64,000 bases of DNA from a virus, in the IMG/VR virus record IMGVR_UViG_3300035180_001344, positions 1 to 64,000 of that record; one strand, given 5' to 3'. This document shows, in pieces, positions 1 through 64,000 of this stretch. Position 1 is the stretch's first letter; every line of letters begins with the position of its first letter. The position numbers and the translations under genes were made by a program. The notes below the pieces were generated by a model. It made no database searches. It was not told the DNA's origin and saw only the letters and a list, made by a program, of their open reading frames with translations.

Positions 1-1
1 A

Positions 2-487
2 TCATTGCAAACTATTTCTTTCACAACGCCTGCGTCTGGATCAGGCCCCGGTGGTGAAATATTGTATGGTGATCTATGTGAAGCAATGAATACGAATGCT
101 CCTGCTTGGAACATTCTCCCTGCTGCTCCTGCTGCAACATTTTCCATCACAGATTTGACAGGTGGAACATTTCCTTCGATTGTGGGAGCTCAGACATCAG
201 GATATCTGCAAGTTCAGAGTCCAACATCTGGGGCTGCATCGTCTGTGTCATTGACAGGTACGCAAACAACAGCTTTTCTCGGACTGATCAATCCTCCGTC
301 AGGTGCTCAATTGCTGACAGCTGTGCAAGGAACTCTTGCTGGGTTACAAAATGCACCAGTTACTCCTGCAACACAACGTGAACGCTTACTATCACATTTG
401 ATCTTTTCGCCGGTATTAAAAACAGCAAACCGTACACTGGCTATTACATATACAATCACAATCTCCGTAGCACGGTCAACAACGTAA
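2..487 (+). CDS. partial virion-type protein, 3' end
   Basis: The frame is open to the left edge, so the start lies outside the window; 161 residues are visible and end at TAA 485-487. The sequence is rich in Gly, Ser, Thr, Pro and Ala with no charged patches, as in tail or fibre-type structural proteins. I do not recognise a family. The next gene starts only 10 bases downstream, so the two are probably cotranscribed. Confidence 0.6.
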   Translation, partial: SLQTISFTTPASGSGPGGEILYGDLCEAMNTNAPAWNILPAAPAATFSITDLTGGTFPSIVGAQTSGYLQVQSPTSGAASSVSLTGTQTTAFLGLINPPSGAQLLTAVQGTLAGLQNAPVTPATQRERLLSHLIFSPVLKTANRTLAITYTITISVARSTT

Positions 488-510
488 AGAGCGCGTTATG
501 TACGCGCTCT
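488..510 (+). promoter_or_regulatory. hairpin enclosing a start codon
   Basis: A perfect 9-bp stem (488-496 with 502-510) has a 5-base loop, TATGT, that contains the ATG at 498-500 of the next gene. It starts one base after the TAA of the upstream gene. Ribosomes ending the upstream gene could open it, so it may couple translation of the two genes; this is inference. Confidence 0.5.
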
Positions 511-1037
511 GCTATGAAGAAGCCAGAGCTATAATTGCCGATGGTGATGTGGTGTTTATACGTGGCTCTTGGCGTAGTCCGATCCAAGCACTCATTATGC
601 TGTTTACAGCTTCGCCATATTCACACGTATGTGTTGCCTTCTGGGTAGACATTGGTGTGGAGAAGCGATTGATGTGCATTGAAGCACAAACAAAGGCAAG
701 AAGAAGAATCTTAGCACTTCGATGCTATGATGACCTGATGATGACTGTGATTGCCGCTCCTACACCGTGGAATTACGTACGTGAGGATGCCTTATCAAAG
801 GTTGGCAAAGCGACCTATGGACTTGGTGAGGCAATCTATATTGGAGTGTGTGAACTACTATTTCGGTTGACGAAAATACGACTGCCCGTGAAGCCGCCGT
901 CTCGCGAATATTGTTCAACGTTTGTTGCTGATTTATATCAGCTTCCCATCAAGAGTGGGAGTCCGCAAGCGCTGTATGAACAGCTGCTTGCGGTGTCTTA
1001 CTGTAAGGAGGGTGATGTTGCCCTCCTGTCGATTTAG
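498..1037 (+). CDS. permuted NlpC/P60 (YiiX/papain-like) putative cysteine peptidase
   Basis: This 179-residue protein has an N-terminal block ending in SPYSHVCVAFW (His near residue 41) and a late REYCSTFVADLY block with a Cys near residue 139. That His-then-Cys order is typical of circularly permuted papain-fold proteins of the YiiX/YaeF type, which act on amide or ester bonds of cell-wall or lipid substrates. The gene ends in TAG, rare in this window; the next in-frame stop is 16 codons later. The start codon sits in a hairpin loop. The family call is by motif only. Confidence 0.5.
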   Translation: MYALCYEEARAIIADGDVVFIRGSWRSPIQALIMLFTASPYSHVCVAFWVDIGVEKRLMCIEAQTKARRRILALRCYDDLMMTVIAAPTPWNYVREDALSKVGKATYGLGEAIYIGVCELLFRLTKIRLPVKPPSREYCSTFVADLYQLPIKSGSPQALYEQLLAVSYCKEGDVALLSI

Positions 1038-1417
1038 GTCTTGTTGGTATTGACTTGTCCAAATCCACCAGTTCCCATTTGACCTGAACGTGGGTCAAGG
1101 ATCTTGCCGTTTGTTGTCAATTGGCGAACGAGTTGGTTGAAGTAAATCAAAGCGTTAACACCGTTACCCAGTGTCTTGTTTGCCATCAGGTCCCATAGCT
1201 CAAAATTCTTTGAGTTACGGTCCATCAAAATACCAGCAAGGCGGCGCTTGTCGATTTCGTCAAGGTCGTTTGTCTTGAAGAACAAAACGTTTCCTTGGCC
1301 GTCGCGCTTCATAATTGCACATTCGTGCATAATGCCGTCGCCATTCAGCTCGATCCACTCAACGTGGGGGTATTCGCGGGACTTGCTAACTTTGTAAGAA
1401 ACTTGTAGTTCTGTCAT
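1034..1417 (-). CDS. conserved phage protein of unknown function
   Basis: The 127-residue soluble protein starts at ATG 1417 behind a clear GGAG. It has no motif I recognise. The C-terminal 25 residues are Gly, Thr and Gln rich and look disordered. It converges on the plus-strand peptidase gene with a 4-base overlap. A GGTAAATA motif at 1451-1458 is a possible late promoter. Confidence 0.6.
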   Translation of the reverse strand: MTELQVSYKVSKSREYPHVEWIELNGDGIMHECAIMKRDGQGNVLFFKTNDLDEIDKRRLAGILMDRNSKNFELWDLMANKTLGNGVNALIYFNQLVRQLTTNGKILDPRSGQMGTGGFGQVNTNKT

Positions 1418-1450
1418 GGTAATCTCCTATGGATGGTTGTACCGTGAAGA

Positions 1451-1458
1451 TATTTACC
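1451..1458 (-). promoter_or_regulatory. T4-late-like promoter motif
   Basis: On the minus strand this reads GGTAAATA, one or two changes from the T4 late consensus TATAAATA, and lies 34 bases upstream of the ATG at 1417. Confidence 0.35.
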
Positions 1459-1501
1459 TACCGCTTTTGGGGGGTTACCAATCAACCGTCCGCAGGGCCC
1501 C

Positions 1502-1792
1502 TTAACCTATGAATACGTCAGGAGACCCGACCGTTACGGTTGCAGCTACGTGCGGACCACCTCCGTGGGCATTGTCTATGCTACCAATGATGCATATGGA
1601 CTTATTATTTGCATACACGCTACTGCCATTTCCAGTTTTCATTGTAGAGGGTGAACCACCGGGGTGTCCGGGAGTAGGATCACCGATTCGTCCAACAGCA
1701 ATGTTGTTAAAAAACACGTTCGGACTACCGCTTGAAATTACGTTGGCTGGATGGCACGATAACCGATCTCCAACTCTTGCCGCTGCTGCCAT
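1502..1792 (-). CDS. PAAR-repeat spike-tip protein
   Basis: The 96-residue protein begins MAAAARVGD and carries repeated Gly-Ser-Pro-Asn/Asp-Val-Phe units plus several His residues (SCHP, GHPGG, NAHGGG), which is the pattern of PAAR proteins. These fold into a small zinc-binding cone that caps the tail spike of contractile phages and T6SS. The length matches the family. It is a virion protein acting at the tail tip during host penetration. Confidence 0.9.
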   Translation of the reverse strand: MAAAARVGDRLSCHPANVISSGSPNVFFNNIAVGRIGDPTPGHPGGSPSTMKTGNGSSVYANNKSICIIGSIDNAHGGGPHVAATVTVGSPDVFIG

Positions 1793-1824
1793 AATTTACT
1801 CCATTGGTAGATTTAAGACGGGGT

Positions 1825-1832
1825 AGTAAATA
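1825..1832 (+). promoter_or_regulatory. T4-late-like promoter motif
   Basis: AGTAAATA lies 23 bases upstream of the ATG at 1856 and matches the late-type motif found ahead of many genes in this window. Confidence 0.35.
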
Positions 1833-1855
1833 CCCAATCATTATAGGAGATATTT

Positions 1856-2311
1856 ATGTTTGACACTATTCTTGCAGGGTTTACTGCCATCCTCAATGCC
1901 ATTCCGTTCACCGCTGCAACGTGGTCAGTCATTGGCGTACTTGGTATTTTTGTGTGGCTGTTTAGTAAAGCCAGCCGGGATCCAAAGAATCCTATTCGGT
2001 GGGAACACTTGATCATTGATTCAACAAATGACCGCGCCTCACCTTACAAAATGGGGTTCCTAATTGGTGGGCTGATTGGTACGTGGATTGTGGTCAAGTT
2101 GACCGACGCAAACAAGCTAACATTCGACATCTTTGGATTGTACCTGTCGTACCTGCTTGGTGGAGCAAGCGTTAACACGTTCTTCAAAGCAAAGGGGGGA
2201 GAGACTACTCCGGGTGCCTCACAAGAATTGCCTACGCCTGACGCAGCGCCTGCTGACATGTCCCCAGGGATGATTACACCACCGGGTGCTGAACAAGAGT
2301 TGCCGAAGTAA
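1856..2311 (+). CDS. small membrane protein, possible holin-like
   Basis: This 151-residue protein has a strong GGAG before ATG 1856. Hydrophobic segments lie near residues 5-38 (possibly one long or two short spans) and near 68-105, followed by a Pro/Gly/Ala-rich charged tail from about 110. The architecture resembles a phage holin or other inner-membrane protein, but no family motif is visible. The 3' end overlaps the convergent neighbour by 38 bases. Confidence 0.6.
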   Translation: MFDTILAGFTAILNAIPFTAATWSVIGVLGIFVWLFSKASRDPKNPIRWEHLIIDSTNDRASPYKMGFLIGGLIGTWIVVKLTDANKLTFDIFGLYLSYLLGGASVNTFFKAKGGETTPGASQELPTPDAAPADMSPGMITPPGAEQELPK

Positions 2312-2714
2312 CTACTCCGTACGCTTCAACGAGCGCGCCCCAAAAGTGAACTGATGTTGCAAAGAAGACTGGTTGTCCCGTTTTCTTTGCAATGAACGTA
2401 TTAGTTTTGTACGGGTTATATGTTACTTCCGTGCTATCTTCGCGCCAGTAGTTTAGATCGCGAACAATGCCAGCTGGAATCCGTTCTTCAAGATCGTATA
2501 CACTAACCAGCTCACCAACAATACCTGCGTGCACATTCTTTTTGCGCTCACGTATACAGCGTCGGCGACCAGCTTCGCTAACCTTAAACTCAACGTCTTT
2601 GACAACAATTCTACCGCCGTATCCAACTACCAATCCTTTGTGCGGACCGTCTAATGCTTTGATAGAATACGTATAACCTTTTTTGTGCAGGTTACGGTAG
2701 ATAAAGCACTTCAT
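2274..2714 (-). CDS. conserved hypothetical protein with a KVSEAGRRR block
   Basis: The 146-residue protein begins MKCFIYRNLHKKGYTYSI and has the block VEFKVSEAGRRRCIRERKKN. That block is typical of a widespread small family of unknown function in phages and bacteria (basic, about 70-150 residues). The C-terminal half (HFWGALVEAYGVV) also looks conserved. The gene starts at the stop codon of the FEN nuclease gene, so it probably ends that operon. Confidence 0.65.
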   Translation of the reverse strand: MKCFIYRNLHKKGYTYSIKALDGPHKGLVVGYGGRIVVKDVEFKVSEAGRRRCIRERKKNVHAGIVGELVSVYDLEERIPAGIVRDLNYWREDSTEVTYNPYKTNTFIAKKTGQPVFFATSVHFWGALVEAYGVVTSATLVQHPVV

Positions 2715-3655
2715 TACCGGCTCAACATTGGAACATATTGGTCAATGCTCTCTTTGATCTTGACGAGCTTGTACTTTCCAATGAACTTCAAAATGAAGAA
2801 CATTGAGAACTGACGCTTCTTCGCCTTTGCTGCGGCGACAGACGCAGCTAATAGTTCTCTAATATCAGCAGGCTGCTTTTCCAAATCGATCAGTAGTTCA
2901 TTTTCTGCAAACAACTTCTCGACTCGAAATTCAACCTTCTTAACAACGGATTCACCATCTACAATTGTTGTTACAGGGCCGGACCATGTTTCCTTCATCA
3001 ACTGAACACGCTCGAACGGATCAGTATATGCTTTCTTGATTCGCGTTTGTTGCACGCGTGGATACGCAGATTGCACATTATCGGTAGAGTCTCCCCGCAA
3101 GCACTTTGTAAACAGGTAGTACAGTGGGTCGTTATCGAAATCCGCCAACGACTGGTCTTTATCAGTGGCCGGTGAGATGATTCGAACATTTGGATAACGT
3201 TTGAATTGCAACAGATCGGAGTCTGAACTGATGATGACAATTTCATCATCAGGATCCTTTTGTTGGCAAAACCCACCAATCAAATCGTCTGCTTCAAGGC
3301 ATTCTTCAACGAGTGCAATGATCGTTGTATGTTCAGCAATCATTGCTTCAAATTCACGCATGTGGTCGATGAACTTTTGGTATTTGATTTGCTGTGAAGG
3401 TGACATATCCTTACGGCGGTTGCCCTTGTATGGCTTCTTCGACAAGCACTCTGCACTAGCAGTGTACTCTTTTCGCCAGCTCGATCGGTCAAACGCCATT
3501 ACAACCTTGTCAGGCTTGTGTTGTTTGAAGTACTTGTTCAACATCACAAGTGCTGTGTGTGTAGCCAACCCAGCAATCGTTTCATCACTTTCATCACGTT
3601 GAACAAAAAACGTGCGATACAATAGATTAGAAATGTCAAATACAAGGTATTTCAT
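2714..3655 (-). CDS. RNase H / FEN-family 5'-3' exonuclease (T4 Rnh-like)
   Basis: The 313-residue protein shows the ordered acidic motifs of the FEN superfamily: D7 in FDISN, D56 in FDRSSW, E121/D123/D124 in EADDLI, D145/D147 in SSDSD, and D189/D192 in RGDSTDN. These bind two metal ions. The length matches T4 RNase H, which removes RNA primers and short DNA flaps from lagging-strand fragments. It overlaps the upstream small gene by ATGA and lies in the clamp-polymerase operon, consistent with replication. Confidence 0.88.
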   Translation of the reverse strand: MKYLVFDISNLLYRTFFVQRDESDETIAGLATHTALVMLNKYFKQHKPDKVVMAFDRSSWRKEYTASAECLSKKPYKGNRRKDMSPSQQIKYQKFIDHMREFEAMIAEHTTIIALVEECLEADDLIGGFCQQKDPDDEIVIISSDSDLLQFKRYPNVRIISPATDKDQSLADFDNDPLYYLFTKCLRGDSTDNVQSAYPRVQQTRIKKAYTDPFERVQLMKETWSGPVTTIVDGESVVKKVEFRVEKLFAENELLIDLEKQPADIRELLAASVAAAKAKKRQFSMFFILKFIGKYKLVKIKESIDQYVPMLSR

Positions 3656-3843
3656 GCGACAGTCTCAACAGCTACAAGCTCTCGTCCTTCGAGATATGTT
3701 TTTTTGGTTTTCGCTAACAGCAAGTTGGGGAACGTCTCTACGTGCATCCAGACAAATCTTGTCCCAGCATCGTGGCATTTTTCCACTGAAAAATCCTCTT
3801 CACCAGATGCATACGTGGTTTTGTTGATTCGGTATTGAGTCAT
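3652..3843 (-). CDS. small hypothetical protein
   Basis: This 63-residue ORF is joined by an ATGA overlap to the nuclease gene and by a 1-base TAATG overlap to the gene upstream, so it is part of a tight operon. It has one Cys and several aromatic residues but no recognisable domain. Confidence 0.6.
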   Translation of the reverse strand: MTQYRINKTTYASGEEDFSVEKCHDAGTRFVWMHVETFPNLLLAKTKKTYLEGRELVAVETVA

Positions 3844-4289
3844 TATTCAAAGTCATTGATTCGGGGTTTGTCAGAATTGTCGACTACTTTTTGTTCAAGT
3901 TTGTCAATCAAATCTTGATAGAGGTAAGCAAGCCATTTTTGGACAATCGCTTCGTCGTCCTTTGCTTTCAACCCACTATCTTTCAGGTATTGAATGAATG
4001 CTTCATTCCAATCAAGTTCGATGTGGATGCCTTTGATTTCACTATAATCAGCACTCTTGATCTCAACCCACGGTTCGGTACCTTCGCGCTTGGCCTTGTC
4101 GGCAGCATCCTTTGCTCGAAATACACCAACCTCGTCTTTCGTTTCTGCCAACTCGTTTTCAACTACCAGCTTTGCGGCCCGTTCTTCTGCCAGAGCATTG
4201 CTGTACCGTTCCAGCTCGTCCATCATCTTTTTGTCGTGATCACGTTGAATTTGATCACGATTCCACCAGGTTTTTAGTTGTGTGAACAT
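3843..4289 (-). CDS. hypothetical coiled-coil protein
   Basis: I place the start at ATG 4289 (MFTQLKTWW), one base after the clamp stop. An upstream candidate at 4319 would overlap the clamp gene. The 148-residue product has a heptad-like Glu/Ala/Lys-rich stretch from about residue 20 to 75, then a C-terminal region with many acidic residues. Its place between clamp and nuclease hints at a replication accessory role, but no clamp-loader motif is present. Confidence 0.6.
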   Translation of the reverse strand: MFTQLKTWWNRDQIQRDHDKKMMDELERYSNALAEERAAKLVVENELAETKDEVGVFRAKDAADKAKREGTEPWVEIKSADYSEIKGIHIELDWNEAFIQYLKDSGLKAKDDEAIVQKWLAYLYQDLIDKLEQKVVDNSDKPRINDFE

Positions 4290-4290
4290 G

Positions 4291-5007
4291 TTAAGTCCTC
4301 GGAAGCACGTAGACGTCAAGATTGTTGATCGTAACTTTTAGCATGCCGCGCGACGTTACATAGAAGTAACCATCGGGGTTTGCTTTGAACAGCGTTTGTA
4401 GTAGCTTGATTGGATATCGGTGAGAGAACTTGGCCTCTGATGTATCACCTGCTAACACATTGTCAACGGCATCACCAAACTTGAATGTTAACTTGTCACC
4501 ATTCACATCAGCCATCTCAAACGAAACAGAGTCAGTAGCACCAATCATCGTCAGTTCGTCAGACTCCATTGCACTGGCGCCCTTGTGCATGTGCAACACA
4601 GCTTCGGGATGCATGCGAGCTCGAAACTTTACTGCATCGTTCAATCCCTTTGGAGCACGAATTGTTGCAGGATTAGCGCAGCGATAATCAATCTTAATTC
4701 CCTTCGCCTTCATCGTCAATGCGCGAGCATATTGTGCATCTTCTGGTCCATCAACAACAGCAACCATCTCAAAGTTGTCAACAGATTTGGCGATTGCATA
4801 CCGTGAAGAGAAAATGTCAATGCGGTTCAATCCAATCGAACCAAACGGAAGAACGGGAACACCCGTGATTTGCAATAAAATTGCTGTGCTGTCTTCATCA
4901 ACTGCTCGCACGCGATCAGGTTCGATGATGATGTTATCAATCCCAATTAAATGTGCTGTGGCGACGACGTTTTCAATGTAGGCAAGGGATAGTTGATCGA
5001 CCTTCAT
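4291..5007 (-). CDS. DNA polymerase sliding clamp (gp45-like)
   Basis: The start is ATG 5007 (MKVDQLSLAY), preceded by AAGGAGAAC. The 238-residue length is close to T4 gp45 (228), a two-domain subunit of a trimeric PCNA-like ring. The C-terminal block FSHRYPIKLLQTL followed by beta strands (GYFYVTSRGMLKVTI) is clamp-like. It lies in one operon with PolB and the FEN nuclease. The call rests on length, fold-like pattern and position; no short catalytic motif exists to confirm it. Confidence 0.75.
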   Translation of the reverse strand: MKVDQLSLAYIENVVATAHLIGIDNIIIEPDRVRAVDEDSTAILLQITGVPVLPFGSIGLNRIDIFSSRYAIAKSVDNFEMVAVVDGPEDAQYARALTMKAKGIKIDYRCANPATIRAPKGLNDAVKFRARMHPEAVLHMHKGASAMESDELTMIGATDSVSFEMADVNGDKLTFKFGDAVDNVLAGDTSEAKFSHRYPIKLLQTLFKANPDGYFYVTSRGMLKVTINNLDVYVLPRT

Positions 5008-5056
5008 GTAGGTTCTCCTTATTATGTTCGTATGGTACAGTAGAACGGTTAAACCT

Positions 5057-5938
5057 TCAACTGCGTTTCTTCCGTGAACGTTTGATTGGTGCATCGATTG
5101 ATGCAAGTTGTAATTGGGTCATTGTTCGGTTTGTCTCAATCCAATACTTCAAACTAATGGCATCTTGAATGCGTGCATTGTTGGATGGTGTGTTCAGTAT
5201 CACCATAATCACCCGCCGTGCTGCTATTGTCGTCATTACTACCATGCATCGTCCCGCATCACCAATATATCCAGTCTTTTGAACTATCACATTCCAATCA
5301 GACTTACTGACAAGTCTGTTAGTTGAACGGAATCCCGTAACCCGTTGGCGTTGCTTGACATACTGGGTCGTTTGGAACGACGTAGACGTGCTGAAATCCC
5401 GGATAACAGCGTATTCTGATGCTGTTCCAACAAGCTTTGCAAGGTCTTCTGCGGTAGAGACATTCGTGTTCTGTAACCCTGTTGGATCTGTGAATGTAGT
5501 GTTTGACATTCCAAGCTCGACTGCCTTGGTGTTCATTGCCGCAATGAACACCAACATTCCACCAGGATAGGTTCGACCCAATGCAGCTGCTGCCCGATTT
5601 TGTGAGTTCATCAATGCAAGATGCAGAAGTTCAGCTCGGGTTAGCGTTGATCCAACGGGCAGCGTTACACCTGTCTGGCCGCCTCGTAGATTAGTTGCAG
5701 CTACATCATCCGTAGTAATTGTGATTGATTCGTCAAGAGGTTGTTGTGAGTCAAGAACCACGACCGCATTCATCAATTTTGTGATTGATGCAATTGGGCG
5801 AATGTCTTGATAGTTCTTCTGAAACAACACATCATGGGTTTCAGCGTCAATCACAAGCACAGATTTAGCTGACGGCGTCGGCTGTGCAGCTACCGCTGTA
5901 CATGCAAATACCAATATGGCAAATAAGTATCGTGTCAT
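5057..5938 (-). CDS. D-alanyl-D-alanine endo/carboxypeptidase, S11 penicillin-binding protein (PBP7-like)
   Basis: The product (293 residues) has an N-terminal signal peptide (about residues 1-18) and all three penicilloyl-serine transferase motifs in order: SITK (S51, K54), SQN (112-114) and KTG (221-223). This is the S11 family (DacA/PbpG), which trims or cleaves peptidoglycan cross-links in the periplasm. I chose ATG 5938 because AGGA is 6 bases upstream; ATG 5944 is too close. Its position between clamp and polymerase is unexpected and suggests acquisition from a host. Confidence 0.88.
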   Translation of the reverse strand: MTRYLFAILVFACTAVAAQPTPSAKSVLVIDAETHDVLFQKNYQDIRPIASITKLMNAVVVLDSQQPLDESITITTDDVAATNLRGGQTGVTLPVGSTLTRAELLHLALMNSQNRAAAALGRTYPGGMLVFIAAMNTKAVELGMSNTTFTDPTGLQNTNVSTAEDLAKLVGTASEYAVIRDFSTSTSFQTTQYVKQRQRVTGFRSTNRLVSKSDWNVIVQKTGYIGDAGRCMVVMTTIAARRVIMVILNTPSNNARIQDAISLKYWIETNRTMTQLQLASIDAPIKRSRKKRS

Positions 5939-5947
5939 AACCATTCC

Positions 5948-8779
5948 TCAAAACACAAGCAAACTATCAACTAACAAACTCTGTCTGGACGGCGGTTGTT
6001 TTCCAATTGCCTTCAAGATATTAGAGAGCGGATTATCAACAAGACGCTCGATGTGAGCATCACGGTCAATTCTGAAATTATCCGTAAACCACGCTGGAAT
6101 CAATTCAAGGTCGGTCGGCAATGCAATGCTCTTGAACTTCCCGTGGTTTCCAATCAAGTAGAACACTTTGATCTTCATACCTGACGAAATAGGTAGGCTC
6201 AGCTTATCCTTATACTGTTGCAATTGTTCATTGTAGTAAATCGCGGCAGCGACGTGTCCTGGCAATCGCGCGTCGTTACCTTCGCGCTCATAGAGAGAAG
6301 TGTATTTCTCTATTCCCTTAACACCCTTTGGTAAGCCAATAGCCATTATATCCGTAGACGACATTAGATCATCCTTGTACTGCACAATTGATTCTGACAC
6401 AGAATCCCATTGTTCACCTTTCAAGAATCTTTCAATGAAGCCATTCAAGCGCTTCGATACTTCTGCTGGCAACGTTGTCTTCTTGGTATCTAACCCCATT
6501 ACCTTCATTTTGTCAACAGTCTTACCATCCAAATCAATCAGGTGAAGGATGTATCGTTTCTTTTCCACAAAGATTCCACGATCAGACACAATTTCTCGAC
6601 CAGCCTTGATGATATTGTCGTATCCAGTTGTGCACAAGAAGGTATTGCGCATGAACGTAGGATATGATTCGTTAACCTTAGCTGCAACAGCATCAGCAAT
6701 CATAATTGCTTCGGCTGAACTATCAGAGTATGTCTTAAAATACGTTGAGTCCGTATCCCCGTAAATTACAGCATCAGATTGGAACTTACCATTGAACACG
6801 GGCCCATCAAGAACAATAGGCCTTGCTTCGTCTTCGGTATACCCTGCATCAACTGCACTCTTCATTGTGTCGTAGAGGGGGAAGTTTACGTCGTACGTTC
6901 CTTCCAAAGTTTTTGACACCATACGACACTGATGACGAAGAATTACTCGACCAGTGCCCGTTGTTGATTCACCCATTCGCAAATCATAGAAGCGAAAATA
7001 CAAGTTTGTCAATGCACCATACAAGCTGTTAAGCTTGATCTTGTACACATATTGCAGTCGATCATAGTAGCCAGCCGTCTGGTAATCACCAGCGTCAGCA
7101 GCCTGACCTTTCATTGCTTGATATTTCTTTCGCAGTGCGTACCATTCGCCAAGCAATGCTGGGATGAACCCTTGTTTGGTTTGATCAAACACAGTGCCAT
7201 ATCCAGATATAGCCCACTTTCGCTCAATGAAGTACTCTCTCCATTCATCAGCGGTTTTTGTGACTTCCTGCTTTGTACCTTCCATAACCATCGTAAGTCG
7301 AGCAACGCTATTCGCAGCAATTTCAGCTGCGTCTTTCACATCTCTTGTGAATTGACCTCGAATAGTTTCAGGAGAGATATTCAATGATCGAATGGCAGAC
7401 GGATACAGTGAATTGATGTCAATAGACCCAAAGTTCTCATGCATCCCAATTTGTGGAAGCAACACCAATGCGCCATCAATTGCGCGATCGATTTCAGGAG
7501 CTGTCACGTTTTTAACTACGCGGTGTAACTCATGATGACAAAAGTTTACAAGGGCTAATTCAGCAAGCTTCAACGTGCCGAGAACGTGTGTGAATAGGCC
7601 AGTAGACAAGTGGTAATTCTGATTCGCAACCTCAACATATCCAAGCTTTTTCTCAAACCCCCACAATATCTCCGTATCCCGAATATTGTATCGGACGAAG
7701 AATGGGAAATTCTGTCTATATTGGTCGGCAAGGCTGCCTTCATATTCCAACTTTGGAAGAAGTGGTTTCTTTGTCTTATCGTCTACAAGAATATCCGCTG
7801 ATATAGCAGACAGCTTGTACGAGGGTTTTTCACCTGGCTCATACTTCTTGATCAAGTTCATGTAGTCAGCACGAATGCGGCCGACAAGGTCAATGGTATT
7901 CCCCATCAACTTACCTGTTGTTGCATTAGCAACTGGTCGAAACGTAGGCATTCCATACTGTGGGAAGTCAAGGCGTTTGAGCCAGCGGAACCGGCCAGCT
8001 TTTTGTATTGCTGGATTGGGATTCTCCACGTACACAACATTCAACTTTCCATTGTACTCGTTGATTGTCTCCATCGTTTCCAGAGTGACTACTTCTTCAT
8101 CCAATACTCGAATGACTCGTTGAGCTACATATGGCCAGTCAAAGAAGTCGCTGTTCCATCCTCCAACCACATCACTGTCTTCAATTTCAAGGATCAAATT
8201 CAACAACAGTTCACGCTCGGTTTCGCACACAATGTATCGAATTGTTAGGTCAGTAACGAGTGGAGCATCAGGAGCAGAAGCTATAACAGCTTCTGACAGC
8301 CGCACTTCATCCCAGCCGGGTTCAGGTGGAACCACAATGACAACGATTTCCTTTTTCCAGCAGTGAATAAGTGAAACGGAATTGATTGGAGCATATGGAT
8401 TGATCGCAACCATATCTTGGACTGTAATGCCCATCTCTGGATCATAATCCACCTCAATGTCGAACAATGTGATGTTTAACTTTGGTGCAGGCTTGCCGTA
8501 ATATTTGTTGGACAACAGGCGAATTTCTGCTGGAATATCGCTTTCCCACGTCCGGATTTTACGAGCCTCGAAGTCTTTCTTTGCAGCACTCAGCTTAAAC
8601 CCAGATGTGAACTCAACTTTGGATACTTTTGTGTCAAAGATTGTGGTATACTCACCACCTTCGTCGTCATAGTAAAAGTAGTATGGAGCCTTGTAGTCCT
8701 TGACAATACGATCCCCCGTCTCCGTACGTTCCCATACGATGACCTTGTCATCTTTCTTTACAGCTGAGATATAGCTCAT
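5948..8779 (-). CDS. family B DNA polymerase (gp43-like)
   Basis: The 943-residue enzyme carries proofreading motifs ExoI (DIEVD, D107/E109), ExoII (GGWNSDFFDWPY) and ExoIII (YNIRDTEILW). Its polymerase motifs are A (DINSLYPSAI, near 450), B (KIKLNSLYGA, near 583) and C (YGDTDST, near 673). Length and order match T4 gp43 (898 residues), the replicative polymerase working with the clamp encoded downstream. It is intact, with no intron or intein visible. A terminator separates it from the upstream DsbA-like gene. Confidence 0.97.
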   Translation of the reverse strand: MSYISAVKKDDKVIVWERTETGDRIVKDYKAPYYFYYDDEGGEYTTIFDTKVSKVEFTSGFKLSAAKKDFEARKIRTWESDIPAEIRLLSNKYYGKPAPKLNITLFDIEVDYDPEMGITVQDMVAINPYAPINSVSLIHCWKKEIVVIVVPPEPGWDEVRLSEAVIASAPDAPLVTDLTIRYIVCETERELLLNLILEIEDSDVVGGWNSDFFDWPYVAQRVIRVLDEEVVTLETMETINEYNGKLNVVYVENPNPAIQKAGRFRWLKRLDFPQYGMPTFRPVANATTGKLMGNTIDLVGRIRADYMNLIKKYEPGEKPSYKLSAISADILVDDKTKKPLLPKLEYEGSLADQYRQNFPFFVRYNIRDTEILWGFEKKLGYVEVANQNYHLSTGLFTHVLGTLKLAELALVNFCHHELHRVVKNVTAPEIDRAIDGALVLLPQIGMHENFGSIDINSLYPSAIRSLNISPETIRGQFTRDVKDAAEIAANSVARLTMVMEGTKQEVTKTADEWREYFIERKWAISGYGTVFDQTKQGFIPALLGEWYALRKKYQAMKGQAADAGDYQTAGYYDRLQYVYKIKLNSLYGALTNLYFRFYDLRMGESTTGTGRVILRHQCRMVSKTLEGTYDVNFPLYDTMKSAVDAGYTEDEARPIVLDGPVFNGKFQSDAVIYGDTDSTYFKTYSDSSAEAIMIADAVAAKVNESYPTFMRNTFLCTTGYDNIIKAGREIVSDRGIFVEKKRYILHLIDLDGKTVDKMKVMGLDTKKTTLPAEVSKRLNGFIERFLKGEQWDSVSESIVQYKDDLMSSTDIMAIGLPKGVKGIEKYTSLYEREGNDARLPGHVAAAIYYNEQLQQYKDKLSLPISSGMKIKVFYLIGNHGKFKSIALPTDLELIPAWFTDNFRIDRDAHIERLVDNPLSNILKAIGKQPPSRQSLLVDSLLVF

Positions 8780-8802
8780 CTACTACTTACCTTCAAAGGG
8801 TA

Positions 8803-8826
8803 AAAGACCGGCATCTGCCGGTCTTT
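8803..8826 (-). terminator. rho-independent terminator
   Basis: A 10-bp stem (AAAGACCGGC with GCCGGTCTTT) with a 4-base loop is followed on the minus strand by TTTTACCC. It lies between the DsbA-like gene and the polymerase gene and would limit read-through into the polymerase. Confidence 0.75.
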
Positions 8827-8829
8827 GCG

Positions 8830-9186
8830 TTACTCTGCGTCATCAGCATCCAATGGATCGGATGATCCACTATCGGGGTCACGAAGCTTTCCTTCAATGA
8901 CTGTTTCATACAACGTCTCAAAGTGACGATTTTCTTCTTGGAGAGAACCGTAATTGTGCTTGTACATAACAACAGCGAGCTTACGAACCAGCTTCTTGTC
9001 CACACCATATTCAGCTGCGAGGTCAGCAACTGTTTCTGAGGCCCCCTCTTTCGCATCGTCAGCTTGTTGGAAGTAATGCGTAACTGTTGCAAGTGCTGAT
9101 TTGAACTTCTTGCGAATTTCTGGATCAGCCATGATGTTGCCCTTGCTTTCCTTCGGGGTTTTTTCTTTCTTTGCGAACTTCGCCAT
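8830..9186 (-). CDS. DsbA-like dsDNA-binding protein
   Basis: The 118-residue protein has a Lys-rich N-terminus. Its core, AEYGVDKKLVRKLAVVMYKH followed by ENRHFETLYETV, parallels T4 DsbA (GVDGKMFNRLLALYHKDN..). DsbA binds double-stranded DNA near late promoters and enhances late transcription. The acidic tail is an addition. SD AAGGAG precedes ATG 9186, and a sigma70-like promoter lies at 9217-9245. Confidence 0.75.
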   Translation of the reverse strand: MAKFAKKEKTPKESKGNIMADPEIRKKFKSALATVTHYFQQADDAKEGASETVADLAAEYGVDKKLVRKLAVVMYKHNYGSLQEENRHFETLYETVIEGKLRDPDSGSSDPLDADDAE

Positions 9187-9216
9187 ATTGTTCTCCTTAT
9201 GTGGCTGTGATGTGTA

Positions 9217-9245
9217 ATATTACGTTGTTAGAAACGTTGTGTCAA
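9217..9245 (-). promoter_or_regulatory. sigma70-like promoter TTGACA-17-TAATAT
   Basis: On the minus strand TTGACA (9240-9245) is separated by 17 bases from TAATAT (9217-9222), 30 bases upstream of the DsbA-like start. It overlaps the 3' end of the transglycosylase gene. Confidence 0.75.
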
Positions 9246-9941
9246 CTGTAAGTTGTTTTTACGGTTGAACGGCCGAACGGCACTGTCAAGCTTTGCCTTA
9301 ACGCCAACGACATATCCGAATTCAGATGGCTGAGGGATACCATTGACACCACCAATTCCTGCATTATAGGCCGCGACAGCGCGGTCCCAATCACCTCCAC
9401 AAAGTTGGAGGTACAGTTTGAAGTGGTAAGCCGCAATTCGAATATTGGCTTCGTCGTTGGTTAACAGCAAAGCAATGATTTCTTCGTCTGCAACGGAATC
9501 ATATGTTCGATCGGGGAAGTACTTCTTAAACACCGTGGGGGTTCGTTGAAGAATTGACCGAGCAGCAACGACTTGAATTTGCATTAGTCCATAAGAACGC
9601 TTGCCAACAGGCGATGCCTTATTTCCAATTGCATGGCCAACACCTCCGTTTGTCTCTTGCAGTAGAATAGCCTGCATCGTTTCAGGATTGCCGACCTCTC
9701 TTCCTACCAAGAACACTTTCTTCATATTTTCCGCAGAACTACTGGAAAAGATACCAACATCCGTAGAAGTGAGTATCTGTGTCTCGTGTTCCCGTGTTTC
9801 AAATGGCTGATCTTTGATTCGCCACGATGGATCAGTAAATTGGACATGTCCCGTGCCAGCGGCTGTGCCGCCAACAAGAACCACCACAAACAATGTAAGC
9901 ATTGCAGTGACGTTGGTGAATAGATGATTTTGCTTCATCAT
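9228..9941 (-). CDS. SLT-type lytic transglycosylase, membrane-anchored or secreted
   Basis: The 237-residue protein has a hydrophobic N-terminal segment (about 12-28). Its soluble-lytic-transglycosylase core has catalytic Glu at ILLQETNGG (E96), then SYGLMQIQ and AVAAYNAGIGG, the hallmark motifs of the family. It cleaves the MurNAc-GlcNAc bond of peptidoglycan to form anhydro ends. The phage also encodes an N-acetylmuramidase (52942) and a PBP, so cell-wall remodelling is a repeated function. SD AAGGAAAC precedes ATG 9941. Confidence 0.9.
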   Translation of the reverse strand: MMKQNHLFTNVTAMLTLFVVVLVGGTAAGTGHVQFTDPSWRIKDQPFETREHETQILTSTDVGIFSSSSAENMKKVFLVGREVGNPETMQAILLQETNGGVGHAIGNKASPVGKRSYGLMQIQVVAARSILQRTPTVFKKYFPDRTYDSVADEEIIALLLTNDEANIRIAAYHFKLYLQLCGGDWDRAVAAYNAGIGGVNGIPQPSEFGYVVGVKAKLDSAVRPFNRKNNLQLTQRF

Positions 9942-9994
9942 GTTTCCTTTTCGTCAGTTAATAGGCCTCCATGTGAACTCAATCACACAGAAGC

Positions 9995-10023
9995 ACTATA
10001 CGTTAAAATTCTGGTTAAATCAA
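9995..10023 (-). promoter_or_regulatory. sigma70-like promoter TTGATT-17-TATAGT
   Basis: TTGATT (10018-10023) and TATAGT (9995-10000) on the minus strand have a 17-base spacer and lie about 55 bases upstream of the transglycosylase start. Confidence 0.7.
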
Positions 10024-10652
10024 CCGTTAGCTTGAAGCAACGGCGTAAACCATGTAGTATAGTTGCCCAGGAAATCCTGGGGATTATACAGATATGGTGT
10101 CTGTGCCGCAAGTTGGATGCGGACCTGATACAGATCACCAGCCATCACCGTTGTAGTGATGTTTATGAAGTGAGGGTCACTGGGAAATATCACCAAAGTG
10201 CCTCGTTGCGGATTGAACCCAAACTTGTGTTGAACGAATTCGAGCTTACCACCATATACTTCAAACTCTTGTTCAAACGGAGTTTGTTCCTGATAATCAC
10301 TCAGGAACAAAATTGCCGTTAAATCTCGGTTACGAGTACGTAACCACTTGCTGCGTAAGTATTCACTATTTTCACACATGAATTGTCCTACGCTATTTTC
10401 AGGAAACCACTCAAACGACATTCGCTCAGTTCCTTTGTATTTCAACTGATAGTGCGTTTGCAATTCCGGTATAAGCATCTGCAACCGTTCAAACAACATT
10501 TGTTCTCCGGATTCACATGTCTTTACTGTTTTGACCGCTTTGCCTTCTATATCACGGTTGGGATCGTTAAATTCACACGAATCAACAAGATCCTCACACA
10601 TCATTGGTGATATGAATTCCTCTACGACATAGAAAGGTGATTTTATAGACAC
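10020..10652 (-). CDS. 2OG-Fe(II) oxygenase-like protein, first iron ligands not evident
   Basis: The 210-residue protein has the C-terminal half of a prolyl-4-hydroxylase-like fold: DLTAILFLSDY, YGGKLEF, RGTLVIFPSDPHFINIT (distal His) and YQVRIQL (Arg for 2-oxoglutarate). T4-superfamily phages often carry such proteins. The expected HxD motif is not seen; the matching place reads FMCENSEYL. The protein may be inactive as a dioxygenase or use other ligands. The start is GTG 10652. Confidence 0.65.
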   Translation of the reverse strand: MSIKSPFYVVEEFISPMMCEDLVDSCEFNDPNRDIEGKAVKTVKTCESGEQMLFERLQMLIPELQTHYQLKYKGTERMSFEWFPENSVGQFMCENSEYLRSKWLRTRNRDLTAILFLSDYQEQTPFEQEFEVYGGKLEFVQHKFGFNPQRGTLVIFPSDPHFINITTTVMAGDLYQVRIQLAAQTPYLYNPQDFLGNYTTWFTPLLQANG

Positions 10653-10656
10653 AATA

Positions 10657-11253
10657 TTACTCTTTGATACGGTTGATAGCAGCAGTTTGTAGGTATTTCA
10701 ATAGATCGCTAAATGATATGTCGGCTTCTGCCAGTAGTTCCATTGCTTCCAAAATTGCTGCTTCGTTTCTGATGCGAGGTTCGGCTGTTGCTTGGTGAGC
10801 TGCATCATTTGGATTGTGGTCAGCTGCTTCCCCGTCTTTGTTTGGATCGATCACAAATCCACCAGCTTTCAAGATATTTTGACCAATCAAGATCTGCGTA
10901 TCCATCTTGCTACGATCGTTCAGATTGAACGTCGCCCCATTGATAGGCTTGCCGTCAATTGCGACATCGAGTGATACCATAGGACGAGGTTCGCCGCCAT
11001 TATCAGCTGAATGCACCTCTTGAACACCAGCTAAATCAAGTGTAACAATATTGTCTGACAGTGAAGGGCTATGAAACGATACTGTTCGTTGTTGTTGGTT
11101 CACTTTGATGTCTGTTGCGTGGAGCGATGAAGTGGTAGCACCTGTGTCAACCTTCCCATCAACTGATCGATTGCCAAATGTAACAAACTCAACCTTCACA
11201 GTATTACCTACCATGGCACTGGTATCACCTGTTTCAATTTTTGGATCATTCAT
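10657..11253 (-). CDS. retropepsin-like aspartic protease (RimB/ATP-dependent Zn protease family)
   Basis: The 198-residue protein has VDGKVDTGATTSSLHA with the catalytic DTG at 36-38, followed by beta strands and ILIGQNILKAGGF near residue 125. This layout is the retropepsin-like fold of the family annotated as putative ATP-dependent zinc proteases. Phage roles are unclear; prohead processing is a possibility, not shown. The start overlaps the exonuclease stop by ATGA. An exact TATAAATA late motif sits 29 bases upstream. Confidence 0.75.
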   Translation of the reverse strand: MNDPKIETGDTSAMVGNTVKVEFVTFGNRSVDGKVDTGATTSSLHATDIKVNQQQRTVSFHSPSLSDNIVTLDLAGVQEVHSADNGGEPRPMVSLDVAIDGKPINGATFNLNDRSKMDTQILIGQNILKAGGFVIDPNKDGEAADHNPNDAAHQATAEPRIRNEAAILEAMELLAEADISFSDLLKYLQTAAINRIKE

Positions 11254-11921
11254 GACTTAACTCCGTACGTAGTGTGATACGTATTTATACGCAAAAGGAG
11301 CGGCTCAATATATGGCTCAATTGGTTGTTGAAATACCAGCGGAACAGCTCCACGTTCAACGCTCATAAGAATGACCAAATGATCAATCTGAATGCCGTAT
11401 CGTTCCTGGAACATCAGTGCATACGCAGTTGTCTGCAAGTAGTAATCTTGCACCATTGCTTCTGTCTTATTGTTTGTTGACGTCTTGAAATCAATGATTG
11501 CCAACTTACCCTTGTATTCTCCCACGCAATCCACTCTACCTGCACACCGTAGCGTGTCGCTCCAAAGCGCGCTCTCTTGTGTTAGGATATTGTCCACCTT
11601 CCGCAACGGAAGGCGCAATTGATTGAACCCAGGAATGTGTTCGTGATTGTGGCCGGCTGTCGGTGTGGGATCGTTGTCAAGATGCTTCTCAACCATTGAA
11701 TGAACTGCGGTACCTCTATCGGCGGCACGCTTCATTTCTTTGTCAGCTTTTTCAAACCCCATGCTCATTCTCCATTCTTGGAGCCATAGTTTATCACCGG
11801 CTCCAAGAATGGTTGTGATTGATGGGTATTTGTTACCCTCGGGTGTAATATAGAATCGACCTTTGGGTCCTTCGACGGTCTTTAATTCTATGGGGCTGAT
11901 TGTGGTTAAATGTGTGAACAC
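11250..11921 (-). CDS. PD-(D/E)XK exonuclease, RecB/Cas4-like
   Basis: The 223-residue protein has GRVDCVGEYKGKLAIIDFKTS near residue 135, giving the metal-binding Asp followed by Asp-x-Lys of the PD-(D/E)XK nuclease fold. An early GTAVHSMVE and late QDYYLQTTAYALMF (QxxxY) are typical of RecB-family exonucleases found in phages. It probably acts in recombination or DNA processing. The start is GTG 11921 with a weak SD, so the N-terminus is less certain. Confidence 0.8.
   Translation of the reverse strand: MFTHLTTISPIELKTVEGPKGRFYITPEGNKYPSITTILGAGDKLWLQEWRMSMGFEKADKEMKRAADRGTAVHSMVEKHLDNDPTPTAGHNHEHIPGFNQLRLPLRKVDNILTQESALWSDTLRCAGRVDCVGEYKGKLAIIDFKTSTNNKTEAMVQDYYLQTTAYALMFQERYGIQIDHLVILMSVERGAVPLVFQQPIEPYIEPLLLRINTYHTTYGVKS
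11282..11289 (-). promoter_or_regulatory. T4-late-like promoter TATAAATA
   Basis: An exact TATAAATA (within the palindrome GTATAAATAC) on the minus strand, 29 bases upstream of the retropepsin-like gene. Confidence 0.6.
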
Positions 11922-11924
11922 GCG

Positions 11925-12239
11925 TTATCTTGTTAGCGCAGGTGCTCCGCCAGGGGTTGCCGAACCTGTACCACCCGGTGTGGTTGTCTGGTTTGAAGGC
12001 TGGCCCTGTTGCTGACCGTTCGGTGCTTGCATTCCACCATTCTTTTTCTCTTCTGCTTGTGCCATTTTTTGCTTGATTGCAAGCAGCTTTTGCAGTTGAG
12101 CTTTGCGAAGAAGAAGCGGTTGCGTGCGTTGATTAACTTGTGTGTCAATCAATGAAATGTCAGACATTAGCTTGTTAACATCCTGCTGAGTATCTTCTGT
12201 CATAATAGACAGATACTGCTTAAAAGACAACGTTGACAT
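11925..12239 (-). CDS. hypothetical Gln/Gly-rich protein
   Basis: The 104-residue protein has a helical, coiled-coil-like first half (about 15-68) and a low-complexity Gly/Gln/Pro/Thr tail. It starts one base downstream of the next structural-type gene's stop. No family is recognised. Confidence 0.6.
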   Translation of the reverse strand: MSTLSFKQYLSIMTEDTQQDVNKLMSDISLIDTQVNQRTQPLLLRKAQLQKLLAIKQKMAQAEEKKNGGMQAPNGQQQGQPSNQTTTPGGTGSATPGGAPALTR

Positions 12240-12240
12240 A

Positions 12241-13425
12241 TTATTTCACCCTACCAATGATGAACTGCGCAATATCATGTGGGGCGACACGGCCTCGAAC
12301 TGTACGGGCGCGCTGGGGCGGCTGGGCGCGCTGGGGCGGCTGGGCGCGAACAGGGGCAGGACGACGATATGATCGTTCTTCTTGTTCCATTCCCATTTCA
12401 TCTGGGTTCGGAACCAATGGTGCGTCAGCTGGTTCAGTATCCATCTCACGGCCGTCATTACCTTGATCACGACCCATGTCATGCTTCCACTTTGCTAATT
12501 GGGCAAGACGCTTTGCTTCTTTGTCTTCATCCTTCTTTGCCTTGTTGTAGCTATCCATGTCCAGATATTGTTCTTCTTGCTTAACACGTGACATTGATTG
12601 AGCAACCAACGCGTCAGCTTCTTTGGTCTTTGCCTCTGCTTCACGCGCACGTGCTTCTGCTTTGCGAGCCTCGGCGTCAGCCTTCATCATATCAATCACT
12701 TGTGTAAGCAAGTCAGTAACTTGACCAGTATCACCACCTGCTGGTGGCGCATCCATTCCACCCATTTCATCAGGTTGATCCAGTTCATCACCAGCAGCGT
12801 TTGGATCCATTCCATCAGCACCCTCCGGTCCACCGCCTTGAAGGTCATTAACCTCCTCTTCGTCCTCAACAACCTCAGGCCATTGAACGTCAACAATATC
12901 GAACTGATCTTTCAGCTTGAACAACACTTCTGCAATTTCAGGGATTTCATCGTTCTCGTCTTCACGAGCTGACATCAACGATTGCAGTGCTTTTTCAAAA
13001 TCTTCTGCTTGTTCCGAACGAACGGTGACGCGTACGAGATTGCTGTCATCGTCCTCTAATCCAAACGTGACAGTATCACGTTGGTCAATTTTTTCCTTTT
13101 GTTCAAGTCCTTTGAGCTTAGAAATCACTTCTGATGAGTCAAAGTTATCTTGTTGTTTTTGCTCACCAGCAGCTGGTTCGTCGCCTTCAAACTCTGAAAG
13201 AGTTTTGAACGCTTCTGCTAACCCAAGGCCTGGCTTCTTAGCAACAAACACAGGAGATTTTACAATTGCGGTCTTTTTCGTAGGCTTGCCACGTTGTACC
13301 AGACGTGAGAAAAGAGGCATAGCCATACCTGCCCCTGCTATGTCACCGCCACCAACTGCACCACCAGCATCTTCTGCTACGATAGTACGCTTTGCGTTGT
13401 CATTTAGTTGTTTGATTAGTTTCAT
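12241..13425 (-). CDS. large acidic coiled-coil protein, possible capsid-assembly/scaffold type
   Basis: I chose ATG 13425 (MKLIKQLND) because AAGGGAAC lies 9 bases upstream. The 394-residue protein has long acidic stretches, an Ala/Glu/Lys-rich coiled coil around 245-330 and a C-terminal Pro/Gln/Arg repeat (AQPPQR twice) before a basic end. Scaffold or virion-core proteins look like this, but no homologue is recognised. A T4-late-like motif lies 38 bases upstream, supporting a late gene. Confidence 0.6.
   Translation of the reverse strand: MKLIKQLNDNAKRTIVAEDAGGAVGGGDIAGAGMAMPLFSRLVQRGKPTKKTAIVKSPVFVAKKPGLGLAEAFKTLSEFEGDEPAAGEQKQQDNFDSSEVISKLKGLEQKEKIDQRDTVTFGLEDDDSNLVRVTVRSEQAEDFEKALQSLMSAREDENDEIPEIAEVLFKLKDQFDIVDVQWPEVVEDEEEVNDLQGGGPEGADGMDPNAAGDELDQPDEMGGMDAPPAGGDTGQVTDLLTQVIDMMKADAEARKAEARAREAEAKTKEADALVAQSMSRVKQEEQYLDMDSYNKAKKDEDKEAKRLAQLAKWKHDMGRDQGNDGREMDTEPADAPLVPNPDEMGMEQEERSYRRPAPVRAQPPQRAQPPQRARTVRGRVAPHDIAQFIIGRVK
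12308..12345. repeat. direct repeat of GGGCGCGCTGGGGCGGCT type
   Basis: The unit GCGCTGGGGCGGCTGG occurs twice in tandem and encodes the two AQPPQR repeats of the large acidic protein. It is a local, GC-rich expansion within a coding region. Confidence 0.6.
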
Positions 13426-13441
13426 GAAGTCTGTTCCCTTG

Positions 13442-13461
13442 CGGTGACATAGTTTGTCACG
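13442..13461. repeat. short palindrome GTGACA-5-TGTCAC
   Basis: A perfect 6-bp inverted repeat with a 5-base loop lies in the leader of the acidic coiled-coil gene, next to its late-type promoter motif. It could be an operator or a small RNA hairpin. Confidence 0.35.
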
Positions 13462-13462
13462 G

Positions 13463-13470
13463 TATTTATG
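13463..13470 (-). promoter_or_regulatory. T4-late-like promoter CATAAATA
   Basis: CATAAATA on the minus strand, 38 bases upstream of the ATG at 13425. Confidence 0.5.
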
Positions 13471-13484
13471 GAACAGCAAAGGAA

Positions 13485-13505
13485 AAGGGCCTGGTTAGGG
13501 CCCTT
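13485..13505 (-). terminator. rho-independent terminator
   Basis: Stem AAGGGCC with GGCCCTT and a 7-base loop, followed on the minus strand by TTCCTTT. It lies just downstream of the gene ending at 13513. Confidence 0.65.
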
Positions 13506-13512
13506 GATTCGG

Positions 13513-13806
13513 TTATCGCAATCCAGCGACCTTAAATGCTCGCCACTTAGGTTTCACTGTTCGATTGTGGGTATGATCGACCCATGTTTCAAAGTTGAAC
13601 ATGTTTTCCAGGAAAGCTGCCGTGTACTGCTTGTACTCTGTGTACAGATTTAGCAAGTCTTGACGCTCTGCTGGTTCAAGCTCTGAAACATCAAGAGCAC
13701 GAATTAGGTCTTTGGGAACAGAGGTAGGGATGATTACCCGCGCCGACTGTTCACCACTGTCTTTTTCGTACACAATTGAAGTAATTTCAGATTCATTCAG
13801 TTTCAT
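13513..13806 (-). CDS. hypothetical protein
   Basis: The 97-residue acidic/basic mixed protein has no family I recognise. Its C-terminal basic patch (RTVKPKWRAFK) might contact nucleic acid. It starts four bases after the stop of the upstream gene and is followed by a terminator, so it ends a short operon. Confidence 0.6.
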   Translation of the reverse strand: MKLNESEITSIVYEKDSGEQSARVIIPTSVPKDLIRALDVSELEPAERQDLLNLYTEYKQYTAAFLENMFNFETWVDHTHNRTVKPKWRAFKVAGLR

Positions 13807-13810
13807 ATCG

Positions 13811-14095
13811 TTATTCCTCAGGGGTAACTGCGGGTGTTTCCGTAGATGCAGGAATTATACCGAGTGCTTCGGCTTTTTTCAACGCATCAGCACGGTCCTT
13901 CTGAATTGTTTCCAGGAGGGTTGCTTGAATGTCCTTCAAAGCACCGCGAATCATCAGCAGCTCGGACGTTGCATCAGCCTCCTTTTGACGCCAATCATCG
14001 AAGTAAGCAATCATTTGCTGAACTTCTGGGCTCATTCTGTCCACTTGAAACGTGGATTCATCGACATTTACGGTAAGAGTAGGTTGAATTTTCAT
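13811..14095 (-). CDS. small coiled-coil phage protein, DUF6447-like
   Basis: The 94-residue protein starts with a beta-like TLTVNVDESTFQVD, then a helical region (about 25-75) with charged heptads. This resembles the DUF6447 group of small T4-superfamily phage proteins with unknown function. A late-type AATAAATA motif lies 32 bases upstream, inside the end of the helicase gene. Confidence 0.6.
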   Translation of the reverse strand: MKIQPTLTVNVDESTFQVDRMSPEVQQMIAYFDDWRQKEADATSELLMIRGALKDIQATLLETIQKDRADALKKAEALGIIPASTETPAVTPEE

Positions 14096-14126
14096 TTGGG
14101 GTTCCTTCTGAGGATGGTTATTGAGT

Positions 14127-14134
14127 TATTTATT
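14127..14134 (-). promoter_or_regulatory. T4-late-like promoter AATAAATA
   Basis: AATAAATA on the minus strand within the last codons of the helicase gene, 32 bases upstream of ATG 14095. Confidence 0.4.
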
Positions 14135-15485
14135 GTGGTGAACCGATGTCAAAACTATCAAGTAGCGACTTACGTTTGGGGGGACTACCTTCTTTGAACT
14201 TTGCCATTTTGTTGGTAATGACACCGTCATCGTCAATGTCTTCATCTTTTGGATAGCTTCGAATCCGTAGAGCTCCGTTGTCCCATTTCATGTATACGAT
14301 CTTACCAACACCATCACTACTGCGAGTCTTCAAAAATGCAAAGCCAATTTCACCAGCAGCTTTCATCGTTGGGGTCATGATGATAGAGATGTACCAGTCT
14401 ACTGTGTTGATTTTTGTCAATCCACCAGCAATGTGGCTATGGTTCAGCTCTTGTGCTTCAATGGCTGAACGATTTTGCTGGGAAGCAGTCGCACCATACA
14501 TGTCGTACTCAAACAAAATATCACGGAATTGCTCTGCCGCTCGTTTGTCCTTTTCGGAGATATTATCAGCAGATACATGCTCGTTAGGACCTCCGAGATC
14601 CAGATAATCAAGAATCAAACAATCCGGGATATACCCGTTTACGAGTTCAAACTCTTTCAAGTACGCACGAATAGTATTAGCGTTTGTCCCCGAGGGCATG
14701 TGCTTAATGGTCATTCGACCTACATGTGGTGCAATATCTTCGAGTGTTCCTGCTATTTCACGGTAATTGTCACGCCAACGTACAGTTGAAATTCCCGTGT
14801 ACATCGTGTCAAATCGTTGACCAATCATCTCTTCTGATAGTTCCAGAGAAATGTACAATACGTCGAGTTTACGACTGTCAGTGGGTGATTTCGGCGTTGA
14901 TAGCCAGTTAAGTGCTAAATTTGCAAGGCAAATTGACTTACCACCACCAGAATTCGCCGACAACATAAGGATTTCTTTGCGAGCCAGCCCGCCGCCCATC
15001 AATTCGTCAAACTCATGACCAAGTGTTGGAATACGTGGTGAAGTTTTTGTCATCTCTTCAAGACGACCAAGTGGATCGTTAAAGTACGACAACCCCATAT
15101 CTCTGTTCAGAGATATAGAGACAGCGTCCTTGATCATTCGTTCTACCCCACCATAATCACCCTCTGCAATCATTTTAGGTGCAGTGAGTACAGCTTGTTG
15201 AACAGCTCGCCTACGGCAGAATACTTCAATTTCATCTGTGCAGTACTTGATGTCAGCACGTGAAATTGGTTGGTGTTTAAGTTGGACGCCCGTTTCAGCA
15301 TCAATCTGTGCAGGTGACGGAACAGCACTATATTTGTCGTAGTACGTGTGTAAGAAATCCACCGACTTACGATATTCTGGATCAAAGTATTCTGATTTGA
15401 CAATCGATTTGCATCTTGCAAACGTGTCAGGTGAAGATATCATATACTCCACCAGCAAGCGTTGTTTATTGTTGTTATTTTGCAT
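14130..15485 (-). CDS. replicative DNA helicase, DnaB/gp41-like
   Basis: The 451-residue protein (ATG 15485, preceded by GGGAG) has an N-terminal helical domain and a RecA-like C-terminal domain. The Walker A is SANSGGGKS (near residue 175), the Walker B is PDCLILDYLDL, and GATASQQNRS is a DnaB H3-type sensor motif. It unwinds DNA ahead of the fork with the gp61-like primase encoded at 26977. An alternative start at 15497 lacks an SD. Confidence 0.92.
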   Translation of the reverse strand: MQNNNNKQRLLVEYMISSPDTFARCKSIVKSEYFDPEYRKSVDFLHTYYDKYSAVPSPAQIDAETGVQLKHQPISRADIKYCTDEIEVFCRRRAVQQAVLTAPKMIAEGDYGGVERMIKDAVSISLNRDMGLSYFNDPLGRLEEMTKTSPRIPTLGHEFDELMGGGLARKEILMLSANSGGGKSICLANLALNWLSTPKSPTDSRKLDVLYISLELSEEMIGQRFDTMYTGISTVRWRDNYREIAGTLEDIAPHVGRMTIKHMPSGTNANTIRAYLKEFELVNGYIPDCLILDYLDLGGPNEHVSADNISEKDKRAAEQFRDILFEYDMYGATASQQNRSAIEAQELNHSHIAGGLTKINTVDWYISIIMTPTMKAAGEIGFAFLKTRSSDGVGKIVYMKWDNGALRIRSYPKDEDIDDDGVITNKMAKFKEGSPPKRKSLLDSFDIGSPQ

Positions 15486-15526
15486 GTTTTCTCCCATAGG
15501 AGATCAATATACCGTAGAAGCCAATG

Positions 15527-16528
15527 TTACACAACTAAAATAAGCGGGTATGTCTGCTTAATCAGCGTAGGAACTGTGTACCCCTTGCCAGATGTGTAAA
15601 ATGTTTCAGGGGTGGCGGTGTTGATTTGGGATACGTCAATGTACCGGTCCAGCACTCTATCAACGGTTGCATACGGATCACGACCCAACAACATCAAACA
15701 TTCACCTGTAACAGGAACATGGCCATTGAAGTTGCTTACATAGAAAGTCGAACCCGTCGGAATAGACCCTGCTGCAAAATACGCTGGGGCAAGCGGGGTG
15801 GTTGTGATGTTGAAACTTCGCACAGTGTACTTTTTACCGTTGAGCACAACGTTAGACGTTCCAGCCCACGGCGAACCAATGGCAGGAACATTGTCAATAC
15901 CTGCATAATCGATCACAACATCCAACTGCGTACCAGATGTCTTATATGTCAACGCCAAGCTGATAAGAGGTGATGCAGAAAGCGTGGCAAGCGTAATCTC
16001 GCCAACATTGCTTGACACTTGAAACACTGTTGTTGTGTCAACGATAAGCTGTGTTGACTCGGGGTTAGTTGAATTTTGGGATGCAAGTGCGATGCACTGT
16101 GCTAACCCAGATTCTGCTGTTGCAAACGTGACCTGTACTGTGTTCAAGTCAATTGTTGTTTCCGTTAGTGGTGTGCTGTCTACCAACACATTTACACCAT
16201 CAACAATTCGGTATACGAAAATGTGAAGTTTTGGACGATTTGCTAAGTTGTGTTTGACTGTCCAGGTTGTTGACTGCACGGGTTGATCGTGTGTGTACAA
16301 CACCTTGCGTTGAAACCAATCTTCAACGTTCTGCACCTCGGGTGGAAATGCAGGGGTTTGATTTATTTCCTTTGCCTGCGTAACGCGCCGCAGTTTCCCT
16401 TGACAGTTGTAGGTAATGTTGCAGCGCAATAAAACATCAAGGCCCTGCTTGTTTGTTGGCACACGAATGTTGCGTGCGCACACGCTACACTTATATACTG
16501 ACTCACCTTTGACTACAACTTTTGGCAT
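15527..16528 (-). CDS. virion-type protein with N-terminal zinc ribbon
   Basis: The 333-residue protein has CSVC (near 14-17) and two later Cys residues near 36 and 43, which could form a zinc ribbon. The remainder is long and beta-rich with Thr/Val repeats, typical of a tail or baseplate protein. No specific family is recognised. Confidence 0.55.
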   Translation of the reverse strand: MPKVVVKGESVYKCSVCARNIRVPTNKQGLDVLLRCNITYNCQGKLRRVTQAKEINQTPAFPPEVQNVEDWFQRKVLYTHDQPVQSTTWTVKHNLANRPKLHIFVYRIVDGVNVLVDSTPLTETTIDLNTVQVTFATAESGLAQCIALASQNSTNPESTQLIVDTTTVFQVSSNVGEITLATLSASPLISLALTYKTSGTQLDVVIDYAGIDNVPAIGSPWAGTSNVVLNGKKYTVRSFNITTTPLAPAYFAAGSIPTGSTFYVSNFNGHVPVTGECLMLLGRDPYATVDRVLDRYIDVSQINTATPETFYTSGKGYTVPTLIKQTYPLILVV

Positions 16529-16529
16529 A

Positions 16530-16844
16530 TTACTTCATTCGTTCCATTTGATCCAACGCGGAGGAAAGGATGATGCTTGATGTGCGCTCTGTATACGCTT
16601 TAACAAGCATTTCTGGAACCTTAACAGACCGGCTAACAAGCGCATTGGTGTAGAACTTGTGTTCACCTTCGGGATCTGACAGGCTATGAGGGAAAAGATC
16701 GAGAGCCCATTGACCCTTTGACTTTTCAATTGGACGTACAACCAATGGATGTTCCAGAACGATGATCGTACCATCGTACAATTCTCCAACAATCTTCCCG
16801 ATAACTTCGTGACCACCAATAGTTGTAAACAGTGCGAGTTCCAT
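16530..16844 (-). CDS. Sm-like small phage protein
   Basis: The 104-residue protein has a short beta-rich N-terminal half (HEVIGKIVGELYDGTIIVLE) resembling the Sm/LSm beta-barrel, which binds RNA in Hfq-like proteins. Such small Sm-like proteins recur in T4-superfamily phages with unknown function. It ends one base before the start of the virion-type gene, so they are cotranscribed. Confidence 0.5.
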   Translation of the reverse strand: MELALFTTIGGHEVIGKIVGELYDGTIIVLEHPLVVRPIEKSKGQWALDLFPHSLSDPEGEHKFYTNALVSRSVKVPEMLVKAYTERTSSIILSSALDQMERMK

Positions 16845-16860
16845 AGTATTCCTTTTGTTG

Positions 16861-16868
16861 TATTTATG
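16861..16868 (-). promoter_or_regulatory. T4-late-like promoter CATAAATA
   Basis: CATAAATA on the minus strand only 17 bases upstream of ATG 16844, leaving a very short leader with AAGGAA as SD. Confidence 0.45.
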
Positions 16869-17447
16869 TTATTTTGCCATTGCTAACAGAGAGTTGTAGT
16901 CTTGGCATGCAGAAGTTCGTACTGCATAGTAGAATGGTATACCATACAGGATGATTTCTGAATCAGAAACTATACCCTCATGCAATAATGTTGAGGAATA
17001 GGTGTATTTTAGTAGATCAGTAACAATATCCGACGCTGTTGATGGGTCTTCAAACTGTTCAAACAGCGTGTCAATCACTCGTTTGTAATCGTTGCTTGAA
17101 TTTGTTACCTCTTTGCTGTACAGAAATTTGTATCCATTTACAGGGAATACGTAAAACAAATCTGTCCCCTCTGTAACGGGAGGTAGATTTGGGTAAGCAA
17201 ATACTGCGCGCTGTCGAAGGTTTGAAAATTGTTCTCCAAACGCACGTTCAAACACATCTGATACCTCATCCTTGCGCTTTTGCAATCGAATTTTGACTTT
17301 GTGGAAATTGTAGTACGTAGTAGGAAGTGTTTTAACCAACGGCAATCTCGCAGATTCCGTTAAGAACTGCGAGCAATGTGTTTTTATGGCTTGAACTTCT
17401 TGGACGCCAACGCCCACGCTTCGTCCAATTAGGTCCTCAATTAGCAT
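16869..17447 (-). CDS. hypothetical protein, probable virion or assembly factor
   Basis: The 192-residue protein is rich in Tyr/Phe and lacks recognised motifs. It is preceded by an exact TATAAATA late motif and followed by other late-type genes, so a structural role is plausible but unproven. Confidence 0.55.
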   Translation of the reverse strand: MLIEDLIGRSVGVGVQEVQAIKTHCSQFLTESARLPLVKTLPTTYYNFHKVKIRLQKRKDEVSDVFERAFGEQFSNLRQRAVFAYPNLPPVTEGTDLFYVFPVNGYKFLYSKEVTNSSNDYKRVIDTLFEQFEDPSTASDIVTDLLKYTYSSTLLHEGIVSDSEIILYGIPFYYAVRTSACQDYNSLLAMAK

Positions 17448-17470
17448 AAGTTTCCCAACAATGTGTTGGG

Positions 17471-17478
17471 TATTTATA
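17471..17478 (-). promoter_or_regulatory. T4-late-like promoter TATAAATA
   Basis: Exact TATAAATA within the palindrome GGTATAAATACC, 24 bases upstream of ATG 17447. Confidence 0.6.
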
Positions 17479-17496
17479 CCATTGAGGACCTTGTGC

Positions 17497-17787
17497 TTAC
17501 GCTGACTGCCGGTTTGCTGCTTGTTGATTCAGATCTTGAACGACCTGATCAATGAACTCGTTGCAGGCGGTGATGTTCTTTTGCAACACACACCGAGGAC
17601 CTTGCGTAACCTCATTCAGCAGATATGCAAACTCTGTTTGCAGGCGGTAGGCAAGATTTGGGCCTTGCCCCTTGCCGCGAAAAGCACGTTCAAGCTGACC
17701 AGTTGCCTGGTTAAACGTACCGGATAGGTATCGAACGATTTGTCCAACGTCCTTTTCCTTGGGGACTTCTTTTTCGGGAACTGCCAT
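17497..17787 (-). CDS. hypothetical small protein
   Basis: The 96-residue protein has a charged N-terminus (EKEVPKEKDV) and a helical middle with Gln/Asn-rich ends. SD AAGGATAAC precedes the start. It is read from a strong sigma70-like promoter in the divergent region, suggesting early expression. Confidence 0.6.
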   Translation of the reverse strand: MAVPEKEVPKEKDVGQIVRYLSGTFNQATGQLERAFRGKGQGPNLAYRLQTEFAYLLNEVTQGPRCVLQKNITACNEFIDQVVQDLNQQAANRQSA

Positions 17788-17855
17788 GGTAGTTATCCTT
17801 TGTATGACAGGGTTTTGAAAAGATGACAGGCGTCATCTGCGTACGAACTTGATCA

Positions 17856-17883
17856 AGTATATACTACACAAAAAGTAAGTCAA
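17856..17883 (-). promoter_or_regulatory. sigma70-like promoter TTGACT-16-TATACT
   Basis: TTGACT (17878-17883) and TATACT (17856-17861) on the minus strand drive the small gene at 17787. Confidence 0.75.
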
Positions 17884-17896
17884 CGTGCATCACCTG

Positions 17897-17925
17897 TTGA
17901 GGTTAACGGCGAGTGCTTGGATAAT
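17897..17925 (+). promoter_or_regulatory. sigma70-like promoter TTGAGG-17-GATAAT
   Basis: TTGAGG (17897-17902) and GATAAT (17920-17925) with a 17-base spacer point to the dCMP deaminase-RNR operon. Confidence 0.6.
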
Positions 17926-17998
17926 CAAATCACCACAGAATATCGTCGTTTTATGGTGATGGGTTGGTTTGAAAACAACAATACTAAATAAGCTGCCT

Positions 17999-18409
17999 AT
18001 GAAAGAACGTCACTCAAAAGCTCACATGCGAGCTGCTCAAATTTATGCTGATTTATCCTACTGCAACAAGCGTAAAGTTGGGTGTGTAGTGGTTAAAAAT
18101 GACCGGATTATTTCCATTGGTTATAATGGCACTCCGTCAGGAGCTGACAATCAGTGTGAGGATGCCAGTGGCCACACGTTTGATACCGTAATTCATGCGG
18201 AAGATAATGCTATACGAAAATTAGAACAATCGCCAGAAACTGGCGATGGTGCAGTCCTTTTTGTCACAACAGCGCCTTGCATTGAGTGTGCTTTCTTAAT
18301 TTTCAATTTTGGAATACGTGAAGTGTATTACAACGATGCGTTCAAAAACGAAAAAGGGATTCAATACTTGCAAGATAAGGGTGTCGTTGTGACACAGCTC
18401 CCTCAATAA
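17999..18409 (+). CDS. dCMP deaminase
   Basis: The 136-residue enzyme has the zinc-dependent deaminase signature: HAED (H66, E68) and TAPCIEC (C94, C97), plus GYNGTPSGADN for substrate binding. It converts dCMP to dUMP, feeding the thymidylate synthase encoded at 38535. I chose ATG 17999; an upstream TTG would add ten residues outside the usual family start. It is the first gene of the RNR operon. Confidence 0.92.
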   Translation: MKERHSKAHMRAAQIYADLSYCNKRKVGCVVVKNDRIISIGYNGTPSGADNQCEDASGHTFDTVIHAEDNAIRKLEQSPETGDGAVLFVTTAPCIECAFLIFNFGIREVYYNDAFKNEKGIQYLQDKGVVVTQLPQ

Positions 18410-18439
18410 TAACAACAACAACAACAGGAATCAATATCT

Positions 18440-21088
18440 ATGTCTCTCACCACGTCCACGTCCACAGAGGATATCAAAGCTCGCTACACTACCCCGTTTG
18501 AAGACGGCTTCTCCGAAGAAGTGTGGGCTTCCACATACAAAGATCATACTGATAACAACGTAAATGACACAATGTTTCGCGTAGCAGCGGCCGCTGCTTC
18601 AATGGAAACAACACCTGAACTACAACAAGAATGGACTGAAAAGTTCTATGATCTGTTGAGTGAGTTCAAGGCAACATCTGGTGGCCGTATCTACGCAAAT
18701 GCTGGCACCAGCTGGGGTGGTACAACTCTAATGAATTGCTACGTTGGACCCCGTGGGAAGTACGACATTGACTCACTGGATGGTATTTTGGAAACGCTTC
18801 GCCAGCAAGCACAAACGTTGAAATCAGAAGGTGGCTGGGGTGAGAACTTCTCATACATTCGTCCACGTGGGTCGTTCATTCACGGGATTGGTGTAGAGAC
18901 GCCCGGTGCAGTTAAGTACATGGAGATGTTTGACAAATCATCGGAAATCATTACAGCTGGATCCGGAAAGAAGTCGCTAAACAAGAAGGCCAAGGGCAAG
19001 ATTCGCAAGGGCGCAATGATGGGAGTAATGGATGTGTGGCATCCAGACATCATTGAGTTCATTACAGCAAAGCAGCAACCCGGTCGATTGACGAAGTTCA
19101 ACATCTCTGTCAACTGCACGGATGACTTTATGAGCAAGGTGATTAGCGTTAAGAAACAAAAGGCTTTGCTTGACGATTGTGTTGTTCCAGGTGGGACTAT
19201 TACACCAGAACGGCTTGAAGAATTGACGCGCCAAGTTGATGAACTGGATAAGTGGGAACTACGTTTCCCTGACACACAATTTGCTGGATACAAGTCTCTG
19301 TGGGACGGTGATATGAAGAAGTGGGAGGCGAACGGCCATCCTGTCAAGGTGTTCAACACTGTGTCTGCATCATGGTTGTGGAATTTGATCATGGAATCAA
19401 CGTACAACCGTGCAGAGCCGGGTGTGTTGTTCTTGGACCGCGCCAACAAGTTTGGTCCACTGAATTACGCTGAAACAATTTTCGCTACGAATCCTTGTGG
19501 AGAACAAACATTGTCCCCAGGTAACGTTTGCAACTTAGGTTCGTTGAACCTCGTTCACTTCATCAACAAAGACCGTACAGGATTTGATCTACGTAAGGTT
19601 AAGAAATACACTCAATATCTTGTTCGTTTCCTCGATAACGTCAGCGACCTGTCATCAGCACCTCTGCCTGAATATGAATGGTCAATGAAGAACAAGCGCC
19701 GGATCGGGGTTGGCATTCTTGGTTGGGGATCTGCGCTGTATATGTTGAAGACGAAGTTTGGGTCTAACGATGCAGCTGGATTGCGTGAAAAGCTAATGCA
19801 AACGATCGCTCAAACAGCGTACGCATATTCAGTTGACCTGGCAGAAGAAAAGGGTATGTTCTCTGTCTGCGAACCAGAAAAGCACGCTGATGGATTGTTC
19901 GTTCAAAACCTCGGCCTCTCATCACAAGTAATCGACAAGATGCGGAAGGTTGGTATTCGCAACAGCTCGCTGCTATCGATCCAGCCTACTGGCAACACAT
20001 CCATCTTTGCCAACGTCGTATCGGGCGGCCTTGAACCTGTGTTTATGCATGAATACGTTCGTACAGTAATTGTCAACGTAATGCCTGATCACATCGCCAG
20101 TGTGACTCCAAAGTGGTACGAGGGAGAGTGGTACGAGACAGAAATGTTTAAGTTCTCAAAGGAAGGTGATGAGGAGATTCTTCGCGGTACTGATGCCAAT
20201 GGAACAGTATACAAGATTGACACCAACCGTGGTCTGACAAAAGAAGTATTGTGTGAGGACTTCGGTGTTCGGTTCATGAAGCGAATTGGTGAATGGGATG
20301 CCTCGGCTGACTGGGCGGCAACGACTACTAGTATGTCTGTGCAAGATCACGTCAGTGACTTGACAGGCTTTGCGCGTTGGGTTGATAGCGCGATGAGCAA
20401 GACGGTCAACGTACCAAACGACTATCCGTTCGCAGATTTTAGCGACATCTACCTCGATTCCTATAACTCGGGGTTTGTCAAGGGTGTGACGACTTACCGT
20501 TCAGGTACCATGACAACAGTGCTTGCAGCCAAGGACGAAAAGAATGCAACGGCGATGGATGAGGAAATCATTCTTGACGACGTTAAGCTCCCTGATAGTT
20601 CGGCAGCAACATTGAAAACCCTGCGGGCCGAGGGCAAGAAGTGGTACTTGACAACAACGTGGAACGAACAACAAACACGTCCGTTTGCGTTATTTGTTCA
20701 CACAAATAGCCATGAAAAAGGTGTGACAACCAGCGACGCCGTAGAAAAACTGATGGAGTTGGCAGTTAACAAGGGTATTCCTCAACGTCACATTGATGCA
20801 ACGATGGAGAAAATCAGTGGTGACACTAATGCATCAAAAATTGCTCGAATGATTAGTTTGAGCTTGCGTCACGGTGTGTTGATCAAGAACATTGTTCTTG
20901 CGCTTGACCGTGTGCAGGATGTATTTGCTGGAACGTTCTTGTTCCAGATTCGCAAGTATCTGTCGACGTTCATTAAGGACGGAGATCCAGTTGAAGGATC
21001 AACGTGTGAGTCATGTGGATCTTCTCGCGTGATATACAGCGAAGGATGTCAGAAATGTGTAGATTGTGGTTCAAGTAAATGCGGATAA
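18440..21088 (+). CDS. nrdJ: class II (adenosylcobalamin-dependent) ribonucleotide reductase
   Basis: The 882-residue enzyme has NCYVGP (active-site Cys), NPCGEQ (near 353), PTGNTS (near 517) and a C-terminal Cys ribbon, CESCGSSRVIYSEGCQKC, typical of NrdJ. Class II enzymes use B12 and work with or without oxygen. They replace the usual NrdAB of T4-like phages here, as in some alphaproteobacterial T4-superfamily phages. It makes deoxynucleotides for replication. A terminator follows. Confidence 0.9.
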   Translation: MSLTTSTSTEDIKARYTTPFEDGFSEEVWASTYKDHTDNNVNDTMFRVAAAAASMETTPELQQEWTEKFYDLLSEFKATSGGRIYANAGTSWGGTTLMNCYVGPRGKYDIDSLDGILETLRQQAQTLKSEGGWGENFSYIRPRGSFIHGIGVETPGAVKYMEMFDKSSEIITAGSGKKSLNKKAKGKIRKGAMMGVMDVWHPDIIEFITAKQQPGRLTKFNISVNCTDDFMSKVISVKKQKALLDDCVVPGGTITPERLEELTRQVDELDKWELRFPDTQFAGYKSLWDGDMKKWEANGHPVKVFNTVSASWLWNLIMESTYNRAEPGVLFLDRANKFGPLNYAETIFATNPCGEQTLSPGNVCNLGSLNLVHFINKDRTGFDLRKVKKYTQYLVRFLDNVSDLSSAPLPEYEWSMKNKRRIGVGILGWGSALYMLKTKFGSNDAAGLREKLMQTIAQTAYAYSVDLAEEKGMFSVCEPEKHADGLFVQNLGLSSQVIDKMRKVGIRNSSLLSIQPTGNTSIFANVVSGGLEPVFMHEYVRTVIVNVMPDHIASVTPKWYEGEWYETEMFKFSKEGDEEILRGTDANGTVYKIDTNRGLTKEVLCEDFGVRFMKRIGEWDASADWAATTTSMSVQDHVSDLTGFARWVDSAMSKTVNVPNDYPFADFSDIYLDSYNSGFVKGVTTYRSGTMTTVLAAKDEKNATAMDEEIILDDVKLPDSSAATLKTLRAEGKKWYLTTTWNEQQTRPFALFVHTNSHEKGVTTSDAVEKLMELAVNKGIPQRHIDATMEKISGDTNASKIARMISLSLRHGVLIKNIVLALDRVQDVFAGTFLFQIRKYLSTFIKDGDPVEGSTCESCGSSRVIYSEGCQKCVDCGSSKCG

Positions 21089-21098
21089 CCCCTGCGTA

Positions 21099-21129
21099 AA
21101 CAAGGCCCTGCTTGACAGGGCCTTGTTTT
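21099..21129 (+). terminator. rho-independent terminator of the RNR operon
   Basis: A perfect stem (CAAGGCCCTG with CAGGGCCTTG) with a 5-base loop is followed by TTTTT. The -35 box of the next promoter lies in its loop and 3' arm. Confidence 0.85.
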
Positions 21130-21140
21130 TGGGGTATACT
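21112..21140 (+). promoter_or_regulatory. sigma70 promoter TTGACA-17-TATACT nested in a terminator
   Basis: A perfect TTGACA (21112-21117) with a 17-base spacer and TATACT (21135-21140) lies 28 bases upstream of ATG 21168. The -35 box is inside the terminator hairpin of the RNR gene, so one sequence both ends and restarts transcription. Confidence 0.85.
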
Positions 21141-21167
21141 TTACTGATTGAATATGGAGCTTTTAGC

Positions 21168-21689
21168 ATGACAAAAATCACAATTACAGAAATCAACGTC
21201 GACCTCGACGGGGTAATGGTTAACTTCCTGGCACGAGCCATTGAGGTCAGTGGTATCAATCCCGAAGCGTCTCTTGGTGATCCTGCCCATAAATTACTCA
21301 AACGTACTTTTTGGAAGGAAATCGAGAAGCACGTCAAGGCTGGCAACAAATTCTTTGAGACAATGGATCCGATGCACGACGCATTTGTTCTGTGGGATCA
21401 TTTGAAAACTATTGACGCGCCGAAGGTGATCTGCACGGCGACTGGCCATATTATCGGTGCGAAAGAGGAAAAGCGGGCGTGGATCCGTCATCACCTTGGA
21501 CACGATCACGCAAACAGTGCTCGGATCGTTCGTGACGGAAAAGATAAGGCGAAGTACGCTACACCTACGACGATTTTGATCGACGACCGGATGAAAGTAA
21601 TCACCCCTTGGGTGGACGCAGGTGGCATTGGTGTATACCACACAAGTGCCGCATCAACGATTGAAAAGTTGAAGGAGCTTGGACTATGA
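21168..21689 (+). CDS. HAD-like 5'(3')-deoxyribonucleotidase
   Basis: The 173-residue protein begins with NVDLDGVMVNF, the HAD nucleophile motif (DxD), and ends with LIDDRMKVITPWVDAGG, the acidic motif IV. TATGHI is the Ser/Thr motif II position. This layout matches the NT5C-like deoxyribonucleotidases common in phages, which dephosphorylate dNMPs. It follows the RNR operon and overlaps the next gene by ATGA. Confidence 0.8.
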   Translation: MTKITITEINVDLDGVMVNFLARAIEVSGINPEASLGDPAHKLLKRTFWKEIEKHVKAGNKFFETMDPMHDAFVLWDHLKTIDAPKVICTATGHIIGAKEEKRAWIRHHLGHDHANSARIVRDGKDKAKYATPTTILIDDRMKVITPWVDAGGIGVYHTSAASTIEKLKELGL

Positions 21690-22072
21690 ACGGATACGAA
21701 GCATTTGTATTGGACAACGGGAGTCGAGAGCTGTTAAACGTTCTCGCCCCTCCAAAATTCCCCACGTGGATTGGACATCATATCACTCATCGATTCCCCG
21801 CAGTTCGTATGTTCAACGTGCCTTACGGCGAACAAACGACGGGGGACTTTGAGGTGGTTGGATACGCCGTTGAGCGTGGGTTGGAGGCTTGGGTTATTGC
21901 CGTTCGCGGCAATATCATTCGGCCTGATGGTGGCACTTACCACTTGACGTGGTCGCTTGACCGTGAGCTGGGAAAGAGGCCGTACCACAGCAATGCGTTG
22001 ATTAGGAACGAAGGCTTCACAGCTGTCGAACCTATTCGTCTCTACGCAGCGTTTGACTTTGTCAGTCAATAA
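21686..22072 (+). CDS. conserved hypothetical protein
   Basis: The 128-residue protein is joined to the nucleotidase by an ATGA overlap. It is beta-rich and soluble with no motif I recognise. Its 3' end overlaps the convergent gene by 7 bases. Confidence 0.6.
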   Translation: MNGYEAFVLDNGSRELLNVLAPPKFPTWIGHHITHRFPAVRMFNVPYGEQTTGDFEVVGYAVERGLEAWVIAVRGNIIRPDGGTYHLTWSLDRELGKRPYHSNALIRNEGFTAVEPIRLYAAFDFVSQ

Positions 22073-22317
22073 TCATCATCAGACCGGCGCTTGCCGGTTC
22101 TGATGATCGGTTCATATTCATCGACGTCTTCTGCTTCCAGCTTCTCAACAAACAATCCCCACGCTTGAAGGTCAAGAAACTCTTTACCTTCGCAGTGATC
22201 CCAAACCGTTCCATCAGTATCGACTTCAATGTCGTACTGTTGTTCGAGCTCTTCTATTGACATGCACTCGATGTCATGCATCACATTGTGTTGGTGATGC
22301 GTATAGTGCTTGGTCAT
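22066..22317 (-). CDS. small acidic hypothetical protein
   Basis: I chose ATG 22317 (MTKHYTHHQHN), behind AGGAGG, over a farther start without SD. The 83-residue product is His-rich at its N-terminus, acidic in the middle and ends RRSDDDY. Its last codons form a strong hairpin with the convergent gene end. Confidence 0.6.
   Translation of the reverse strand: MTKHYTHHQHNVMHDIECMSIEELEQQYDIEVDTDGTVWDHCEGKEFLDLQAWGLFVEKLEAEDVDEYEPIIRTGKRRSDDDY
22075..22107. terminator. bidirectional hairpin within coding sequence
   Basis: ATCATCAGA pairs with TCTGATGAT and CCGGC with GCCGG in one long hairpin at the meeting point of two converging genes. It lies inside the C-terminal codons of the minus-strand gene. 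No long T-run follows, so termination is likely but not certain. Confidence 0.5.
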
Positions 22318-22340
22318 TCTACCTCCTGTGACATAGCTGT

Positions 22341-22348
22341 TATTTATT
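22341..22348 (-). promoter_or_regulatory. T4-late-like promoter AATAAATA
   Basis: AATAAATA on the minus strand, 24 bases upstream of ATG 22317, in the gap after the topoisomerase gene. Confidence 0.4.
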
Positions 22349-22358
22349 ACGCCTGGGA

Positions 22359-23708
22359 TCACGCCGCGTAAATCCCCTTCATGTATTTTCCTAATACATC
22401 TTGCAATTCATTGATGTATACCTTCTTGCGCTTGTCTTCGGAGGCCAGCATATCGAGGTACTCTTGGAGTTGTGCCTCACCATCAACGATCCGTTGTTCA
22501 TTCTTGACTCGTTCTTCTTCCGTGAACCGATAGATTGGCAAATCAGCAATGTAGTCAACGTGTACAATTTTCAGCTCCGCCAAGCATTCTTTCAGCTCAC
22601 TGCGCGATTCAATCTTCCGAGCCAAGGCACTGACGTTGTTCTTAATTGCACACCGAATGTCATAGTACCGTTGTAGATCGAGTTTCAAGATATCACGCAG
22701 CCGTTCATATCTTTGCACGTACCATCCCAACCGCCACGTTGTGAATGCTCGAATCATTTCCACTGGTGTGGTGTTCCATACAGCCTTACCAGTGAAATCC
22801 AGGATGTTCAAGTTCTCAATATGGCGAACTGTTAACCCAAGTGTACGAAGCAAGTCTTCTTCGCTCACTGACTTGATGTAGCCGCGCCGAAACTTCAACT
22901 CAATGTTGATTATGTTCTTTGAGCGATCGGTGTAATCAACAAGAACGTCTCTCTCAATCAGATCATCGAGCTTTGCAATCACTTTGGTGTGTGTTTGACC
23001 GTACGGTAGCTTGACAATGAACGCTGTTGACGTGTCCTTGATCGTTAACTCACCATTGAAGTAGTACGCAATCCCTCTTTCCGTTTCTTCCGTAGCAAAT
23101 GCGACAGTGTTTAGCGGCATGAACTTTGGCATCGGGTTAGAGATCGTTTTCGCACCTTTCAAATGTGCAATCTGTCCAAGGATGAGATCATCAAGAGCCC
23201 GAGGCAAAATGTTTGTAGCAAATCCAACTGCAATCCCTTCTGCTGGGTTTAGCAATGCAACTGGAATCAGTGGAAGAAAGTGAACAGGTTCCTGCAAAGT
23301 ACCGTCATAGTTTTCTGTCATCGGCACAATCTCAATGTCACGAAACACAACGTCATCAGTGAACGTAGACGTAGTTACGGAGGTATACCGGCTTGCACCA
23401 TATGCAGTAGGATTCAATAGCGTGCCGAAAGCGCCATCTCCCTTGAACAATGGGATGTTATTTCCGTACGGAGCTGCAAGTGTATCAATTGCACCTTCTG
23501 GTGATGCATGTGGGTGGATCGGCATTGTTGCACCAGCAAGAGTCGCACTCTTGTACTTCTTTCCATCACGGGCTGTCCATAGAGCTCGGCGCCCGCCAGC
23601 CTTCAATCCATCTGTTGCTGCGGGTAATGCCCGCATCTGCATTACATACAAAGAGTAGGCGTGTCGTTGTTCGTTGATGTAGGGAGATGATTCAGATTTT
23701 CTGGCCAT
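22359..23708 (-). CDS. type II DNA topoisomerase, medium (A-type) subunit, gp52-like
   Basis: The 449-residue length matches T4 gp52 rather than bacterial GyrA (about 870). The breakage-reunion region includes DGLKAGGRRALW, HPHASPEGAI and TAYGASRYTS, where Y108 is the expected catalytic Tyr, followed by GIAVGFATNILPR. It cuts and rejoins DNA with the ATPase subunit encoded at 24492. A metallophosphoesterase and a tiny ORF lie between the two subunit genes. Confidence 0.93.
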   Translation of the reverse strand: MARKSESSPYINEQRHAYSLYVMQMRALPAATDGLKAGGRRALWTARDGKKYKSATLAGATMPIHPHASPEGAIDTLAAPYGNNIPLFKGDGAFGTLLNPTAYGASRYTSVTTSTFTDDVVFRDIEIVPMTENYDGTLQEPVHFLPLIPVALLNPAEGIAVGFATNILPRALDDLILGQIAHLKGAKTISNPMPKFMPLNTVAFATEETERGIAYYFNGELTIKDTSTAFIVKLPYGQTHTKVIAKLDDLIERDVLVDYTDRSKNIINIELKFRRGYIKSVSEEDLLRTLGLTVRHIENLNILDFTGKAVWNTTPVEMIRAFTTWRLGWYVQRYERLRDILKLDLQRYYDIRCAIKNNVSALARKIESRSELKECLAELKIVHVDYIADLPIYRFTEEERVKNEQRIVDGEAQLQEYLDMLASEDKRKKVYINELQDVLGKYMKGIYAA

Positions 23709-24397
23709 TATTTGGTCTCTAAATAGTTACGAGCACGATCACACACTTCAAGCAAGTTAATAGGCGCACATTCCGTGTGCTCAACGCAAATGTTGATATT
23801 CCAGGGGTTAGCAACATTTTGGTGGATGTGTCCATGCACGTTAACACATCCTGACGGAACACTATCCATTGGATAGTGCGTGAAATGCAACTGATATTCG
23901 TACCCGTCGGGCTCACGAATATCAACAACCATACACAAGTATCGTTCATCAAAATCAAGGTTGTACAACGTTCCGTCGCGATGCATATCGTGGTTACCAA
24001 CAATTTGAATCTTATGGCCTGGAAGGCTTCGTAGAATTCCGTTGATCTCATGCTCGCCCATAAATCCAATGTCACCACCCCAAATGCAGATATCATTTGG
24101 GTGCACGATTCTGTGATAGTTTCCAATCATTGCAGAGTTCATCTCGTGCTTGTCAGCAAACGGCCGATGCGGTGCAGTATACTTGATGATGTTGTTGTGT
24201 CCGAAGTGAATATCACTCCACACCCATACCATTTGAGTGTATGGATTGATTGGTTTTGCCACTGTCTTGACGTACGGAGTAATTGCTTTCCAGTTGTCAA
24301 TCTTGCGAACCTTTGGTGTGTCACGTCCGTGGAACGTGTCAGGATTGCCCAAATCTTTCAAGTAGTTCAGGCGTAGTGTTTCGTTTGTAATTTTCAT
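23708..24397 (-). CDS. calcineurin-like metallophosphoesterase
   Basis: The 229-residue protein has the full motif set: SDIHFGH, GGDIG, VGNHDMH, HYPMD and HGHIH, which bind two metals. The substrate is unknown. It lies between the two topoisomerase subunit genes; stop and start codons overlap by one base with the A-subunit, and it overlaps the tiny ORF upstream by ATGA. Confidence 0.9.
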   Translation of the reverse strand: MKITNETLRLNYLKDLGNPDTFHGRDTPKVRKIDNWKAITPYVKTVAKPINPYTQMVWVWSDIHFGHNNIIKYTAPHRPFADKHEMNSAMIGNYHRIVHPNDICIWGGDIGFMGEHEINGILRSLPGHKIQIVGNHDMHRDGTLYNLDFDERYLCMVVDIREPDGYEYQLHFTHYPMDSVPSGCVNVHGHIHQNVANPWNINICVEHTECAPINLLEVCDRARNYLETK

Positions 24398-24507
24398 AGA
24401 TCAGGATCTTCCCCGTTAACCCAATAATGAGTCCACAGGGCAGCTTCGCCCATAAGTTCCCATGATTCAGCTAACCAGGCCAGGAGTTTAGTTATGTAGT
24501 TAGCCAT
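24394..24507 (-). CDS. tiny hypothetical protein between topoisomerase genes
   Basis: A 37-codon ORF begins at ATG 24507, overlapping the last codons of the topoisomerase ATPase gene, and ends TGA in an ATGA overlap with the phosphoesterase start. The product is Trp-rich (four Trp) and may be amphipathic. There is no clear SD, so translation would depend on coupling. Confidence 0.4.
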   Translation of the reverse strand: MANYITKLLAWLAESWELMGEAALWTHYWVNGEDPDL

Positions 24508-26384
24508 GCTTTTCGCGCATCAGCATTGTTTCCAAACAACAGTTCAAGCACTTCGTGCATGTGACCGTCGTCAATGATTGGAATTAGTGTATCGCTCTTT
24601 CCTGACAGGATCATTTCCCAATCTTCCGGAGCCATGGAACCTAATCCCTTATAGTACCGAACCTCGTAGCCCTTGTACTTGTCTTTGACTTTCTCGTAGT
24701 CAGCACGTCGTGTAAAGTGGATTCGTTGTTTTCCTTTCACTACGCACACGTTCGGCGCAACAAGACGAAGAATGATCGGTGGATACTTCTTGTCAAATAG
24801 TTCAGGCCAAAAATGGAAGAACAAGTTGGTCAACAACGTAAAGATATCGTCTCCGTCATAGTCAGCATCCGTTGCAACGACGATCTGTCCGTAATTGAGA
24901 TCGCTTCGTATTGCTCGTTTGCCTGGCGTAAGACCGATTGCCAAAAGCAAGTCGGTAATCTTCCCCATCTTCAATGCTTGGGCAGGTGTAGTTCCGTATA
25001 CGTTGTTGATTTTCCCTGTTAGGGCGTACGCAGCAGTTGTTTCTGGATCACGGACTTCGCAAATTTGACTTTGAGCAGACTCACCTTCGGTGATCAGAAC
25101 CCGACACGAGCTACGATCTTTGTTTGTAGCGTCAAGCAAACCAGCAACACGCTTCGTTAGTTTCTTTGCGTGATCGTCAATCGCCTTCTTGTTTGCCTGT
25201 TTGTGATGCCGATCATTGGCACGTTCCAATACATCAGCTAACCATTGTTCTGTCCGCTTGGAAAACATTTTCCACTGTGCATCAATCATGCCAGTGATTT
25301 CTTTGCGGAGGTCTGGGCCGGTGAGCCGAGTCTTTGCCTGACTGTCATACTCGGGGTTCTTGATTTTCAAGTTTGCAAGGACCAGCAACCCTTGACGAGC
25401 ATCGTTTCTGGTGACTTCCGTCTTTGTTTTCTTTGCTTCTTTTTCAAGATGCGTGTAAACACGGTCAAATAGAGCGTTGAAAAACTGCGTATTGCATTTA
25501 CCACCGTCAAACAGCAGCGAGCTATTTACCCACGTATACATTTGCTCATCAATGCCTTCATGTGCATTGACAACGACAAACACTTCACCAGTGATATTTG
25601 GTTCATTGATTTCGAAACAATAGAACACCTTGTCACCAGCAATTTGCGCTACAAGATCAATCAATCCCTTCTTAAACCGATAACGTGTACCGTTATATTC
25701 TACGGTAACATCAGGGTTTGTCATTGCAATTTCGATTGCTCGATTGCGGATCAATTCCTCAGGGAGAGCGATATTCTTAAACACCAGTGGATCAAGCTGG
25801 AACGTAATTTGTGTTCCTGTGTTTGTCGTTGTGGTTTGATTGACCTTGGGATTGGATACTTTATCTGCACCATCAACAAACCGCTGGAAGTACTTCTTAC
25901 CGTCACGGTGAATGGTAACATCAAATTCACTTGAACAGTAATTCGTACACGCTGCTCCAACCCCGTTTTGGCCGATTACGCCTACTTCCTTATCGTCAGT
26001 GAAGTTGCGCCCAGCTTTCAAACTACCAAGTGCAACTTCCGGCGTACGCTTGCCAGTAGCATGCATATCAATTGGGATGCCTCGGCCGTTGTCACTAACG
26101 GAATACCAACCAGTATCCGGCCGGGCATCAAATTTCAATAGCTTGATCTTTGAGGTCAGATGTGAGAATTCATCAAGAGCGTTATCAACAACTTCACCAA
26201 TAGCTTTGTACACAGCTGGGATGAATTCTACTTGCTTGATCTGAAACTTATCTTCTGTCAGCAGGGGAATCCCGTATACAACAGGATGCATATTGCCGAG
26301 GTAGATTTGCGTACGCAACCGTACGTGTTCACGATCTGATAGCGCCTGGATGTCTGCGCCAGTGTACTTCTTATCCTTTGCCAT
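24492..26384 (-). CDS. type II DNA topoisomerase, large (ATPase) subunit, gp39/gp60-like
   Basis: The 630-residue protein has a GHKL ATPase domain (EVVDNALDEF, DNGRGIP, GQNGVGAACTN). Its TOPRIM domain (ITEGESAQS near 427, then ATDADYDGDD) holds the cleavage metal, ending KGLGSM. In T4 this subunit is split (gp39 and gp60); here it is a single ORF. It powers strand passage together with the gp52-like subunit. Confidence 0.94.
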   Translation of the reverse strand: MAKDKKYTGADIQALSDREHVRLRTQIYLGNMHPVVYGIPLLTEDKFQIKQVEFIPAVYKAIGEVVDNALDEFSHLTSKIKLLKFDARPDTGWYSVSDNGRGIPIDMHATGKRTPEVALGSLKAGRNFTDDKEVGVIGQNGVGAACTNYCSSEFDVTIHRDGKKYFQRFVDGADKVSNPKVNQTTTTNTGTQITFQLDPLVFKNIALPEELIRNRAIEIAMTNPDVTVEYNGTRYRFKKGLIDLVAQIAGDKVFYCFEINEPNITGEVFVVVNAHEGIDEQMYTWVNSSLLFDGGKCNTQFFNALFDRVYTHLEKEAKKTKTEVTRNDARQGLLVLANLKIKNPEYDSQAKTRLTGPDLRKEITGMIDAQWKMFSKRTEQWLADVLERANDRHHKQANKKAIDDHAKKLTKRVAGLLDATNKDRSSCRVLITEGESAQSQICEVRDPETTAAYALTGKINNVYGTTPAQALKMGKITDLLLAIGLTPGKRAIRSDLNYGQIVVATDADYDGDDIFTLLTNLFFHFWPELFDKKYPPIILRLVAPNVCVVKGKQRIHFTRRADYEKVKDKYKGYEVRYYKGLGSMAPEDWEMILSGKSDTLIPIIDDGHMHEVLELLFGNNADARKAWLTT

Positions 26385-26395
26385 GAAATTCCTTG

Positions 26396-26635
26396 TTACT
26401 TTTGATTTGACTTATTATCGATCAAAGAGTTAAGATCCTGCAACGCTGTATGCAATGCTCCGTAAATGTTCAGCATTGATTTGGTGGCATTTGGACCAAT
26501 AAATCCATGCAATCTCGACAGCTTGTCAAGCACAAGTTCTTGTTGAACTGCAAGTTCGCTGATGGTCATTGATGGCCATAAATCTGACCGCAAGTTCTTT
26601 GTAGGATCAGTATCAGGATTAACGGAGGTGTTCAT
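26396..26635 (-). CDS. small hypothetical protein
   Basis: The 79-residue helical protein starts at ATG 26635, within the last codons of the SprT-like gene, and ends 11 bases before the topoisomerase gene. No family is recognised. Confidence 0.55.
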   Translation of the reverse strand: MNTSVNPDTDPTKNLRSDLWPSMTISELAVQQELVLDKLSRLHGFIGPNATKSMLNIYGALHTALQDLNSLIDNKSNQK

Positions 26636-27077
26636 CGTCAGCAATTGAAATTGATAAGTTTAACCCTGTTGTTCGCTTGATTCTTGGCATCCATTTGAAG
26701 AAGTTTTTGCCATGCGTCATACGGTGGTCATTGTGATGTTCCCAAGTGTGCACCATTTCATGAACTAAGATGGAAAGCAACAATCTACGCGAAGTAAGGG
26801 TTGGTTGAATGGTAATTTTTACATTTCCATATTTTCTGGGATGTGCCCATGCATATGTAGTGTGGTGTTTTACCAATGTTATTGTCTTTGGTTTAGGTAG
26901 TTTACCATAAAACACCGCAACATTCAACATTCTCCACCAATATTTGATTATTCGTTCTGAAACTACAACTGGTTGCTTACCTCTTGCCCGAAGGTGATGT
27001 TTTATGCGCAACCTTGCCGCGTGATGGTCCAGAATCACAATAAATTCCAAGTTGAGTTTCAGCAGTGAACCGATCAC
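26619..27077 (-). CDS. SprT-like zinc metalloprotease
   Basis: The protein has LVHEMVHTWEHHNDHRMTHG, giving HExxH and the downstream His pair of SprT/Spartan proteases, with an upstream WWRMLNVAVFYGKLP typical of the family. In cells these degrade DNA-protein crosslinks. The longest frame starts at GTG 27077 and overlaps the primase 3' end by about 101 bases. No better start exists before the conserved domain, so the N-terminus is uncertain. Confidence 0.75.
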   Translation of the reverse strand: MIGSLLKLNLEFIVILDHHAARLRIKHHLRARGKQPVVVSERIIKYWWRMLNVAVFYGKLPKPKTITLVKHHTTYAWAHPRKYGNVKITIQPTLTSRRLLLSILVHEMVHTWEHHNDHRMTHGKNFFKWMPRIKRTTGLNLSISIADDEHLR

Positions 27078-28041
27078 TACTGGTATGTTGGATGATTGTC
27101 ATTCTCGTGTACAACTCGCCGTATTTCAGTATTGCATCGTTAACATCCTTGCACGAGCCAATATCAGGAGTGCTGATAGCCCATCCAAGATCCAACGCCT
27201 GCTTTGCTAACAAATGACCATCACCGAACTTATCCGGAATTACCACTTTTGGTCTTGTGGACATGTTAATCCACCGAACCTGATTAGGGGTCATTTTATT
27301 ACCGTATACTGCCACACCTTCAAGATGAAACGCATCAAACCATCCCTCTACAATATATAGTGGATCTTCAACATAACGTTCGATTTGTTCGTATCCGTTT
27401 AGAATGCTCTCACGCGCCACATTTGGACTCAAATACTTCTTCACGTGCATGTCGGTTAAATCTCGACCTTGCCAGAACACCAATTTGTTACCCTTATATG
27501 TTGGAATGATTAGACGTCCGTACCACCGACTGTTGTCAGGATGGTCGGCTTTGGCGACCAAGTAGAATGGATATTTCTTCCAATCTACCTTACGGCTTGC
27601 CAGGTATTCAATTGCATATTGTGCAAAGTCATCAGTTGGATCATCCGTTAACTTGTAGAAGAAAGACGGAAAATGAATCTCTGCTGGCTCAATGCTGACG
27701 TAAGATGCTGCTTTTGACGGGATCCCACCAGCTTCCCGCAGTTCCAAACCATGATACAAAGCAGCTTGCCAATCCGTCTCTGGAATCCCAAATGCTTCCA
27801 ATACTGAGACCATATCATGTGGCATTGTTTCATGCTTCGTGGGGTCGTATCCAGCGCCAAGCCCACAGTTGAAGCAATTGTATCCAACAGTCTCACCGGT
27901 AAATTTGAAGCCAGCTCTTTTACCCTTTTTACCGTGATCCCCACAGACCTTACACAACACAGCATAGAATCCCTGGCCATTTGACCGAGAAGGTAGATTG
28001 ATGTGTTGTCTAATGATTTGTTGTAGGGTGGGAGATTCCAT
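26977..28041 (-). CDS. DNA primase, gp61-like
   Basis: The 354-residue protein (ATG 28041 behind AAGGTGG) starts with a zinc ribbon, C30-x2-C33 and C56-x2-C59. It has a TOPRIM-like YIVEGWFDAF near 230. This is the layout of phage primases that lay RNA primers for the DnaB-type helicase. Downstream it overlaps the SprT-like gene. Confidence 0.85.
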   Translation of the reverse strand: MESPTLQQIIRQHINLPSRSNGQGFYAVLCKVCGDHGKKGKRAGFKFTGETVGYNCFNCGLGAGYDPTKHETMPHDMVSVLEAFGIPETDWQAALYHGLELREAGGIPSKAASYVSIEPAEIHFPSFFYKLTDDPTDDFAQYAIEYLASRKVDWKKYPFYLVAKADHPDNSRWYGRLIIPTYKGNKLVFWQGRDLTDMHVKKYLSPNVARESILNGYEQIERYVEDPLYIVEGWFDAFHLEGVAVYGNKMTPNQVRWINMSTRPKVVIPDKFGDGHLLAKQALDLGWAISTPDIGSCKDVNDAILKYGELYTRMTIIQHTSSDRFTAETQLGIYCDSGPSRGKVAHKTSPSGKR

Positions 28042-28073
28042 AGCTTCCACCTTACATCATTTCCTAATAACGG

Positions 28074-28886
28074 TCAATCAGTTGCTGCTTTCTTCAACTT
28101 GTCTGTTGCACGAGCTGGACCCTTACGATAGCCCTTTGGGTTTGGTGCTTTTGGTGCTTTTGGTGCTTTTGGTGGAGGGTCTAATTTTGCCAAGAGCTTT
28201 GTTGCATCTTCCAACACCTTTTTGGTTGAGACAATCAATTCCTGCTTGTCTTCTGCTGCCTCTTTTTTAGACATGATTGCGACCATATTTTCAAGGCGAA
28301 CCTTAATCTCAGGTGTTTGCATCCACATATCTTCACCCTTGACAATTCGGTTGAATTCATCTTGTGACAAGAATGGGATATAGATGTCCTCTGCAAGCGC
28401 CTGAAACCATTTCACTGTTGCTTCAAGTTCAGACACCATTTCATTGCCTTTACCAATCAGTCCACCGTTGAAGTTGTGGAACATCATGACACAGTGCTCA
28501 TTCACTACCATCTCGTCTCCCGACAGGAAGATTAGCGTTCCCAGTGAGTGTGCCATACTTTCCAACACAGTAACAATCTTTGCAGCTGAATTGGTCATAG
28601 CGTTGATTAGTTGCACACCGGTATCCAACTGTCCACCAGGGGTGTTAAGGTGGATAAAGATCACATCTGCTGAACTTGCTGTTGTGATCTTGTGAATCAT
28701 GTCGGTGTAACCTTCTGGTTCACCAATCGCTTTGCTCAGATAAAAATGTGTATGTTGTGCAGAAAATACTTGATCAAACTGCTTGTACGGTTTCTTTTCC
28801 AGCTCTCCAAAAGGAAATTTGAGGTCATCTTGGTCTTCTTCTTCATCATGCTGACGAGGCTTTGCATAGACGGTTTTGTATCTCAT
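28074..28886 (-). CDS. ClpP-like serine protease
   Basis: The 270-residue protein has the ClpP/crotonase-like core. LNTPGGQLDTG aligns with the oxyanion region, SMAHSLGTLIFLSG contains the nucleophile Ser, and VMMFHNFNGG contains the catalytic His. The third acidic residue is not obvious. Extra N- and C-terminal parts are unlike host ClpP; the tail has an APKAPKAP repeat. ClpP homologues serve as prohead proteases in some phages. It lies 1 kb downstream of the tmRNA, so a role in degrading tagged proteins is also possible. Confidence 0.82.
   Translation of the reverse strand: MRYKTVYAKPRQHDEEEDQDDLKFPFGELEKKPYKQFDQVFSAQHTHFYLSKAIGEPEGYTDMIHKITTASSADVIFIHLNTPGGQLDTGVQLINAMTNSAAKIVTVLESMAHSLGTLIFLSGDEMVVNEHCVMMFHNFNGGLIGKGNEMVSELEATVKWFQALAEDIYIPFLSQDEFNRIVKGEDMWMQTPEIKVRLENMVAIMSKKEAAEDKQELIVSTKKVLEDATKLLAKLDPPPKAPKAPKAPNPKGYRKGPARATDKLKKAATD
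28138..28171. repeat. 9-base tandem repeat in the ClpP-like gene
   Basis: Three to four tandem copies of TTTGGTGCT on the plus strand encode the Ala-Pro-Lys repeat in the C-terminal tail. Such repeats are prone to slippage. Confidence 0.7.
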
Positions 28887-28944
28887 ATGTCTCCCTATGT
28901 TATGACAATTCACCCGTATTTACTGCAACACTGCCAGGGGGAAC

Positions 28945-29835
28945 TTAGGTAAACTGGTGAGGGGCAAATCCAATAATATCCTTAGGTCGAATTCCACTAA
29001 GAATCAATTGTTTGATAGCATCCGCAATTGAATGGCCTGTCACAATGTTATCATCAACAATCATTACGTACGCATCTCGTAGCGCCGATGAGTTAGGATT
29101 ATCACTCATTTGGATTGTGTTATAGTATGCCCTTCCATATAAGGATTGAGGAGCATCCATTTGTTTCTTGCGTGAATATGTTTTCAATGCTTTTTCAGCA
29201 GCAATGCGTTGAGTTTCAAGCTTTTCCCATGCATCAACGTCGTCTCGTTCGGCTGCTGCATCAACTTGGGCAACTAACGCATTATATTTTGCCTTCTCCG
29301 CAGCAAAATCATATGCGACACCTCTTTGATTCCTTACCAAGTGGTGTGAAAGTGACGGATATGGATTCTTCTTAAATGCGTCAACAATTTGAGCTCCTGA
29401 CAGTTTTGAAATCGCCGCTGCAACCAGTTGAGGAGTTGGTGATGAAGACGGCATCGGAACAACGATGAATTTACCAGTTCGCATCCAATTTTGGAACTGT
29501 GAAACAGCGACTCGCGATTGCTCCCACTTGTGATTCATTGTTTTGGTAGAAGTTCGCTGTGCGACTGATATTGCGTCGTTGATCATATCCTCAACGTCTT
29601 GTATCCGCTCTTCATTGCCAGCTCGTAATTTTAGCCGATCTTGTACAGGGAGATTGTCCTTTGTTGGTTCCTGAAATGCGTATACCACATATACGTCACG
29701 AACCTCTGGTGGGATTCCTGCTTGCTTAAATATCACCTCTTCTTCGGGTGTAGGAAGTACACGAACGCGGTGAGCTGCCACATTGGGTTTGAATTTAAGA
29801 GCATCACTGGGTGAAAGTAGTTCAAGCAATAACAT
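28945..29835 (-). CDS. phosphoribosyltransferase-domain protein
   Basis: I chose ATG 29835 with CAGGA upstream. The 296-residue protein has a C-terminal PRPP-binding loop, YVMIVDDNIVTGHSIADA, and an upstream IVVPMPSSS typical of ComF-like type I PRTases. The helical insertion near 175-235 is unusual. The substrate is unknown. It lies between tmRNA and ClpP-like genes. A late TATAAATA motif is 23 bases upstream. Confidence 0.7.
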   Translation of the reverse strand: MLLLELLSPSDALKFKPNVAAHRVRVLPTPEEEVIFKQAGIPPEVRDVYVVYAFQEPTKDNLPVQDRLKLRAGNEERIQDVEDMINDAISVAQRTSTKTMNHKWEQSRVAVSQFQNWMRTGKFIVVPMPSSSPTPQLVAAAISKLSGAQIVDAFKKNPYPSLSHHLVRNQRGVAYDFAAEKAKYNALVAQVDAAAERDDVDAWEKLETQRIAAEKALKTYSRKKQMDAPQSLYGRAYYNTIQMSDNPNSSALRDAYVMIVDDNIVTGHSIADAIKQLILSGIRPKDIIGFAPHQFT

Positions 29836-29857
29836 ACGTAAGTCCTGTTGATTCACG

Positions 29858-29865
29858 TATTTATA
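29858..29865 (-). promoter_or_regulatory. T4-late-like promoter TATAAATA
   Basis: Exact TATAAATA on the minus strand, 23 bases upstream of ATG 29835. Confidence 0.6.
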
Positions 29866-29881
29866 AGATCAATAACGGAAA

Positions 29882-29901
29882 GGGGCGCCCGAAAGCGCCC
29901 C
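29882..29901 (-). terminator. terminator after the tmRNA
   Basis: A perfect 7-bp GC stem (GGGGCGC with GCGCCCC), loop of 6, followed by TTTCCGTT on the minus strand, at the end of the tmRNA coding piece. Confidence 0.75.
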
Positions 29902-29954
29902 GATCTTGGATGATTTGATGAGAAGGTTATCCTGACCTCCCGCCGTACAGGTTT

Positions 29955-29987
29955 TTAAGCTGCGAGGGCGTAAACGTTTTCGTTTGC
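29955..29987 (-). other. tmRNA proteolysis-tag reading frame
   Basis: Ten codons plus TAA encode A-N-E-N-V-Y-A-L-A-A. The E. coli tag is ANDENYALAA, so the ClpX-recognised LAA end is kept. Confidence 0.92.
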
Positions 29988-30274
29988 GTTTATGTGTTTT
30001 GCTTGATTAACGGTCATCGCCTACCGTGTTGTCCACTTCAATACTCACCGCCCAATCGATAGCCTGGTCGCCCCCATCAAAAAGACTCTTATCCTGATCA
30101 CGCCACCTTGGTGACAAACTGTAATTAAACAAGTTTAGCGGCGGTATGTAATCGTCCCACTGTTCCAATCAAAATCCTTTTGGTGGAGGCGGCGGGAATC
30201 GAACCCGCGTCTTGAACTCTTTCTATCTGCTTCTTTCTTCAAGATTGCTCTTAAAGCTTTCACAACAGTAATGG

Positions 30275-30304
30275 TATTTACTCTGATTCGTCAGAAAAAG
30301 TCAA
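30275..30304 (-). promoter_or_regulatory. sigma70-like/late-like promoter for tmRNA
   Basis: TTGACT (30299-30304) and TAAATA (30275-30280), spacer 18, on the minus strand just upstream of the tmRNA acceptor piece. TAAATA also resembles the late motif. Confidence 0.55.
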
Positions 30305-30475
30305 CATCTCACGAACTTGCTGCTTGCCAGCATCTCGTTGATGTTTGTGAAGTTGTCGTTTGATTCGACGCCTTGCGGTGCGTATGTGTTTTCTAACATC
30401 AGCAGCGTGTGTATCACCAAGTTGATCAAACTGTTCTTGCAGCAATTGTTCTTTCTTGTCCAATGGAACCTTCAT
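30278..30475 (-). CDS. small basic hypothetical protein
   Basis: The 65-residue protein (ATG 30475 behind GGAGAC) is highly basic in the middle (RKHIRTARRRIKRQLHKHQR) and acidic at the end. It might bind nucleic acid. It overlaps the ATP-grasp gene by 50 bases. Confidence 0.55.
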   Translation of the reverse strand: MKVPLDKKEQLLQEQFDQLGDTHAADVRKHIRTARRRIKRQLHKHQRDAGKQQVREMLTFSDESE

Positions 30476-31448
30476 TGAAAGTCTCCTCAACTGTAAAAAA
30501 CGTGATCATCTTCTCATCATTAGGATCGTGTTGACTTTGAACAATTGGACAATCATCACATGTCCATTTATAATCGCAGTCGTACTCGCCCCAGTAATCC
30601 CTTGTGCCAATACATCCAGCTTTAAGGATTCGCTCGTATGCTGGTGTATCGGGATCCGGAACAATCTCGTCGTCATTGAACGCGCATTCCAAAGCGTCAA
30701 CGAGCTTTTGGATGTCAGCAGCATAGAAGCCACATGAGTTTAGCGTGTTGATTTCAACAATTTTGATTCCATCAGGTGTATCACAAACGTCAATAACAAA
30801 CGCTTCATGCGGTTCCCATTCGGCTACACGAAGCTTCACATATTCATCGAACCGGACATCAACCTCGTCGCTGTACATCACCTTATCACCGCGTTTGTAC
30901 AGCGACTTCGTCACAATCTTGCCCTTGACAATCCAAAACCGGTATTCAGCAAAGATCACTTTCGGATTACAAACCTGCACCAGTGTGTCTTTTGTCAATG
31001 AGTTGCCGTAATCATGCTCCAACACAACAACTTTGCGCTTCCACTCGTAGAATTCGTCCTTAGTAAACACATTACCAGCGAATACCTTGCTGTCTTCAAT
31101 GGGACGAATGAACATCAACTCTTGATCAAAGTTGACATCCTTGAACGCACATACTTGTGCGTCTGCATTGAGCATATGTTCGCCCCAGTGCTGCATTTGA
31201 ACGGTAAAGTTCTCTTGTTCGAGGTCAAACACACCTGGCTCCCACTGATACTTATTCGCCGCGTGACGCAGGGAATACGACCCCATACAAATAGCGTTAT
31301 AGTGGGATAATTCAGGTTCAGGAATGAGCTCACCAACAAACGGTACAACCTTGTGGATTGAGTACGGGAGCTCCATTCGTTCGAGGGTGTCAAGGAGTAC
31401 TTGGTACGCCTCCTCGTTGAACAGGTTGTTTTGTAGAATCCAATGCAT
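30426..31448 (-). CDS. ATP-grasp domain protein (R2K clade type)
   Basis: The 340-residue protein has an ATP-grasp C-terminal part with AFVIDVCDTPDG and KIVEINTLNSCGFY, where the Glu and Asn would bind metal. Preceding strands (VIFAEYRFWIVKGKIVT) fit the fold. Such R2K-type ATP-grasp proteins are common in phages, and their substrates are unknown. It overlaps DUF1289 upstream and the small basic gene downstream. Confidence 0.7.
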   Translation of the reverse strand: MHWILQNNLFNEEAYQVLLDTLERMELPYSIHKVVPFVGELIPEPELSHYNAICMGSYSLRHAANKYQWEPGVFDLEQENFTVQMQHWGEHMLNADAQVCAFKDVNFDQELMFIRPIEDSKVFAGNVFTKDEFYEWKRKVVVLEHDYGNSLTKDTLVQVCNPKVIFAEYRFWIVKGKIVTKSLYKRGDKVMYSDEVDVRFDEYVKLRVAEWEPHEAFVIDVCDTPDGIKIVEINTLNSCGFYAADIQKLVDALECAFNDDEIVPDPDTPAYERILKAGCIGTRDYWGEYDCDYKWTCDDCPIVQSQHDPNDEKMITFFTVEETFNEGSIGQERTIAARTV

Positions 31449-31650
31449 CTTTGCTCCGTTGTATTAGTTGTACCAATGTCTGACGCTTTTGATCATCAGA
31501 CATTGTACGCCAGTTTGTAATTTCTTCTAACGTACGATAGCACCCACTACAAATTCGATCAACTGGATCAATTTTACACTTCTTGATGCATGGACTCTGG
31601 ACAAGTGTGGGGGTCAAGTTTAGATGTCCAACCGTATTGTAATGGTTCAT
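31390..31650 (-). CDS. DUF1289 protein
   Basis: The 86-residue protein has SPCIKKCKIDPVDRICSGCY, then RTLEEITNWRTMSDDQKRQ, a full match to the DUF1289 pattern (four Cys, small Fe-S or zinc-type proteins of proteobacteria). The ATG at 31650 is in frame with the small ORF upstream, separated only by two TAG codons. Its 3' end overlaps the ATP-grasp start. Confidence 0.8.
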   Translation of the reverse strand: MNHYNTVGHLNLTPTLVQSPCIKKCKIDPVDRICSGCYRTLEEITNWRTMSDDQKRQTLVQLIQRSKDALDSTKQPVQRGGVPSTP

Positions 31651-31794
31651 GTTCTACAAACGTAAGAATTGAATTAACTAACTCAAAGCAAGTAGGACAA
31701 AAACCCGCCGGCCTCGTGTCTCTCCAAGAGTATTTGTTTGTGGGATTTTAATTTCACCACCAGCTACTTTATGGGATTCAAGCCAGGTAATCAT
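31574..31794 (-). pseudogene. small Cys-motif gene with apparent -1 frameshift or amber codons
   Basis: An ORF begins at ATG 31794 in an ATGA overlap with the AdoMet decarboxylase-like stop and runs 38 codons to TAG (31678-31680). In the -1 frame a protein-like sequence continues (GFCPTCFELVNS, then HTCPESMHQEV) to TAA at 31574-31576. A -1 shift in the GAGAGACACGAGG area would join them into about 70 residues. Alternatively the first frame runs on through two TAG codons into DUF1289. It could be a damaged gene, programmed frameshift, amber read-through or sequence error. Confidence 0.45.
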
Positions 31795-32150
31795 GCTTGT
31801 CGGTAAACAAAGTGTTCTTTCATAGACGTCGGCGCAAAATAATCTCGTACGCATTGCTTCGCAATTTCGATATCAAATTCCTTGCACGAGAAAATATCAA
31901 AGTATGCTGTACCGTCAAGTTCCATAAAGTGACCACAAATATTACTAGTAGTGATCAACTGAACAAGACTATATCCTTGCTTTGGATCACCAGGAAGTAG
32001 GTATTCTATAATTGGTTCTCCGTGTGCAATCATGTCAATACGCTTAACCAAGTCTTTTGCAAACGTCTTGATTTCCAATTTGCTCTTGATACCGTCATTA
32101 CAACCAGCACAATCTAGCATGAGGTGATAACCCCAAGACTTTGTGTTCAT
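31791..32150 (-). CDS. S-adenosylmethionine decarboxylase-like protein (SpeD-type)
   Basis: The 119-residue protein has LVQLITTSNICGHFMELDG then AYFDIFSCKEFD, the arrangement of SpeD/SpeH proenzymes, in which a Ser becomes the pyruvoyl group and a Cys acts in catalysis. The usual ESH reads TSN, so self-cleavage chemistry may differ. It would make decarboxylated AdoMet for spermidine, which helps pack DNA. It overlaps Acb1 by ATGA. Confidence 0.65.
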   Translation of the reverse strand: MNTKSWGYHLMLDCAGCNDGIKSKLEIKTFAKDLVKRIDMIAHGEPIIEYLLPGDPKQGYSLVQLITTSNICGHFMELDGTAYFDIFSCKEFDIEIAKQCVRDYFAPTSMKEHFVYRQA

Positions 32151-32674
32151 TTCTTTCCCTTTGTTTTGTCAGCCCAGTCGAGATCTAAATCTTCGCTGTA
32201 CTCTTCAACAATCTTGATTTCTTTGACAGCATCTTTGATATCAGGTAGCTTTGTTTCATCCATATCACCAATATCGTACGACAATGTGATATGAGTTTTA
32301 TAGTCAGGGAAATCGTACGTAGCGTCGTGCTCTTTCATCAGTTTTTCATGACGAGCGTTCAACTTATCACAGGTGAACTTCATCACCAAACACCGCGTTG
32401 TATCTTCATCGCGGAGTTTGCCTCGTGATTCCCACACTTCCAACTTTGTTGGTGTGCCAATCCAAGCTGGATCAATCTTACCAAGCGGTTCATAATCAGG
32501 ACAATGCTTGCGACTGTACAAAACAGTGCAGTGCATTTTATCCGTCTTCAAACCGTTTGGAATATCATTGTCTACTATGTATTTGGCAACTGCGTCAGTC
32601 GTGCTTTTGTCAAAGTTTACTGCTGCGTACGTTCCTTTTGTTTGTTCTTGTTCTAATAGGTCTTGTACTTTCAT
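32147..32674 (-). CDS. acb1: Acb1-like 2H phosphodiesterase (anti-CBASS)
   Basis: The 175-residue protein has the two HxT motifs of the 2H family, MHCTVLYSRKH (H48, T50) and YKTHITLSYD (H128, T130). The surrounding YAAVNF, KLEVWES, RCLVMKF, HDATYDFPDY and EEYSEDLDLDW match the T4 57B/Acb1 pattern as I remember it. Acb1 cleaves cyclic di- and trinucleotide signals, blocking CBASS defence. It acts in the host cytoplasm early in infection. Confidence 0.82.
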   Translation of the reverse strand: MKVQDLLEQEQTKGTYAAVNFDKSTTDAVAKYIVDNDIPNGLKTDKMHCTVLYSRKHCPDYEPLGKIDPAWIGTPTKLEVWESRGKLRDEDTTRCLVMKFTCDKLNARHEKLMKEHDATYDFPDYKTHITLSYDIGDMDETKLPDIKDAVKEIKIVEEYSEDLDLDWADKTKGKK

Positions 32675-32685
32675 CGATTTCCTTG

Positions 32686-33753
32686 TTATGTCACGGGTTC
32701 AAACCCTGTGAGGCCCTCTTTTAATGTGTTGGGCACCACAGCTTGTCCATACATCCAGTGGGAAACTGTGGTCACGTGACCTTTGCGTACGTATTTACCA
32801 ACATTCTGTTTGAAGTGAATGAAGTGAAATGGCTCGTCGATTCGAACAACGTACCCTTCAATTTCACCACCTTCGGCAACACGCACCTTCTTGTACGCTT
32901 CGTATGCATCTTCAATTGCCTTCTTGTCATACACACCCCAGTAAATTACTGGGCACGGTGTAACTCCAAGGAGCTCGAACCATTGAAGCGTGTCTTTCCA
33001 CGTCAAAATGCAGTTCTTATCGTCCCAAATCGCAAACCCGTAAGCGTATGTGATAAGATCCTTGTATTGGATTGAATGCTTGGCAAACACGTTTTCCACG
33101 TTAACTCGCCATCCGTCGGGAATGTCTGATTGGATTCGACCATGGAACGCTCGGATCCAGTTCCGCGATGGGTGACCACCAGACGTAACAGAGCGAGCAT
33201 GGATGTGGTCGTTATACATCGACGTGTTTTCACCATCGAGCTTTTCCATCACAACAACCATCCTACCGTCAAATACATTGACGTCAGGCATCATCCGGTC
33301 ATCATCGTGCATACCAGGAGACCACGGCAGGTGGAATGTTCGTGGGTATTTGACGTGTTGGTCAAACAAATCAAGAACACCGCCTTGTCCCAGTACCTTC
33401 TGGACACTTTCGTCATTGAACAGTTCACCTCGCAGCCGACGCCCAGTTTCAAGGATCACGTTGCCCCACTTATCGTACACCGTGTCGTCGTACATGTGCT
33501 CGGGAATAACTGGCTTGGTGATCCCAGCGTGCTGCCGAATGTCCTCAACAGAGATTGAAGTCATTTCACAAGCCATGTGATGTTCGGCACACACAGAAGC
33601 GCCGTTGTTGAGGTAGTAACCTCCATCAGAAAAAAGACGGCGTTCGAGTATGTGATGGGCATCAACTGCCGGCTCACCGCACACTACACATTTGTGATTG
33701 TCACGAGCGAAAACGCCTTCTCGGAAAGCGTCTCGCGTCATTAAGGTATTCAT
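32686..33753 (-). CDS. HNH nuclease-RNA ligase fusion
   Basis: Residues 1-65 form an HNH-like module: CVVC (C22, C25), AHH (H33/H34) and CAEHH (C55, H58/H59). From about 160 on lies an RNA ligase/nucleotidyltransferase domain with MEKLDGENTSMY (nucleophile K171) and later EGYVVRIDEP (motif IV) and FHFIHFKQNVGKYV (motif V). RNA ligases repair host-cleaved tRNAs. The fusion with HNH is unusual. The last 11 residues are encoded by DNA resembling a tRNA T-arm. Confidence 0.8.
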   Translation of the reverse strand: MNTLMTRDAFREGVFARDNHKCVVCGEPAVDAHHILERRLFSDGGYYLNNGASVCAEHHMACEMTSISVEDIRQHAGITKPVIPEHMYDDTVYDKWGNVILETGRRLRGELFNDESVQKVLGQGGVLDLFDQHVKYPRTFHLPWSPGMHDDDRMMPDVNVFDGRMVVVMEKLDGENTSMYNDHIHARSVTSGGHPSRNWIRAFHGRIQSDIPDGWRVNVENVFAKHSIQYKDLITYAYGFAIWDDKNCILTWKDTLQWFELLGVTPCPVIYWGVYDKKAIEDAYEAYKKVRVAEGGEIEGYVVRIDEPFHFIHFKQNVGKYVRKGHVTTVSHWMYGQAVVPNTLKEGLTGFEPVT

Positions 33754-33776
33754 GATGACTCCAAGTTATTACTGTT

Positions 33777-33805
33777 ACGATACAGCAATCAGGGGCAAGA
33801 GTCAA
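33777..33805 (-). promoter_or_regulatory. sigma70-like promoter TTGACT-17-TATCGT
   Basis: TTGACT (33800-33805) and TATCGT (33777-33782) on the minus strand, 17-base spacer, 24 bases upstream of the HNH-RNA ligase start. The -35 box abuts the stop codon of the small zinc-type gene. Confidence 0.65.
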
Positions 33806-33806
33806 C

Positions 33807-33944
33807 TCAATAATAACTGCTGGTGTCTGTTAGTTGCCCACACCGTTTACAACGGCGCTCGGCCCATATACTATCAGGGTCGTTGAGAGGACCCCAGGCA
33901 TGGATATTGAATGTGCAGAGCAACCTTCCAAAGAACCACTTCAT
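33807..33944 (-). CDS. small DUF1660-like zinc-type protein
   Basis: A 45-codon ORF starts in an ATGA overlap with the DHFR stop. The product begins MKWFFGRLLCTFNIHAW and has RRCKRCGQ near the end, so a Cys/His-x-x-Cys-x2-Cys zinc site is likely. This is the pattern of small prophage proteins (DUF1660: LLCxLFGHKW..CxRCG). Confidence 0.65.
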   Translation of the reverse strand: MKWFFGRLLCTFNIHAWGPLNDPDSIWAERRCKRCGQLTDTSSYY

Positions 33945-34675
33945 GGATTTCTCCTCCATACAGTGAATCGAAGATCAGGTGCTGTTTCGTTTTGAAATGT
34001 CTTGTCAATTGCGAAATGCTTCATGATGTATCCTACGGGGAAGAATCGATCAGCATCAACATCCTTATTGACAATGGTAATGTACGCCGTAGTTGCTTTT
34101 GCAATCCCTTCACGGTAGATACGCTCACCACCAATGAAAAACACAGTGATGTTATTATCCGCATCAGCAAAGGTCAAGTGCTTGTCAACGTCACTAATTG
34201 ACGCAACGGCAATCGCATTCGCACGTGGAAGCGGCGTAGATGTTACAACAAAGCATCGACGGCTTGGGAGCACACTTTCAGCTGCTTTGTCACCAAGGCG
34301 GGCATTGATATCATCATATGTAGTGCGGCCCATAACACAAATATGACCTTTGGTCATCTGCTGGAACCACTTAAAGTCTTCTGGATAGTACCACGGAATC
34401 TTTCCATCCTTTGAGAACCCACCGCGTTCATCAACAGCGACAATCACAGCATATTGCTGCCGTGGTGTTTCGTTAATTGCTTGTTGTGTTCGTTGCGCCC
34501 ACATTTGTGCTTCCATCAACTGACGTTGAAGTGCTTGCTGTTGAGCTTGCTGTTGAGCTTGCTGGCGAAGCATCTCTTGGTGATGCTGCTGGGCTTCTTG
34601 TTGGCGCCGAAGTATTTCTGCTTGCGCTGCTTCGTTCCATCTCGCCCTCGCTTCTTGTTCTTCTTTTTCAGTCAT
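33941..34675 (-). CDS. dihydrofolate reductase with N-terminal Gln-rich coiled coil
   Basis: Residues from about 73 form a DHFR: YAVIVAVDERGGFSKDGKIP, WYYPEDFKWFQQMT, VMGRTTYDDI and VFFIGGERIYREGI. The first 70 residues are Gln/Ala/Glu-rich, probably a coiled coil not found in normal DHFR (about 160 residues). T4 DHFR is also a virion baseplate component, so the extension might serve assembly; this is inference. It regenerates tetrahydrofolate for thymidylate synthase. Confidence 0.9.
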   Translation of the reverse strand: MTEKEEQEARARWNEAAQAEILRRQQEAQQHHQEMLRQQAQQQAQQQALQRQLMEAQMWAQRTQQAINETPRQQYAVIVAVDERGGFSKDGKIPWYYPEDFKWFQQMTKGHICVMGRTTYDDINARLGDKAAESVLPSRRCFVVTSTPLPRANAIAVASISDVDKHLTFADADNNITVFFIGGERIYREGIAKATTAYITIVNKDVDADRFFPVGYIMKHFAIDKTFQNETAPDLRFTVWRRNP

Positions 34676-34866
34676 TTCATATCCTTGTACAAGTCATACC
34701 ACACTTCAAATTCATCACGATTGCATTGACGAACTTCATCCAAGAACTCTAATAGTTGATCAGATTTAGTCGCCCGTTCGCAATATGGAATACCAGCATA
34801 CAGTTCAGCTTGTCGTCCTGCAACAATCACACTGTACTTACCCATTACCCCGTCGCCGTGAATCAT
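34672..34866 (-). CDS. small hypothetical protein
   Basis: The 64-residue protein is joined at both ends by ATGA overlaps to its neighbours, which supports it being translated. No motif is recognised. Confidence 0.6.
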   Translation of the reverse strand: MIHGDGVMGKYSVIVAGRQAELYAGIPYCERATKSDQLLEFLDEVRQCNRDEFEVWYDLYKDMK

Positions 34867-35336
34867 ATTACATCTCCACGTCGATACGCCAATTGAGGAA
34901 GCAATTGTTGAAACAATGCTGATAGTTTACCACCTGAATCCAACTTATCTTGGGTTGAATCATCAACATCGAAGAAAATCCGATCAATCGAAAGCGTTCG
35001 TAACACAGTCGGATTTTCTATCAGCTGGTGAATAGAGTAGAAGAAGTATTGCTGCTCGTTGACAAATACGAGGTTTTGTGTATGTCTCGTAATCGCACCT
35101 GGCCGTGTCATTCGAACTGCCATCCGATGAAACGTTGACCGTACTTGGTCAGTAAAATTTGTCGTCTCCCCAATGTACAAGTACGTATTTTGAGGTCCAC
35201 CAAGCTCAACTTCTCCTGCCAAGAGGGACATGTAGGCAACCGTTTTGCCCTCGCGGCGATGGCGATACCGACCTGACGTCAGCAATTCAACCGACTGATG
35301 GAGCCAGTCTATATCTGTGGTTCGAGGAATAATCAC
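34863..35336 (-). CDS. hypothetical protein with possible nucleotide-binding fold
   Basis: The 157-residue protein reads GRYRHRREGKTVAYMSLLAG, then TYLYIGETTNF, and ends in alternating hydrophobic strands (RIFFDVDDSTQDKL). The acidic VDD could be a Walker B, but no clear P-loop is seen. It is first in the DHFR operon behind a sigma70-like promoter. Confidence 0.5.
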   Translation of the reverse strand: MIIPRTTDIDWLHQSVELLTSGRYRHRREGKTVAYMSLLAGEVELGGPQNTYLYIGETTNFTDQVRSTFHRMAVRMTRPGAITRHTQNLVFVNEQQYFFYSIHQLIENPTVLRTLSIDRIFFDVDDSTQDKLDSGGKLSALFQQLLPQLAYRRGDVI

Positions 35337-35358
35337 ACCATCTCCAAAGCGGAACTCG

Positions 35359-35366
35359 CATAAATA
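35359..35366 (+). promoter_or_regulatory. T4-late-like promoter CATAAATA
   Basis: CATAAATA on the plus strand, 37 bases upstream of the endonuclease start, between divergent genes. Confidence 0.45.
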
Positions 35367-35372
35367 AAGAAG

Positions 35373-35401
35373 AGTTTACACGTATTTAGAAAGATTGTCA
35401 A
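35373..35401 (-). promoter_or_regulatory. sigma70-like promoter TTGACA-17-TAAACT
   Basis: TTGACA (35396-35401) and TAAACT (35373-35378), spacer 17, on the minus strand, drive the DHFR operon. Confidence 0.75.
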
Positions 35402-35402
35402 C

Positions 35403-36080
35403 ATGACAAAAGACGAAGCAGAGCAAACAGGGTCAAAAACTTATGATAGTTTGACCTCTTGTAGAGCAGCAAACCATATTGGATTACGGTATACATCTAA
35501 TGGTGGTTGTGTTGAGTGTTGCAAGAGTGAAAAGCGAATACAAGATCGCAACCAATGGCGAGATGCTAACCAGGAGCGGAGGCAGGCAACAGACGCTCTG
35601 TATACTAAACGACACAAACAGCGCATTAGCGCCTACCATAAACAACGGTATATTACAGTGTTGCGTAGTGAACGACTAGCACATTATCACACACTGAAAG
35701 CGCAGCAATCAGAACTCATTAAAGACCTGTACTTGGGGCGCGAAATGCCTGTCCCTATGTCAACTGGTGTTGAGGATTTATTTCGACAGCATATTGTATG
35801 GCGCATTGTCAATGAAGTTACGCCCGAGGTTCGGGTTGAGTATTCATCAAAGGGAAATAGGTCCAATGGTCAAATTGATATCTTCCTTCCATTATTAGAT
35901 ATTGGCATAGAAGTGAAATTAGACACCCATTATTGGTCTCCTGCTTTAATTAAGAAGCAACTAACCAAGTATGAGCAATGGCTGGGTGTGGGTAACGTAT
36001 ATGTTACGTCACCCACAGGACGGTGGGGGCTGATGCCGGACCAACTTATAGAGAAGCTAAAAACTCATCCTTCGTCATAA
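35403..36080 (+). CDS. stand-alone PD-(D/E)XK endonuclease, possible homing-type
   Basis: The 225-residue protein has a Cys-containing N-terminal part (GGCVECC), a long basic helix (about 45-110) and a nuclease-like core GQIDIFLPLLDIGIEVKLD, giving Asp and Glu-x-Lys of the PD-(D/E)XK fold. The basic helix would contact DNA. It is the only plus-strand gene between 22072 and 41234 and overlaps the ligase 3' end, as free-standing homing endonucleases often do. Confidence 0.65.
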   Translation: MTKDEAEQTGSKTYDSLTSCRAANHIGLRYTSNGGCVECCKSEKRIQDRNQWRDANQERRQATDALYTKRHKQRISAYHKQRYITVLRSERLAHYHTLKAQQSELIKDLYLGREMPVPMSTGVEDLFRQHIVWRIVNEVTPEVRVEYSSKGNRSNGQIDIFLPLLDIGIEVKLDTHYWSPALIKKQLTKYEQWLGVGNVYVTSPTGRWGLMPDQLIEKLKTHPSS

Positions 36081-37980
36081 TAGGAATACCAAGTTCACGA
36101 GCTTTTTTGAGCTTGGTAGAACTATCTGCTGGGTCAGCCGCCACAACCAGGTGCGTTTTACTGGACACACCAGAAGCAACCCTTCCACCAAGTTCTTCGA
36201 TTTTTGTATCAAGTGTCTTGTCACGAAACCCTGTGATAACAACATCCTTGCCAGTTAGGTTACCAACTTTCTTGGCCTCGAATGTCTTAATCGTGACAAA
36301 GTCTTTGATCCAGCCATAAAACTCCATGAAAACTGGGTAACCAGCTGCGACTTTGGCAGCAGACTTCTGCTCGAACCCTTCAACTTGCATCACCGCTACA
36401 ACACTGGCACATTTGGTCATATCGCCATGGAACGCTTCGTACAGTTTCTTCATCTTCCTAACACCAATGCCTCGGCCAAACGATGCGTGTGCACCCATCA
36501 GTTCGTACAAAGGAATGTTGGTAAACCGAGTGCGCATTGCAGTGAAAATCTTCTTGCCGATCACTCGTGAACCAACGAGGTTACTGATATCTTCTTGCGA
36601 CAAAGGAATGATCTTTTCAGGGACATCAAATCCCATATCAAACATCTCACGCAGATTGCCTTCACCGAGTCCGGGAACGTCAATCGATGCAAAGAAATCG
36701 TTCAGTCGTTCGAACTTGACAGTATCATTGCTTGATGCGTCAGCAACAATCAGATCAACGCCTGTGTCAGTCCACGTAGCAGTTGTGTCATCTGGCATTT
36801 GCGGTGCAACAGGCTTGACAGTTTCGAGAATGAACGGAATCACATCACCGCTGCGTGTGATTTTGATCAATGCACCAGGACCAATTCCAGATTCCTTAAT
36901 GAACTTTGCATTGAAGCCAGTTAGGTTCGTAATCGTCACGCCAACGAGATCAACTGGCAGAATCTGGACTCGGGGCTTATAGTAGCCGTCCTTGGACAGA
37001 TTCCACTCAACATTGCGCACAGTGGCGATTGCAAGGTTAGAAGCATCAGCAACCTTGAACTTCACAGCGTATTCTGGATTGAGATCATCCGTCGCCATCC
37101 GCGCACGAACTTTGGCACTGTCGACTTCAATTACTTGGCCGTCGAGCTCATATTTTGAGTTGGCGCGGCGATCGTTGAGCAGCTTGGTCAATTTCGTGTC
37201 GTCCCACTTTTCAGCTTGACCGTACACATAGTCAACAACCGTAAATCCCCATGCTTCAAGTTGGTCCAGTTGGTAACCTTTCCCCATCGTTGAGCCAACA
37301 ATCTCATACACAACTGTGTCGATTGCTTTGTATACTTCTGGATGGTTTTCTGACGAGTTCATCAGTCCAGAAACCATGTTGCGAGGGTTCTTGTAGATTC
37401 GGCCTGCGCGTGCGAACTTACCAGTGTTAACCTTGGCAAACGAAGCAGGCGAAATGATGTTTTCTGCACGAATTACAACGACCTTGTCGGTATTGATCGA
37501 CTTGGGGATGTTGTGGATCTTTGAAGCGTGCCGCGTGATATCAGCACCCTCTTCACCATCACCACGTGAATATGCAATTTGCAGCTTGCCGTCGGCGCCG
37601 TACACCAGCATCACACTTGCACCGTCGAGCTTATCAGAGATTACAAGCAATTCGCCTGTAAGGTTGTTTTTGGCCACCCATTTGGCGTAGTCACCTTGGT
37701 ACACTTGATTGAGTGAACCCATTTTGTATGGCAGTTTGATTTTGCCGCCACGGACTTGTGAGCCAACGCCGGTAAAATACTTGTCAGCAGGCGACAAACG
37801 TTGTGCGTATTGACGCAAAGCGTCGTACTGGGCATCAGCAATGAACGACTCTTCATCGTTGTAGTACAGCTCATCCGCTGCAACCAGTAACTCCAAAATT
37901 GTGGAGATGGAAAAGTCCTCGTACGAGCCGAGTACGAACATTTCTTTGGTCAGTTGCTTGCCTTTGGCGATGGTCAGCAT
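36046..37980 (-). CDS. ligA: NAD-dependent DNA ligase with BRCT domain
   Basis: The 644-residue protein (ATG 37980 behind GGAG) has the NMN-binding Ia motif (YYNDEESFIADAQYD) and the nucleophile SDKLDGAS (K117). OB-fold and HhH regions follow, then a C-terminal BRCT domain from about 575. The four-Cys zinc finger of bacterial LigA is missing; that part reads PQMPDDTTATW. It seals nicks using NAD, which may explain the phage's NAD genes. T4 itself uses an ATP ligase. Confidence 0.93.
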   Translation of the reverse strand: MLTIAKGKQLTKEMFVLGSYEDFSISTILELLVAADELYYNDEESFIADAQYDALRQYAQRLSPADKYFTGVGSQVRGGKIKLPYKMGSLNQVYQGDYAKWVAKNNLTGELLVISDKLDGASVMLVYGADGKLQIAYSRGDGEEGADITRHASKIHNIPKSINTDKVVVIRAENIISPASFAKVNTGKFARAGRIYKNPRNMVSGLMNSSENHPEVYKAIDTVVYEIVGSTMGKGYQLDQLEAWGFTVVDYVYGQAEKWDDTKLTKLLNDRRANSKYELDGQVIEVDSAKVRARMATDDLNPEYAVKFKVADASNLAIATVRNVEWNLSKDGYYKPRVQILPVDLVGVTITNLTGFNAKFIKESGIGPGALIKITRSGDVIPFILETVKPVAPQMPDDTTATWTDTGVDLIVADASSNDTVKFERLNDFFASIDVPGLGEGNLREMFDMGFDVPEKIIPLSQEDISNLVGSRVIGKKIFTAMRTRFTNIPLYELMGAHASFGRGIGVRKMKKLYEAFHGDMTKCASVVAVMQVEGFEQKSAAKVAAGYPVFMEFYGWIKDFVTIKTFEAKKVGNLTGKDVVITGFRDKTLDTKIEELGGRVASGVSSKTHLVVAADPADSSTKLKKARELGIPIMTKDEFLASL

Positions 37981-38012
37981 GAGTAGCTCCGTAACAATGA
38001 GTTGATACGGCA

Positions 38013-38041
38013 ACTATACAGGAACCCTGTTTAAGGGTCAA
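38013..38041 (-). promoter_or_regulatory. sigma70-like promoter TTGACC-17-TATAGT
   Basis: TTGACC (38036-38041) and TATAGT (38013-38018), spacer 17, on the minus strand, 33 bases upstream of the ligase. Confidence 0.75.
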
Positions 38042-38044
38042 CAG

Positions 38045-38533
38045 TTAGATTTTTGTTAGACTGAACACCACGTTTGTGATATTGATACAGTTGAACTGTT
38101 GAAACCTAACATCAATACTGATTGCTCCGTTTCTCATCTGTTCCATTGTGTTATTACGAAAATCACCAATGACATCAAACTTGTTAACAACCTTATCTTC
38201 TTGCATTTCTTCAAAATAAGCTTCAAGGTATGAAACCAATTGTGAAAAATCATACGTCTTTGAGAGAGTAGACGTGCGCTGGAAAATGAATTCCTGTGAC
38301 GTTTCTTCTACGGTTGACACCAAGCGTTGGAGGAGTCGCTTGGAGTTAACGTTGTGGGCTTTGTATGCTACTTGAAAGTCAGCCATTTCATCCTCCTCAA
38401 TGTTGGCTAACGGGATCCAAAGGTTCCCGTTAAAAATCATGATTTGCCCTCCGATCGCAGTCAATGATCCAGGTGCTGGTGTACCTGAACGTGATGCACC
38501 AGTAGGTGTGGGGATGTGTATGGTATGTGGCAT
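38045..38533 (-). CDS. hypothetical protein, possible virion component
   Basis: The 162-residue protein has a Pro/Thr/Gly-rich N-terminus followed by a helical and beta mix. It ends just at the ligase promoter and starts one base after thymidylate synthase. No family is recognised. Confidence 0.55.
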   Translation of the reverse strand: MPHTIHIPTPTGASRSGTPAPGSLTAIGGQIMIFNGNLWIPLANIEEDEMADFQVAYKAHNVNSKRLLQRLVSTVEETSQEFIFQRTSTLSKTYDFSQLVSYLEAYFEEMQEDKVVNKFDVIGDFRNNTMEQMRNGAISIDVRFQQFNCINITNVVFSLTKI

Positions 38534-38534
38534 A

Positions 38535-39527
38535 TTATTTGGCTACGTCCATTGGAAGCGTTGGATGTGACGTATAGCCCTCGATGACAAAGTCTTCAAA
38601 CTTAAAGTCATCAATGCTGGTAACGGTTCGAGCAAACTTGAACGTTGGTGATTCATACGGCTCACGTGTTAGTTGTTCTGTAAGTTGAGTGATATGGTTG
38701 TCATAAATGTGCACATCGCCGCCGTTCCAAATGAAATCACCTGGCACCATGTTAGCTACCTCACAAAACATCCGCAACAGAATACTGTATTGGACAATAT
38801 TGAACGGCACGCCAAGTCCGATATCACATGATCTTTGATTGAGCATCAATGACAGTTCATACTTAGGGGTATTTACTTGATCAAGCCAGGTTTCCAACGT
38901 TTCTTCTGTTGTGTTTTCCAGAATCTCATTTGGATGATATATTTTGCCTGCCAACCTCATCCGTTCCATCAAAATCAATGGTCTGGCAAAGCATTGGAAT
39001 GCGTAGTGACACGGTGGTAGGGCCATATCAGGAAGGTCAGCAACGTTCCATGCTGACACAATCATCCGTCGGTCATTTGGATTGTTCTTCAACTTGTCAA
39101 CAAGCGAAGCGATTTGATCAATGTGCTCCCAGTGACCCATATGTAGATACTTTTCATATGCTCCTGGACCATCATTGATCATCATCTTGCTCGTTTCAAC
39201 AAACTTCGGCCACTTTCTCCATTGATATCCGTAAATTGGACCGAGATCATCGTTTTCGCGAGCCCATTCGTCCCAAATATGAACATTGTGTTCAAGCAAG
39301 TACTTGTTGTCGCTTCCACCCTTCAAGTACCAAAGAATTTCACGAATGATTCCACGTGTGAACATCTTCTTTGTTGTCAGCATTGGAATTGATCCGTCAC
39401 GAAGGTTGAACTTCATCTGATAGCCGAACACTGAAATTGTGTCGATTCCAGTGCGGTTTGGTTTACGAACGCCCTCTGCGAGAGCAGTGCGAATTAAGTC
39501 AAGGTATTTGTTATCATGGTATGTCAT
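38535..39527 (-). CDS. thyA: thymidylate synthase (ThyA)
   Basis: The 330-residue enzyme has all core motifs: KPNRTGIDT (Arg for phosphate), LPPCHYAFQC (nucleophile Cys), NQRSCDIGLGVPFN, and GDVHIYDNH. It methylates dUMP with methylene-tetrahydrofolate, working with the dCMP deaminase and DHFR here. A roughly 50-residue insertion relative to E. coli ThyA (264) is consistent with many phage enzymes. Confidence 0.96.
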   Translation of the reverse strand: MTYHDNKYLDLIRTALAEGVRKPNRTGIDTISVFGYQMKFNLRDGSIPMLTTKKMFTRGIIREILWYLKGGSDNKYLLEHNVHIWDEWARENDDLGPIYGYQWRKWPKFVETSKMMINDGPGAYEKYLHMGHWEHIDQIASLVDKLKNNPNDRRMIVSAWNVADLPDMALPPCHYAFQCFARPLILMERMRLAGKIYHPNEILENTTEETLETWLDQVNTPKYELSLMLNQRSCDIGLGVPFNIVQYSILLRMFCEVANMVPGDFIWNGGDVHIYDNHITQLTEQLTREPYESPTFKFARTVTSIDDFKFEDFVIEGYTSHPTLPMDVAK

Positions 39528-39530
39528 ATA

Positions 39531-39764
39531 TTATTTCACCTCAAATAGAATTTCTTCACGAACCCACTTACGCCAGCTGCCGGTTGTTCCATCGATTGGA
39601 GTTACTTCAACGAGTTCGTCAACTTTGCCACTACGGAGCTTGTTCTCTGCCTTTCGACCAGTTTTACGAACTTCTACATTTTCAAACACATAGGTTTGTT
39701 CTGCACTGCGCATAGCAGCCGCAGTTACTGCGTTTACAGAGTCCATTGCTGGGTCAGTTGCCAT
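39531..39764 (-). CDS. small hypothetical protein
   Basis: The 77-residue protein has an Ala/Asp-rich start and a basic middle (VRKTGRKAENKLRSGK). It overlaps the Thg1-like gene end by 11 bases and precedes thymidylate synthase by three. Confidence 0.6.
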   Translation of the reverse strand: MATDPAMDSVNAVTAAAMRSAEQTYVFENVEVRKTGRKAENKLRSGKVDELVEVTPIDGTTGSWRKWVREEILFEVK

Positions 39765-40545
39765 TGATGTGCTCCCGTTGAGATGGGGTTAGCATTCTGC
39801 TTTCAATATAATCTCGATCTTGCGTGAAGATTGGAATCATATCGTCAATCACAGACCCGCCCCATACAACACGATCTTCCTCGGTAATTGACTTTGTCAC
39901 ACATGAGCCTCGTTTCATCCACGTTGGGATGTCGTTCCAGTTGATTCCATGTTCTGCCATCAACATATCTTGTACTTGATTGTTGTTCTTCCCATGCATT
40001 TGCTTTTGTGAAAAGTGAAATCTACCAAGCATTTGAACACTGTTGCGAGATGCATCCTGTTGCCGCCAAATGAGATAGTTTACTACCTCCGCTGACGGTA
40101 TGTTGTGTACACGCGAATCGAAGTTTGCAAGATCCGCAAAACTTGTGGGGATGCGATAGCTACTAAAAGCATGGTTGAAAGCAGCTGTTGCAATACTTGC
40201 AGAACTTGATACAATCTTTTGCACATTACCACCAAACCACTGTTGGGTTTCAAGCTCATCCCAATCCTTCAAGATGAGACTAATCTCATCTGATTGAGTG
40301 TATCCAATCACACAGTTTTGGATTCCTTCAACAAGGTGCCGTGTTGTTTGCACCATAACATAGTGCATTATGACACTGAATGGGGTGGTTGCAAGTGAAG
40401 GATCAAGGCCCTTCAAGCATTGGGTAAACGTGTGAAATGCGCGTCCATCGATGCGAATAACGACGGGAGTACGTCGCATTAGGTCATTTTGTGTGATGAC
40501 CTCGTATGCCTTCATACGATCACCTAATGAATCTTTTGTAGTCAT
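39754..40545 (-). CDS. tRNA-His guanylyltransferase-like (Thg1/TLP) 3'-5' polymerase
   Basis: The 263-residue protein has VVIRIDGRAFHTFT and IGYTQSDEISLIL, the two metal-binding motifs of Thg1, followed by a conserved SSSASIATAAFN and SAEVVNYLIWRQQDA. Thg1-like enzymes add nucleotides in the 3'-5' direction and can repair tRNA 5' ends. Together with RNA ligase it suggests tRNA repair during infection. It is read from a strong promoter at 40577-40605. Confidence 0.88.
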   Translation of the reverse strand: MTTKDSLGDRMKAYEVITQNDLMRRTPVVIRIDGRAFHTFTQCLKGLDPSLATTPFSVIMHYVMVQTTRHLVEGIQNCVIGYTQSDEISLILKDWDELETQQWFGGNVQKIVSSSASIATAAFNHAFSSYRIPTSFADLANFDSRVHNIPSAEVVNYLIWRQQDASRNSVQMLGRFHFSQKQMHGKNNNQVQDMLMAEHGINWNDIPTWMKRGSCVTKSITEEDRVVWGGSVIDDMIPIFTQDRDYIESRMLTPSQREHINGN

Positions 40546-40576
40546 GGGTATTTCCTCTTAGTGGGATTACCAACTG

Positions 40577-40605
40577 ACTATACACTAACAGATATGTAGT
40601 GTCAA
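40577..40605 (-). promoter_or_regulatory. sigma70-like promoter TTGACA-17-TATAGT
   Basis: TTGACA (40600-40605) and TATAGT (40577-40582), spacer 17, on the minus strand, overlapping the last codon region of the membrane gene upstream. Confidence 0.8.
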
Positions 40606-40949
40606 GGAGAAGGAGGGGTATTATTTGCTTTCCACCAATGCAATACGGTGATGGAAGCAGACACAAGATATACGTTGAAGAATACGTTTATGACTACTAA
40701 TGCGTCGGAAAAATTAACCAGCTGTGAACCAAACAACAATGATGTGATCAATACTGCGATTCCACACATAATAAACCACGAGTTGTAAACGTCAATTTTA
40801 CGTCTACCGCCATGATTAACATCTGCATCTTTCATCATTGAATAATACGACGCAAGAATGTAAACGCCCCACGATAGTGAGAGCGCTGTCCACGCTGTGA
40901 ACGCAAAGGGGAGGTTACTTAGAACCTGTTCCGCTGTTGGTAGTATCAT
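40602..40949 (-). CDS. three-span membrane protein
   Basis: I chose ATG 40949 because the longer frame overlaps the upstream gene heavily. The 115-residue product has three hydrophobic spans (about 17-38, 58-80 and 85-108). With the next gene it may form a holin/antiholin-like pair, but no sequence motif proves this. Confidence 0.5.
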   Translation of the reverse strand: MILPTAEQVLSNLPFAFTAWTALSLSWGVYILASYYSMMKDADVNHGGRRKIDVYNSWFIMCGIAVLITSLLFGSQLVNFSDALVVINVFFNVYLVSASITVLHWWKANNTPPSP

Positions 40950-41136
40950 TTGATTCTTGCTTGCGGATTTCAAGTGATTGCAGGTCAGCTGCCCGGTGGC
41001 TTGCAATCATTGCGTAGTAGGGGGTACTGGTTGGTGTTACAGCATATTTTGCTACGTAAATTAACATAGCACTGACTATTACGATAGCAAGGGCTCGTAG
41101 CGCGTGCGAGATAAGAGATCGATCGGCAGGACTCAT
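40915..41136 (-). CDS. small single-span membrane protein
   Basis: The 73-residue protein has one transmembrane segment (about 14-34) and a polar C-terminal tail. It is first in its operon behind a sigma70-like promoter and overlaps the three-span protein by 35 bases. Confidence 0.55.
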   Translation of the reverse strand: MSPADRSLISHALRALAIVIVSAMLIYVAKYAVTPTSTPYYAMIASHRAADLQSLEIRKQESNDTTNSGTGSK

Positions 41137-41150
41137 GTATAACTCCGTGT

Positions 41151-41179
41151 AGTTTATGTATTTATAAACACATGGTCAA
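41151..41179 (-). promoter_or_regulatory. sigma70-like promoter TTGACC-17-TAAACT
   Basis: TTGACC (41174-41179) and TAAACT (41151-41156), spacer 17, on the minus strand, 15 bases upstream of ATG 41136. Confidence 0.65.
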
Positions 41180-41202
41180 ACAACTCTTTTTTTGGTTCAG
41201 GC

Positions 41203-41210
41203 TATAAATA
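41203..41210 (+). promoter_or_regulatory. T4-late-like promoter TATAAATA
   Basis: Exact TATAAATA on the plus strand, 24 bases upstream of ATG 41234, with no other gene between. Confidence 0.65.
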
Positions 41211-41233
41211 ATCGGTACAAATAGGAGCAGTTC

Positions 41234-41551
41234 ATGGCAACGTCACCGGTAAAACCAAAAGGAATAAGTGTTGGCCTTCCTGCTACGCTAAGTCTTAGGG
41301 ATTTGATTACAATAGTATCAGCAGCAATTACACTAACATTGGCATGGGGAGTATTCAGTTCAAGATTGGCAGTTCTTGAACGTGAAATTGTGTCGTTACA
41401 AAAATCAGATACAGTTCAAGAACTTGCTGTTGAAAAATTGCAAGTGCAAGTGCATCGAAATACTGCACACCAACAAGACGATGAGCTATTGATCGATCAG
41501 GTATTCCAACTACTGCGCAGGCCGGCTCCCACGAGACACGCATCTGAATAA
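41234..41551 (+). CDS. membrane-anchored coiled-coil protein, possible spanin or holin type
   Basis: The 105-residue protein has a single hydrophobic segment (about 22-42) and a helical region with heptads (about 45-80). One-span plus coiled coil is the form of inner-membrane spanins and some holins. A late promoter and terminator flank this single-gene unit, consistent with lysis timing. Confidence 0.55.
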   Translation: MATSPVKPKGISVGLPATLSLRDLITIVSAAITLTLAWGVFSSRLAVLEREIVSLQKSDTVQELAVEKLQVQVHRNTAHQQDDELLIDQVFQLLRRPAPTRHASE

Positions 41552-41576
41552 AAAGCCACCCAAGGGTGGCTTTTTA
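41549..41576. terminator. bidirectional terminator
   Basis: AAAAAGCCACCC-aa-GGGTGGCTTTTT serves both the plus-strand membrane gene and the minus-strand PhoH gene. Confidence 0.9.
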
Positions 41577-41587
41577 TGCGATCAAGA

Positions 41588-42364
41588 TCAGTCGTCGCCT
41601 TCTTCTTCGGCGGCAATAATCCACGATTTGACAAACTCACTACGCACAATATCGTGACGAGTGAATACCACATTGGTGAATCCACCCATTCTGGCGGTGA
41701 TTCTCATCATCTTATCCATCCCGGTAACTTCGTGTCTCTTGCGTAGATCTGTTTGTGGCATATCACCGCACATGATGATACGTGAATTCTTACCAAGACG
41801 TGTCATAATCGTATTGATTTCGTGAAATGTCATGCTTTGACATTCGTCCACCACGATCACAGCATTATCCCAAGTGACACCACGAATGAAGGATGTCGTT
41901 TGGAACTCAACCACGCGCGCATCCTTCATGTCTTGATATGTGCTCATACGTCCCATCAGATCACAGAACATACTTTGGTACGGAGCCTCGTAGATTGCAG
42001 CTTTTTCTTCAAGCGTGCCAGGTACAAACCCTTGATCACGTGTAGGAACTGCCGAACGAACGATGATCAGACGGTCAACTTCTGAGTCTGCGGAAAGAAT
42101 GTCATTGAGAGCAAGATACAATGCTACAAATGTTTTTCCAGTTCCTGCGGAGCCAGATGCGGTAAGGTTGCGGCCTTCCATGTAGTCACGCAACATTTCA
42201 CGTTGTGGGGGTGTTAGAGCTTGAATGTGTTTGAGATCATGCTTTGTCCAGGATTTGCGTTTTGTTGGCCCTTCTTGCCAAGCTCTGGTGTTATTAACGA
42301 GGGCTTGTTCAATGTTATATACGTTATGACGTGCGGTGGCTTTTACAGCGCGCTTTCTGGACAT
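41588..42364 (-). CDS. phoH: PhoH-like ATPase
   Basis: The 258-residue protein has a Walker A (ASGSAGTGKTFVALYLAL, near 70), a Walker B (AVIVVDECQSM) and MCGDMPQTD, the PhoH family core. PhoH-like proteins are common in phages and in bacteria are linked to RNA metabolism and phosphate stress. SD AAGGAG precedes ATG 42364. A structured 190-base leader lies upstream. Confidence 0.9.
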   Translation of the reverse strand: MSRKRAVKATARHNVYNIEQALVNNTRAWQEGPTKRKSWTKHDLKHIQALTPPQREMLRDYMEGRNLTASGSAGTGKTFVALYLALNDILSADSEVDRLIIVRSAVPTRDQGFVPGTLEEKAAIYEAPYQSMFCDLMGRMSTYQDMKDARVVEFQTTSFIRGVTWDNAVIVVDECQSMTFHEINTIMTRLGKNSRIIMCGDMPQTDLRKRHEVTGMDKMMRITARMGGFTNVVFTRHDIVRSEFVKSWIIAAEEEGDD

Positions 42365-42554
42365 AGGTAGCTCCTTAGGGGTGTGGTTGGGGTACAGGAG
42401 GGGAAGGTGCGGAAGAATATCCGCGAGGAAGGAAAGCGGGAGTTGGAATAGCGGAATGCGAGCAAAAAGTCGTCATTAACTGTCCAAAAGGATGTTCATA
42501 TGACTATTTATTGCTCGCATTCACAAATGCAAAAAACCGACTATCTACGCGATG
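42365..42554 (-). promoter_or_regulatory. structured leader between SpoVR and PhoH
   Basis: This gap has a perfect 12-base inverted repeat (GAATGCGAGCAA 42454-42465; TTGCTCGCATTC 42511-42522) enclosing smaller pairs, plus GCGGA/TCCGC near 42409-42424. A late-type AATAAATA (42505-42512) lies in it. Two short frames, MNILLDS and a 33-residue Pro-rich one, precede PhoH. Confidence 0.5.
42375..42476 (-). CDS. possible Pro-rich leader peptide upstream of PhoH
   Basis: A 33-codon frame from ATG 42476 ends at TAA 42375, the start of the PhoH ribosome-binding site (TAAGGAG). It overlaps a 7-codon frame by TAATG. The product is Pro/Ser-rich and ends SPPVPQPHP, which could slow ribosomes. No SD is seen, so translation is uncertain. 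Confidence 0.3.
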   Translation of the reverse strand: MTTFCSHSAIPTPAFLPRGYSSAPSPPVPQPHP

Positions 42555-44054
42555 TTAATCGTCCTTGTTCGGATCATACTTGAATTGTTCGATGATTTCG
42601 CCCTTATCATCTACTGTTTTCATCAACACCGTGTACCCCCACAGAGCGCCCACGTGCCGCAGTGTTTTGATCGTCTCATCCTCGTCTAACATATGTCGCT
42701 TCATAGATTGATGCTCCATTGTCATGGCACGTGTACCCCACACATCAACCTCCGTTACGTTGATGTACGGTAGTCGATTGTTCACATTTTGTTGTTCAGC
42801 CAGCTTTTCGCGGATCTGATGATATCCGTCGTCATTTTGAATTGCTTCAACCAGCATAGTTGGATTGTTGTCGTCGTCCAAAATATGGAAGAATTGGAAA
42901 TCTCTCATTACCTTTGGTGATAGGTACTGCAAAATGAAAGCCTCATCCTTGAAGTTAAAGGCGGCATACTTGCACTCAGCAAGCCAATCCGACTTGCCAC
43001 ACAGATTTGGGAACCACTTGCGGTCTTCATCTGTGGGATCCAAGCACATACGCTTAATGTCATTGAACATTGCAAATCCAAGTGCATATGGATTTATTGG
43101 TTGCATTGGATATTGCCTTACTACTCCCGTGTGGCTGTGCATAAACTCCAACATAAATCCATCAGTGACATGACCTCGTTCGTACATCTCCATCATGATG
43201 TTATAGTGTGTGAAGGTGGCCCAGCCTTCATTCATAATCTGTGTCAACATTTGTGGATAGAAATATTGTGCGACTTTACGAACGATACGAAGAATTTCCT
43301 TCTTCCACGCCTCCAAGTTCGGAGCGTGTTTTTCAATAAAGTACAACAAGTTTTCTTCCGGCTCCGCAGGAAACTTTGGATATTTTCCTGGTTCTGCTGG
43401 CACCTTGGTTAGAGGTATTGTACGCCACATGTCATTAAACGTTTCTTCTTCGTGTTGAATTCGATCCTTAACACGTTGTTTTGCTTTGTCTTTTGACAAC
43501 TGAACTGGACGCTTGTATCGATCAATACCTTGATTTCGCAATGCGTGTGCATGATCAAGAACCTCTTCAACAGCTCGTTCACCGTACTTTTCTTCACATT
43601 CGTGTACGTAGTGTTTTGCGTATGCCAGGTAATCAATGATTGCCTCGGCGTCAGTCCATTGCTTAAAGTGCGTGTTATTCTTGAAAAACGAATTGTGTCC
43701 AAAGCACGCATGTGCTATTACCAGGCACTGCATGGCTATGGAGTTCTCTTCCATCAAATAGCTGATGCATGGATTGCTGTTGATCACAATTTCGTACGCC
43801 AACCCCATGTGGCCACGCTTGTATTGTTCAGATTCTGCAACAAATTGCCTACCAAAGGACCAATGTGAATAATACAGTGGCATTCCAACAGCAGCGTACG
43901 CATCAAGCATCTGTTCACTGGTGATGATTTCAATTTGATTTGGATAGTACTCTATCCCGTATACCTCTTCGGCAATCTGTCGAATCTTATCGTATGCATC
44001 GTCAATATCTGCAAACGTCCAATCTTTACCAGAATCAAATTTAGCGCTTGTCAT
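42555..44054 (-). CDS. SpoVR family protein (YcgB-like)
   Basis: The 499-residue protein is full-length for the family (E. coli YcgB 510) and carries conserved blocks such as YGIEYYPNQIEIITSEQML, CFGHNSFFKNNTHF, NEGWATFTHYNIM and NPYALGF. The biochemical role is unknown; in bacteria its gene is regulated with yeaG/yeaH. It overlaps the YeaH-like gene by ATGA, so the three are one operon. Confidence 0.93.
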   Translation of the reverse strand: MTSAKFDSGKDWTFADIDDAYDKIRQIAEEVYGIEYYPNQIEIITSEQMLDAYAAVGMPLYYSHWSFGRQFVAESEQYKRGHMGLAYEIVINSNPCISYLMEENSIAMQCLVIAHACFGHNSFFKNNTHFKQWTDAEAIIDYLAYAKHYVHECEEKYGERAVEEVLDHAHALRNQGIDRYKRPVQLSKDKAKQRVKDRIQHEEETFNDMWRTIPLTKVPAEPGKYPKFPAEPEENLLYFIEKHAPNLEAWKKEILRIVRKVAQYFYPQMLTQIMNEGWATFTHYNIMMEMYERGHVTDGFMLEFMHSHTGVVRQYPMQPINPYALGFAMFNDIKRMCLDPTDEDRKWFPNLCGKSDWLAECKYAAFNFKDEAFILQYLSPKVMRDFQFFHILDDDNNPTMLVEAIQNDDGYHQIREKLAEQQNVNNRLPYINVTEVDVWGTRAMTMEHQSMKRHMLDEDETIKTLRHVGALWGYTVLMKTVDDKGEIIEQFKYDPNKDD

Positions 44055-45379
44055 GATTTTCTTTCAAATAACTTAATGAAAACAGGGTACACGCTTTCTT
44101 CACTTGTAATAACAGCGGCACTTAGATGTTGTTGGACTTCACTCATAGGTTTGAAAATAGACCAAAGAGAGTCATCATCGTCACTAAATGATAGCCTTTG
44201 TTCGTCATCGGGATTGATTTGAACATACGCATAGTATTGCAATATTGGCAACATCTTGGTAAGGACAAAATCCTTAACAATTTCATTGTCGTGTGGGAAG
44301 TTATCACCATCTGACGAATGAGCAAGGTAAATGTTCCACAACTCCGGCGAATAGTGCAGCATGATTTCATCATACGCTGCTTCCAGACCTCTTGACGTTA
44401 CAGTTCCGCCAGTCTCATGGCCGTAGTAAAAGTCTTGTTCAGTAACTACTTGGGCACGGGTATGGTATGTCACATAGACAATTTCAATATGCTCATATTC
44501 TTGCATTAGAAACAGATACAACAGCAGATAAAACGTCTTTGCGAGTTCCTTTTTCCGCTCATCCATTGAACCAGACACATCCATCAGGCAAACCATCACA
44601 GCTTGCACTTTTGGTACTTGTACCCTCGTCCAGTTGTTGAATTTCAAATCAATTGGGTCAATGAATGGAACTGCTTTGATTCGACGCTTCATTACCTCAA
44701 TTTGATGTTGAAGTTTTTCCAGTGCATCTACCTCAATTGAGACATCTTGGTTATTTGCCTTACGGTGAGCAATATCAACAAGAAGTTCTGCTTCTTTACG
44801 TTCCAGTTCTTTTAGTTTCTTACCCTTCAACGCACGAAGTCCAGAGCGCCTACCTACGGCTCCTCGCATTGACCGCATCACATTCAACATCGACGGTGAT
44901 CCATCAGACGTAAATCCATGACGTTGCATGACTTCTTCTGTCAGTACAGCGAGGTTTTCTTTAACAAGATCAGGCAGTGCACAATTGTCAAAGAAAATTT
45001 CAAGGAATTCTTCCTTGGTCAAGTGGAAGGTAAACTCATCTTCACCTTCTCCGTCTTCTGATCCCTTGGCGCCTCCTGGACCACTGCCACTGTTTGGTGG
45101 TCGTTTTAGCTTGTCACCAGGAACGAACTTATCATTACCAGGACGAACAATGTCGTTGATTCCTGTTTTATCGTGGTGGAAGTTGGGTTCATCAAGGTCG
45201 CGAACCGGAACTCTAACCTTTTTTCCCTTGGAACTTGCGAGGTCTTTCAAACCACCATCACGGACAATGTCTTTAACGCTGTCTTTGAGAATTCCCTTAA
45301 CTCGCCCAATGAACTTACGACGATTTACAGAACTCTTGCCTTTGTCGTTTTTACGACGATCAATAATTACATGTGACAT
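44051..45379 (-). CDS. YeaH/DUF444 protein with VWA domain
   Basis: The 442-residue protein has an N-terminal charged region, conserved FHLTKEEFLEIFFDN, and a VWA-like C-terminal domain with the MIDAS motif CLMDVSGSMDE and YGHETGGTVTSRG. E. coli YeaH is 427 residues. It pairs with the PrkA-type kinase; substrate unknown. It sits between a zinc-ribbon gene and SpoVR. Confidence 0.93.
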   Translation of the reverse strand: MSHVIIDRRKNDKGKSSVNRRKFIGRVKGILKDSVKDIVRDGGLKDLASSKGKKVRVPVRDLDEPNFHHDKTGINDIVRPGNDKFVPGDKLKRPPNSGSGPGGAKGSEDGEGEDEFTFHLTKEEFLEIFFDNCALPDLVKENLAVLTEEVMQRHGFTSDGSPSMLNVMRSMRGAVGRRSGLRALKGKKLKELERKEAELLVDIAHRKANNQDVSIEVDALEKLQHQIEVMKRRIKAVPFIDPIDLKFNNWTRVQVPKVQAVMVCLMDVSGSMDERKKELAKTFYLLLYLFLMQEYEHIEIVYVTYHTRAQVVTEQDFYYGHETGGTVTSRGLEAAYDEIMLHYSPELWNIYLAHSSDGDNFPHDNEIVKDFVLTKMLPILQYYAYVQINPDDEQRLSFSDDDDSLWSIFKPMSEVQQHLSAAVITSEESVYPVFIKLFERKS

Positions 45380-45424
45380 TTAGTCGTCCTTCGAACTGCG
45401 AGATTGGTCCAACACAATTGTTGA

Positions 45425-45700
45425 TTAGTGAAGATGCGTTCTTATGCCACTATCAAGTGCATCATTGCCCATTGCTTCATTGATTTCATCTTGTGTTGCA
45501 GGACGTACACCACCATCCTCACCTACTACTACCACAGAACTATGTTGGGCAGCCGCCTCCATTTGCAAATCAAATTGCGCATGAGCAAGTGCTTCACGTT
45601 CTGGCGTAGAGATTGTGCAATCAAAGCAGATGTAAGATCCACCAGGCCCGTACGGTCTGATGTCCTCTTTGTCCTGCTCACAATAGAAGCATTTTTTCAT
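45425..45700 (-). CDS. small zinc-ribbon protein within the PrkA operon
   Basis: The 91-residue protein has CFYC and CFDC motifs (C4/C7 and C25/C28), a likely zinc ribbon, and an acidic tail. It lies two bases after PrkA and 45 before YeaH. The host operon usually lacks such a gene, so it may be a phage adaptor. Confidence 0.65.
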   Translation of the reverse strand: MKKCFYCEQDKEDIRPYGPGGSYICFDCTISTPEREALAHAQFDLQMEAAAQHSSVVVVGEDGGVRPATQDEINEAMGNDALDSGIRTHLH

Positions 45701-45701
45701 A

Positions 45702-47651
45702 TCAATTGTGCTTTCTGTACCTCATATACCATTCCACCAACAGACGAACCTGCTTGTCGGTATATCCCTTTGACTTCATCCGCTGAACGAAATCACTGTG
45801 CTTCGTTTCTTCATCAGCCGTCGCCTTCTTATTGAAGCTGATAACTGGCAGAAGTTCTTCCGTGTTGGCAAACATCTTCTTCTCAATTACCGCCCGCAGC
45901 TTTTCATAACTGGTCCACGAAGGATTCTTGCCAGCATTGTTGCGTGCAGCACGGAGAACAAAGTTGACGACTTCATTTCGAAAGTCTTTTGGATTGCTGA
46001 TCTTCGCTGGCTTTTCAACCTTTTCCAACTCTGCATTCAACGATTCGCGATCAAACATCTCGTTCGTGTCAGCATCCTTGTAGTCAATGTTCTGAATCCA
46101 AGCATCAGCGTACATGATGTATCGATCAAATACGTTTTGACCGTATTCACTGTACGATTCAAGGTATGCCTTTTGAATCTCGTCTGACAGGAACTGTGCG
46201 TAGTTTGGAGCAATCGTTCCCTTAATGTACGAAATGTATTCCTCTTCAACGGCTTGTGGGAGACGCTCATTCATAACCTGATGTTCGAGAACGTACATCA
46301 GGTGAACAGGATTGGCCGCAATTTCCGTACTGTCGTGGTTGAATGTCTTTGACAAGCACTTAAACGCAAATCGCGTTGATGTTCCGTCCATTCCTTCATC
46401 AACACCCGCCAAGTCGCGATACTCTTGGTACGACTTTGCTTGTGGATCCTTGTCTTTGAGATTCTTACCGTCATAGATTTCCAGTTTGGAAAACAACGTT
46501 GAATTTTCTGGCTTGCCAAGGCGTGTGAGGACAGAGAATTGAGCCATCATTTCCAGTGTGCCTGGTGCCCGAACAGCACTTGACAAAGACGAATGCTTCA
46601 ACAGCTTTTCGTAAATTTTGACCTCTTCTGTCACTCGCAAGCAGTAAGGAACCTTGACAATGTACACACGGTCCAAGAATGCTTCATTGCGCTTGTTGTT
46701 GCGGAATTGTTCCCACTCTGATTCGTTTGAGTGAGCCATCACAATACCCTGGAACGGGAATGATGCGAGACCTTCCGTACCGTTGTAGTGTCCGTCTTGC
46801 GTACACATCAGCAGAGGGTTCAGCGTCTTGATGTTTGACTTGAACATTTCAGCATAGTCAACGATACCCTGCGTTGCAACGTTCAGCGCACCACTGTAAC
46901 TGTACGCATCAGGATCATCCTGGCTGAAATCTTCCAACTTACGAATGTCAACCTTACCAACCAACGAGCTGATGTCTTGGTTGTTTTCATCGCCTGGTTC
47001 CGCTTTGGCGATACCAGCGCGCGACAGTTGTGAAGGAAGCAACTTGACAACAGTAAACTGACGCAGATCACCGCCAAATTCTTGTAGTCGTTTTGTAGCC
47101 CACGGTGACATGATCGTTTTCAACGCAGAGGCTGGAATTCCAAACCGCTTTTCCAGCTTCGGACCGTCAGTGATTGGATCAAATAGGCCAAATGGGTGTT
47201 CGTATAGTGGGGAAACTTTGTCACCCGCCTTCAACACGTACATTGGAATGGATTCGAACAGTTGCTTGACGCGTTCTGCAAGTGAGGACTTGCCGCCGCC
47301 GACTGGGCCAAGCAGATACAGGATTTGCTTCTTTTCTTCAAGACCCTGTGCAGCGTGCTTAAAGTATGACACTGTATCGTCAATAGCCTTTTCCATCCCG
47401 TAGAATTCAGCAAAGGTTGGGTAGTAACGAATCTTGCTGTTTTGAAAGATTCGGCTCAGTCGCGGATCTTTCGAGGTATCCAATTCCACTGGATCACCAA
47501 TTGCATCCAACATACGCTGTGGAGCAGTAGCATACATTTTTGGATTCGCCTTGCACTGTTCAAGATACTCAAACAGTGTCATTTCTACGCCCTGACGAGC
47601 TGAAAATCTTGCCGTATAGTCACCAAAAATGTCGTCGTGTTCAAAACTCAT
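45702..47651 (-). CDS. PrkA/YeaG-type serine protein kinase (AAA+ fused)
   Basis: The 649-residue protein has an N-terminal AAA domain with Walker A LLGPVGGGKSSLAER and a later GIVMAHSNESEWEQF, and a C-terminal PrkA kinase-like domain (YLESYSEYGQNVFDRYI). E. coli YeaG is 644 residues. In bacteria it is a stress and stationary-phase kinase or AAA protease-like regulator. Its transfer into a phage as a full module suggests control of host dormancy or metabolism. Confidence 0.94.
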   Translation of the reverse strand: MSFEHDDIFGDYTARFSARQGVEMTLFEYLEQCKANPKMYATAPQRMLDAIGDPVELDTSKDPRLSRIFQNSKIRYYPTFAEFYGMEKAIDDTVSYFKHAAQGLEEKKQILYLLGPVGGGKSSLAERVKQLFESIPMYVLKAGDKVSPLYEHPFGLFDPITDGPKLEKRFGIPASALKTIMSPWATKRLQEFGGDLRQFTVVKLLPSQLSRAGIAKAEPGDENNQDISSLVGKVDIRKLEDFSQDDPDAYSYSGALNVATQGIVDYAEMFKSNIKTLNPLLMCTQDGHYNGTEGLASFPFQGIVMAHSNESEWEQFRNNKRNEAFLDRVYIVKVPYCLRVTEEVKIYEKLLKHSSLSSAVRAPGTLEMMAQFSVLTRLGKPENSTLFSKLEIYDGKNLKDKDPQAKSYQEYRDLAGVDEGMDGTSTRFAFKCLSKTFNHDSTEIAANPVHLMYVLEHQVMNERLPQAVEEEYISYIKGTIAPNYAQFLSDEIQKAYLESYSEYGQNVFDRYIMYADAWIQNIDYKDADTNEMFDRESLNAELEKVEKPAKISNPKDFRNEVVNFVLRAARNNAGKNPSWTSYEKLRAVIEKKMFANTEELLPVISFNKKATADEETKHSDFVQRMKSKGYTDKQVRLLVEWYMRYRKHN

Positions 47652-47672
47652 TGTGTAATCTCCTGTGGGTAG

Positions 47673-47709
47673 TGCGTATGATCATATAGTACTGGACGTT
47701 TGTGGTCCT
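47673..47709 (-). promoter_or_regulatory. possible sigma70-like promoter TTGCCA-17-TACTAT
   Basis: TTGCCA and TACTAT on the minus strand upstream of PrkA. The -35 box is two bases from consensus, so support is moderate. Confidence 0.4.
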
Positions 47710-47716
47710 GGCAACA

Positions 47717-48010
47717 TTACTTATGCCACTCTTCAAGGGTCCTGAACGAATATACTTTGTTAAATCCATACACTGAAATATAGTTCAATGCAGCGGATAG
47801 TGTTGTAGGATCTGATGATTCACCATATACCACAATTGTAGTATCTTTTGGATATTTCTGAATCTGTGAAATTTGACGAAGGGACAGGTTAATAGCGCCT
47901 GGCAATGCACCATCACGAAATGCGACTGGTCCTCGTACATCAACAAGCACAGCACCTTTCCCAACTAGTTGTTGTGCTCTTTTTCCAGAAATGTATTGTC
48001 CCATTGCCAT
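47717..48010 (-). CDS. rhodanese-fold protein lacking the active-site Cys
   Basis: The 97-residue protein (ATG 48010 behind GGAG) has ISGKRAQQL, LVDVRGPVAFRDGALPGAIN and LSLRQI, the rhodanese fold. At the active loop it reads VVYGESSDPTT instead of a Cys-containing loop, so it should not transfer sulfur. It may bind a partner or an anion. Confidence 0.75.
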   Translation of the reverse strand: MAMGQYISGKRAQQLVGKGAVLVDVRGPVAFRDGALPGAINLSLRQISQIQKYPKDTTIVVYGESSDPTTLSAALNYISVYGFNKVYSFRTLEEWHK

Positions 48011-48020
48011 ATCTTTCTCC

Positions 48021-48641
48021 TTAACAGTCAGTAGGCCCCAACAAAGTCGGCGCTGCAAGATGTTGTTCAAGCAGCGTACGCTCAGCAACAACATCTCGAT
48101 TGATAGTTGCGGCCGCGTCAAACTTCTTTCCTTTGTTTCGTTTAGCAAGTTTTGCCAAGTTAGCATATTGAATCTGTTCCCAATCACCGTTAAGTGCGTC
48201 AACTGCGATTGCATGGTACCAGTTCAGATCACCAAGTTCTTCGAGGATATTGATCCCATCAATTGGCTCACCCGTATCAATCGCTGTGTACAATGCTTCC
48301 AACAGCTCAACCGACTCTGTTGCAAGTCCAATGATTGCATGGACTACTCGTGGATCAAGTTTCAGCAGTGTTTGAACGTCAGTTGCTTTGTTCTTTGCGG
48401 CTGCGGCAGTTGCTGCGCGGCGCAAAATTAGCGAATTATCTTCAAGCCGCAACTCACGTGCCTCTAACTTTGCTGCATCTTGTGGAAGACCGTAAAACGT
48501 GTCTTTCTTAATCACATCCAAGAGGTTTCCAGCGGCGATGACGGAAGATAAGATGTGTTTGAGTTGAATGACGTCAACAGTTACTGCTGAAATACGACTT
48601 TCAGTCTCAATAGCGCCGACGATGTATTCTTTGAGGTTCAT
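48021..48641 (-). CDS. MazG-like NTP pyrophosphohydrolase
   Basis: I chose ATG 48641 (MNLKEYIVG). The 206-residue protein has GLATESVELLEAL (ExxE) and NILEELGDLNWY (ExxD), the metal-binding motifs of the all-alpha NTP-PPase superfamily. It may hydrolyse dUTP, dCTP or (p)ppGpp-related nucleotides. It follows a tRNA-Gly terminator. Confidence 0.8.
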   Translation of the reverse strand: MNLKEYIVGAIETESRISAVTVDVIQLKHILSSVIAAGNLLDVIKKDTFYGLPQDAAKLEARELRLEDNSLILRRAATAAAAKNKATDVQTLLKLDPRVVHAIIGLATESVELLEALYTAIDTGEPIDGINILEELGDLNWYHAIAVDALNGDWEQIQYANLAKLAKRNKGKKFDAAATINRDVVAERTLLEQHLAAPTLLGPTDC

Positions 48642-48703
48642 ATTGAATCCTTTTGTTATTGTTATGTGGTATACGATACACGAATAATCTGTACCCAGCA
48701 ACG

Positions 48704-48729
48704 AAAAAGGTCGCCGTGGCGACCTTTTT
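48704..48729. terminator. bidirectional terminator after tRNA-Gly
   Basis: AAAAAGGTCGCC-gt-GGCGACCTTTTT, a perfect stem with T-runs on both strands, between tRNA-Gly and the MazG-like gene. Confidence 0.85.
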
Positions 48730-48732
48730 GTT

Positions 48733-48807
48733 TGGAGCGGGTGAAGAGATTCGAACTCTCGACATTTTCGTTGGCAACGAAAAACTCTACCACTGAGCTA
48801 CACCCGC
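48733..48807 (-). tRNA. tRNA-Gly (GCC), CCA encoded
   Basis: The minus strand folds into a full cloverleaf: acceptor GCGGGTG/CACCCGC, D-arm GCTC/GAGT, anticodon loop TTGCCAA (anticodon GCC), T-arm GAGAG-TTCGAAT-CTCTT, discriminator T, then CCA at 48735-48733. Confidence 0.95.
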
Positions 48808-48815
48808 AATGCGGT

Positions 48816-48823
48816 TATTTATG
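48816..48823 (-). promoter_or_regulatory. T4-late-like promoter CATAAATA upstream of tRNA-Gly
   Basis: CATAAATA on the minus strand, 9 bases from the tRNA 5' end, within the last codons of the lipase-like gene. Confidence 0.4.
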
Positions 48824-49397
48824 GTGACTTTGTATGAAGAGAAATAAACCCCTTGATTGTTTCAGCAACACCCTGATCCATTAGTACTTCAAAGTGGTTA
48901 AAGGGAAACTCAATATGATATCCAGCAAATTCCTTTTGGCTCTCAATTGTCACTACTCCGTCATTTGGCTTTGATACCAATACATGCTGACCCTCGGTCG
49001 TGATAATATTCAAAGTTGGTACAATTGGGCCAACCTTATTAAGTGAGCGAAGAATTGGACTTGTGGTTCGTATATTGCGAAAGAATACATTGAATGGCAT
49101 CAACATTGACATGTGATCAGCAGCTTCACTCCCTCCAAATGGGGTACTAATTGTTGTAACTGTTTGGATCTTTTTTGGATGTAGGTGAGACAGTGCTACA
49201 CCAATTATTCCACCAAGACTGTGAGAAACAATATGAGACGGTTGATCTACATGTTTTACAGCAGCATTGATGATATCTTGCAAGTGATCTGATGCATCGT
49301 ATGTCAATTCTGTTACAGTATGGTCATCAAGTCGAGACTTAATGAACGAAAAACTCTTTGGCGTCGCATTCGCGCCGTGTATGTAGATGATGTGCAT
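48819..49397 (-). CDS. alpha/beta hydrolase (lipase-like)
   Basis: The 192-residue protein has HIIYIHGANATP (oxyanion region) and IVSHSLGGIIGVALS (nucleophile elbow GxSxG-type, S60). Late candidates are an Asp in KPNDGVVT and His in PFNHFEVL. It matches small lipases/esterases rarely seen in phages; the substrate is unknown. No signal peptide is seen, so it acts in the cytoplasm. Confidence 0.82.
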   Translation of the reverse strand: MHIIYIHGANATPKSFSFIKSRLDDHTVTELTYDASDHLQDIINAAVKHVDQPSHIVSHSLGGIIGVALSHLHPKKIQTVTTISTPFGGSEAADHMSMLMPFNVFFRNIRTTSPILRSLNKVGPIVPTLNIITTEGQHVLVSKPNDGVVTIESQKEFAGYHIEFPFNHFEVLMDQGVAETIKGFISLHTKSP

Positions 49398-49404
49398 TTG
49401 ACAA

Positions 49405-49833
49405 TTACATCATGTATTTGATCATAAACTTGAAACGGCCGTCTGGTAGTTCCTGAATATCATTTCCATACTTGTGGTATGCAACGTACTCTACACGAGC
49501 AATTTCACGTTGAGCGGCAGCCCTATCAGAAGCAATTCCTGTCTGTGTAATGACGGGAGCATATTGCTTACCATGTACGTGATCTTGTTCATACTTAACG
49601 TCGGTGATCTTTGCTTCGTGCTTTAACCGATCGCGTTTTTCACGAGCATCTGCACTTGCTTGGTCATCAATAAAGTTTTGACGACGTTCCTCATCACTCA
49701 TACGGCCGCCGCGACCAAGTCGCTGGCGGGGATCGTAGTCAGGACTTCCGGGAATATCTTCATCGCCTGGGTGGTAATCCCCAGGGCCGGGAATGTCTCG
49801 TGGGTTCATTTCAACAAGGTGACGAAATTTCAT
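49405..49833 (-). CDS. hypothetical protein
   Basis: The 142-residue protein (ATG 49833 behind GGAG) has a Gly/Pro/Asp-rich first third (GPGDYHPGDEDIPGSPDYDP), a charged helical middle and a conserved-looking beta end. No family is recognised. Confidence 0.6.
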   Translation of the reverse strand: MKFRHLVEMNPRDIPGPGDYHPGDEDIPGSPDYDPRQRLGRGGRMSDEERRQNFIDDQASADAREKRDRLKHEAKITDVKYEQDHVHGKQYAPVITQTGIASDRAAAQREIARVEYVAYHKYGNDIQELPDGRFKFMIKYMM

Positions 49834-49871
49834 AGGAATCTCCAAAGCAAATAAAGGGGTGTGAGCCCCCT

Positions 49872-49879
49872 TATTTACT
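49872..49879 (-). promoter_or_regulatory. T4-late-like promoter AGTAAATA
   Basis: AGTAAATA on the minus strand, 39 bases upstream of ATG 49833, at the end of the HNH gene. A GGGGGCTCACACCCC hairpin follows it. Confidence 0.35.
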
Positions 49880-50467
49880 CTAATTGAGCTTGATCGGGTT
49901 GAGAAGTCGACTGTCTTTGGTTACCCGAGAGATCAGGAACTCCATTTGATCAGCAAGAATCGTACGATTCATCAGAATCAAGTATTCAGCCCTGTTTGGT
50001 GCATACGGCACGTACAGCAGCTTCATATCTGCTTCTTCTGGCGTCCGGTTGTCCTTGTACTTGTTACATCCACCACACGAAGATACAACGTTTGCCCAGG
50101 TGTCCTTACCACCACGAGAGCTTGGTTGGACGTGGTCACGCGTCAAATTATCAAGGCTGAACTCACCACCACAGTAAGCACAAATGTGCTGGTCACGCCG
50201 AAACAGCGCTCTGTTGGTTAGTGTTGGAATTCGGAACAATCCTTTGTCACCAATTTCTCCCCTGACAGCAATGATCGTGTTTAGATCCATGGACGATTGT
50301 TCACCCGTTACGCGGTTGTTACCACCGTAAATAGTGAAGTCCGAGCCACCCGCTGTCCACGCAATGAGATCCTTTGCCTTGTAATAGGCAGCATCTTCAT
50401 ACGTCATCCAGCGGCATGGGTTGCCAGCGATGTCAAGTTGCAAAATTAGCGGGTGTTCTCTCGCCAT
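49880..50467 (-). CDS. HNH endonuclease
   Basis: The 195-residue protein has HICAYCGGEFSLDNLTRDHV, then PSSRGGKDTWANVVSSCGGC and NKYKDNRTPEE: the zinc Cys pairs and HNH core of the standard 5-methylcytosine-like HNH family. It may be a homing or packaging nuclease. The stop is TAG, followed two codons later by TAA. Confidence 0.85.
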   Translation of the reverse strand: MAREHPLILQLDIAGNPCRWMTYEDAAYYKAKDLIAWTAGGSDFTIYGGNNRVTGEQSSMDLNTIIAVRGEIGDKGLFRIPTLTNRALFRRDQHICAYCGGEFSLDNLTRDHVQPSSRGGKDTWANVVSSCGGCNKYKDNRTPEEADMKLLYVPYAPNRAEYLILMNRTILADQMEFLISRVTKDSRLLNPIKLN

Positions 50468-50500
50468 AGTAAATTCTCCGTTTTGGTTATGTTAACCATG

Positions 50501-50508
50501 TATTTATC
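50501..50508 (-). promoter_or_regulatory. T4-late-like promoter GATAAATA
   Basis: GATAAATA on the minus strand, 34 bases upstream of ATG 50467. Confidence 0.5.
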
Positions 50509-50543
50509 GGGAAGACGGGCTGACTATCCAGCCCTTTTCCCTT

Positions 50544-50876
50544 TTAGACAACAGAAACAGCAGCGGGCGCGTCCTCTTTCATCAATTTGTAGCGCCTCAA
50601 TGGCCGGCGCTTATCACCAATTAACGGTTGAGTACAAATTGCTGTATGACCAGTATCATTGTCAGGTTCGTGAAACATCTGATACTCAATATCGTTCTGT
50701 TCCAGATGATCTGCCGCTTTGTACAGATCATCTTCATTGGTGATGTCAATCAAAACAAGATGTGAATGAGGTCCGAAGCGGTGTCCTGCTTCAAGCGCCG
50801 CATGCGATGCTTGCACTATCTGTTGAGGCCCTGTAAGGTCTCGCCGGATGAACAAGTAGGTGTACGGCGTATTCAT
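50544..50876 (-). CDS. peptidyl-tRNA hydrolase II-like (PTH2) protein
   Basis: The 110-residue protein has TYLFIRRDLTGPQQIVQASH and AALEAG at the N-terminus, then QMFHEPDNDTGHTAICTQPL, the EPD/Thr-Ala-xxx-xxx-Pro end typical of PTH2. PTH2 releases peptides from drop-off tRNAs; here a Lys is replaced by Gln. It would assist the tmRNA in ribosome rescue. It overlaps the upstream gene by ATGA. Confidence 0.7.
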   Translation of the reverse strand: MNTPYTYLFIRRDLTGPQQIVQASHAALEAGHRFGPHSHLVLIDITNEDDLYKAADHLEQNDIEYQMFHEPDNDTGHTAICTQPLIGDKRRPLRRYKLMKEDAPAAVSVV

Positions 50877-51208
50877 TGCAGCAGTGCAGTAAGTGTTGCC
50901 ACTTGCTCATCCGTGATGATATCACCAAATGTCTTTTTGAAATCAGCTGGGTACCGCTTAATTGACCAACGCAGTGTTGCTTTGGCTTGTTCAAAAGACA
51001 TCCATGGTTGGGCACCGTTTGCAATTTTGATTGGACTTGTGACTGGACTAAATCCACGATCAAGAGGCAAGCCTCGGATCATGTTGTACGTCAGAATGTC
51101 AGTAGGTGACAAACGGCGGTCTTTGGCACGTGTCCTGAAATAGGTACGGAAAGCTTGGAATTGTTCTCGTGTGAGAAGGTAGGAAGGGAAAGTGATAGTT
51201 GTATTCAT
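50873..51208 (-). CDS. hypothetical protein
   Basis: The 111-residue protein (ATG 51208 behind GGAG) has a basic, helical core (RTYFRTRAKDRR), no family recognised. It follows an in-frame leader frame closely and overlaps the PTH2-like gene. Confidence 0.6.
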   Translation of the reverse strand: MNTTITFPSYLLTREQFQAFRTYFRTRAKDRRLSPTDILTYNMIRGLPLDRGFSPVTSPIKIANGAQPWMSFEQAKATLRWSIKRYPADFKKTFGDIITDEQVATLTALLQ

Positions 51209-51210
51209 GT

Positions 51211-51318
51211 TTATCTCCAAAAGTCAAAAAGTTTACGTTGCATAAACGCGCAGAAAGCGTGACTTGGGATAAACGGTGGGCCGTTAGCGAAGGGCACCTA
51301 CATCGAAGATTGGAACAT
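51211..51318 (-). CDS. leader ORF interrupted by a UAG codon
   Basis: ATG 51318 follows AAGGAAATAATC at SD spacing. Six codons (MFQSSM) are followed by TAG (51298-51300), then 28 open codons (starting VPFANGPP, ending KLFDFWR) to TAA (51211-51213), two bases before the next gene. The suppressor tRNA encoded at 60476 would read the UAG and yield 35 residues. Otherwise the product is a 6-residue leader, or translation begins at the GTG after the UAG. Confidence 0.45.
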
Positions 51319-51364
51319 GATTATTTCCTTGGTTTTACTGATCCACTATTGAACCAGTGATGAG

Positions 51365-51393
51365 AGTATATATGATCGAGTCAATGATGTCAA
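51365..51393 (-). promoter_or_regulatory. sigma70 promoter TTGACA-17-TATACT
   Basis: Perfect TTGACA (51388-51393) and TATACT (51365-51370), spacer 17. The -35 box overlaps the stop codon of the upstream gene. Its transcript would begin about 40 bases before the UAG-interrupted leader ORF. Confidence 0.85.
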
Positions 51394-51647
51394 CAGTTCG
51401 GTTCAACAAGCATGACAGTTGGGGGTTCTTGACTTCCCAACATCCCAATCACTTGATACGTAATTCCGTCAATGATGTAGTCATCATTCCAACAATGAAA
51501 TGAGTGCCCACTATCAACAGGTTCCAACTTTTCTCGCTTGATTCGATCCATCAAAGCTTGGCCTTCTGCTGCTGGCAGGTCAGTATATTTGAATGGGCAT
51601 ATTTTCTTGATATACGCCACAGCTTGCGCAGGTGTAAGATTGATCAT
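51390..51647 (-). CDS. small hypothetical protein
   Basis: I chose ATG 51647 (MINLTPAQ), just after the PRPP synthetase stop; the longer frame overlaps that gene. The 85-residue product has VDSGHSFHCWNDDY and GITYQVIGML but no recognised family. Confidence 0.6.
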   Translation of the reverse strand: MINLTPAQAVAYIKKICPFKYTDLPAAEGQALMDRIKREKLEPVDSGHSFHCWNDDYIIDGITYQVIGMLGSQEPPTVMLVEPNC

Positions 51648-51648
51648 A

Positions 51649-52596
51649 TTAGTCCAACATTTCTCGAATTGATGCACCAGTTGCAACACGGCTAATTGTT
51701 TCTGCAAGCAAGTTCGCCATAGACACCTGGCGAACCTTTTCACTCATCTCTTCTGGCAGAGGAATTGTATCTGTAACTACCAGCTGTTGCAGGTTTGAGT
51801 TATCAAGATTTACAGATGCGCTGCCTGATAATACGGCGTGGGATGCATATGATACAACGCGACGAGCTCCACCAACGTTAATCAATGCGTCAGCTGCTTT
51901 TCCCAACGTCCCAGCGGTATCAACCATATCATCAATCATCACACACGTACGATCGGTTACATCGCCAATAATATGCATTACCTCTGACACACCAGCTTTC
52001 GGTCGACGCTTGTCAACAATCGCCAGGTCCATGTCTTTTAGATTCTTTGCAACTGCACGTGCACGTGCCACACCACCAACGTCTGGTGAAACAATGATTG
52101 GATTTTCATCCATCCATTTGTGATAAATGTCAGATACAAACAAGTTGGTTGCAGAGATGTTGTCAACGGGGATATGAAAGAATCCTTGGATCTGTGTAGC
52201 ATGGAGATCAACAGTAATGACGTGATCAATCCCCACTGCTTCGATCATTGTTGCTGCTACCCGAGCAGAAATAGGTACACGAGAATAGCCGGGTCGGCGA
52301 TCTTGTCGAGCGTATCCGAAATAAGGAATTACAGCAATGATGTCTTGTGCTGATGACCGACGAAGAGCATCAGCGATCAAAATCAACTCCATTAGATTGT
52401 CGTTTGCGGGTGCACATGTTGGTTGAATGATGAATGCCTTACATCCACGAACATTGTCTTTGATTTCAACACGAATTTCTCCGTCGCTAAATCGTTCAAC
52501 GTCCATTCGTTCCAAGGGAAGATTCAACTTTGAAGCAATTTGTTGGGCGAGCTTGCGGTTTGCTGTTCCAGCAAACAATTTGATATCACCGATCAT
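51649..52596 (-). CDS. prs: ribose-phosphate pyrophosphokinase (PRPP synthetase)
   Basis: The 315-residue enzyme has all Prs motifs: RFSDGEIRVEI, YFGYARQDRRPG (ATP/Mg), VDLHATQIQGFF, VVSPDVGGVARAR, DKRRPK and VMIDDMVDTAGTLGKA (PRPP loop). It makes PRPP for NAD salvage and nucleotide synthesis. In some phages a Prs-like enzyme makes ADP-ribose pyrophosphate for NAD repair, so the exact substrate is open. I chose ATG 52596 behind AGGAG. Confidence 0.93.
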   Translation of the reverse strand: MIGDIKLFAGTANRKLAQQIASKLNLPLERMDVERFSDGEIRVEIKDNVRGCKAFIIQPTCAPANDNLMELILIADALRRSSAQDIIAVIPYFGYARQDRRPGYSRVPISARVAATMIEAVGIDHVITVDLHATQIQGFFHIPVDNISATNLFVSDIYHKWMDENPIIVSPDVGGVARARAVAKNLKDMDLAIVDKRRPKAGVSEVMHIIGDVTDRTCVMIDDMVDTAGTLGKAADALINVGGARRVVSYASHAVLSGSASVNLDNSNLQQLVVTDTIPLPEEMSEKVRQVSMANLLAETISRVATGASIREMLD

Positions 52597-52801
52597 GCAC
52601 ATCTCCTGAGTGTAGGTATTTCCGTGAATTTACATATATGTATGTTCCACTCACCATACTAACTAACGCTGCGTAGGGGTGAAACAGAACAATATCGAAC
52701 GTGATCAACGACAGAATTGGAATGATACCCAGCCCTATCAAAATAATCAACCCCATCATTCGTTGAAATTTTACGTACTCTCGAATAACCCGTGTACTCA
52801 T
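52586..52801 (-). CDS. small membrane protein
   Basis: The 71-residue protein has two hydrophobic spans (about 15-36 and 42-58) with a basic N-terminus, typical of a small inner-membrane protein. It overlaps the PRPP synthetase start by 11 bases. Confidence 0.55.
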   Translation of the reverse strand: MSTRVIREYVKFQRMMGLIILIGLGIIPILSLITFDIVLFHPYAALVSMVSGTYIYVNSRKYLHSGDVHDR

Positions 52802-52842
52802 GCTAATGATCCTTACCCAAACACTCGCTGCCGTTATAAATT

Positions 52843-52871
52843 ATTGTAAGTCAAACGCGCCGTAGTATCAA
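52843..52871 (-). promoter_or_regulatory. sigma70-like promoter TTGATA-17-TACAAT
   Basis: TTGATA (52866-52871) and TACAAT (52843-52848), spacer 17, on the minus strand, upstream of the membrane protein and PRPP synthetase. Confidence 0.65.
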
Positions 52872-52904
52872 CCAAATAAAGAAAAAGGGTAAAAGTAGAT
52901 GGGG

Positions 52905-52912
52905 ACTAAATA
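52905..52912 (+). promoter_or_regulatory. T4-late-like promoter ACTAAATA
   Basis: ACTAAATA on the plus strand, 30 bases upstream of the endolysin start. Confidence 0.4.
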
Positions 52913-52941
52913 CGTGACCTTATACCCAACAGGAGACCAAT

Positions 52942-53508
52942 ATGGCACTCACCAAACAAGATTTCGAAGCAGCCGCAGCAATTATCAACTGTGAACCAGC
53001 AGCAGTACAAGCTGTTGCATCAGTGGAGACGCGTGGAGGTGGTTTTGATCCAGAAGGATTTCCAAAAACATTGTTTGAAGGTCATTGGTTTTACCGTCTA
53101 ACTAACGGAAAGTTTGCTACATCAAATCCAACCCTGTGTTATCCAAAGTGGGATCGTCAGTTTTATGGTAAGACGTGGCAAGAAGAAAAGGCTCGGTTGA
53201 ATGCTGCAATTGAGTTGGATCGTAATGCAGCTATGCAATCTGCTTCGTGGGGAATGTTCCAGATTATGGGATTCAACCACGCAAAGTGTGGGTTTAAGAC
53301 TGTACAACAATTTGTGACAGCAATGTGCAAGAGCGAAGGCTCACAACTTGCTGTGTTCTCACAATACATTGTCAATTCTGGGTTGGATGATGAGCTTCGT
53401 GACAAGCGTTGGGCGGACTTTGCACGCCTGTATAATGGACCTGAATATGCGCAAAATAAGTACGATGTCAAATTGGCTCAATCGTACGCAGCCGCAAAAT
53501 CTGCATAA
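52942..53508 (+). CDS. endolysin, N-acetylmuramidase (DUF3380)
   Basis: The 188-residue protein has VASVETRGGGFDPEGFPKTL and FEGHWFYRLT, the hallmark of the N-acetylmuramidase family (PF11860) with catalytic E29. It has no signal peptide, so a holin would release it. It cuts the glycan backbone at lysis. SD AGGAGA and a late motif precede it. Confidence 0.92.
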   Translation: MALTKQDFEAAAAIINCEPAAVQAVASVETRGGGFDPEGFPKTLFEGHWFYRLTNGKFATSNPTLCYPKWDRQFYGKTWQEEKARLNAAIELDRNAAMQSASWGMFQIMGFNHAKCGFKTVQQFVTAMCKSEGSQLAVFSQYIVNSGLDDELRDKRWADFARLYNGPEYAQNKYDVKLAQSYAAAKSA

Positions 53509-53509
53509 G

Positions 53510-53538
53510 TTGACATTGTTGTTGAGGTATAGTACGAT
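53510..53538 (+). promoter_or_regulatory. sigma70-like promoter TTGACA-17-TACGAT
   Basis: TTGACA (53510-53515) and TACGAT (53533-53538), spacer 17, upstream of the phosphoesterase. Confidence 0.55.
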
Positions 53539-53565
53539 TTCCTCTCATCCATACGGGGAAATCTA

Positions 53566-54387
53566 ATGCTTTTACGAATCATGTCTGATATTCACTTGGA
53601 GTTCTCGGACTTCAAGATTCCTGACCTTGACACAGACCGTGAGACGGTACTGATCTTGGCGGGGGACATTGGTGTTGTTCATAAGGTTAGCAACCTCAAA
53701 GAGCGGTATATTCCCTTCCTGTCAAGGGCAAACATTCAATTCCGCAAAGTAATTTTGATCATGGGCAACCATGAGCACTACGGTGGTTCATTCCGCCGGA
53801 CCCGTGCCTTGCTGCAAGATGCAATAGGTCTTGCGATGTTGGAAAATGTCATGCTCCTTGAAAAAGAAACATATTTGGTTGACGATGTCGCTTTCATTGC
53901 AGCAACTCTGTGGACTGATTGTGATAAACATAGTCCGTTTGCGCATCAGTTGTTTTCAGGAATGAATGACAGCCGCGTGATCCGTACTGGTCCAAATGAA
54001 ACACTGCCGTATGAACGCAAGTTCAGTGCAGAGGCTTCGTGGGTTGACCACATGCATGCAAGCAAGTTCATCTTCAAAGACATTGTGGCGCAGAAGGATC
54101 TTGGTCGTAAGACTGTGGTTGTGACGCATCACGGTCCAACAATGCAGTCGATCCACGAAGCATACCGTGGCAGCAATATGAACATGTTTTATGCGTCCGA
54201 GCTGACAAATCAGATCATGGATACGAATCCTGATCTGTGGATCCACGGTCATACTCACAAGCAGTTCAGCTACTTGGTTGACGATACGTTGGAGCATTGT
54301 CAAACTCGGGTAATTGCTAATCCTCGTGGCTATCACGGACATGAGGATACATCTGGCTTTGATCAAACGTTAGTTGTGGAGGTGTGA
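53566..54387 (+). CDS. calcineurin-like metallophosphoesterase
   Basis: The 273-residue protein has MSDIHLEF, LAGDIGVV, MGNHEHYGG, THHGPT and HGHTHKQF, the complete dinuclear metal site. The substrate is unknown; families include phosphatases and cyclic nucleotide phosphodiesterases. It overlaps the next gene by TGATG. Confidence 0.9.
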   Translation: MLLRIMSDIHLEFSDFKIPDLDTDRETVLILAGDIGVVHKVSNLKERYIPFLSRANIQFRKVILIMGNHEHYGGSFRRTRALLQDAIGLAMLENVMLLEKETYLVDDVAFIAATLWTDCDKHSPFAHQLFSGMNDSRVIRTGPNETLPYERKFSAEASWVDHMHASKFIFKDIVAQKDLGRKTVVVTHHGPTMQSIHEAYRGSNMNMFYASELTNQIMDTNPDLWIHGHTHKQFSYLVDDTLEHCQTRVIANPRGYHGHEDTSGFDQTLVVEV

Positions 54388-54812
54388 TGGGACACTATGA
54401 CGAAAACCGTAAGTTTGACGACGAACGGCGTGCGGCTGGAAAGAGCCACGCTGGGAGTGGGACTCCGTTTCAATACACACTAACATCGAAGATTCCAATG
54501 GACCCAAAAGAATCGAAAATCAAAAAGGTGAAATTTGAGGTACAAGTTCCAACAGAAGTGTACTCATACACCACACTACGTGGTTGGTCTGATGGACCAA
54601 AGTGGGTGTGTGATACAAAGGGTGCTTTTGACATGTCTCAACGAGAACCAAACATTGGTGTGGTTAACGTTGACATTGAAGGTGTTGCAGAGTTTATCAA
54701 AACGTACCCTCATCCTGTTGGAGCATTCTACGTGATTGCTGATCACAAGGAAGTTGTCAAGTTGATTATCGATAACCCGGAGCGAGATATTAGACACCTG
54801 TTGATCGGATAA
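54387..54812 (+). CDS. hypothetical protein
   Basis: The 141-residue protein starts at ATG 54387 (a GTG three bases earlier is also possible). It has a charged N-terminus and a C-terminal IIDNPERDIRHLLIG. No family recognised. It is coupled to the phosphoesterase. Confidence 0.6.
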   Translation: MGHYDENRKFDDERRAAGKSHAGSGTPFQYTLTSKIPMDPKESKIKKVKFEVQVPTEVYSYTTLRGWSDGPKWVCDTKGAFDMSQREPNIGVVNVDIEGVAEFIKTYPHPVGAFYVIADHKEVVKLIIDNPERDIRHLLIG

Positions 54813-54815
54813 ATA
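54808..54815 (+). promoter_or_regulatory. T4-late-like promoter GATAAATA
   Basis: GATAAATA overlaps the stop of the gene ending at 54812 and lies about 15 bases before the first hairpin of the structured region. Confidence 0.5.
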
Positions 54816-54816
54816 C

Positions 54817-55150
54817 AAAATAGTCACCACAAGTAGTGGCTCGCTGAAACAATCAGCGTAATAACTAGAAACGTCAGGCGTGCAAGCCCTAACTGCCGCC
54901 GGAGTGGGAACAGAGACTGTGAATCCAGTCTAACGAGCCCGTGGTATGAAGCCCACAGAAGTAGACCAGCTTGGGAGCTATGCCAACTTTTCACAAAACA
55001 AACATGTGTCGTTCATGTCGCGAGGTATATTCCAATCAACTGCGAAAAAGTGGGGAGGGGATTATTATTAAATCCCGATTTTCTGTAAGTGCTCCTGAAC
55101 TAGGAGCTTGAAGTGAAACGAACGCTCCTAGTTCACCAACGGTATCGTTA
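54817..55150 (+). ncRNA. structured noncoding RNA region, class unknown
   Basis: A run of perfect hairpins begins right after the late-type motif: CCAC/GUGG, CGCUGA/UCAGCG, GGC/GCC, AGACUG/CAGUCU, GUGG/CCAC and AGCU/AGCU in 54827-54980. A long-range pair GGCUCG/CGAGCC encloses several of them. GGGATT/AATCCC follows, then a 12-bp inverted repeat (55096-55107 with 55124-55135) in competition with GCTCC/GGAGC (55091-55095, 55103-55107). Group I intron core motifs are not seen. Confidence 0.55.
54980..55111 (+). CDS. possible small CxxC protein inside the structured region
   Basis: A 43-codon frame begins at ATG 54980, two bases after GGGAG (a short SD spacing), and reads MPTFHKTNMCRSCREVYSN at its start. 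It ends TGA 55109-55111. The CRSC motif and basic content suggest a zinc-type small protein, but the strong hairpins argue that the RNA is the product. Confidence 0.3.
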   Translation: MPTFHKTNMCRSCREVYSNQLRKSGEGIIIKSRFSVSAPELGA

Positions 55151-55174
55151 TGATGCCGCCATGGAACTGGGATG

Positions 55175-55203
55175 TTGGTTTCCTTTATGGGTTTGAGTAC
55201 TAT
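55175..55203 (+). promoter_or_regulatory. sigma70-like promoter TTGGTT-17-TACTAT
   Basis: TTGGTT (55175-55180) and TACTAT (55198-55203), spacer 17, upstream of the NMNAT-Nudix gene. Confidence 0.55.
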
Positions 55204-55256
55204 ATACCTATATGATGGATAGACCGTCACATTTCACCCTTTGAAAGGATCTTTCA

Positions 55257-56288
55257 ATGTCTCACAAATACAAACTCCTCGTCTTTATTGGTCGGTTTCA
55301 ACCTGTCCACATCGGTCACGTCCAAGTAATCCAAGCTGCATTGTCAAAAGCCGATAATGTTCTGGTTCTTGTTGGTAGTTCCAATCAACCACGAACTGCA
55401 AAGAACCCATGGACATTTGCTGAGAGATCTGGAATGATCTCTATGTCTTTGGAACAACAAGAAGCAAAACGGGTTGACATGATTCCCCTTCGAGACCAGG
55501 CATACAACGATCAAAAGTGGGCTGTCTCTGTTCAGCAACATGTAGAAAATCATCTCGCTGCACTTGGACTTGATCCAAAGAGCAATGTGGGGATCATCGG
55601 TCACAGCAAAGATGAGAGCTCGTACTACCTCAAAATGTTCCCTCAATGGGATCTGGTAGAGCACGAAATGAACGAAGCAGTCAGTGCTACCGACCTACGC
55701 CGTGTGATGTTTGAAGAGATGAGCCTGAAATTTTTGACAGGCGTCGTCCCTGCACCTGTCGTCCAGGGCATTACAGCATTCAAGCAAACGCCAGAATATG
55801 CTGGGTTAAAGCGTGAATACGACATGATCAAGAAATACAAAAAGTCATGGGAAGTTGCTCCATATCCAGTGACATTTGTTGCTTCTGACGCAATCGTAAT
55901 TCAATCCGGTCATATTTTGCTGATTGAGCGAGGAGCAGCTCCCGGTGAAGGCCTGTGGGCTCTCCCTGGTGGGTTCTTGAATCAAAATGAGTACATTGAG
56001 GACGGAATGCTGCGTGAGTTGCGCGAGGAGACGAAGATCAAAGTCCCCATGCCAGTACTTCGTGGTTCAATTAAAGCATCTCGTGTATTTGACCGGCCAG
56101 ACCGGGATCCACGTGGTCGCATGCTTTCCCACGCATATTTGATTGAACTTCCGCCAGGTGAACTTCCTCTAATCAAGGGATCTGATGATGCTCGCAAGGC
56201 GAGATGGGTTCCGATTGCTGACATTGACGAATCGCAAATGTACGCAGATCACTTCCATATCATTAACTACTTTCTTGGTAGTCGTTGA
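55257..56288 (+). CDS. bifunctional NMN adenylyltransferase-Nudix hydrolase
   Basis: The 343-residue protein has an N-terminal nucleotidyltransferase domain (GRFQPVHIGHVQVIQAA with the HxGH motif, later GIIGHSKDESSYY). Its C-terminal Nudix domain has the box GGFLNQNEYIEDGMLRELREE. Bifunctional NMNAT/ADP-ribose pyrophosphatases occur in Synechocystis, Francisella and phages. It makes NAD from NMN and hydrolyses ADP-ribose, so it can rebuild NAD used by defence systems. Confidence 0.93.
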   Translation: MSHKYKLLVFIGRFQPVHIGHVQVIQAALSKADNVLVLVGSSNQPRTAKNPWTFAERSGMISMSLEQQEAKRVDMIPLRDQAYNDQKWAVSVQQHVENHLAALGLDPKSNVGIIGHSKDESSYYLKMFPQWDLVEHEMNEAVSATDLRRVMFEEMSLKFLTGVVPAPVVQGITAFKQTPEYAGLKREYDMIKKYKKSWEVAPYPVTFVASDAIVIQSGHILLIERGAAPGEGLWALPGGFLNQNEYIEDGMLRELREETKIKVPMPVLRGSIKASRVFDRPDRDPRGRMLSHAYLIELPPGELPLIKGSDDARKARWVPIADIDESQMYADHFHIINYFLGSR

Positions 56289-56289
56289 T

Positions 56290-56312
56290 AAAGGCCCTTC
56301 GGGGCCTTTTTG
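56290..56312 (+). terminator. rho-independent terminator with TTCG loop
   Basis: AAAGGCCC-TTCG-GGGCCTTT followed by TT, right after the NMNAT-Nudix stop. Confidence 0.9.
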
Positions 56313-56341
56313 TTGTCTTGTAAACTATAATTGGGTATACT
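56313..56341 (+). promoter_or_regulatory. sigma70-like promoter TTGTCT-17-TATACT
   Basis: TTGTCT (56313-56318) and TATACT (56336-56341), spacer 17, directly after the terminator, drive the next two genes. Confidence 0.65.
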
Positions 56342-56372
56342 TTACGTATTACCGTAACTATTAGGAGACGTA

Positions 56373-56813
56373 ATGGATATTCTCATTTGCTTTGCCATTG
56401 GAATGATGGCGTTAATCGCTGCTGCTCAATTGTCATATTGGGCTACTCATGGCAGAGAGATTCTTGCCCCTCAACTACGATCAGCAACGATGCTGCTTAT
56501 GTGCCTGACGATGTTGGTGTTTCTCCTGTTTGGCACACGGTTGTTTTTGCGTCCTGACGTTGCAATTACGTATACAGATCGCACGTTTGATCTATACAGT
56601 AACCAAACGATCAACGCATCGTCGCAAGTGATCATTGAAAGCAAACATCTCATTGGGTGCGAAGTCAACTTGGTTAAATCGTACCCGTTGATGTTTGTAC
56701 TTGGTAGAGAAACCAAAACGTTGAAGTTCAAACTCCCCTGCGATACGCTGTCTCCCGAGATGAAGACTGATATTGCAAACACTACCAGTTATTTGCGAGA
56801 GGACAAGTCATGA
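56373..56813 (+). CDS. two-span membrane protein
   Basis: The 146-residue protein has two hydrophobic spans (about 2-24 and 35-58) followed by a soluble C-terminal domain with two Cys, likely outside the cytoplasm. No family recognised. It overlaps the kinase gene by ATGA. Confidence 0.6.
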   Translation: MDILICFAIGMMALIAAAQLSYWATHGREILAPQLRSATMLLMCLTMLVFLLFGTRLFLRPDVAITYTDRTFDLYSNQTINASSQVIIESKHLIGCEVNLVKSYPLMFVLGRETKTLKFKLPCDTLSPEMKTDIANTTSYLREDKS

Positions 56814-57448
56814 GTCTAAACCCAGAAGCACCTCATATTCGGCCCTGGGCCGACAACAAATCGTTAACAGTAATCAACTTCTTTGGTGGACCTGGAACGG
56901 GAAAATCAACAACAGCAGCAGAACTATATGCGCTGATGAAGAAGCAACACTTCAAGGTTGAATTGATTCATGAGGTTGCAAAAGACTATGTGTGGGAACG
57001 ATGGAGTCACATTTTTCGTGAGCAGGATTGGATTTTTGCTCACCAACACAGACTGCAACGTCGTCTTGTTGGCCACGACATTGACTACGTGATTCTCGAT
57101 AGTTCATTGCTGCTTGGGATCTTCTATACGGCTGATGATTTTCCACCATCATTTAAGACGCTTGTGCGTGAAGTATTTGACTCATACACAAACATCAATT
57201 TCTACCTGGCACGAAGTGGTGAGTTTGACTATGTGCAAGCTGGGCGCAATCAAACGCTTGAACAAGCGCAAGTAGTTGACACACAAGTGTTGAACTATCT
57301 TCGTGACACAAACGTTCCTTTCTACGCCGTTAACGCTGGTGATACAGCAGCTATACAAACCCTTGGAATCATTCGACACCTGCGTGTGAAAGCTGGGATT
57401 GAACAACCTCACAAGGAATACAACATCAATAGTTGTGATAACACGTAG
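56810..57448 (+). CDS. P-loop NTPase, NadR-like ribosylnicotinamide kinase type
   Basis: The 212-residue protein has FFGGPGTGKSTTAAELY (Walker A, 26-34), then VELIHEVAKDYVWERW, YVILDSSLLLGIFY and NINFYLARSGEFDYVQAGRNQ. This is the AAA_28-type kinase fold of NadR. A nicotinamide riboside kinase beside NMNAT would complete a salvage pathway, but substrate is inferred. The stop is TAG; a TGA follows four codons later. Confidence 0.7.
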   Translation: MSLNPEAPHIRPWADNKSLTVINFFGGPGTGKSTTAAELYALMKKQHFKVELIHEVAKDYVWERWSHIFREQDWIFAHQHRLQRRLVGHDIDYVILDSSLLLGIFYTADDFPPSFKTLVREVFDSYTNINFYLARSGEFDYVQAGRNQTLEQAQVVDTQVLNYLRDTNVPFYAVNAGDTAAIQTLGIIRHLRVKAGIEQPHKEYNINSCDNT

Positions 57449-57459
57449 AAACGGAAATG

Positions 57460-57489
57460 TTGACTTCTAATAGGGTTTGCATATATACT
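57460..57489 (+). promoter_or_regulatory. sigma70-like promoter TTGACT-18-TATACT for the large RNA
   Basis: TTGACT (57460-57465) and TATACT (57484-57489) with an 18-base spacer (or TATATA at 16) lie right after the kinase gene and just before the large structured RNA region. Confidence 0.75.
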
Positions 57490-58600
57490 CCCTCATCGCT
57501 GAACAAAATCACTCTGCCGAGAGGTTCTGCAAAGCAAATCAGGTAAAAAGACCCTGTTGACTTCAAACCAGAAATCAATTAAAGTCTTCGAACTGAAACA
57601 AATTCTCTGAACGGAAGTTCAGCGTTAATGCAAGTTAACGAGACATATTGGTCAGCTGTGGTACTTGATACGACGTCAGTCGTAACCACACAAGACAAAA
57701 GAATACGAGGTATAGCTCGGATAAGCGTGGTAACACGTAAAAGGTATGGTCCTACACCGTATCGCCATCTTAAAAATGGTCAACCTATACAAGCCTAAGC
57801 ATCTCCTGAAAGGGAGTCGTCGGTGTAGACCGGCGCTAAGTGCGAAGCAGGTGTTGTGGAAAGAACGTTGGCCTAAGTGCCAGGATGCCGAAAGGCTACT
57901 GGGAACGCCGGTCGATGAAGAGTAACGGGTGGTGCCGACCTCACAACTAAACCAACTTGCCAACATGTATTGCTAAAGGTAGTACGACTGTCTGAGTCTC
58001 GCAAACTAAGGCTGGCGTGCAGAATGAGAGGGCTGGGGTTAGGGAAACCTGATCACGGATCTCAAAATTCGATTGAGTAGCCGGCAGGCGAAAGGTATGA
58101 GGTGTGTTGTATTGTGTGCGCCAAAAGTGTATACAGCAACGGGACGCACACATCTCGGTAGGTTATGTCCAGGGATGGACAATCAACTCTAATTTGATTA
58201 CATCTAAAAACGCAAAGTTGCGTCCGACGTAGTGTGAAAATGGCTTAATCCTTTGGCTGAAAAGCAACAAAGGTAACCAAAGCTCGCAAGGCAGAGGTTA
58301 TTGATAAGGAGTCGCACATAGGGTGTAGCAGCCCGAACAGCTCGCAAGGTTGGTGGTAGACAAGATATCGAATAGCATTACGTGACAAGTGAAACGCCAC
58401 ACTTCAAAAAAGGCAGTCATGGTGGCTTACAACCTCGCGGTTGTGGAAACGAGTAGAACCTAGGGTGTCGCAGCCTATTAGGATAATGACTCAAAAGAGC
58501 TGCTCATAATGGTGTATTCTCAACCATATAAAACTGCACTGTTCTCGAAAGAGAACTTTGCCGTTTGCGGTTCTGGTAACTGTAAACGGCAAAGACATAT
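57490..58600 (+). ncRNA. large ornate noncoding RNA, GOLLD/ROOL-like candidate
   Basis: About 1.1 kb without a credible ORF holds over twenty perfect hairpins on the plus strand, many capped by GNRA-type tetraloops. Examples are CTGAAC-GGAA-GTTCAG (57607-57622), TACGAC-GTCA-GTCGTA inside TGTGGT/ACCACA (57657-57690), CGTG-GTAA-CACG (57726-57737), GCC-GAAA-GGC (57887-57896), TGTGTGCG/CGCACACA (58113-58152) and GTTCTC-GAAA-GAGAAC (58541-58556). A motif AGGGTGTMGCAGCC repeats at 58320 and 58462, and GCTCGCAAGG at 58282 and 58340. It has its own promoter and ends beside tRNA-Met, the usual setting of giant phage RNAs. The class assignment is inference. Confidence 0.72.
58557..58593 (+). other. 11-bp hairpin between the large RNA and tRNA-Met
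   Basis: TTTGCCGTTT (58557-58566) pairs perfectly with AAACGGCAAA (58584-58593). It may end the large RNA or serve as a processing signal ahead of the tRNA; no T-run follows. Confidence 0.6.
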
Positions 58601-58605
58601 ACAAT

Positions 58606-58675
58606 TGCGGGCGAGTATAGTGGCCGTACGCTAGGCTCATAACCTAGAGGGCCTGTTCGATTCAGGTGCCCGCAA
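58606..58675 (+). tRNA. tRNA-Met (CAT anticodon)
   Basis: Acceptor TGCGGGC/GCCCGCA, D-arm GTAT/GTAC, anticodon stem CTAGG/CCTAG with loop CTCATAA, T-arm GCCTG-TTCGATT-CAGGT, discriminator A. CCA is not encoded (CAT follows). The variable loop is short. CAT could also be an isoleucine tRNA after lysidine modification; I cannot tell. Confidence 0.85.
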
Positions 58676-58770
58676 CATATCAGACTTCGAGTGATTGGCA
58701 TAGGCGAACCACTCAACTAACCGACTTTAACAATGCGTCCTTAGTCGGTGGACGGTTGAAAGAGGAAGAC
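58676..58770 (+). other. short gap with one hairpin
   Basis: The gap before the next gene has a CCGAC/GTCGG pair with a long loop (58721-58748) and no ORF. The large RNA-tRNA transcript may read through into the gene at 58771. Confidence 0.4.
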
Positions 58771-59691
58771 ATGATGTACAATAATAAGCTAGCCATAGCT
58801 GTCAAATCAAATGGTAAGGTCCTTCGCGAGTTCAAGGACACAGCGTTCATTCCATTCGGAAGTGAATATTCCCTCCTAATCAAAAACCTCAATATAGTAC
58901 GCGTACAAGTGCGTGTTGAACTCGATGGTACTGATGCAACGGAAGGAACATGGTTGATCATCGCTCCAAACAGCGAAATGGAACTGACACGTTTCATTAA
59001 GAATGGCAACCTGGACAAAGGCAATCGATTTAAGTTCATCGAACGCACAGCAGGTGTCGAACAACACCGTGGTGTTAAGATGGAAGATGGGTTGATCCGG
59101 GTTGAATATCAATTTGAACAACCACCGCCACCCCCTGTGTTTTACGCTCCACGAGAAAAGTGGGTGAAGAAGGAAGTATGGACAAAAGAATTTGATGTAT
59201 GTGATAGCGGCTATCGCACATACGCAGGTACTCCAACTTTTGGTTCAAGTGGGATTATGCGTGGGTTGACAAGTGGATCACTGAGTAGTTCTGCTGGTGC
59301 CATTGGCTCCGCTGGAATTGCACAAAATGCATTTGTCAATCAAGTATCTGCGTCGAGTGCAACTTTCTCTGCCAACATGGCAAGTACTACCGTAACTTCA
59401 ACATCTGGATTGTTGTCAGCAAAATCCGTTGCAGCCAACCCTGTCAATGATGCTGGTATTACAGTTCCTGGTAGTGTATCTGATCAACAGTTTAAGATTG
59501 CTGTATGGTTCCCTGTGGAAACAACAAAGCATGTGATGGTGATCAGGTTGCTTGGTGAAACAGAAACTGGCCAACCAGTAATCAAGCCAGTGACTGTGAA
59601 AGCAAAGCCTAAGTGCACAACTTGCGGCCACGTTAACAAAGCAAAGTCAAAGTTTTGTGCTGAATGTGGCACATCGCTTGAACTTGTGTAA
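58771..59691 (+). CDS. hypothetical protein with C-terminal zinc ribbon
   Basis: The 306-residue protein (ATG 58771 behind AGAGGAAG) has a beta-rich first part, a low-complexity Ser/Ala/Gly middle (about 190-255) and a C-terminal CTTCGHVNKAKSKFCAECG zinc ribbon. No function is known. It lies just downstream of the large RNA and tRNA-Met, in the same direction, and could be in the same transcript. Confidence 0.6.
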   Translation: MMYNNKLAIAVKSNGKVLREFKDTAFIPFGSEYSLLIKNLNIVRVQVRVELDGTDATEGTWLIIAPNSEMELTRFIKNGNLDKGNRFKFIERTAGVEQHRGVKMEDGLIRVEYQFEQPPPPPVFYAPREKWVKKEVWTKEFDVCDSGYRTYAGTPTFGSSGIMRGLTSGSLSSSAGAIGSAGIAQNAFVNQVSASSATFSANMASTTVTSTSGLLSAKSVAANPVNDAGITVPGSVSDQQFKIAVWFPVETTKHVMVIRLLGETETGQPVIKPVTVKAKPKCTTCGHVNKAKSKFCAECGTSLELV

Positions 59692-59699
59692 CTAACATT

Positions 59700-59717
59700 G
59701 AGGCCCTTCGGGGCCTC
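59700..59717. terminator. hairpin terminator at converging genes
   Basis: GAGGCCC-TTCG-GGGCCTC lies at the 3' ends of the zinc-ribbon gene and the minus-strand protease, touching the protease stop codon. Confidence 0.6.
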
Positions 59718-60399
59718 AATCTACTTTTACTTGCGTGCCTCGTAAAAATGTGCGAATGTTGGACATTGGTATGCTAAATGATACCCAATTATGTTCTTGC
59801 TCCAAATTCATTACACGCGGCCCAATCGGTGATGTTGCTATTGCAACGGTTATGCCAATCAGCTTATATTGTGTTTCCAACTTAGTAAACAATCCACCAC
59901 CTGATCCACCAGGAGCAGTTACAGACGTTGACACAATGTTATTTTGGAAGTTCCCTTGAATGTTCCCCTGTGATACTATTTGAACTCCATACGTCATGTA
60001 CATAGGAAACCCAACTGTGAAGATTGGGCTGTCAACTTCTATCCGTTCTGGTCCTGCTAATGGAGCACATGGACAAGGAATAGCAACAGACAATAGAGCT
60101 AAATCTAATCCTCTGTCAATTTTAATCGGTACAGCTCGGACCAATTGATCTCCTCGCATAACATACATTTTGTTTGCAGCATTGGTAGGAACTACGTGGG
60201 CAGCTGTGATCATGTATCCTGATTGAACTGAAACAGCTGATCCACTACCAACAACAACTTCTGATTTTCCCGATAGTGCGCCTGCTTCAACGGAACTAAT
60301 CAAAACGGGGTACACATACTGCCGAATAACGGAATAATCTGCTGCATTAGCGAATGTTGGCAACAACGCCAGCCATATCAATAGCTTAAATATGTTCAT
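59716..60399 (-). CDS. secreted trypsin-like serine protease
   Basis: The 227-residue protein has a signal peptide (about 1-19) and the S1-type triad: ITAAHVVPT (His), RGLDLALLSV (Asp) and TAPGGSGGGLF (Ser). It resembles HtrA-like periplasmic proteases without a PDZ domain. It is the only minus-strand gene among the late plus-strand genes and has its own late-type motif, so it may be a recent insertion. Substrate unknown. Confidence 0.85.
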   Translation of the reverse strand: MNIFKLLIWLALLPTFANAADYSVIRQYVYPVLISSVEAGALSGKSEVVVGSGSAVSVQSGYMITAAHVVPTNAANKMYVMRGDQLVRAVPIKIDRGLDLALLSVAIPCPCAPLAGPERIEVDSPIFTVGFPMYMTYGVQIVSQGNIQGNFQNNIVSTSVTAPGGSGGGLFTKLETQYKLIGITVAIATSPIGPRVMNLEQEHNWVSFSIPMSNIRTFLRGTQVKVD

Positions 60400-60420
60400 T
60401 ATAATCCTGTGCTAAACCCT

Positions 60421-60428
60421 TATTTATC
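60421..60428 (-). promoter_or_regulatory. T4-late-like promoter GATAAATA
   Basis: GATAAATA on the minus strand, 22 bases upstream of the protease start. Confidence 0.5.
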
Positions 60429-60437
60429 GGGGTTGGG

Positions 60438-60466
60438 TTGACGTACAAACCGCAATAATGTACCGT
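60438..60466 (+). promoter_or_regulatory. sigma70-like promoter TTGACG-17-TACCGT
   Basis: TTGACG (60438-60443) and TACCGT (60461-60466), spacer 17, 10 bases before the suppressor tRNA. Confidence 0.5.
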
Positions 60467-60475
60467 ACCCCCTAT

Positions 60476-60551
60476 GCGCTCGTAGCTTAGCGGTCCAAAG
60501 CTGGGAACTCTAAATTCTTGATCGTGGGTTCGAATCCCACCGGGCGCACCA
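60476..60551 (+). tRNA. amber suppressor tRNA (anticodon CTA), CCA encoded
   Basis: The cloverleaf is complete and 73 nt long: acceptor GCGCTCG/CGGGCGC, D-arm GCTT/AAGC with GG in the loop, anticodon stem GGGAA/TTCTT with loop CTCTAAA, variable GATC, T-arm GTGGG-TTCGAAT-CCCAC, discriminator A, then CCA (60549-60551). The anticodon CTA pairs with UAG, so it reads amber codons. The body resembles arginine tRNA, but the charged amino acid is unknown. Confidence 0.9.
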
Positions 60552-60567
60552 TCCACAAGGAAACCAC

Positions 60568-60777
60568 ATGTCATCAACGTCGGAGGCAACTGTCATTGTA
60601 AATGGTGTGTCATTGACACAAGGACAAGCAATGACAATGCGTGTAGCGCTGTCGGCATTCTTGCATGAAATGTCGGAACCAACCGCTCTTGGCACTGATG
60701 AACACGGTCGAGCAATGACAGACCTATACAGACTTGCATCTGATCGAATTATTCAGCTGATGATTGGACAGCAATGA
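60568..60777 (+). CDS. small hypothetical protein
   Basis: The 69-residue helical protein (SD AAGGAAACC) follows the suppressor tRNA and may share its transcript. No family recognised. Confidence 0.6.
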   Translation: MSSTSEATVIVNGVSLTQGQAMTMRVALSAFLHEMSEPTALGTDEHGRAMTDLYRLASDRIIQLMIGQQ

Positions 60778-60786
60778 CGTAACAAT

Positions 60787-60794
60787 CATAAATA
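60787..60794 (+). promoter_or_regulatory. T4-late-like promoter CATAAATA
   Basis: CATAAATA, 74 bases upstream of the VWA gene. Confidence 0.45.
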
Positions 60795-60867
60795 CTCTCA
60801 CATCAATCAAAGGGATTGGTGTCCTAGAACTTTAAGACTTGAACAGACTTCCTAGAAGGGAAACATC

Positions 60868-62178
60868 ATGAAAAACTACATTGGCATTAGCCGCGACCAT
60901 TCCATCTCCATGCGCAGTATTGCAAAAGCAGCTGCGAAGGATTACAACGAAACAATCGGCGTAATTCGTGACCAAGCAGCAACTGCTGGTCAAGACACAA
61001 TCGTAAGTGTCGTCCGTTGCGGATCCGGCCCACGCGCCGCAGTAATCCGCGAATCGATCAACAGCAGCATTTCAGTTCTCAAACCGATTGGTGAAGGACA
61101 GTACGTTACTGACGGAGGTTCAACTCCGCTGTTTGACAGCGTTGGTGACCTGATTGAGCAACTGGAAGCAACTCCCGATGCAAAAGACCCCAACACTTCT
61201 TTCCTTGTGATGGCAATCACCGACGGTGAAGAAAACTCTTCACAACGTTGGAGCGCCCGCTCACTGATGCAGAAAATTGGTGATTTGCAGAGAACCGATC
61301 GTTGGACATTTGTGTTCCGTGTCCCCCGTGGTAATGCACGTGCAATGAGCCGCTCATTCGGTGTGCCAGAAGGCAACATCCTTGAATGGGATCAAACAGA
61401 CCGTGGATTTGCTGTGTCCACCCAAGCTACGAAAGAAGCGTTTACGCAGTACTACACAGACTTGAAGGCAGGCGTCAAGTCTACCAACAAGTTCTACACA
61501 AACATGAGCAACGTCTCTGTTGCTGACGTCAAAGCAAACTTGGTTGACATTTCCAGTGTGATCAATCTGTGGCTTACGGCACAAAAGGAATCAATCCGCC
61601 CGTTCTGTGAGCGTATGTCTGGTAAGTCGTTCATCAAGGGTGCTGCGTTCTATCAGTTGACCAAGACTGAACCCGAAGTGCAGGATTACAAGCAGATTGT
61701 GATCCGCGACAAGGTATCAGGCGCTGTGTATGGCGGTCATGCTGCTCGTGATATGCTTGGCCTGCCGCGTAGTGGTATGGCATATGTCAAGCCTGGCGAT
61801 CATGGTCAATACGACATCTACATCCAGTCAACATCGATCAACCGTGTTCTGCCACCCGGCACACAAATGATTTACTGGCCGACGCACGATCAACCAATCA
61901 CAGCACCCGTTGCCACTGCAACCAAAGCAACAAAGACTGCTACGCCGATTGTTGCGCAAACTCCGTTTGTTCCAAAGCAAAAGGTCGCTCCTGTTGCCAA
62001 GTCCAATCTGCATTCTGCTGGTTATATTTCTGGATACAAAGCAGGGTTCATCTTGGGTAAAGCAAAGTCGCCCGTGGCATCTGCCCCAACAACGTCTCAA
62101 TACTCAACGGAGTTCCGTAATGGTTACGTTGTTGGATACAAAGACGGTCGTGGTAAGAAAAAGCAGCTGTACAAGTAA
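60868..62178 (+). CDS. VWA-domain protein with C-terminal GY repeats
   Basis: The 436-residue protein has a VWA fold with the MIDAS motif in YIGISRDHSISM (D10, S12, S14) and AITDGEENS. Its C-terminal part has a Thr/Ala-rich linker and two GYxxG repeats (SGYKAGFILGKA and VGYKDGRGKK). VWA proteins bind metal-dependent ligands or partner AAA ATPases. The phage also has the VWA protein YeaH. SD AAGGGAAAC precedes ATG. Confidence 0.8.
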   Translation: MKNYIGISRDHSISMRSIAKAAAKDYNETIGVIRDQAATAGQDTIVSVVRCGSGPRAAVIRESINSSISVLKPIGEGQYVTDGGSTPLFDSVGDLIEQLEATPDAKDPNTSFLVMAITDGEENSSQRWSARSLMQKIGDLQRTDRWTFVFRVPRGNARAMSRSFGVPEGNILEWDQTDRGFAVSTQATKEAFTQYYTDLKAGVKSTNKFYTNMSNVSVADVKANLVDISSVINLWLTAQKESIRPFCERMSGKSFIKGAAFYQLTKTEPEVQDYKQIVIRDKVSGAVYGGHAARDMLGLPRSGMAYVKPGDHGQYDIYIQSTSINRVLPPGTQMIYWPTHDQPITAPVATATKATKTATPIVAQTPFVPKQKVAPVAKSNLHSAGYISGYKAGFILGKAKSPVASAPTTSQYSTEFRNGYVVGYKDGRGKKKQLYK

Positions 62179-62189
62179 CCCTCAATAGG

Positions 62190-62218
62190 TTGACGGAAAC
62201 GAGGTGATCCAGTAAAAT
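62190..62218 (+). promoter_or_regulatory. sigma70-like promoter TTGACG-17-TAAAAT nested in a terminator
   Basis: TTGACG (62190-62195) and TAAAAT (62213-62218), spacer 17. The -10 box is in the loop of the terminator hairpin. Confidence 0.55.
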
Positions 62219-62233
62219 GGATCACCTTTCCCT
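62203..62233 (+). terminator. terminator after the VWA gene
   Basis: GGTGATCC-8-GGATCACC followed by TTTCCCTTTTT. Confidence 0.8.
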
Positions 62234-62247
62234 TTTTGGAGCCTGTA

Positions 62248-62535
62248 ATGGCAAACCGCAGAAAAACTTATCCGCTTCCTGATTACAAGACTGTCACAGA
62301 GGATATTGACGTGTATATCAAAGCGTGGCGAAGTCTAGCAGCTCCAATTGAACGCGAGCTTGGGTTGACGTTGAATGGATTTGATCCTGTGTTCAACTTC
62401 CTAAAAGGTAATCCACAAACTAACAACGTCACGTCTGTGGATTTACCTGTTTGGTTTGTTCGTGACCTGTCAGAAGCACTCGTTAAAAAGAACAACGAAG
62501 TATATGCAAATGTTGATTGGAACAATCTGCGATGA
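62248..62535 (+). CDS. small hypothetical protein
   Basis: The 95-residue protein (ATG 62248 behind GGAG) has no recognised motif. It overlaps the next gene by ATGA. Confidence 0.6.
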   Translation: MANRRKTYPLPDYKTVTEDIDVYIKAWRSLAAPIERELGLTLNGFDPVFNFLKGNPQTNNVTSVDLPVWFVRDLSEALVKKNNEVYANVDWNNLR

Positions 62536-62969
62536 GAGTTGGTCAACTCATTGGTGCTGGATCCAATCGCTTGGTTGATTTGGAATGTTTGATCACGTCG
62601 ATCAAAGATGGCGTGATCAAAGCATGGGTTGTCAATGGTAATTGGGATATTACATTCACACCTACACAAACGATCTGCCACACGCCGTGGGGTGATCGTC
62701 CAATTGACGCAAAAATCATCTACACTGGTGATCTCCCTCAATATCTGCGCTTGGAATACCGGTACGAGGCTTCATACAATGAGGCTATTGCGATAATGAA
62801 CAAACGGCTACGCTCCCATACACCAATGTGGGTGTATGCGTTGGCACAAAACGTTCGCGTTCGCACTTCACGATTGACAAATGCATTACACGCTGCAAAG
62901 ACAGCTTTTGTTGATGCTTGGGGTGGTCCAACAGCCGCGGCTACATACCATGACGAAATTCCGTTCTGA
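62532..62969 (+). CDS. hypothetical protein
   Basis: The 145-residue protein starts in an ATGA overlap. It reads like a small beta-rich domain (VGQLIGAGSNRLVDLECLIT) followed by a basic helix. No family recognised. It overlaps the peptidase-like gene by 20 bases. Confidence 0.6.
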   Translation: MRVGQLIGAGSNRLVDLECLITSIKDGVIKAWVVNGNWDITFTPTQTICHTPWGDRPIDAKIIYTGDLPQYLRLEYRYEASYNEAIAIMNKRLRSHTPMWVYALAQNVRVRTSRLTNALHAAKTAFVDAWGGPTAAATYHDEIPF

Positions 62970-63453
62970 TTGTTGCTTCCCAATCAAAGGTATCTCTCAT
63001 GATCTCCCCATAGGAGATCATCCTGGTGCGTTTGGATTTAGGAGAAAACATCATATTCATGAAGGGATTGATCTGTATGCTCCTAAAACGGCACCAATTT
63101 ACGCAATCAGTACGGGAACAATCGTAGCGATCTATCAATTCACAGGTGAGCGTATTGGAATGCCGTGGTGGAATGATACGTTCGCAATTGCAGTTGCAGA
63201 TGAAACAGGAACGTGGGTGTACGGAGAAGTTAGCCAACCGCTCGTCCATAAAGTAGGGGATACCGTTGAAGCTGAAAAGTATTTGGCACAGCTTACACCG
63301 GTGTTAAAGGTCGACAAAGGCCGTCCAATGACGATGCTTCATCTTGAACGATGGAAACCAAACTACGGGCCTCATACATTTCTGTGGCAACTTGATCAAC
63401 CACAGCCAGAGTTCCTACTTGATCCTACACCGCTACTTTTGGAGATCAAATGA
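62950..63453 (+). CDS. M23-like metallopeptidase fold
   Basis: I chose ATG 62950 (MTKFRSDCC). The 167-residue protein has HHIHEGIDLYAPKTAPIYA (H37, D41) followed by ISTGTIVAI, a classic M23/LytM start, and TMLHLERW where HxH is expected. The second His is replaced by Glu, so catalysis is doubtful. It may be a cell-wall or virion protein. Confidence 0.65.
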   Translation: MTKFRSDCCFPIKGISHDLPIGDHPGAFGFRRKHHIHEGIDLYAPKTAPIYAISTGTIVAIYQFTGERIGMPWWNDTFAIAVADETGTWVYGEVSQPLVHKVGDTVEAEKYLAQLTPVLKVDKGRPMTMLHLERWKPNYGPHTFLWQLDQPQPEFLLDPTPLLLEIK

Positions 63454-63608
63454 GAATCAAAGGCACTATTCTGTACTCTCATAGAGGGTACGATGTTGTG
63501 CAACTTGGCCCGACAGATTTTGAAATCTGGAATGGCAATTGTTACCAAACATCATCAGGCGCGGCTTGGGGCTGCATCTGTTGGATTGATGAGAGACTAT
63601 CACCATGA
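63450..63608 (+). CDS. tiny hypothetical protein between overlaps
   Basis: A 52-codon ORF has ATGA overlaps at both ends (with the M23-like gene and the last gene), which supports it being real. It has three Cys in its last third. No family is known. Confidence 0.55.
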   Translation: MRIKGTILYSHRGYDVVQLGPTDFEIWNGNCYQTSSGAAWGCICWIDERLSP

Positions 63609-64000
63609 GCAAACCATACATCGGTATTACGGACTTTATGACGCCAGAGCAGGTATTGCAAGCAGTTGAATGCATTCCTGCTAATATCAATCGTCGTCTC
63701 CACGTGGGACACATGATGAGTTGGAAAACACTCAATCATGTTCCTACGTCCACTGGATGGGAACACATCTGGTTGCAGCAATGGAATATTCAAAAAGTAT
63801 TCATCAAGCACCCTAACGTGTTCAATGTATTGCACTATGCAGATTACGACGACAAGACAACGATGGTTGACTTGATGAATGCACAAAAGTACGGTGGACA
63901 ATATCTTCACGCCATTCAACTGGACATGAAGTGGCCAGATCCACAACTACTACGCTCCTTCAAAGCCGTGTTCCCAACAATCAAGATCATCCAGCAAGTT
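63605..64000 (+). CDS. partial hypothetical protein, 5' end
   Basis: The frame runs from ATG 63605 through the right edge, 132 codons visible. It begins MSKPYIGITDFM and has LHVGHMMSWKTLNH and VFNVLHYADYD, a pattern suggesting a TIM-barrel-like fold. I do not recognise the family. Confidence 0.6.
   Translation, partial: MSKPYIGITDFMTPEQVLQAVECIPANINRRLHVGHMMSWKTLNHVPTSTGWEHIWLQQWNIQKVFIKHPNVFNVLHYADYDDKTTMVDLMNAQKYGGQYLHAIQLDMKWPDPQLLRSFKAVFPTIKIIQQV

Follow-up and report, generated by a model that had tools for sequence, protein, structure and literature searches.

The stretch of 64,000 nucleotides analysed here (the window), which makes up nearly all of a 65,094-base IMG/VR virus record, contains a complete circularly permuted tmRNA gene at 30277-29864 on the minus strand, as identified by ARAGORN and Rfam. 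Very probably, this is a functional, phage-owned, two-piece tmRNA gene of the beta type that belongs to a jumbo phage lineage and acts via the host machinery. The observations behind this explanation are the gene anatomy and the conservation of the structure, the tag frame and the locus, from which transcription, processing, charging, tagging and a benefit to the phage are predicted.

ARAGORN calls a permuted tmRNA at 29864-30273 with the tag peptide ANENVYALAA. The gene scores 122.4 bits (E 2e-23, cut-off 47) with the Rfam model RF04321 (tmRNA_permuted) and 104.1 bits (E 1.3e-30, cut-off 84) with RF01850 (beta_tmRNA). The alpha_tmRNA model gives 42.8 bits, under its cut-off of 50, and the one-piece model RF00023 reaches at most 24.6 bits (cut-off 47) across the whole record. 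The window tmRNA is of the beta class, in that the beta model is above threshold and the alpha model below it, the cyano model having no separate score. A first-pass annotation had placed a phage-encoded permuted tmRNA with this tag at 29882-30265 and had named poor covariance-model scores as one half of the outcome that would speak against it; the scores lie well over the cut-offs, and the proposed span matches the gene to within about 20 nt at each end.

On the minus strand, the T-arm (GCGGG-TTCGATT-CCCGC, 30208-30192), the 3' acceptor strand (CGCCTCC, 30191-30185) and A73 with the encoded CCA (30184-30181) come first, followed by an intervening sequence (IVS) of 105 nt (30180-30076), expected to be removed, and then by the 5' acceptor strand (GGGGGCG, 30075-30069) and the tag frame. 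The coordinates thus bear out the order of elements read in the first pass, as well as the proposed pairing of GGGGGCG with CGCCTCC across the permuted halves, which extends over seven of seven pairs and includes a G3-U70 pair. The strands of helix P2 are GTTCAA (3' strand, 30217-30212) and TTGGGC (5' strand, 30055-30050). A putative acceptor piece would extend from the P2 3' strand to the CCA (30181-30269), with a 5' end guessed from the promoter, and a putative coding piece would comprise the 5' acceptor, the P2 5' strand and the mRNA-like domain (29882-30075), its 3' end being placed from the sequence at or before the terminator. The tag frame (29987-29955) starts at resume codon GCA at 29987 and encodes ANENVYALAA followed by TAA, and so ends in ALAA as had been noted. 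The gene is flanked by a 65-codon frame (30475-30281) on one side and by a gene for a protein of 303 residues (29856-28945) on the other. It shares with the permuted beta tmRNAs of Rfam (RF01850/RF04321) the order of the halves, the encoded CCA, the IVS, the tag and the terminator, but differs from them in being phage-borne and in its IVS of 105 nt, compared to roughly 30 in the beta model.

The virus record encodes a DNA polymerase, ribonucleotide reductase, DnaB, primase, topoisomerase II and NAD-dependent ligase. Relatives of the topoisomerase with 58-77% identity (and one 100% copy besides) are found on viral contigs, the longest with 350,089 bases; among named phages the best match is 34% identical. 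The record is therefore most likely a fragment from an uncultured jumbo phage lineage. When the whole relative records were searched with RF04321, 14 of the 18 contigs recruited by topoisomerase proved to have a permuted tmRNA. The other four (G009, G039, G042 and G043) are uninformative, since they stop before the tmRNA site, either less than about 0.5 kb from the ClpP gene or inside the 303-residue gene. With identical copies counted once, the tmRNA is carried by 11 distinct members, the window among them, and every member that clearly extends to the site has it. The shared gene order is tmRNA, (303-residue gene), ClpP-like protease, primase, small genes, topoisomerase large subunit, phosphoesterase and topoisomerase subunit A, although no primase was detected in G040. 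The uncharacterised 303-residue gene between tmRNA and ClpP (28945-29856, minus strand) has a homologue at the same site in G037, and another in G009, a near-identical contig; towards its C-terminus, VMIVDDNIVTGHSIADAI is similar to the loop that binds PRPP (UPRTase, E 0.005, below the cut-off). In this little-studied phage family, the tmRNA thus occupies one conserved spot throughout.

The tRNA-like halves, with the IVS removed, were aligned for 19 phage and two bacterial permuted tmRNAs. In these 21 sequences, 95.2% of the cells in the P2, T and acceptor helices are paired, and double-sided changes occur in 14 of the 18 helix pairs. The covariation score is 0.591, versus 0.172 for shuffled controls, which leave the relatedness among the sequences in place, and at most 0.098 when the partners are slid. 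Acceptor sequences differ, yet all 21 sequences retain seven of seven acceptor pairs, a figure somewhat favoured by the fact that the 5' acceptor was located partly by complementarity; its placement does agree with the Rfam coordinates and with a fixed spacing to a conserved T(C/T)GA motif. G3-U70, the pair that confers alanine identity, is invariant (21/21, U-G at columns 35/41), while acceptor pairs 4, 5 and 6 covary through double-sided changes. In L096, L099, L103, L104, L105 and L012 the beta model is the best one, yet it scores under the beta threshold. Recurrence with compensatory changes in 20 other sequences, together with the z-score of -4.3 for the acceptor-IVS fold (see below), places the structure far beyond chance.

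Since the locus, the seven acceptor pairs, G3-U70 and the TAA-closed tag frames have all been kept, the window tmRNA appears to be a phage gene that works and is inherited vertically, and neither a prophage scar nor a decoy. The ssrA gene is a common integration site, and many of the 55 T-arm pattern matches among viral contigs correspond to one-piece tmRNAs or to stretches lacking a tmRNA call, as could be expected if a host ssrA fragment had been left behind by integration or mis-excision. The window gene, however, is complete and lies inside a block of replication genes, and it occurs at one locus with compensatory changes throughout the lineage, so that a passive scar has next to no probability. 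We rather consider it a fixed, compensatorily evolving gene of the jumbo lineage than a sporadic acquisition, and this fixation argues that ribosome rescue matters to jumbo phages of this lineage. In genome contigs, a first tmRNA pattern gave no matches and a looser one matched only Microvirga and Herbaspirillum, too few for a tree of the gene's origin.

The tags of the 11 lineage members differ in sequence and vary in length from 10 to 17 codons, and in all 11 the frame is intact and closed by TAA. Ten start with Ala-Asn, the exception being AASND in L103, and nine end in -AA, with L100 ending in MVA and L105 in LAL. Judged from its ALAA terminus, ClpXP-type recognition of the window tag is plausible, but not universal in the lineage. 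The intact tag frame, conserved in 11 of 11 members, and the retained alanine identity also bear on the idea that the phage RNA acts as a decoy, competing with host trans-translation and blocking it. A precedent exists in phage DS6A, whose tmRNA-like RNA lacks a CDS and reportedly inhibits the tmRNA of E. coli (PMC11915505), but the conservation of tag and alanine identity makes a decoy role highly improbable for the window gene.

A putative promoter (30276-30304, minus strand) with TTGACT (30304-30299), a 17-nt spacer and GTAAAT (30281-30276) is located next to the tmRNA gene. Its -10 element is weak, and it was not flagged in a consensus promoter scan of the window. A promoter-like motif, defined as TTGACN or TTGATA, 17-18 nt and then TATAAA, GTAAAT or TTAAAT, is found right upstream of the tmRNA in eight of the 11 lineage members. 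At the other end, GGGGCGCTTTCGGGCGCCCC followed by TTTCCGTTAT (29882-29901, minus strand) forms an intrinsic terminator. A T4 late promoter was considered and rejected for the tmRNA: TATAAATA has five occurrences in the window, where 1.1 would be expected, but none of them is at the tmRNA gene.

In the window gene, acceptor stem and IVS fold together into one long hairpin of -41.5 kcal/mol (z -4.3), with none of 200 shuffled sequences folding as well, and the same region of five tested relatives is also a single hairpin (z -3.7 to -8.1). The IVS has nearly vanished in some relatives: only ATCAAC (6 nt) separates ACC from the 5' acceptor in L096/L098 and also in L126, and the IVS after ACC is 15 nt in L099 and 14 nt in L101. 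In all of these a small loop caps the acceptor stem, and such relatives, with IVS loops of 6-15 nt, provide natural tests of the minimum sequence needed for two-piece processing. The T-loop of L096 is unusual (GGCGGTA).

Downstream lies a gene for a ClpP-like serine protease of 279 residues (28074-28913, minus strand; PF00574, 42 bits; phrog_1827 ATP-dependent protease, 1.2e-54). Ser123, His146 and Asp195 are invariant in 16 aligned phage ClpP-like proteins, so that, as judged from the alignment, the Ser-His-Asp catalytic triad is conserved. This neighbourhood raises an addition to our best explanation, not a replacement of it, namely that the phage tag steers stalled chains to the downstream phage protease. 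In each of the 11 distinct contigs the tmRNA shares its strand with the ClpP gene and lies upstream of it, either immediately or almost so, and the linkage spans topoisomerase identities down to about 59%. Furthermore, most tags end in hydrophobic-Ala-Ala, the catalytic residues are invariant, and relatives have a separate T4-type prohead protease (PF03420), so that the ClpP-like protein need not be the capsid protease. On the other hand, a terminator stands between tmRNA and protease gene, the two are unlinked in G001 and BUCT-ZZ01, and Xanthomonas jumbo phage XacN1 has a ClpP-primase pair without an adjacent tmRNA: its ClpP gene adjoins primase, no tmRNA lies between ligase and ClpP, and its permuted tmRNA sits elsewhere. 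As tmRNA and ClpP are apart in these three phages, their adjacency seems to have arisen once, in one lineage, and it may be fortuitous. Steering to the phage protease is a possible reading, drawn from one gene arrangement, which we regard as unlikely; equally unlikely is the wider notion that the jumbo lineage has its own nascent-chain quality control, by which stalled host or phage proteins would be tagged and destroyed independently of host ClpP. The linkage is nevertheless a concrete arrangement open to experiment. In the literature searched, which consisted mostly of papers available without subscription, no reported link between phage tmRNA and ClpP was found.

For the phage-owned two-piece tmRNA itself, we propose the following mode of action. 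Transcription would probably start at the gene's own promoter and stop at its own terminator, yielding a single precursor; the acceptor strands would pair across the IVS, itself an extension of the helix. Removal of the IVS by host RNase P and 3' nucleases, with trimming at CCA, would then leave an acceptor and a coding piece held together by the acceptor and P2 helices. A two-piece tmRNA is known from Caulobacter (Keiler et al. 2000, as cited in PMC8012679), and the processing of permuted tmRNA genes has been described (PMC11915505). Host AlaRS would charge the tmRNA through G3-U70, host SmpB would bring it to stalled ribosomes, and the stalled chains would receive ANENVYALAA as a mark for ClpXP-type proteolysis; alanylation, SmpB delivery, tagging and proteolysis are the steps expected from established tmRNA biology. 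The phage copy might thereby replace the host tmRNA or compete with it, as proposed in the first pass. A search for SmpB gave nothing in the 65-kb window record, itself a fragment, in the 350-kb relatives or in the other tmRNA-bearing relatives tested, and host SmpB would therefore be required. The benefit to the phage is probably ribosome rescue sustained through a long infection while host RNA decays, which is in line with large phage tRNA sets; ARAGORN finds 56 tRNAs in the relative G044 and 51 in G001.

Another source of demand was considered, in which phage amber suppressor (CUA) tRNAs would give rise to readthrough and hence to non-stop ribosomes that the tmRNA clears. CUA tRNAs are present in the window, G044, G001, XacN1 (annotated tRNA-Sup), BUCT-ZZ01 and Phosso, TAG closes three of the 76 listed window ORFs, and SsrA reportedly deals with the readthrough caused by suppressors (Ueda et al. 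2002, as cited in PMC8012679). However, CcrPW and G030 have a permuted tmRNA without any stop-anticodon tRNA, and G004 and CM1 have CUA tRNAs without a permuted tmRNA. Across the eight jumbo genomes searched with ARAGORN, CUA tRNAs do not track the permuted tmRNA, and neither the window nor G044 shows wholesale reassignment of TAG. Suppressor readthrough is thus an unlikely explanation of the gene. As a separate observation, a GOLLD RNA (58099-58526, plus strand, 204 bits) is followed about 2 kb later by a CUA tRNA (60476-60551, plus strand). GOLLD and CUA tRNA are paired in G044 too, and XacN1 has two tRNA-Sup genes, a permuted tmRNA and GOLLD within about 3 kb.

The first-pass annotation had named a few bacterial lineages as the known carriers of permuted tmRNAs, and its suggestion that a phage copy is unusual holds only in part. 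The two-piece form is indeed rare, but phage copies have already been published: two-piece ssrA genes were described in 2022 for OM43 phage Melnitz and Pelagibacter myophages, and among the 133 unique phage tmRNA structures of a phage database from 2021, 53 were called two-piece (PMC9004378). Phage-encoded permuted tmRNA is itself known, and the window gene joins that kind. The Melnitz gene resembles it as a permuted tmRNA borne by a large T4-like myophage, but is of the alphaproteobacterial type and is reported with a glutamine riboswitch and a transcription coactivator (PMC9004378), whereas the window tmRNA is of the beta type and located by ClpP, primase and topoisomerase II. Closer in type is XacN1, a cultured phage with a beta-type permuted tmRNA (AP018399, 37231-37530), suppressor tRNAs and GOLLD, which differs in having the tmRNA in a tRNA cluster, away from ClpP. 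Other permuted tmRNAs in cultured phages were identified at 356026-356325 of XacN1, in CcrPW (MH588545, 140753-141047) and in Phosso (PV764938, 349596-350198); the GenBank annotation has no tmRNA feature at XacN1 37231-37530 or at the CcrPW and Phosso loci. XacN1 appears suited to studying two-piece processing, tagging and knockouts. Two features seem to be new within the papers searched, namely a permuted tmRNA fixed next to ClpP in a jumbo lineage, and relatives in which the IVS has almost disappeared.

Huge phages with both tmRNA and SmpB have been described (PMC7162821). Huge phage LR756504 encodes ribosome rescue, as the window phage does, but with a one-piece tmRNA and SmpB, in contrast to the permuted tmRNA of the window lineage, in which SmpB was not detected. 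In this 636-kb genome, 280507-280863 and 540105-540527 correspond to the one-piece tmRNA call (65.2 bits) and the phage's own SmpB; LR745206 and LR756502 encode SmpB as well.

Several other genes of the window may be mentioned. An Acb1-family anti-CBASS protein (32147-32674, minus strand; PF23474, 2e-34) is encoded a few genes upstream of the tmRNA, a position kept in many relatives. A protein with an RNA ligase domain and, at its N-terminus, a possible HNH-like motif (32686-33753, minus strand) is also encoded upstream of the tmRNA in most relatives reaching that far. SpoVR, DUF444 (YeaH-like) and PrkA kinase genes, a bacterial stress-related set, occur together in this phage (42555-47651, minus strand); a search for related loci from the SpoVR gene found nothing. 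Finally, a PRPP synthetase (51649-52602, minus strand) and a nucleotidyltransferase-Nudix (NMNAT-like) protein (55257-56288, plus strand) are suggestive of NAD salvage or NAD restoration in infection.
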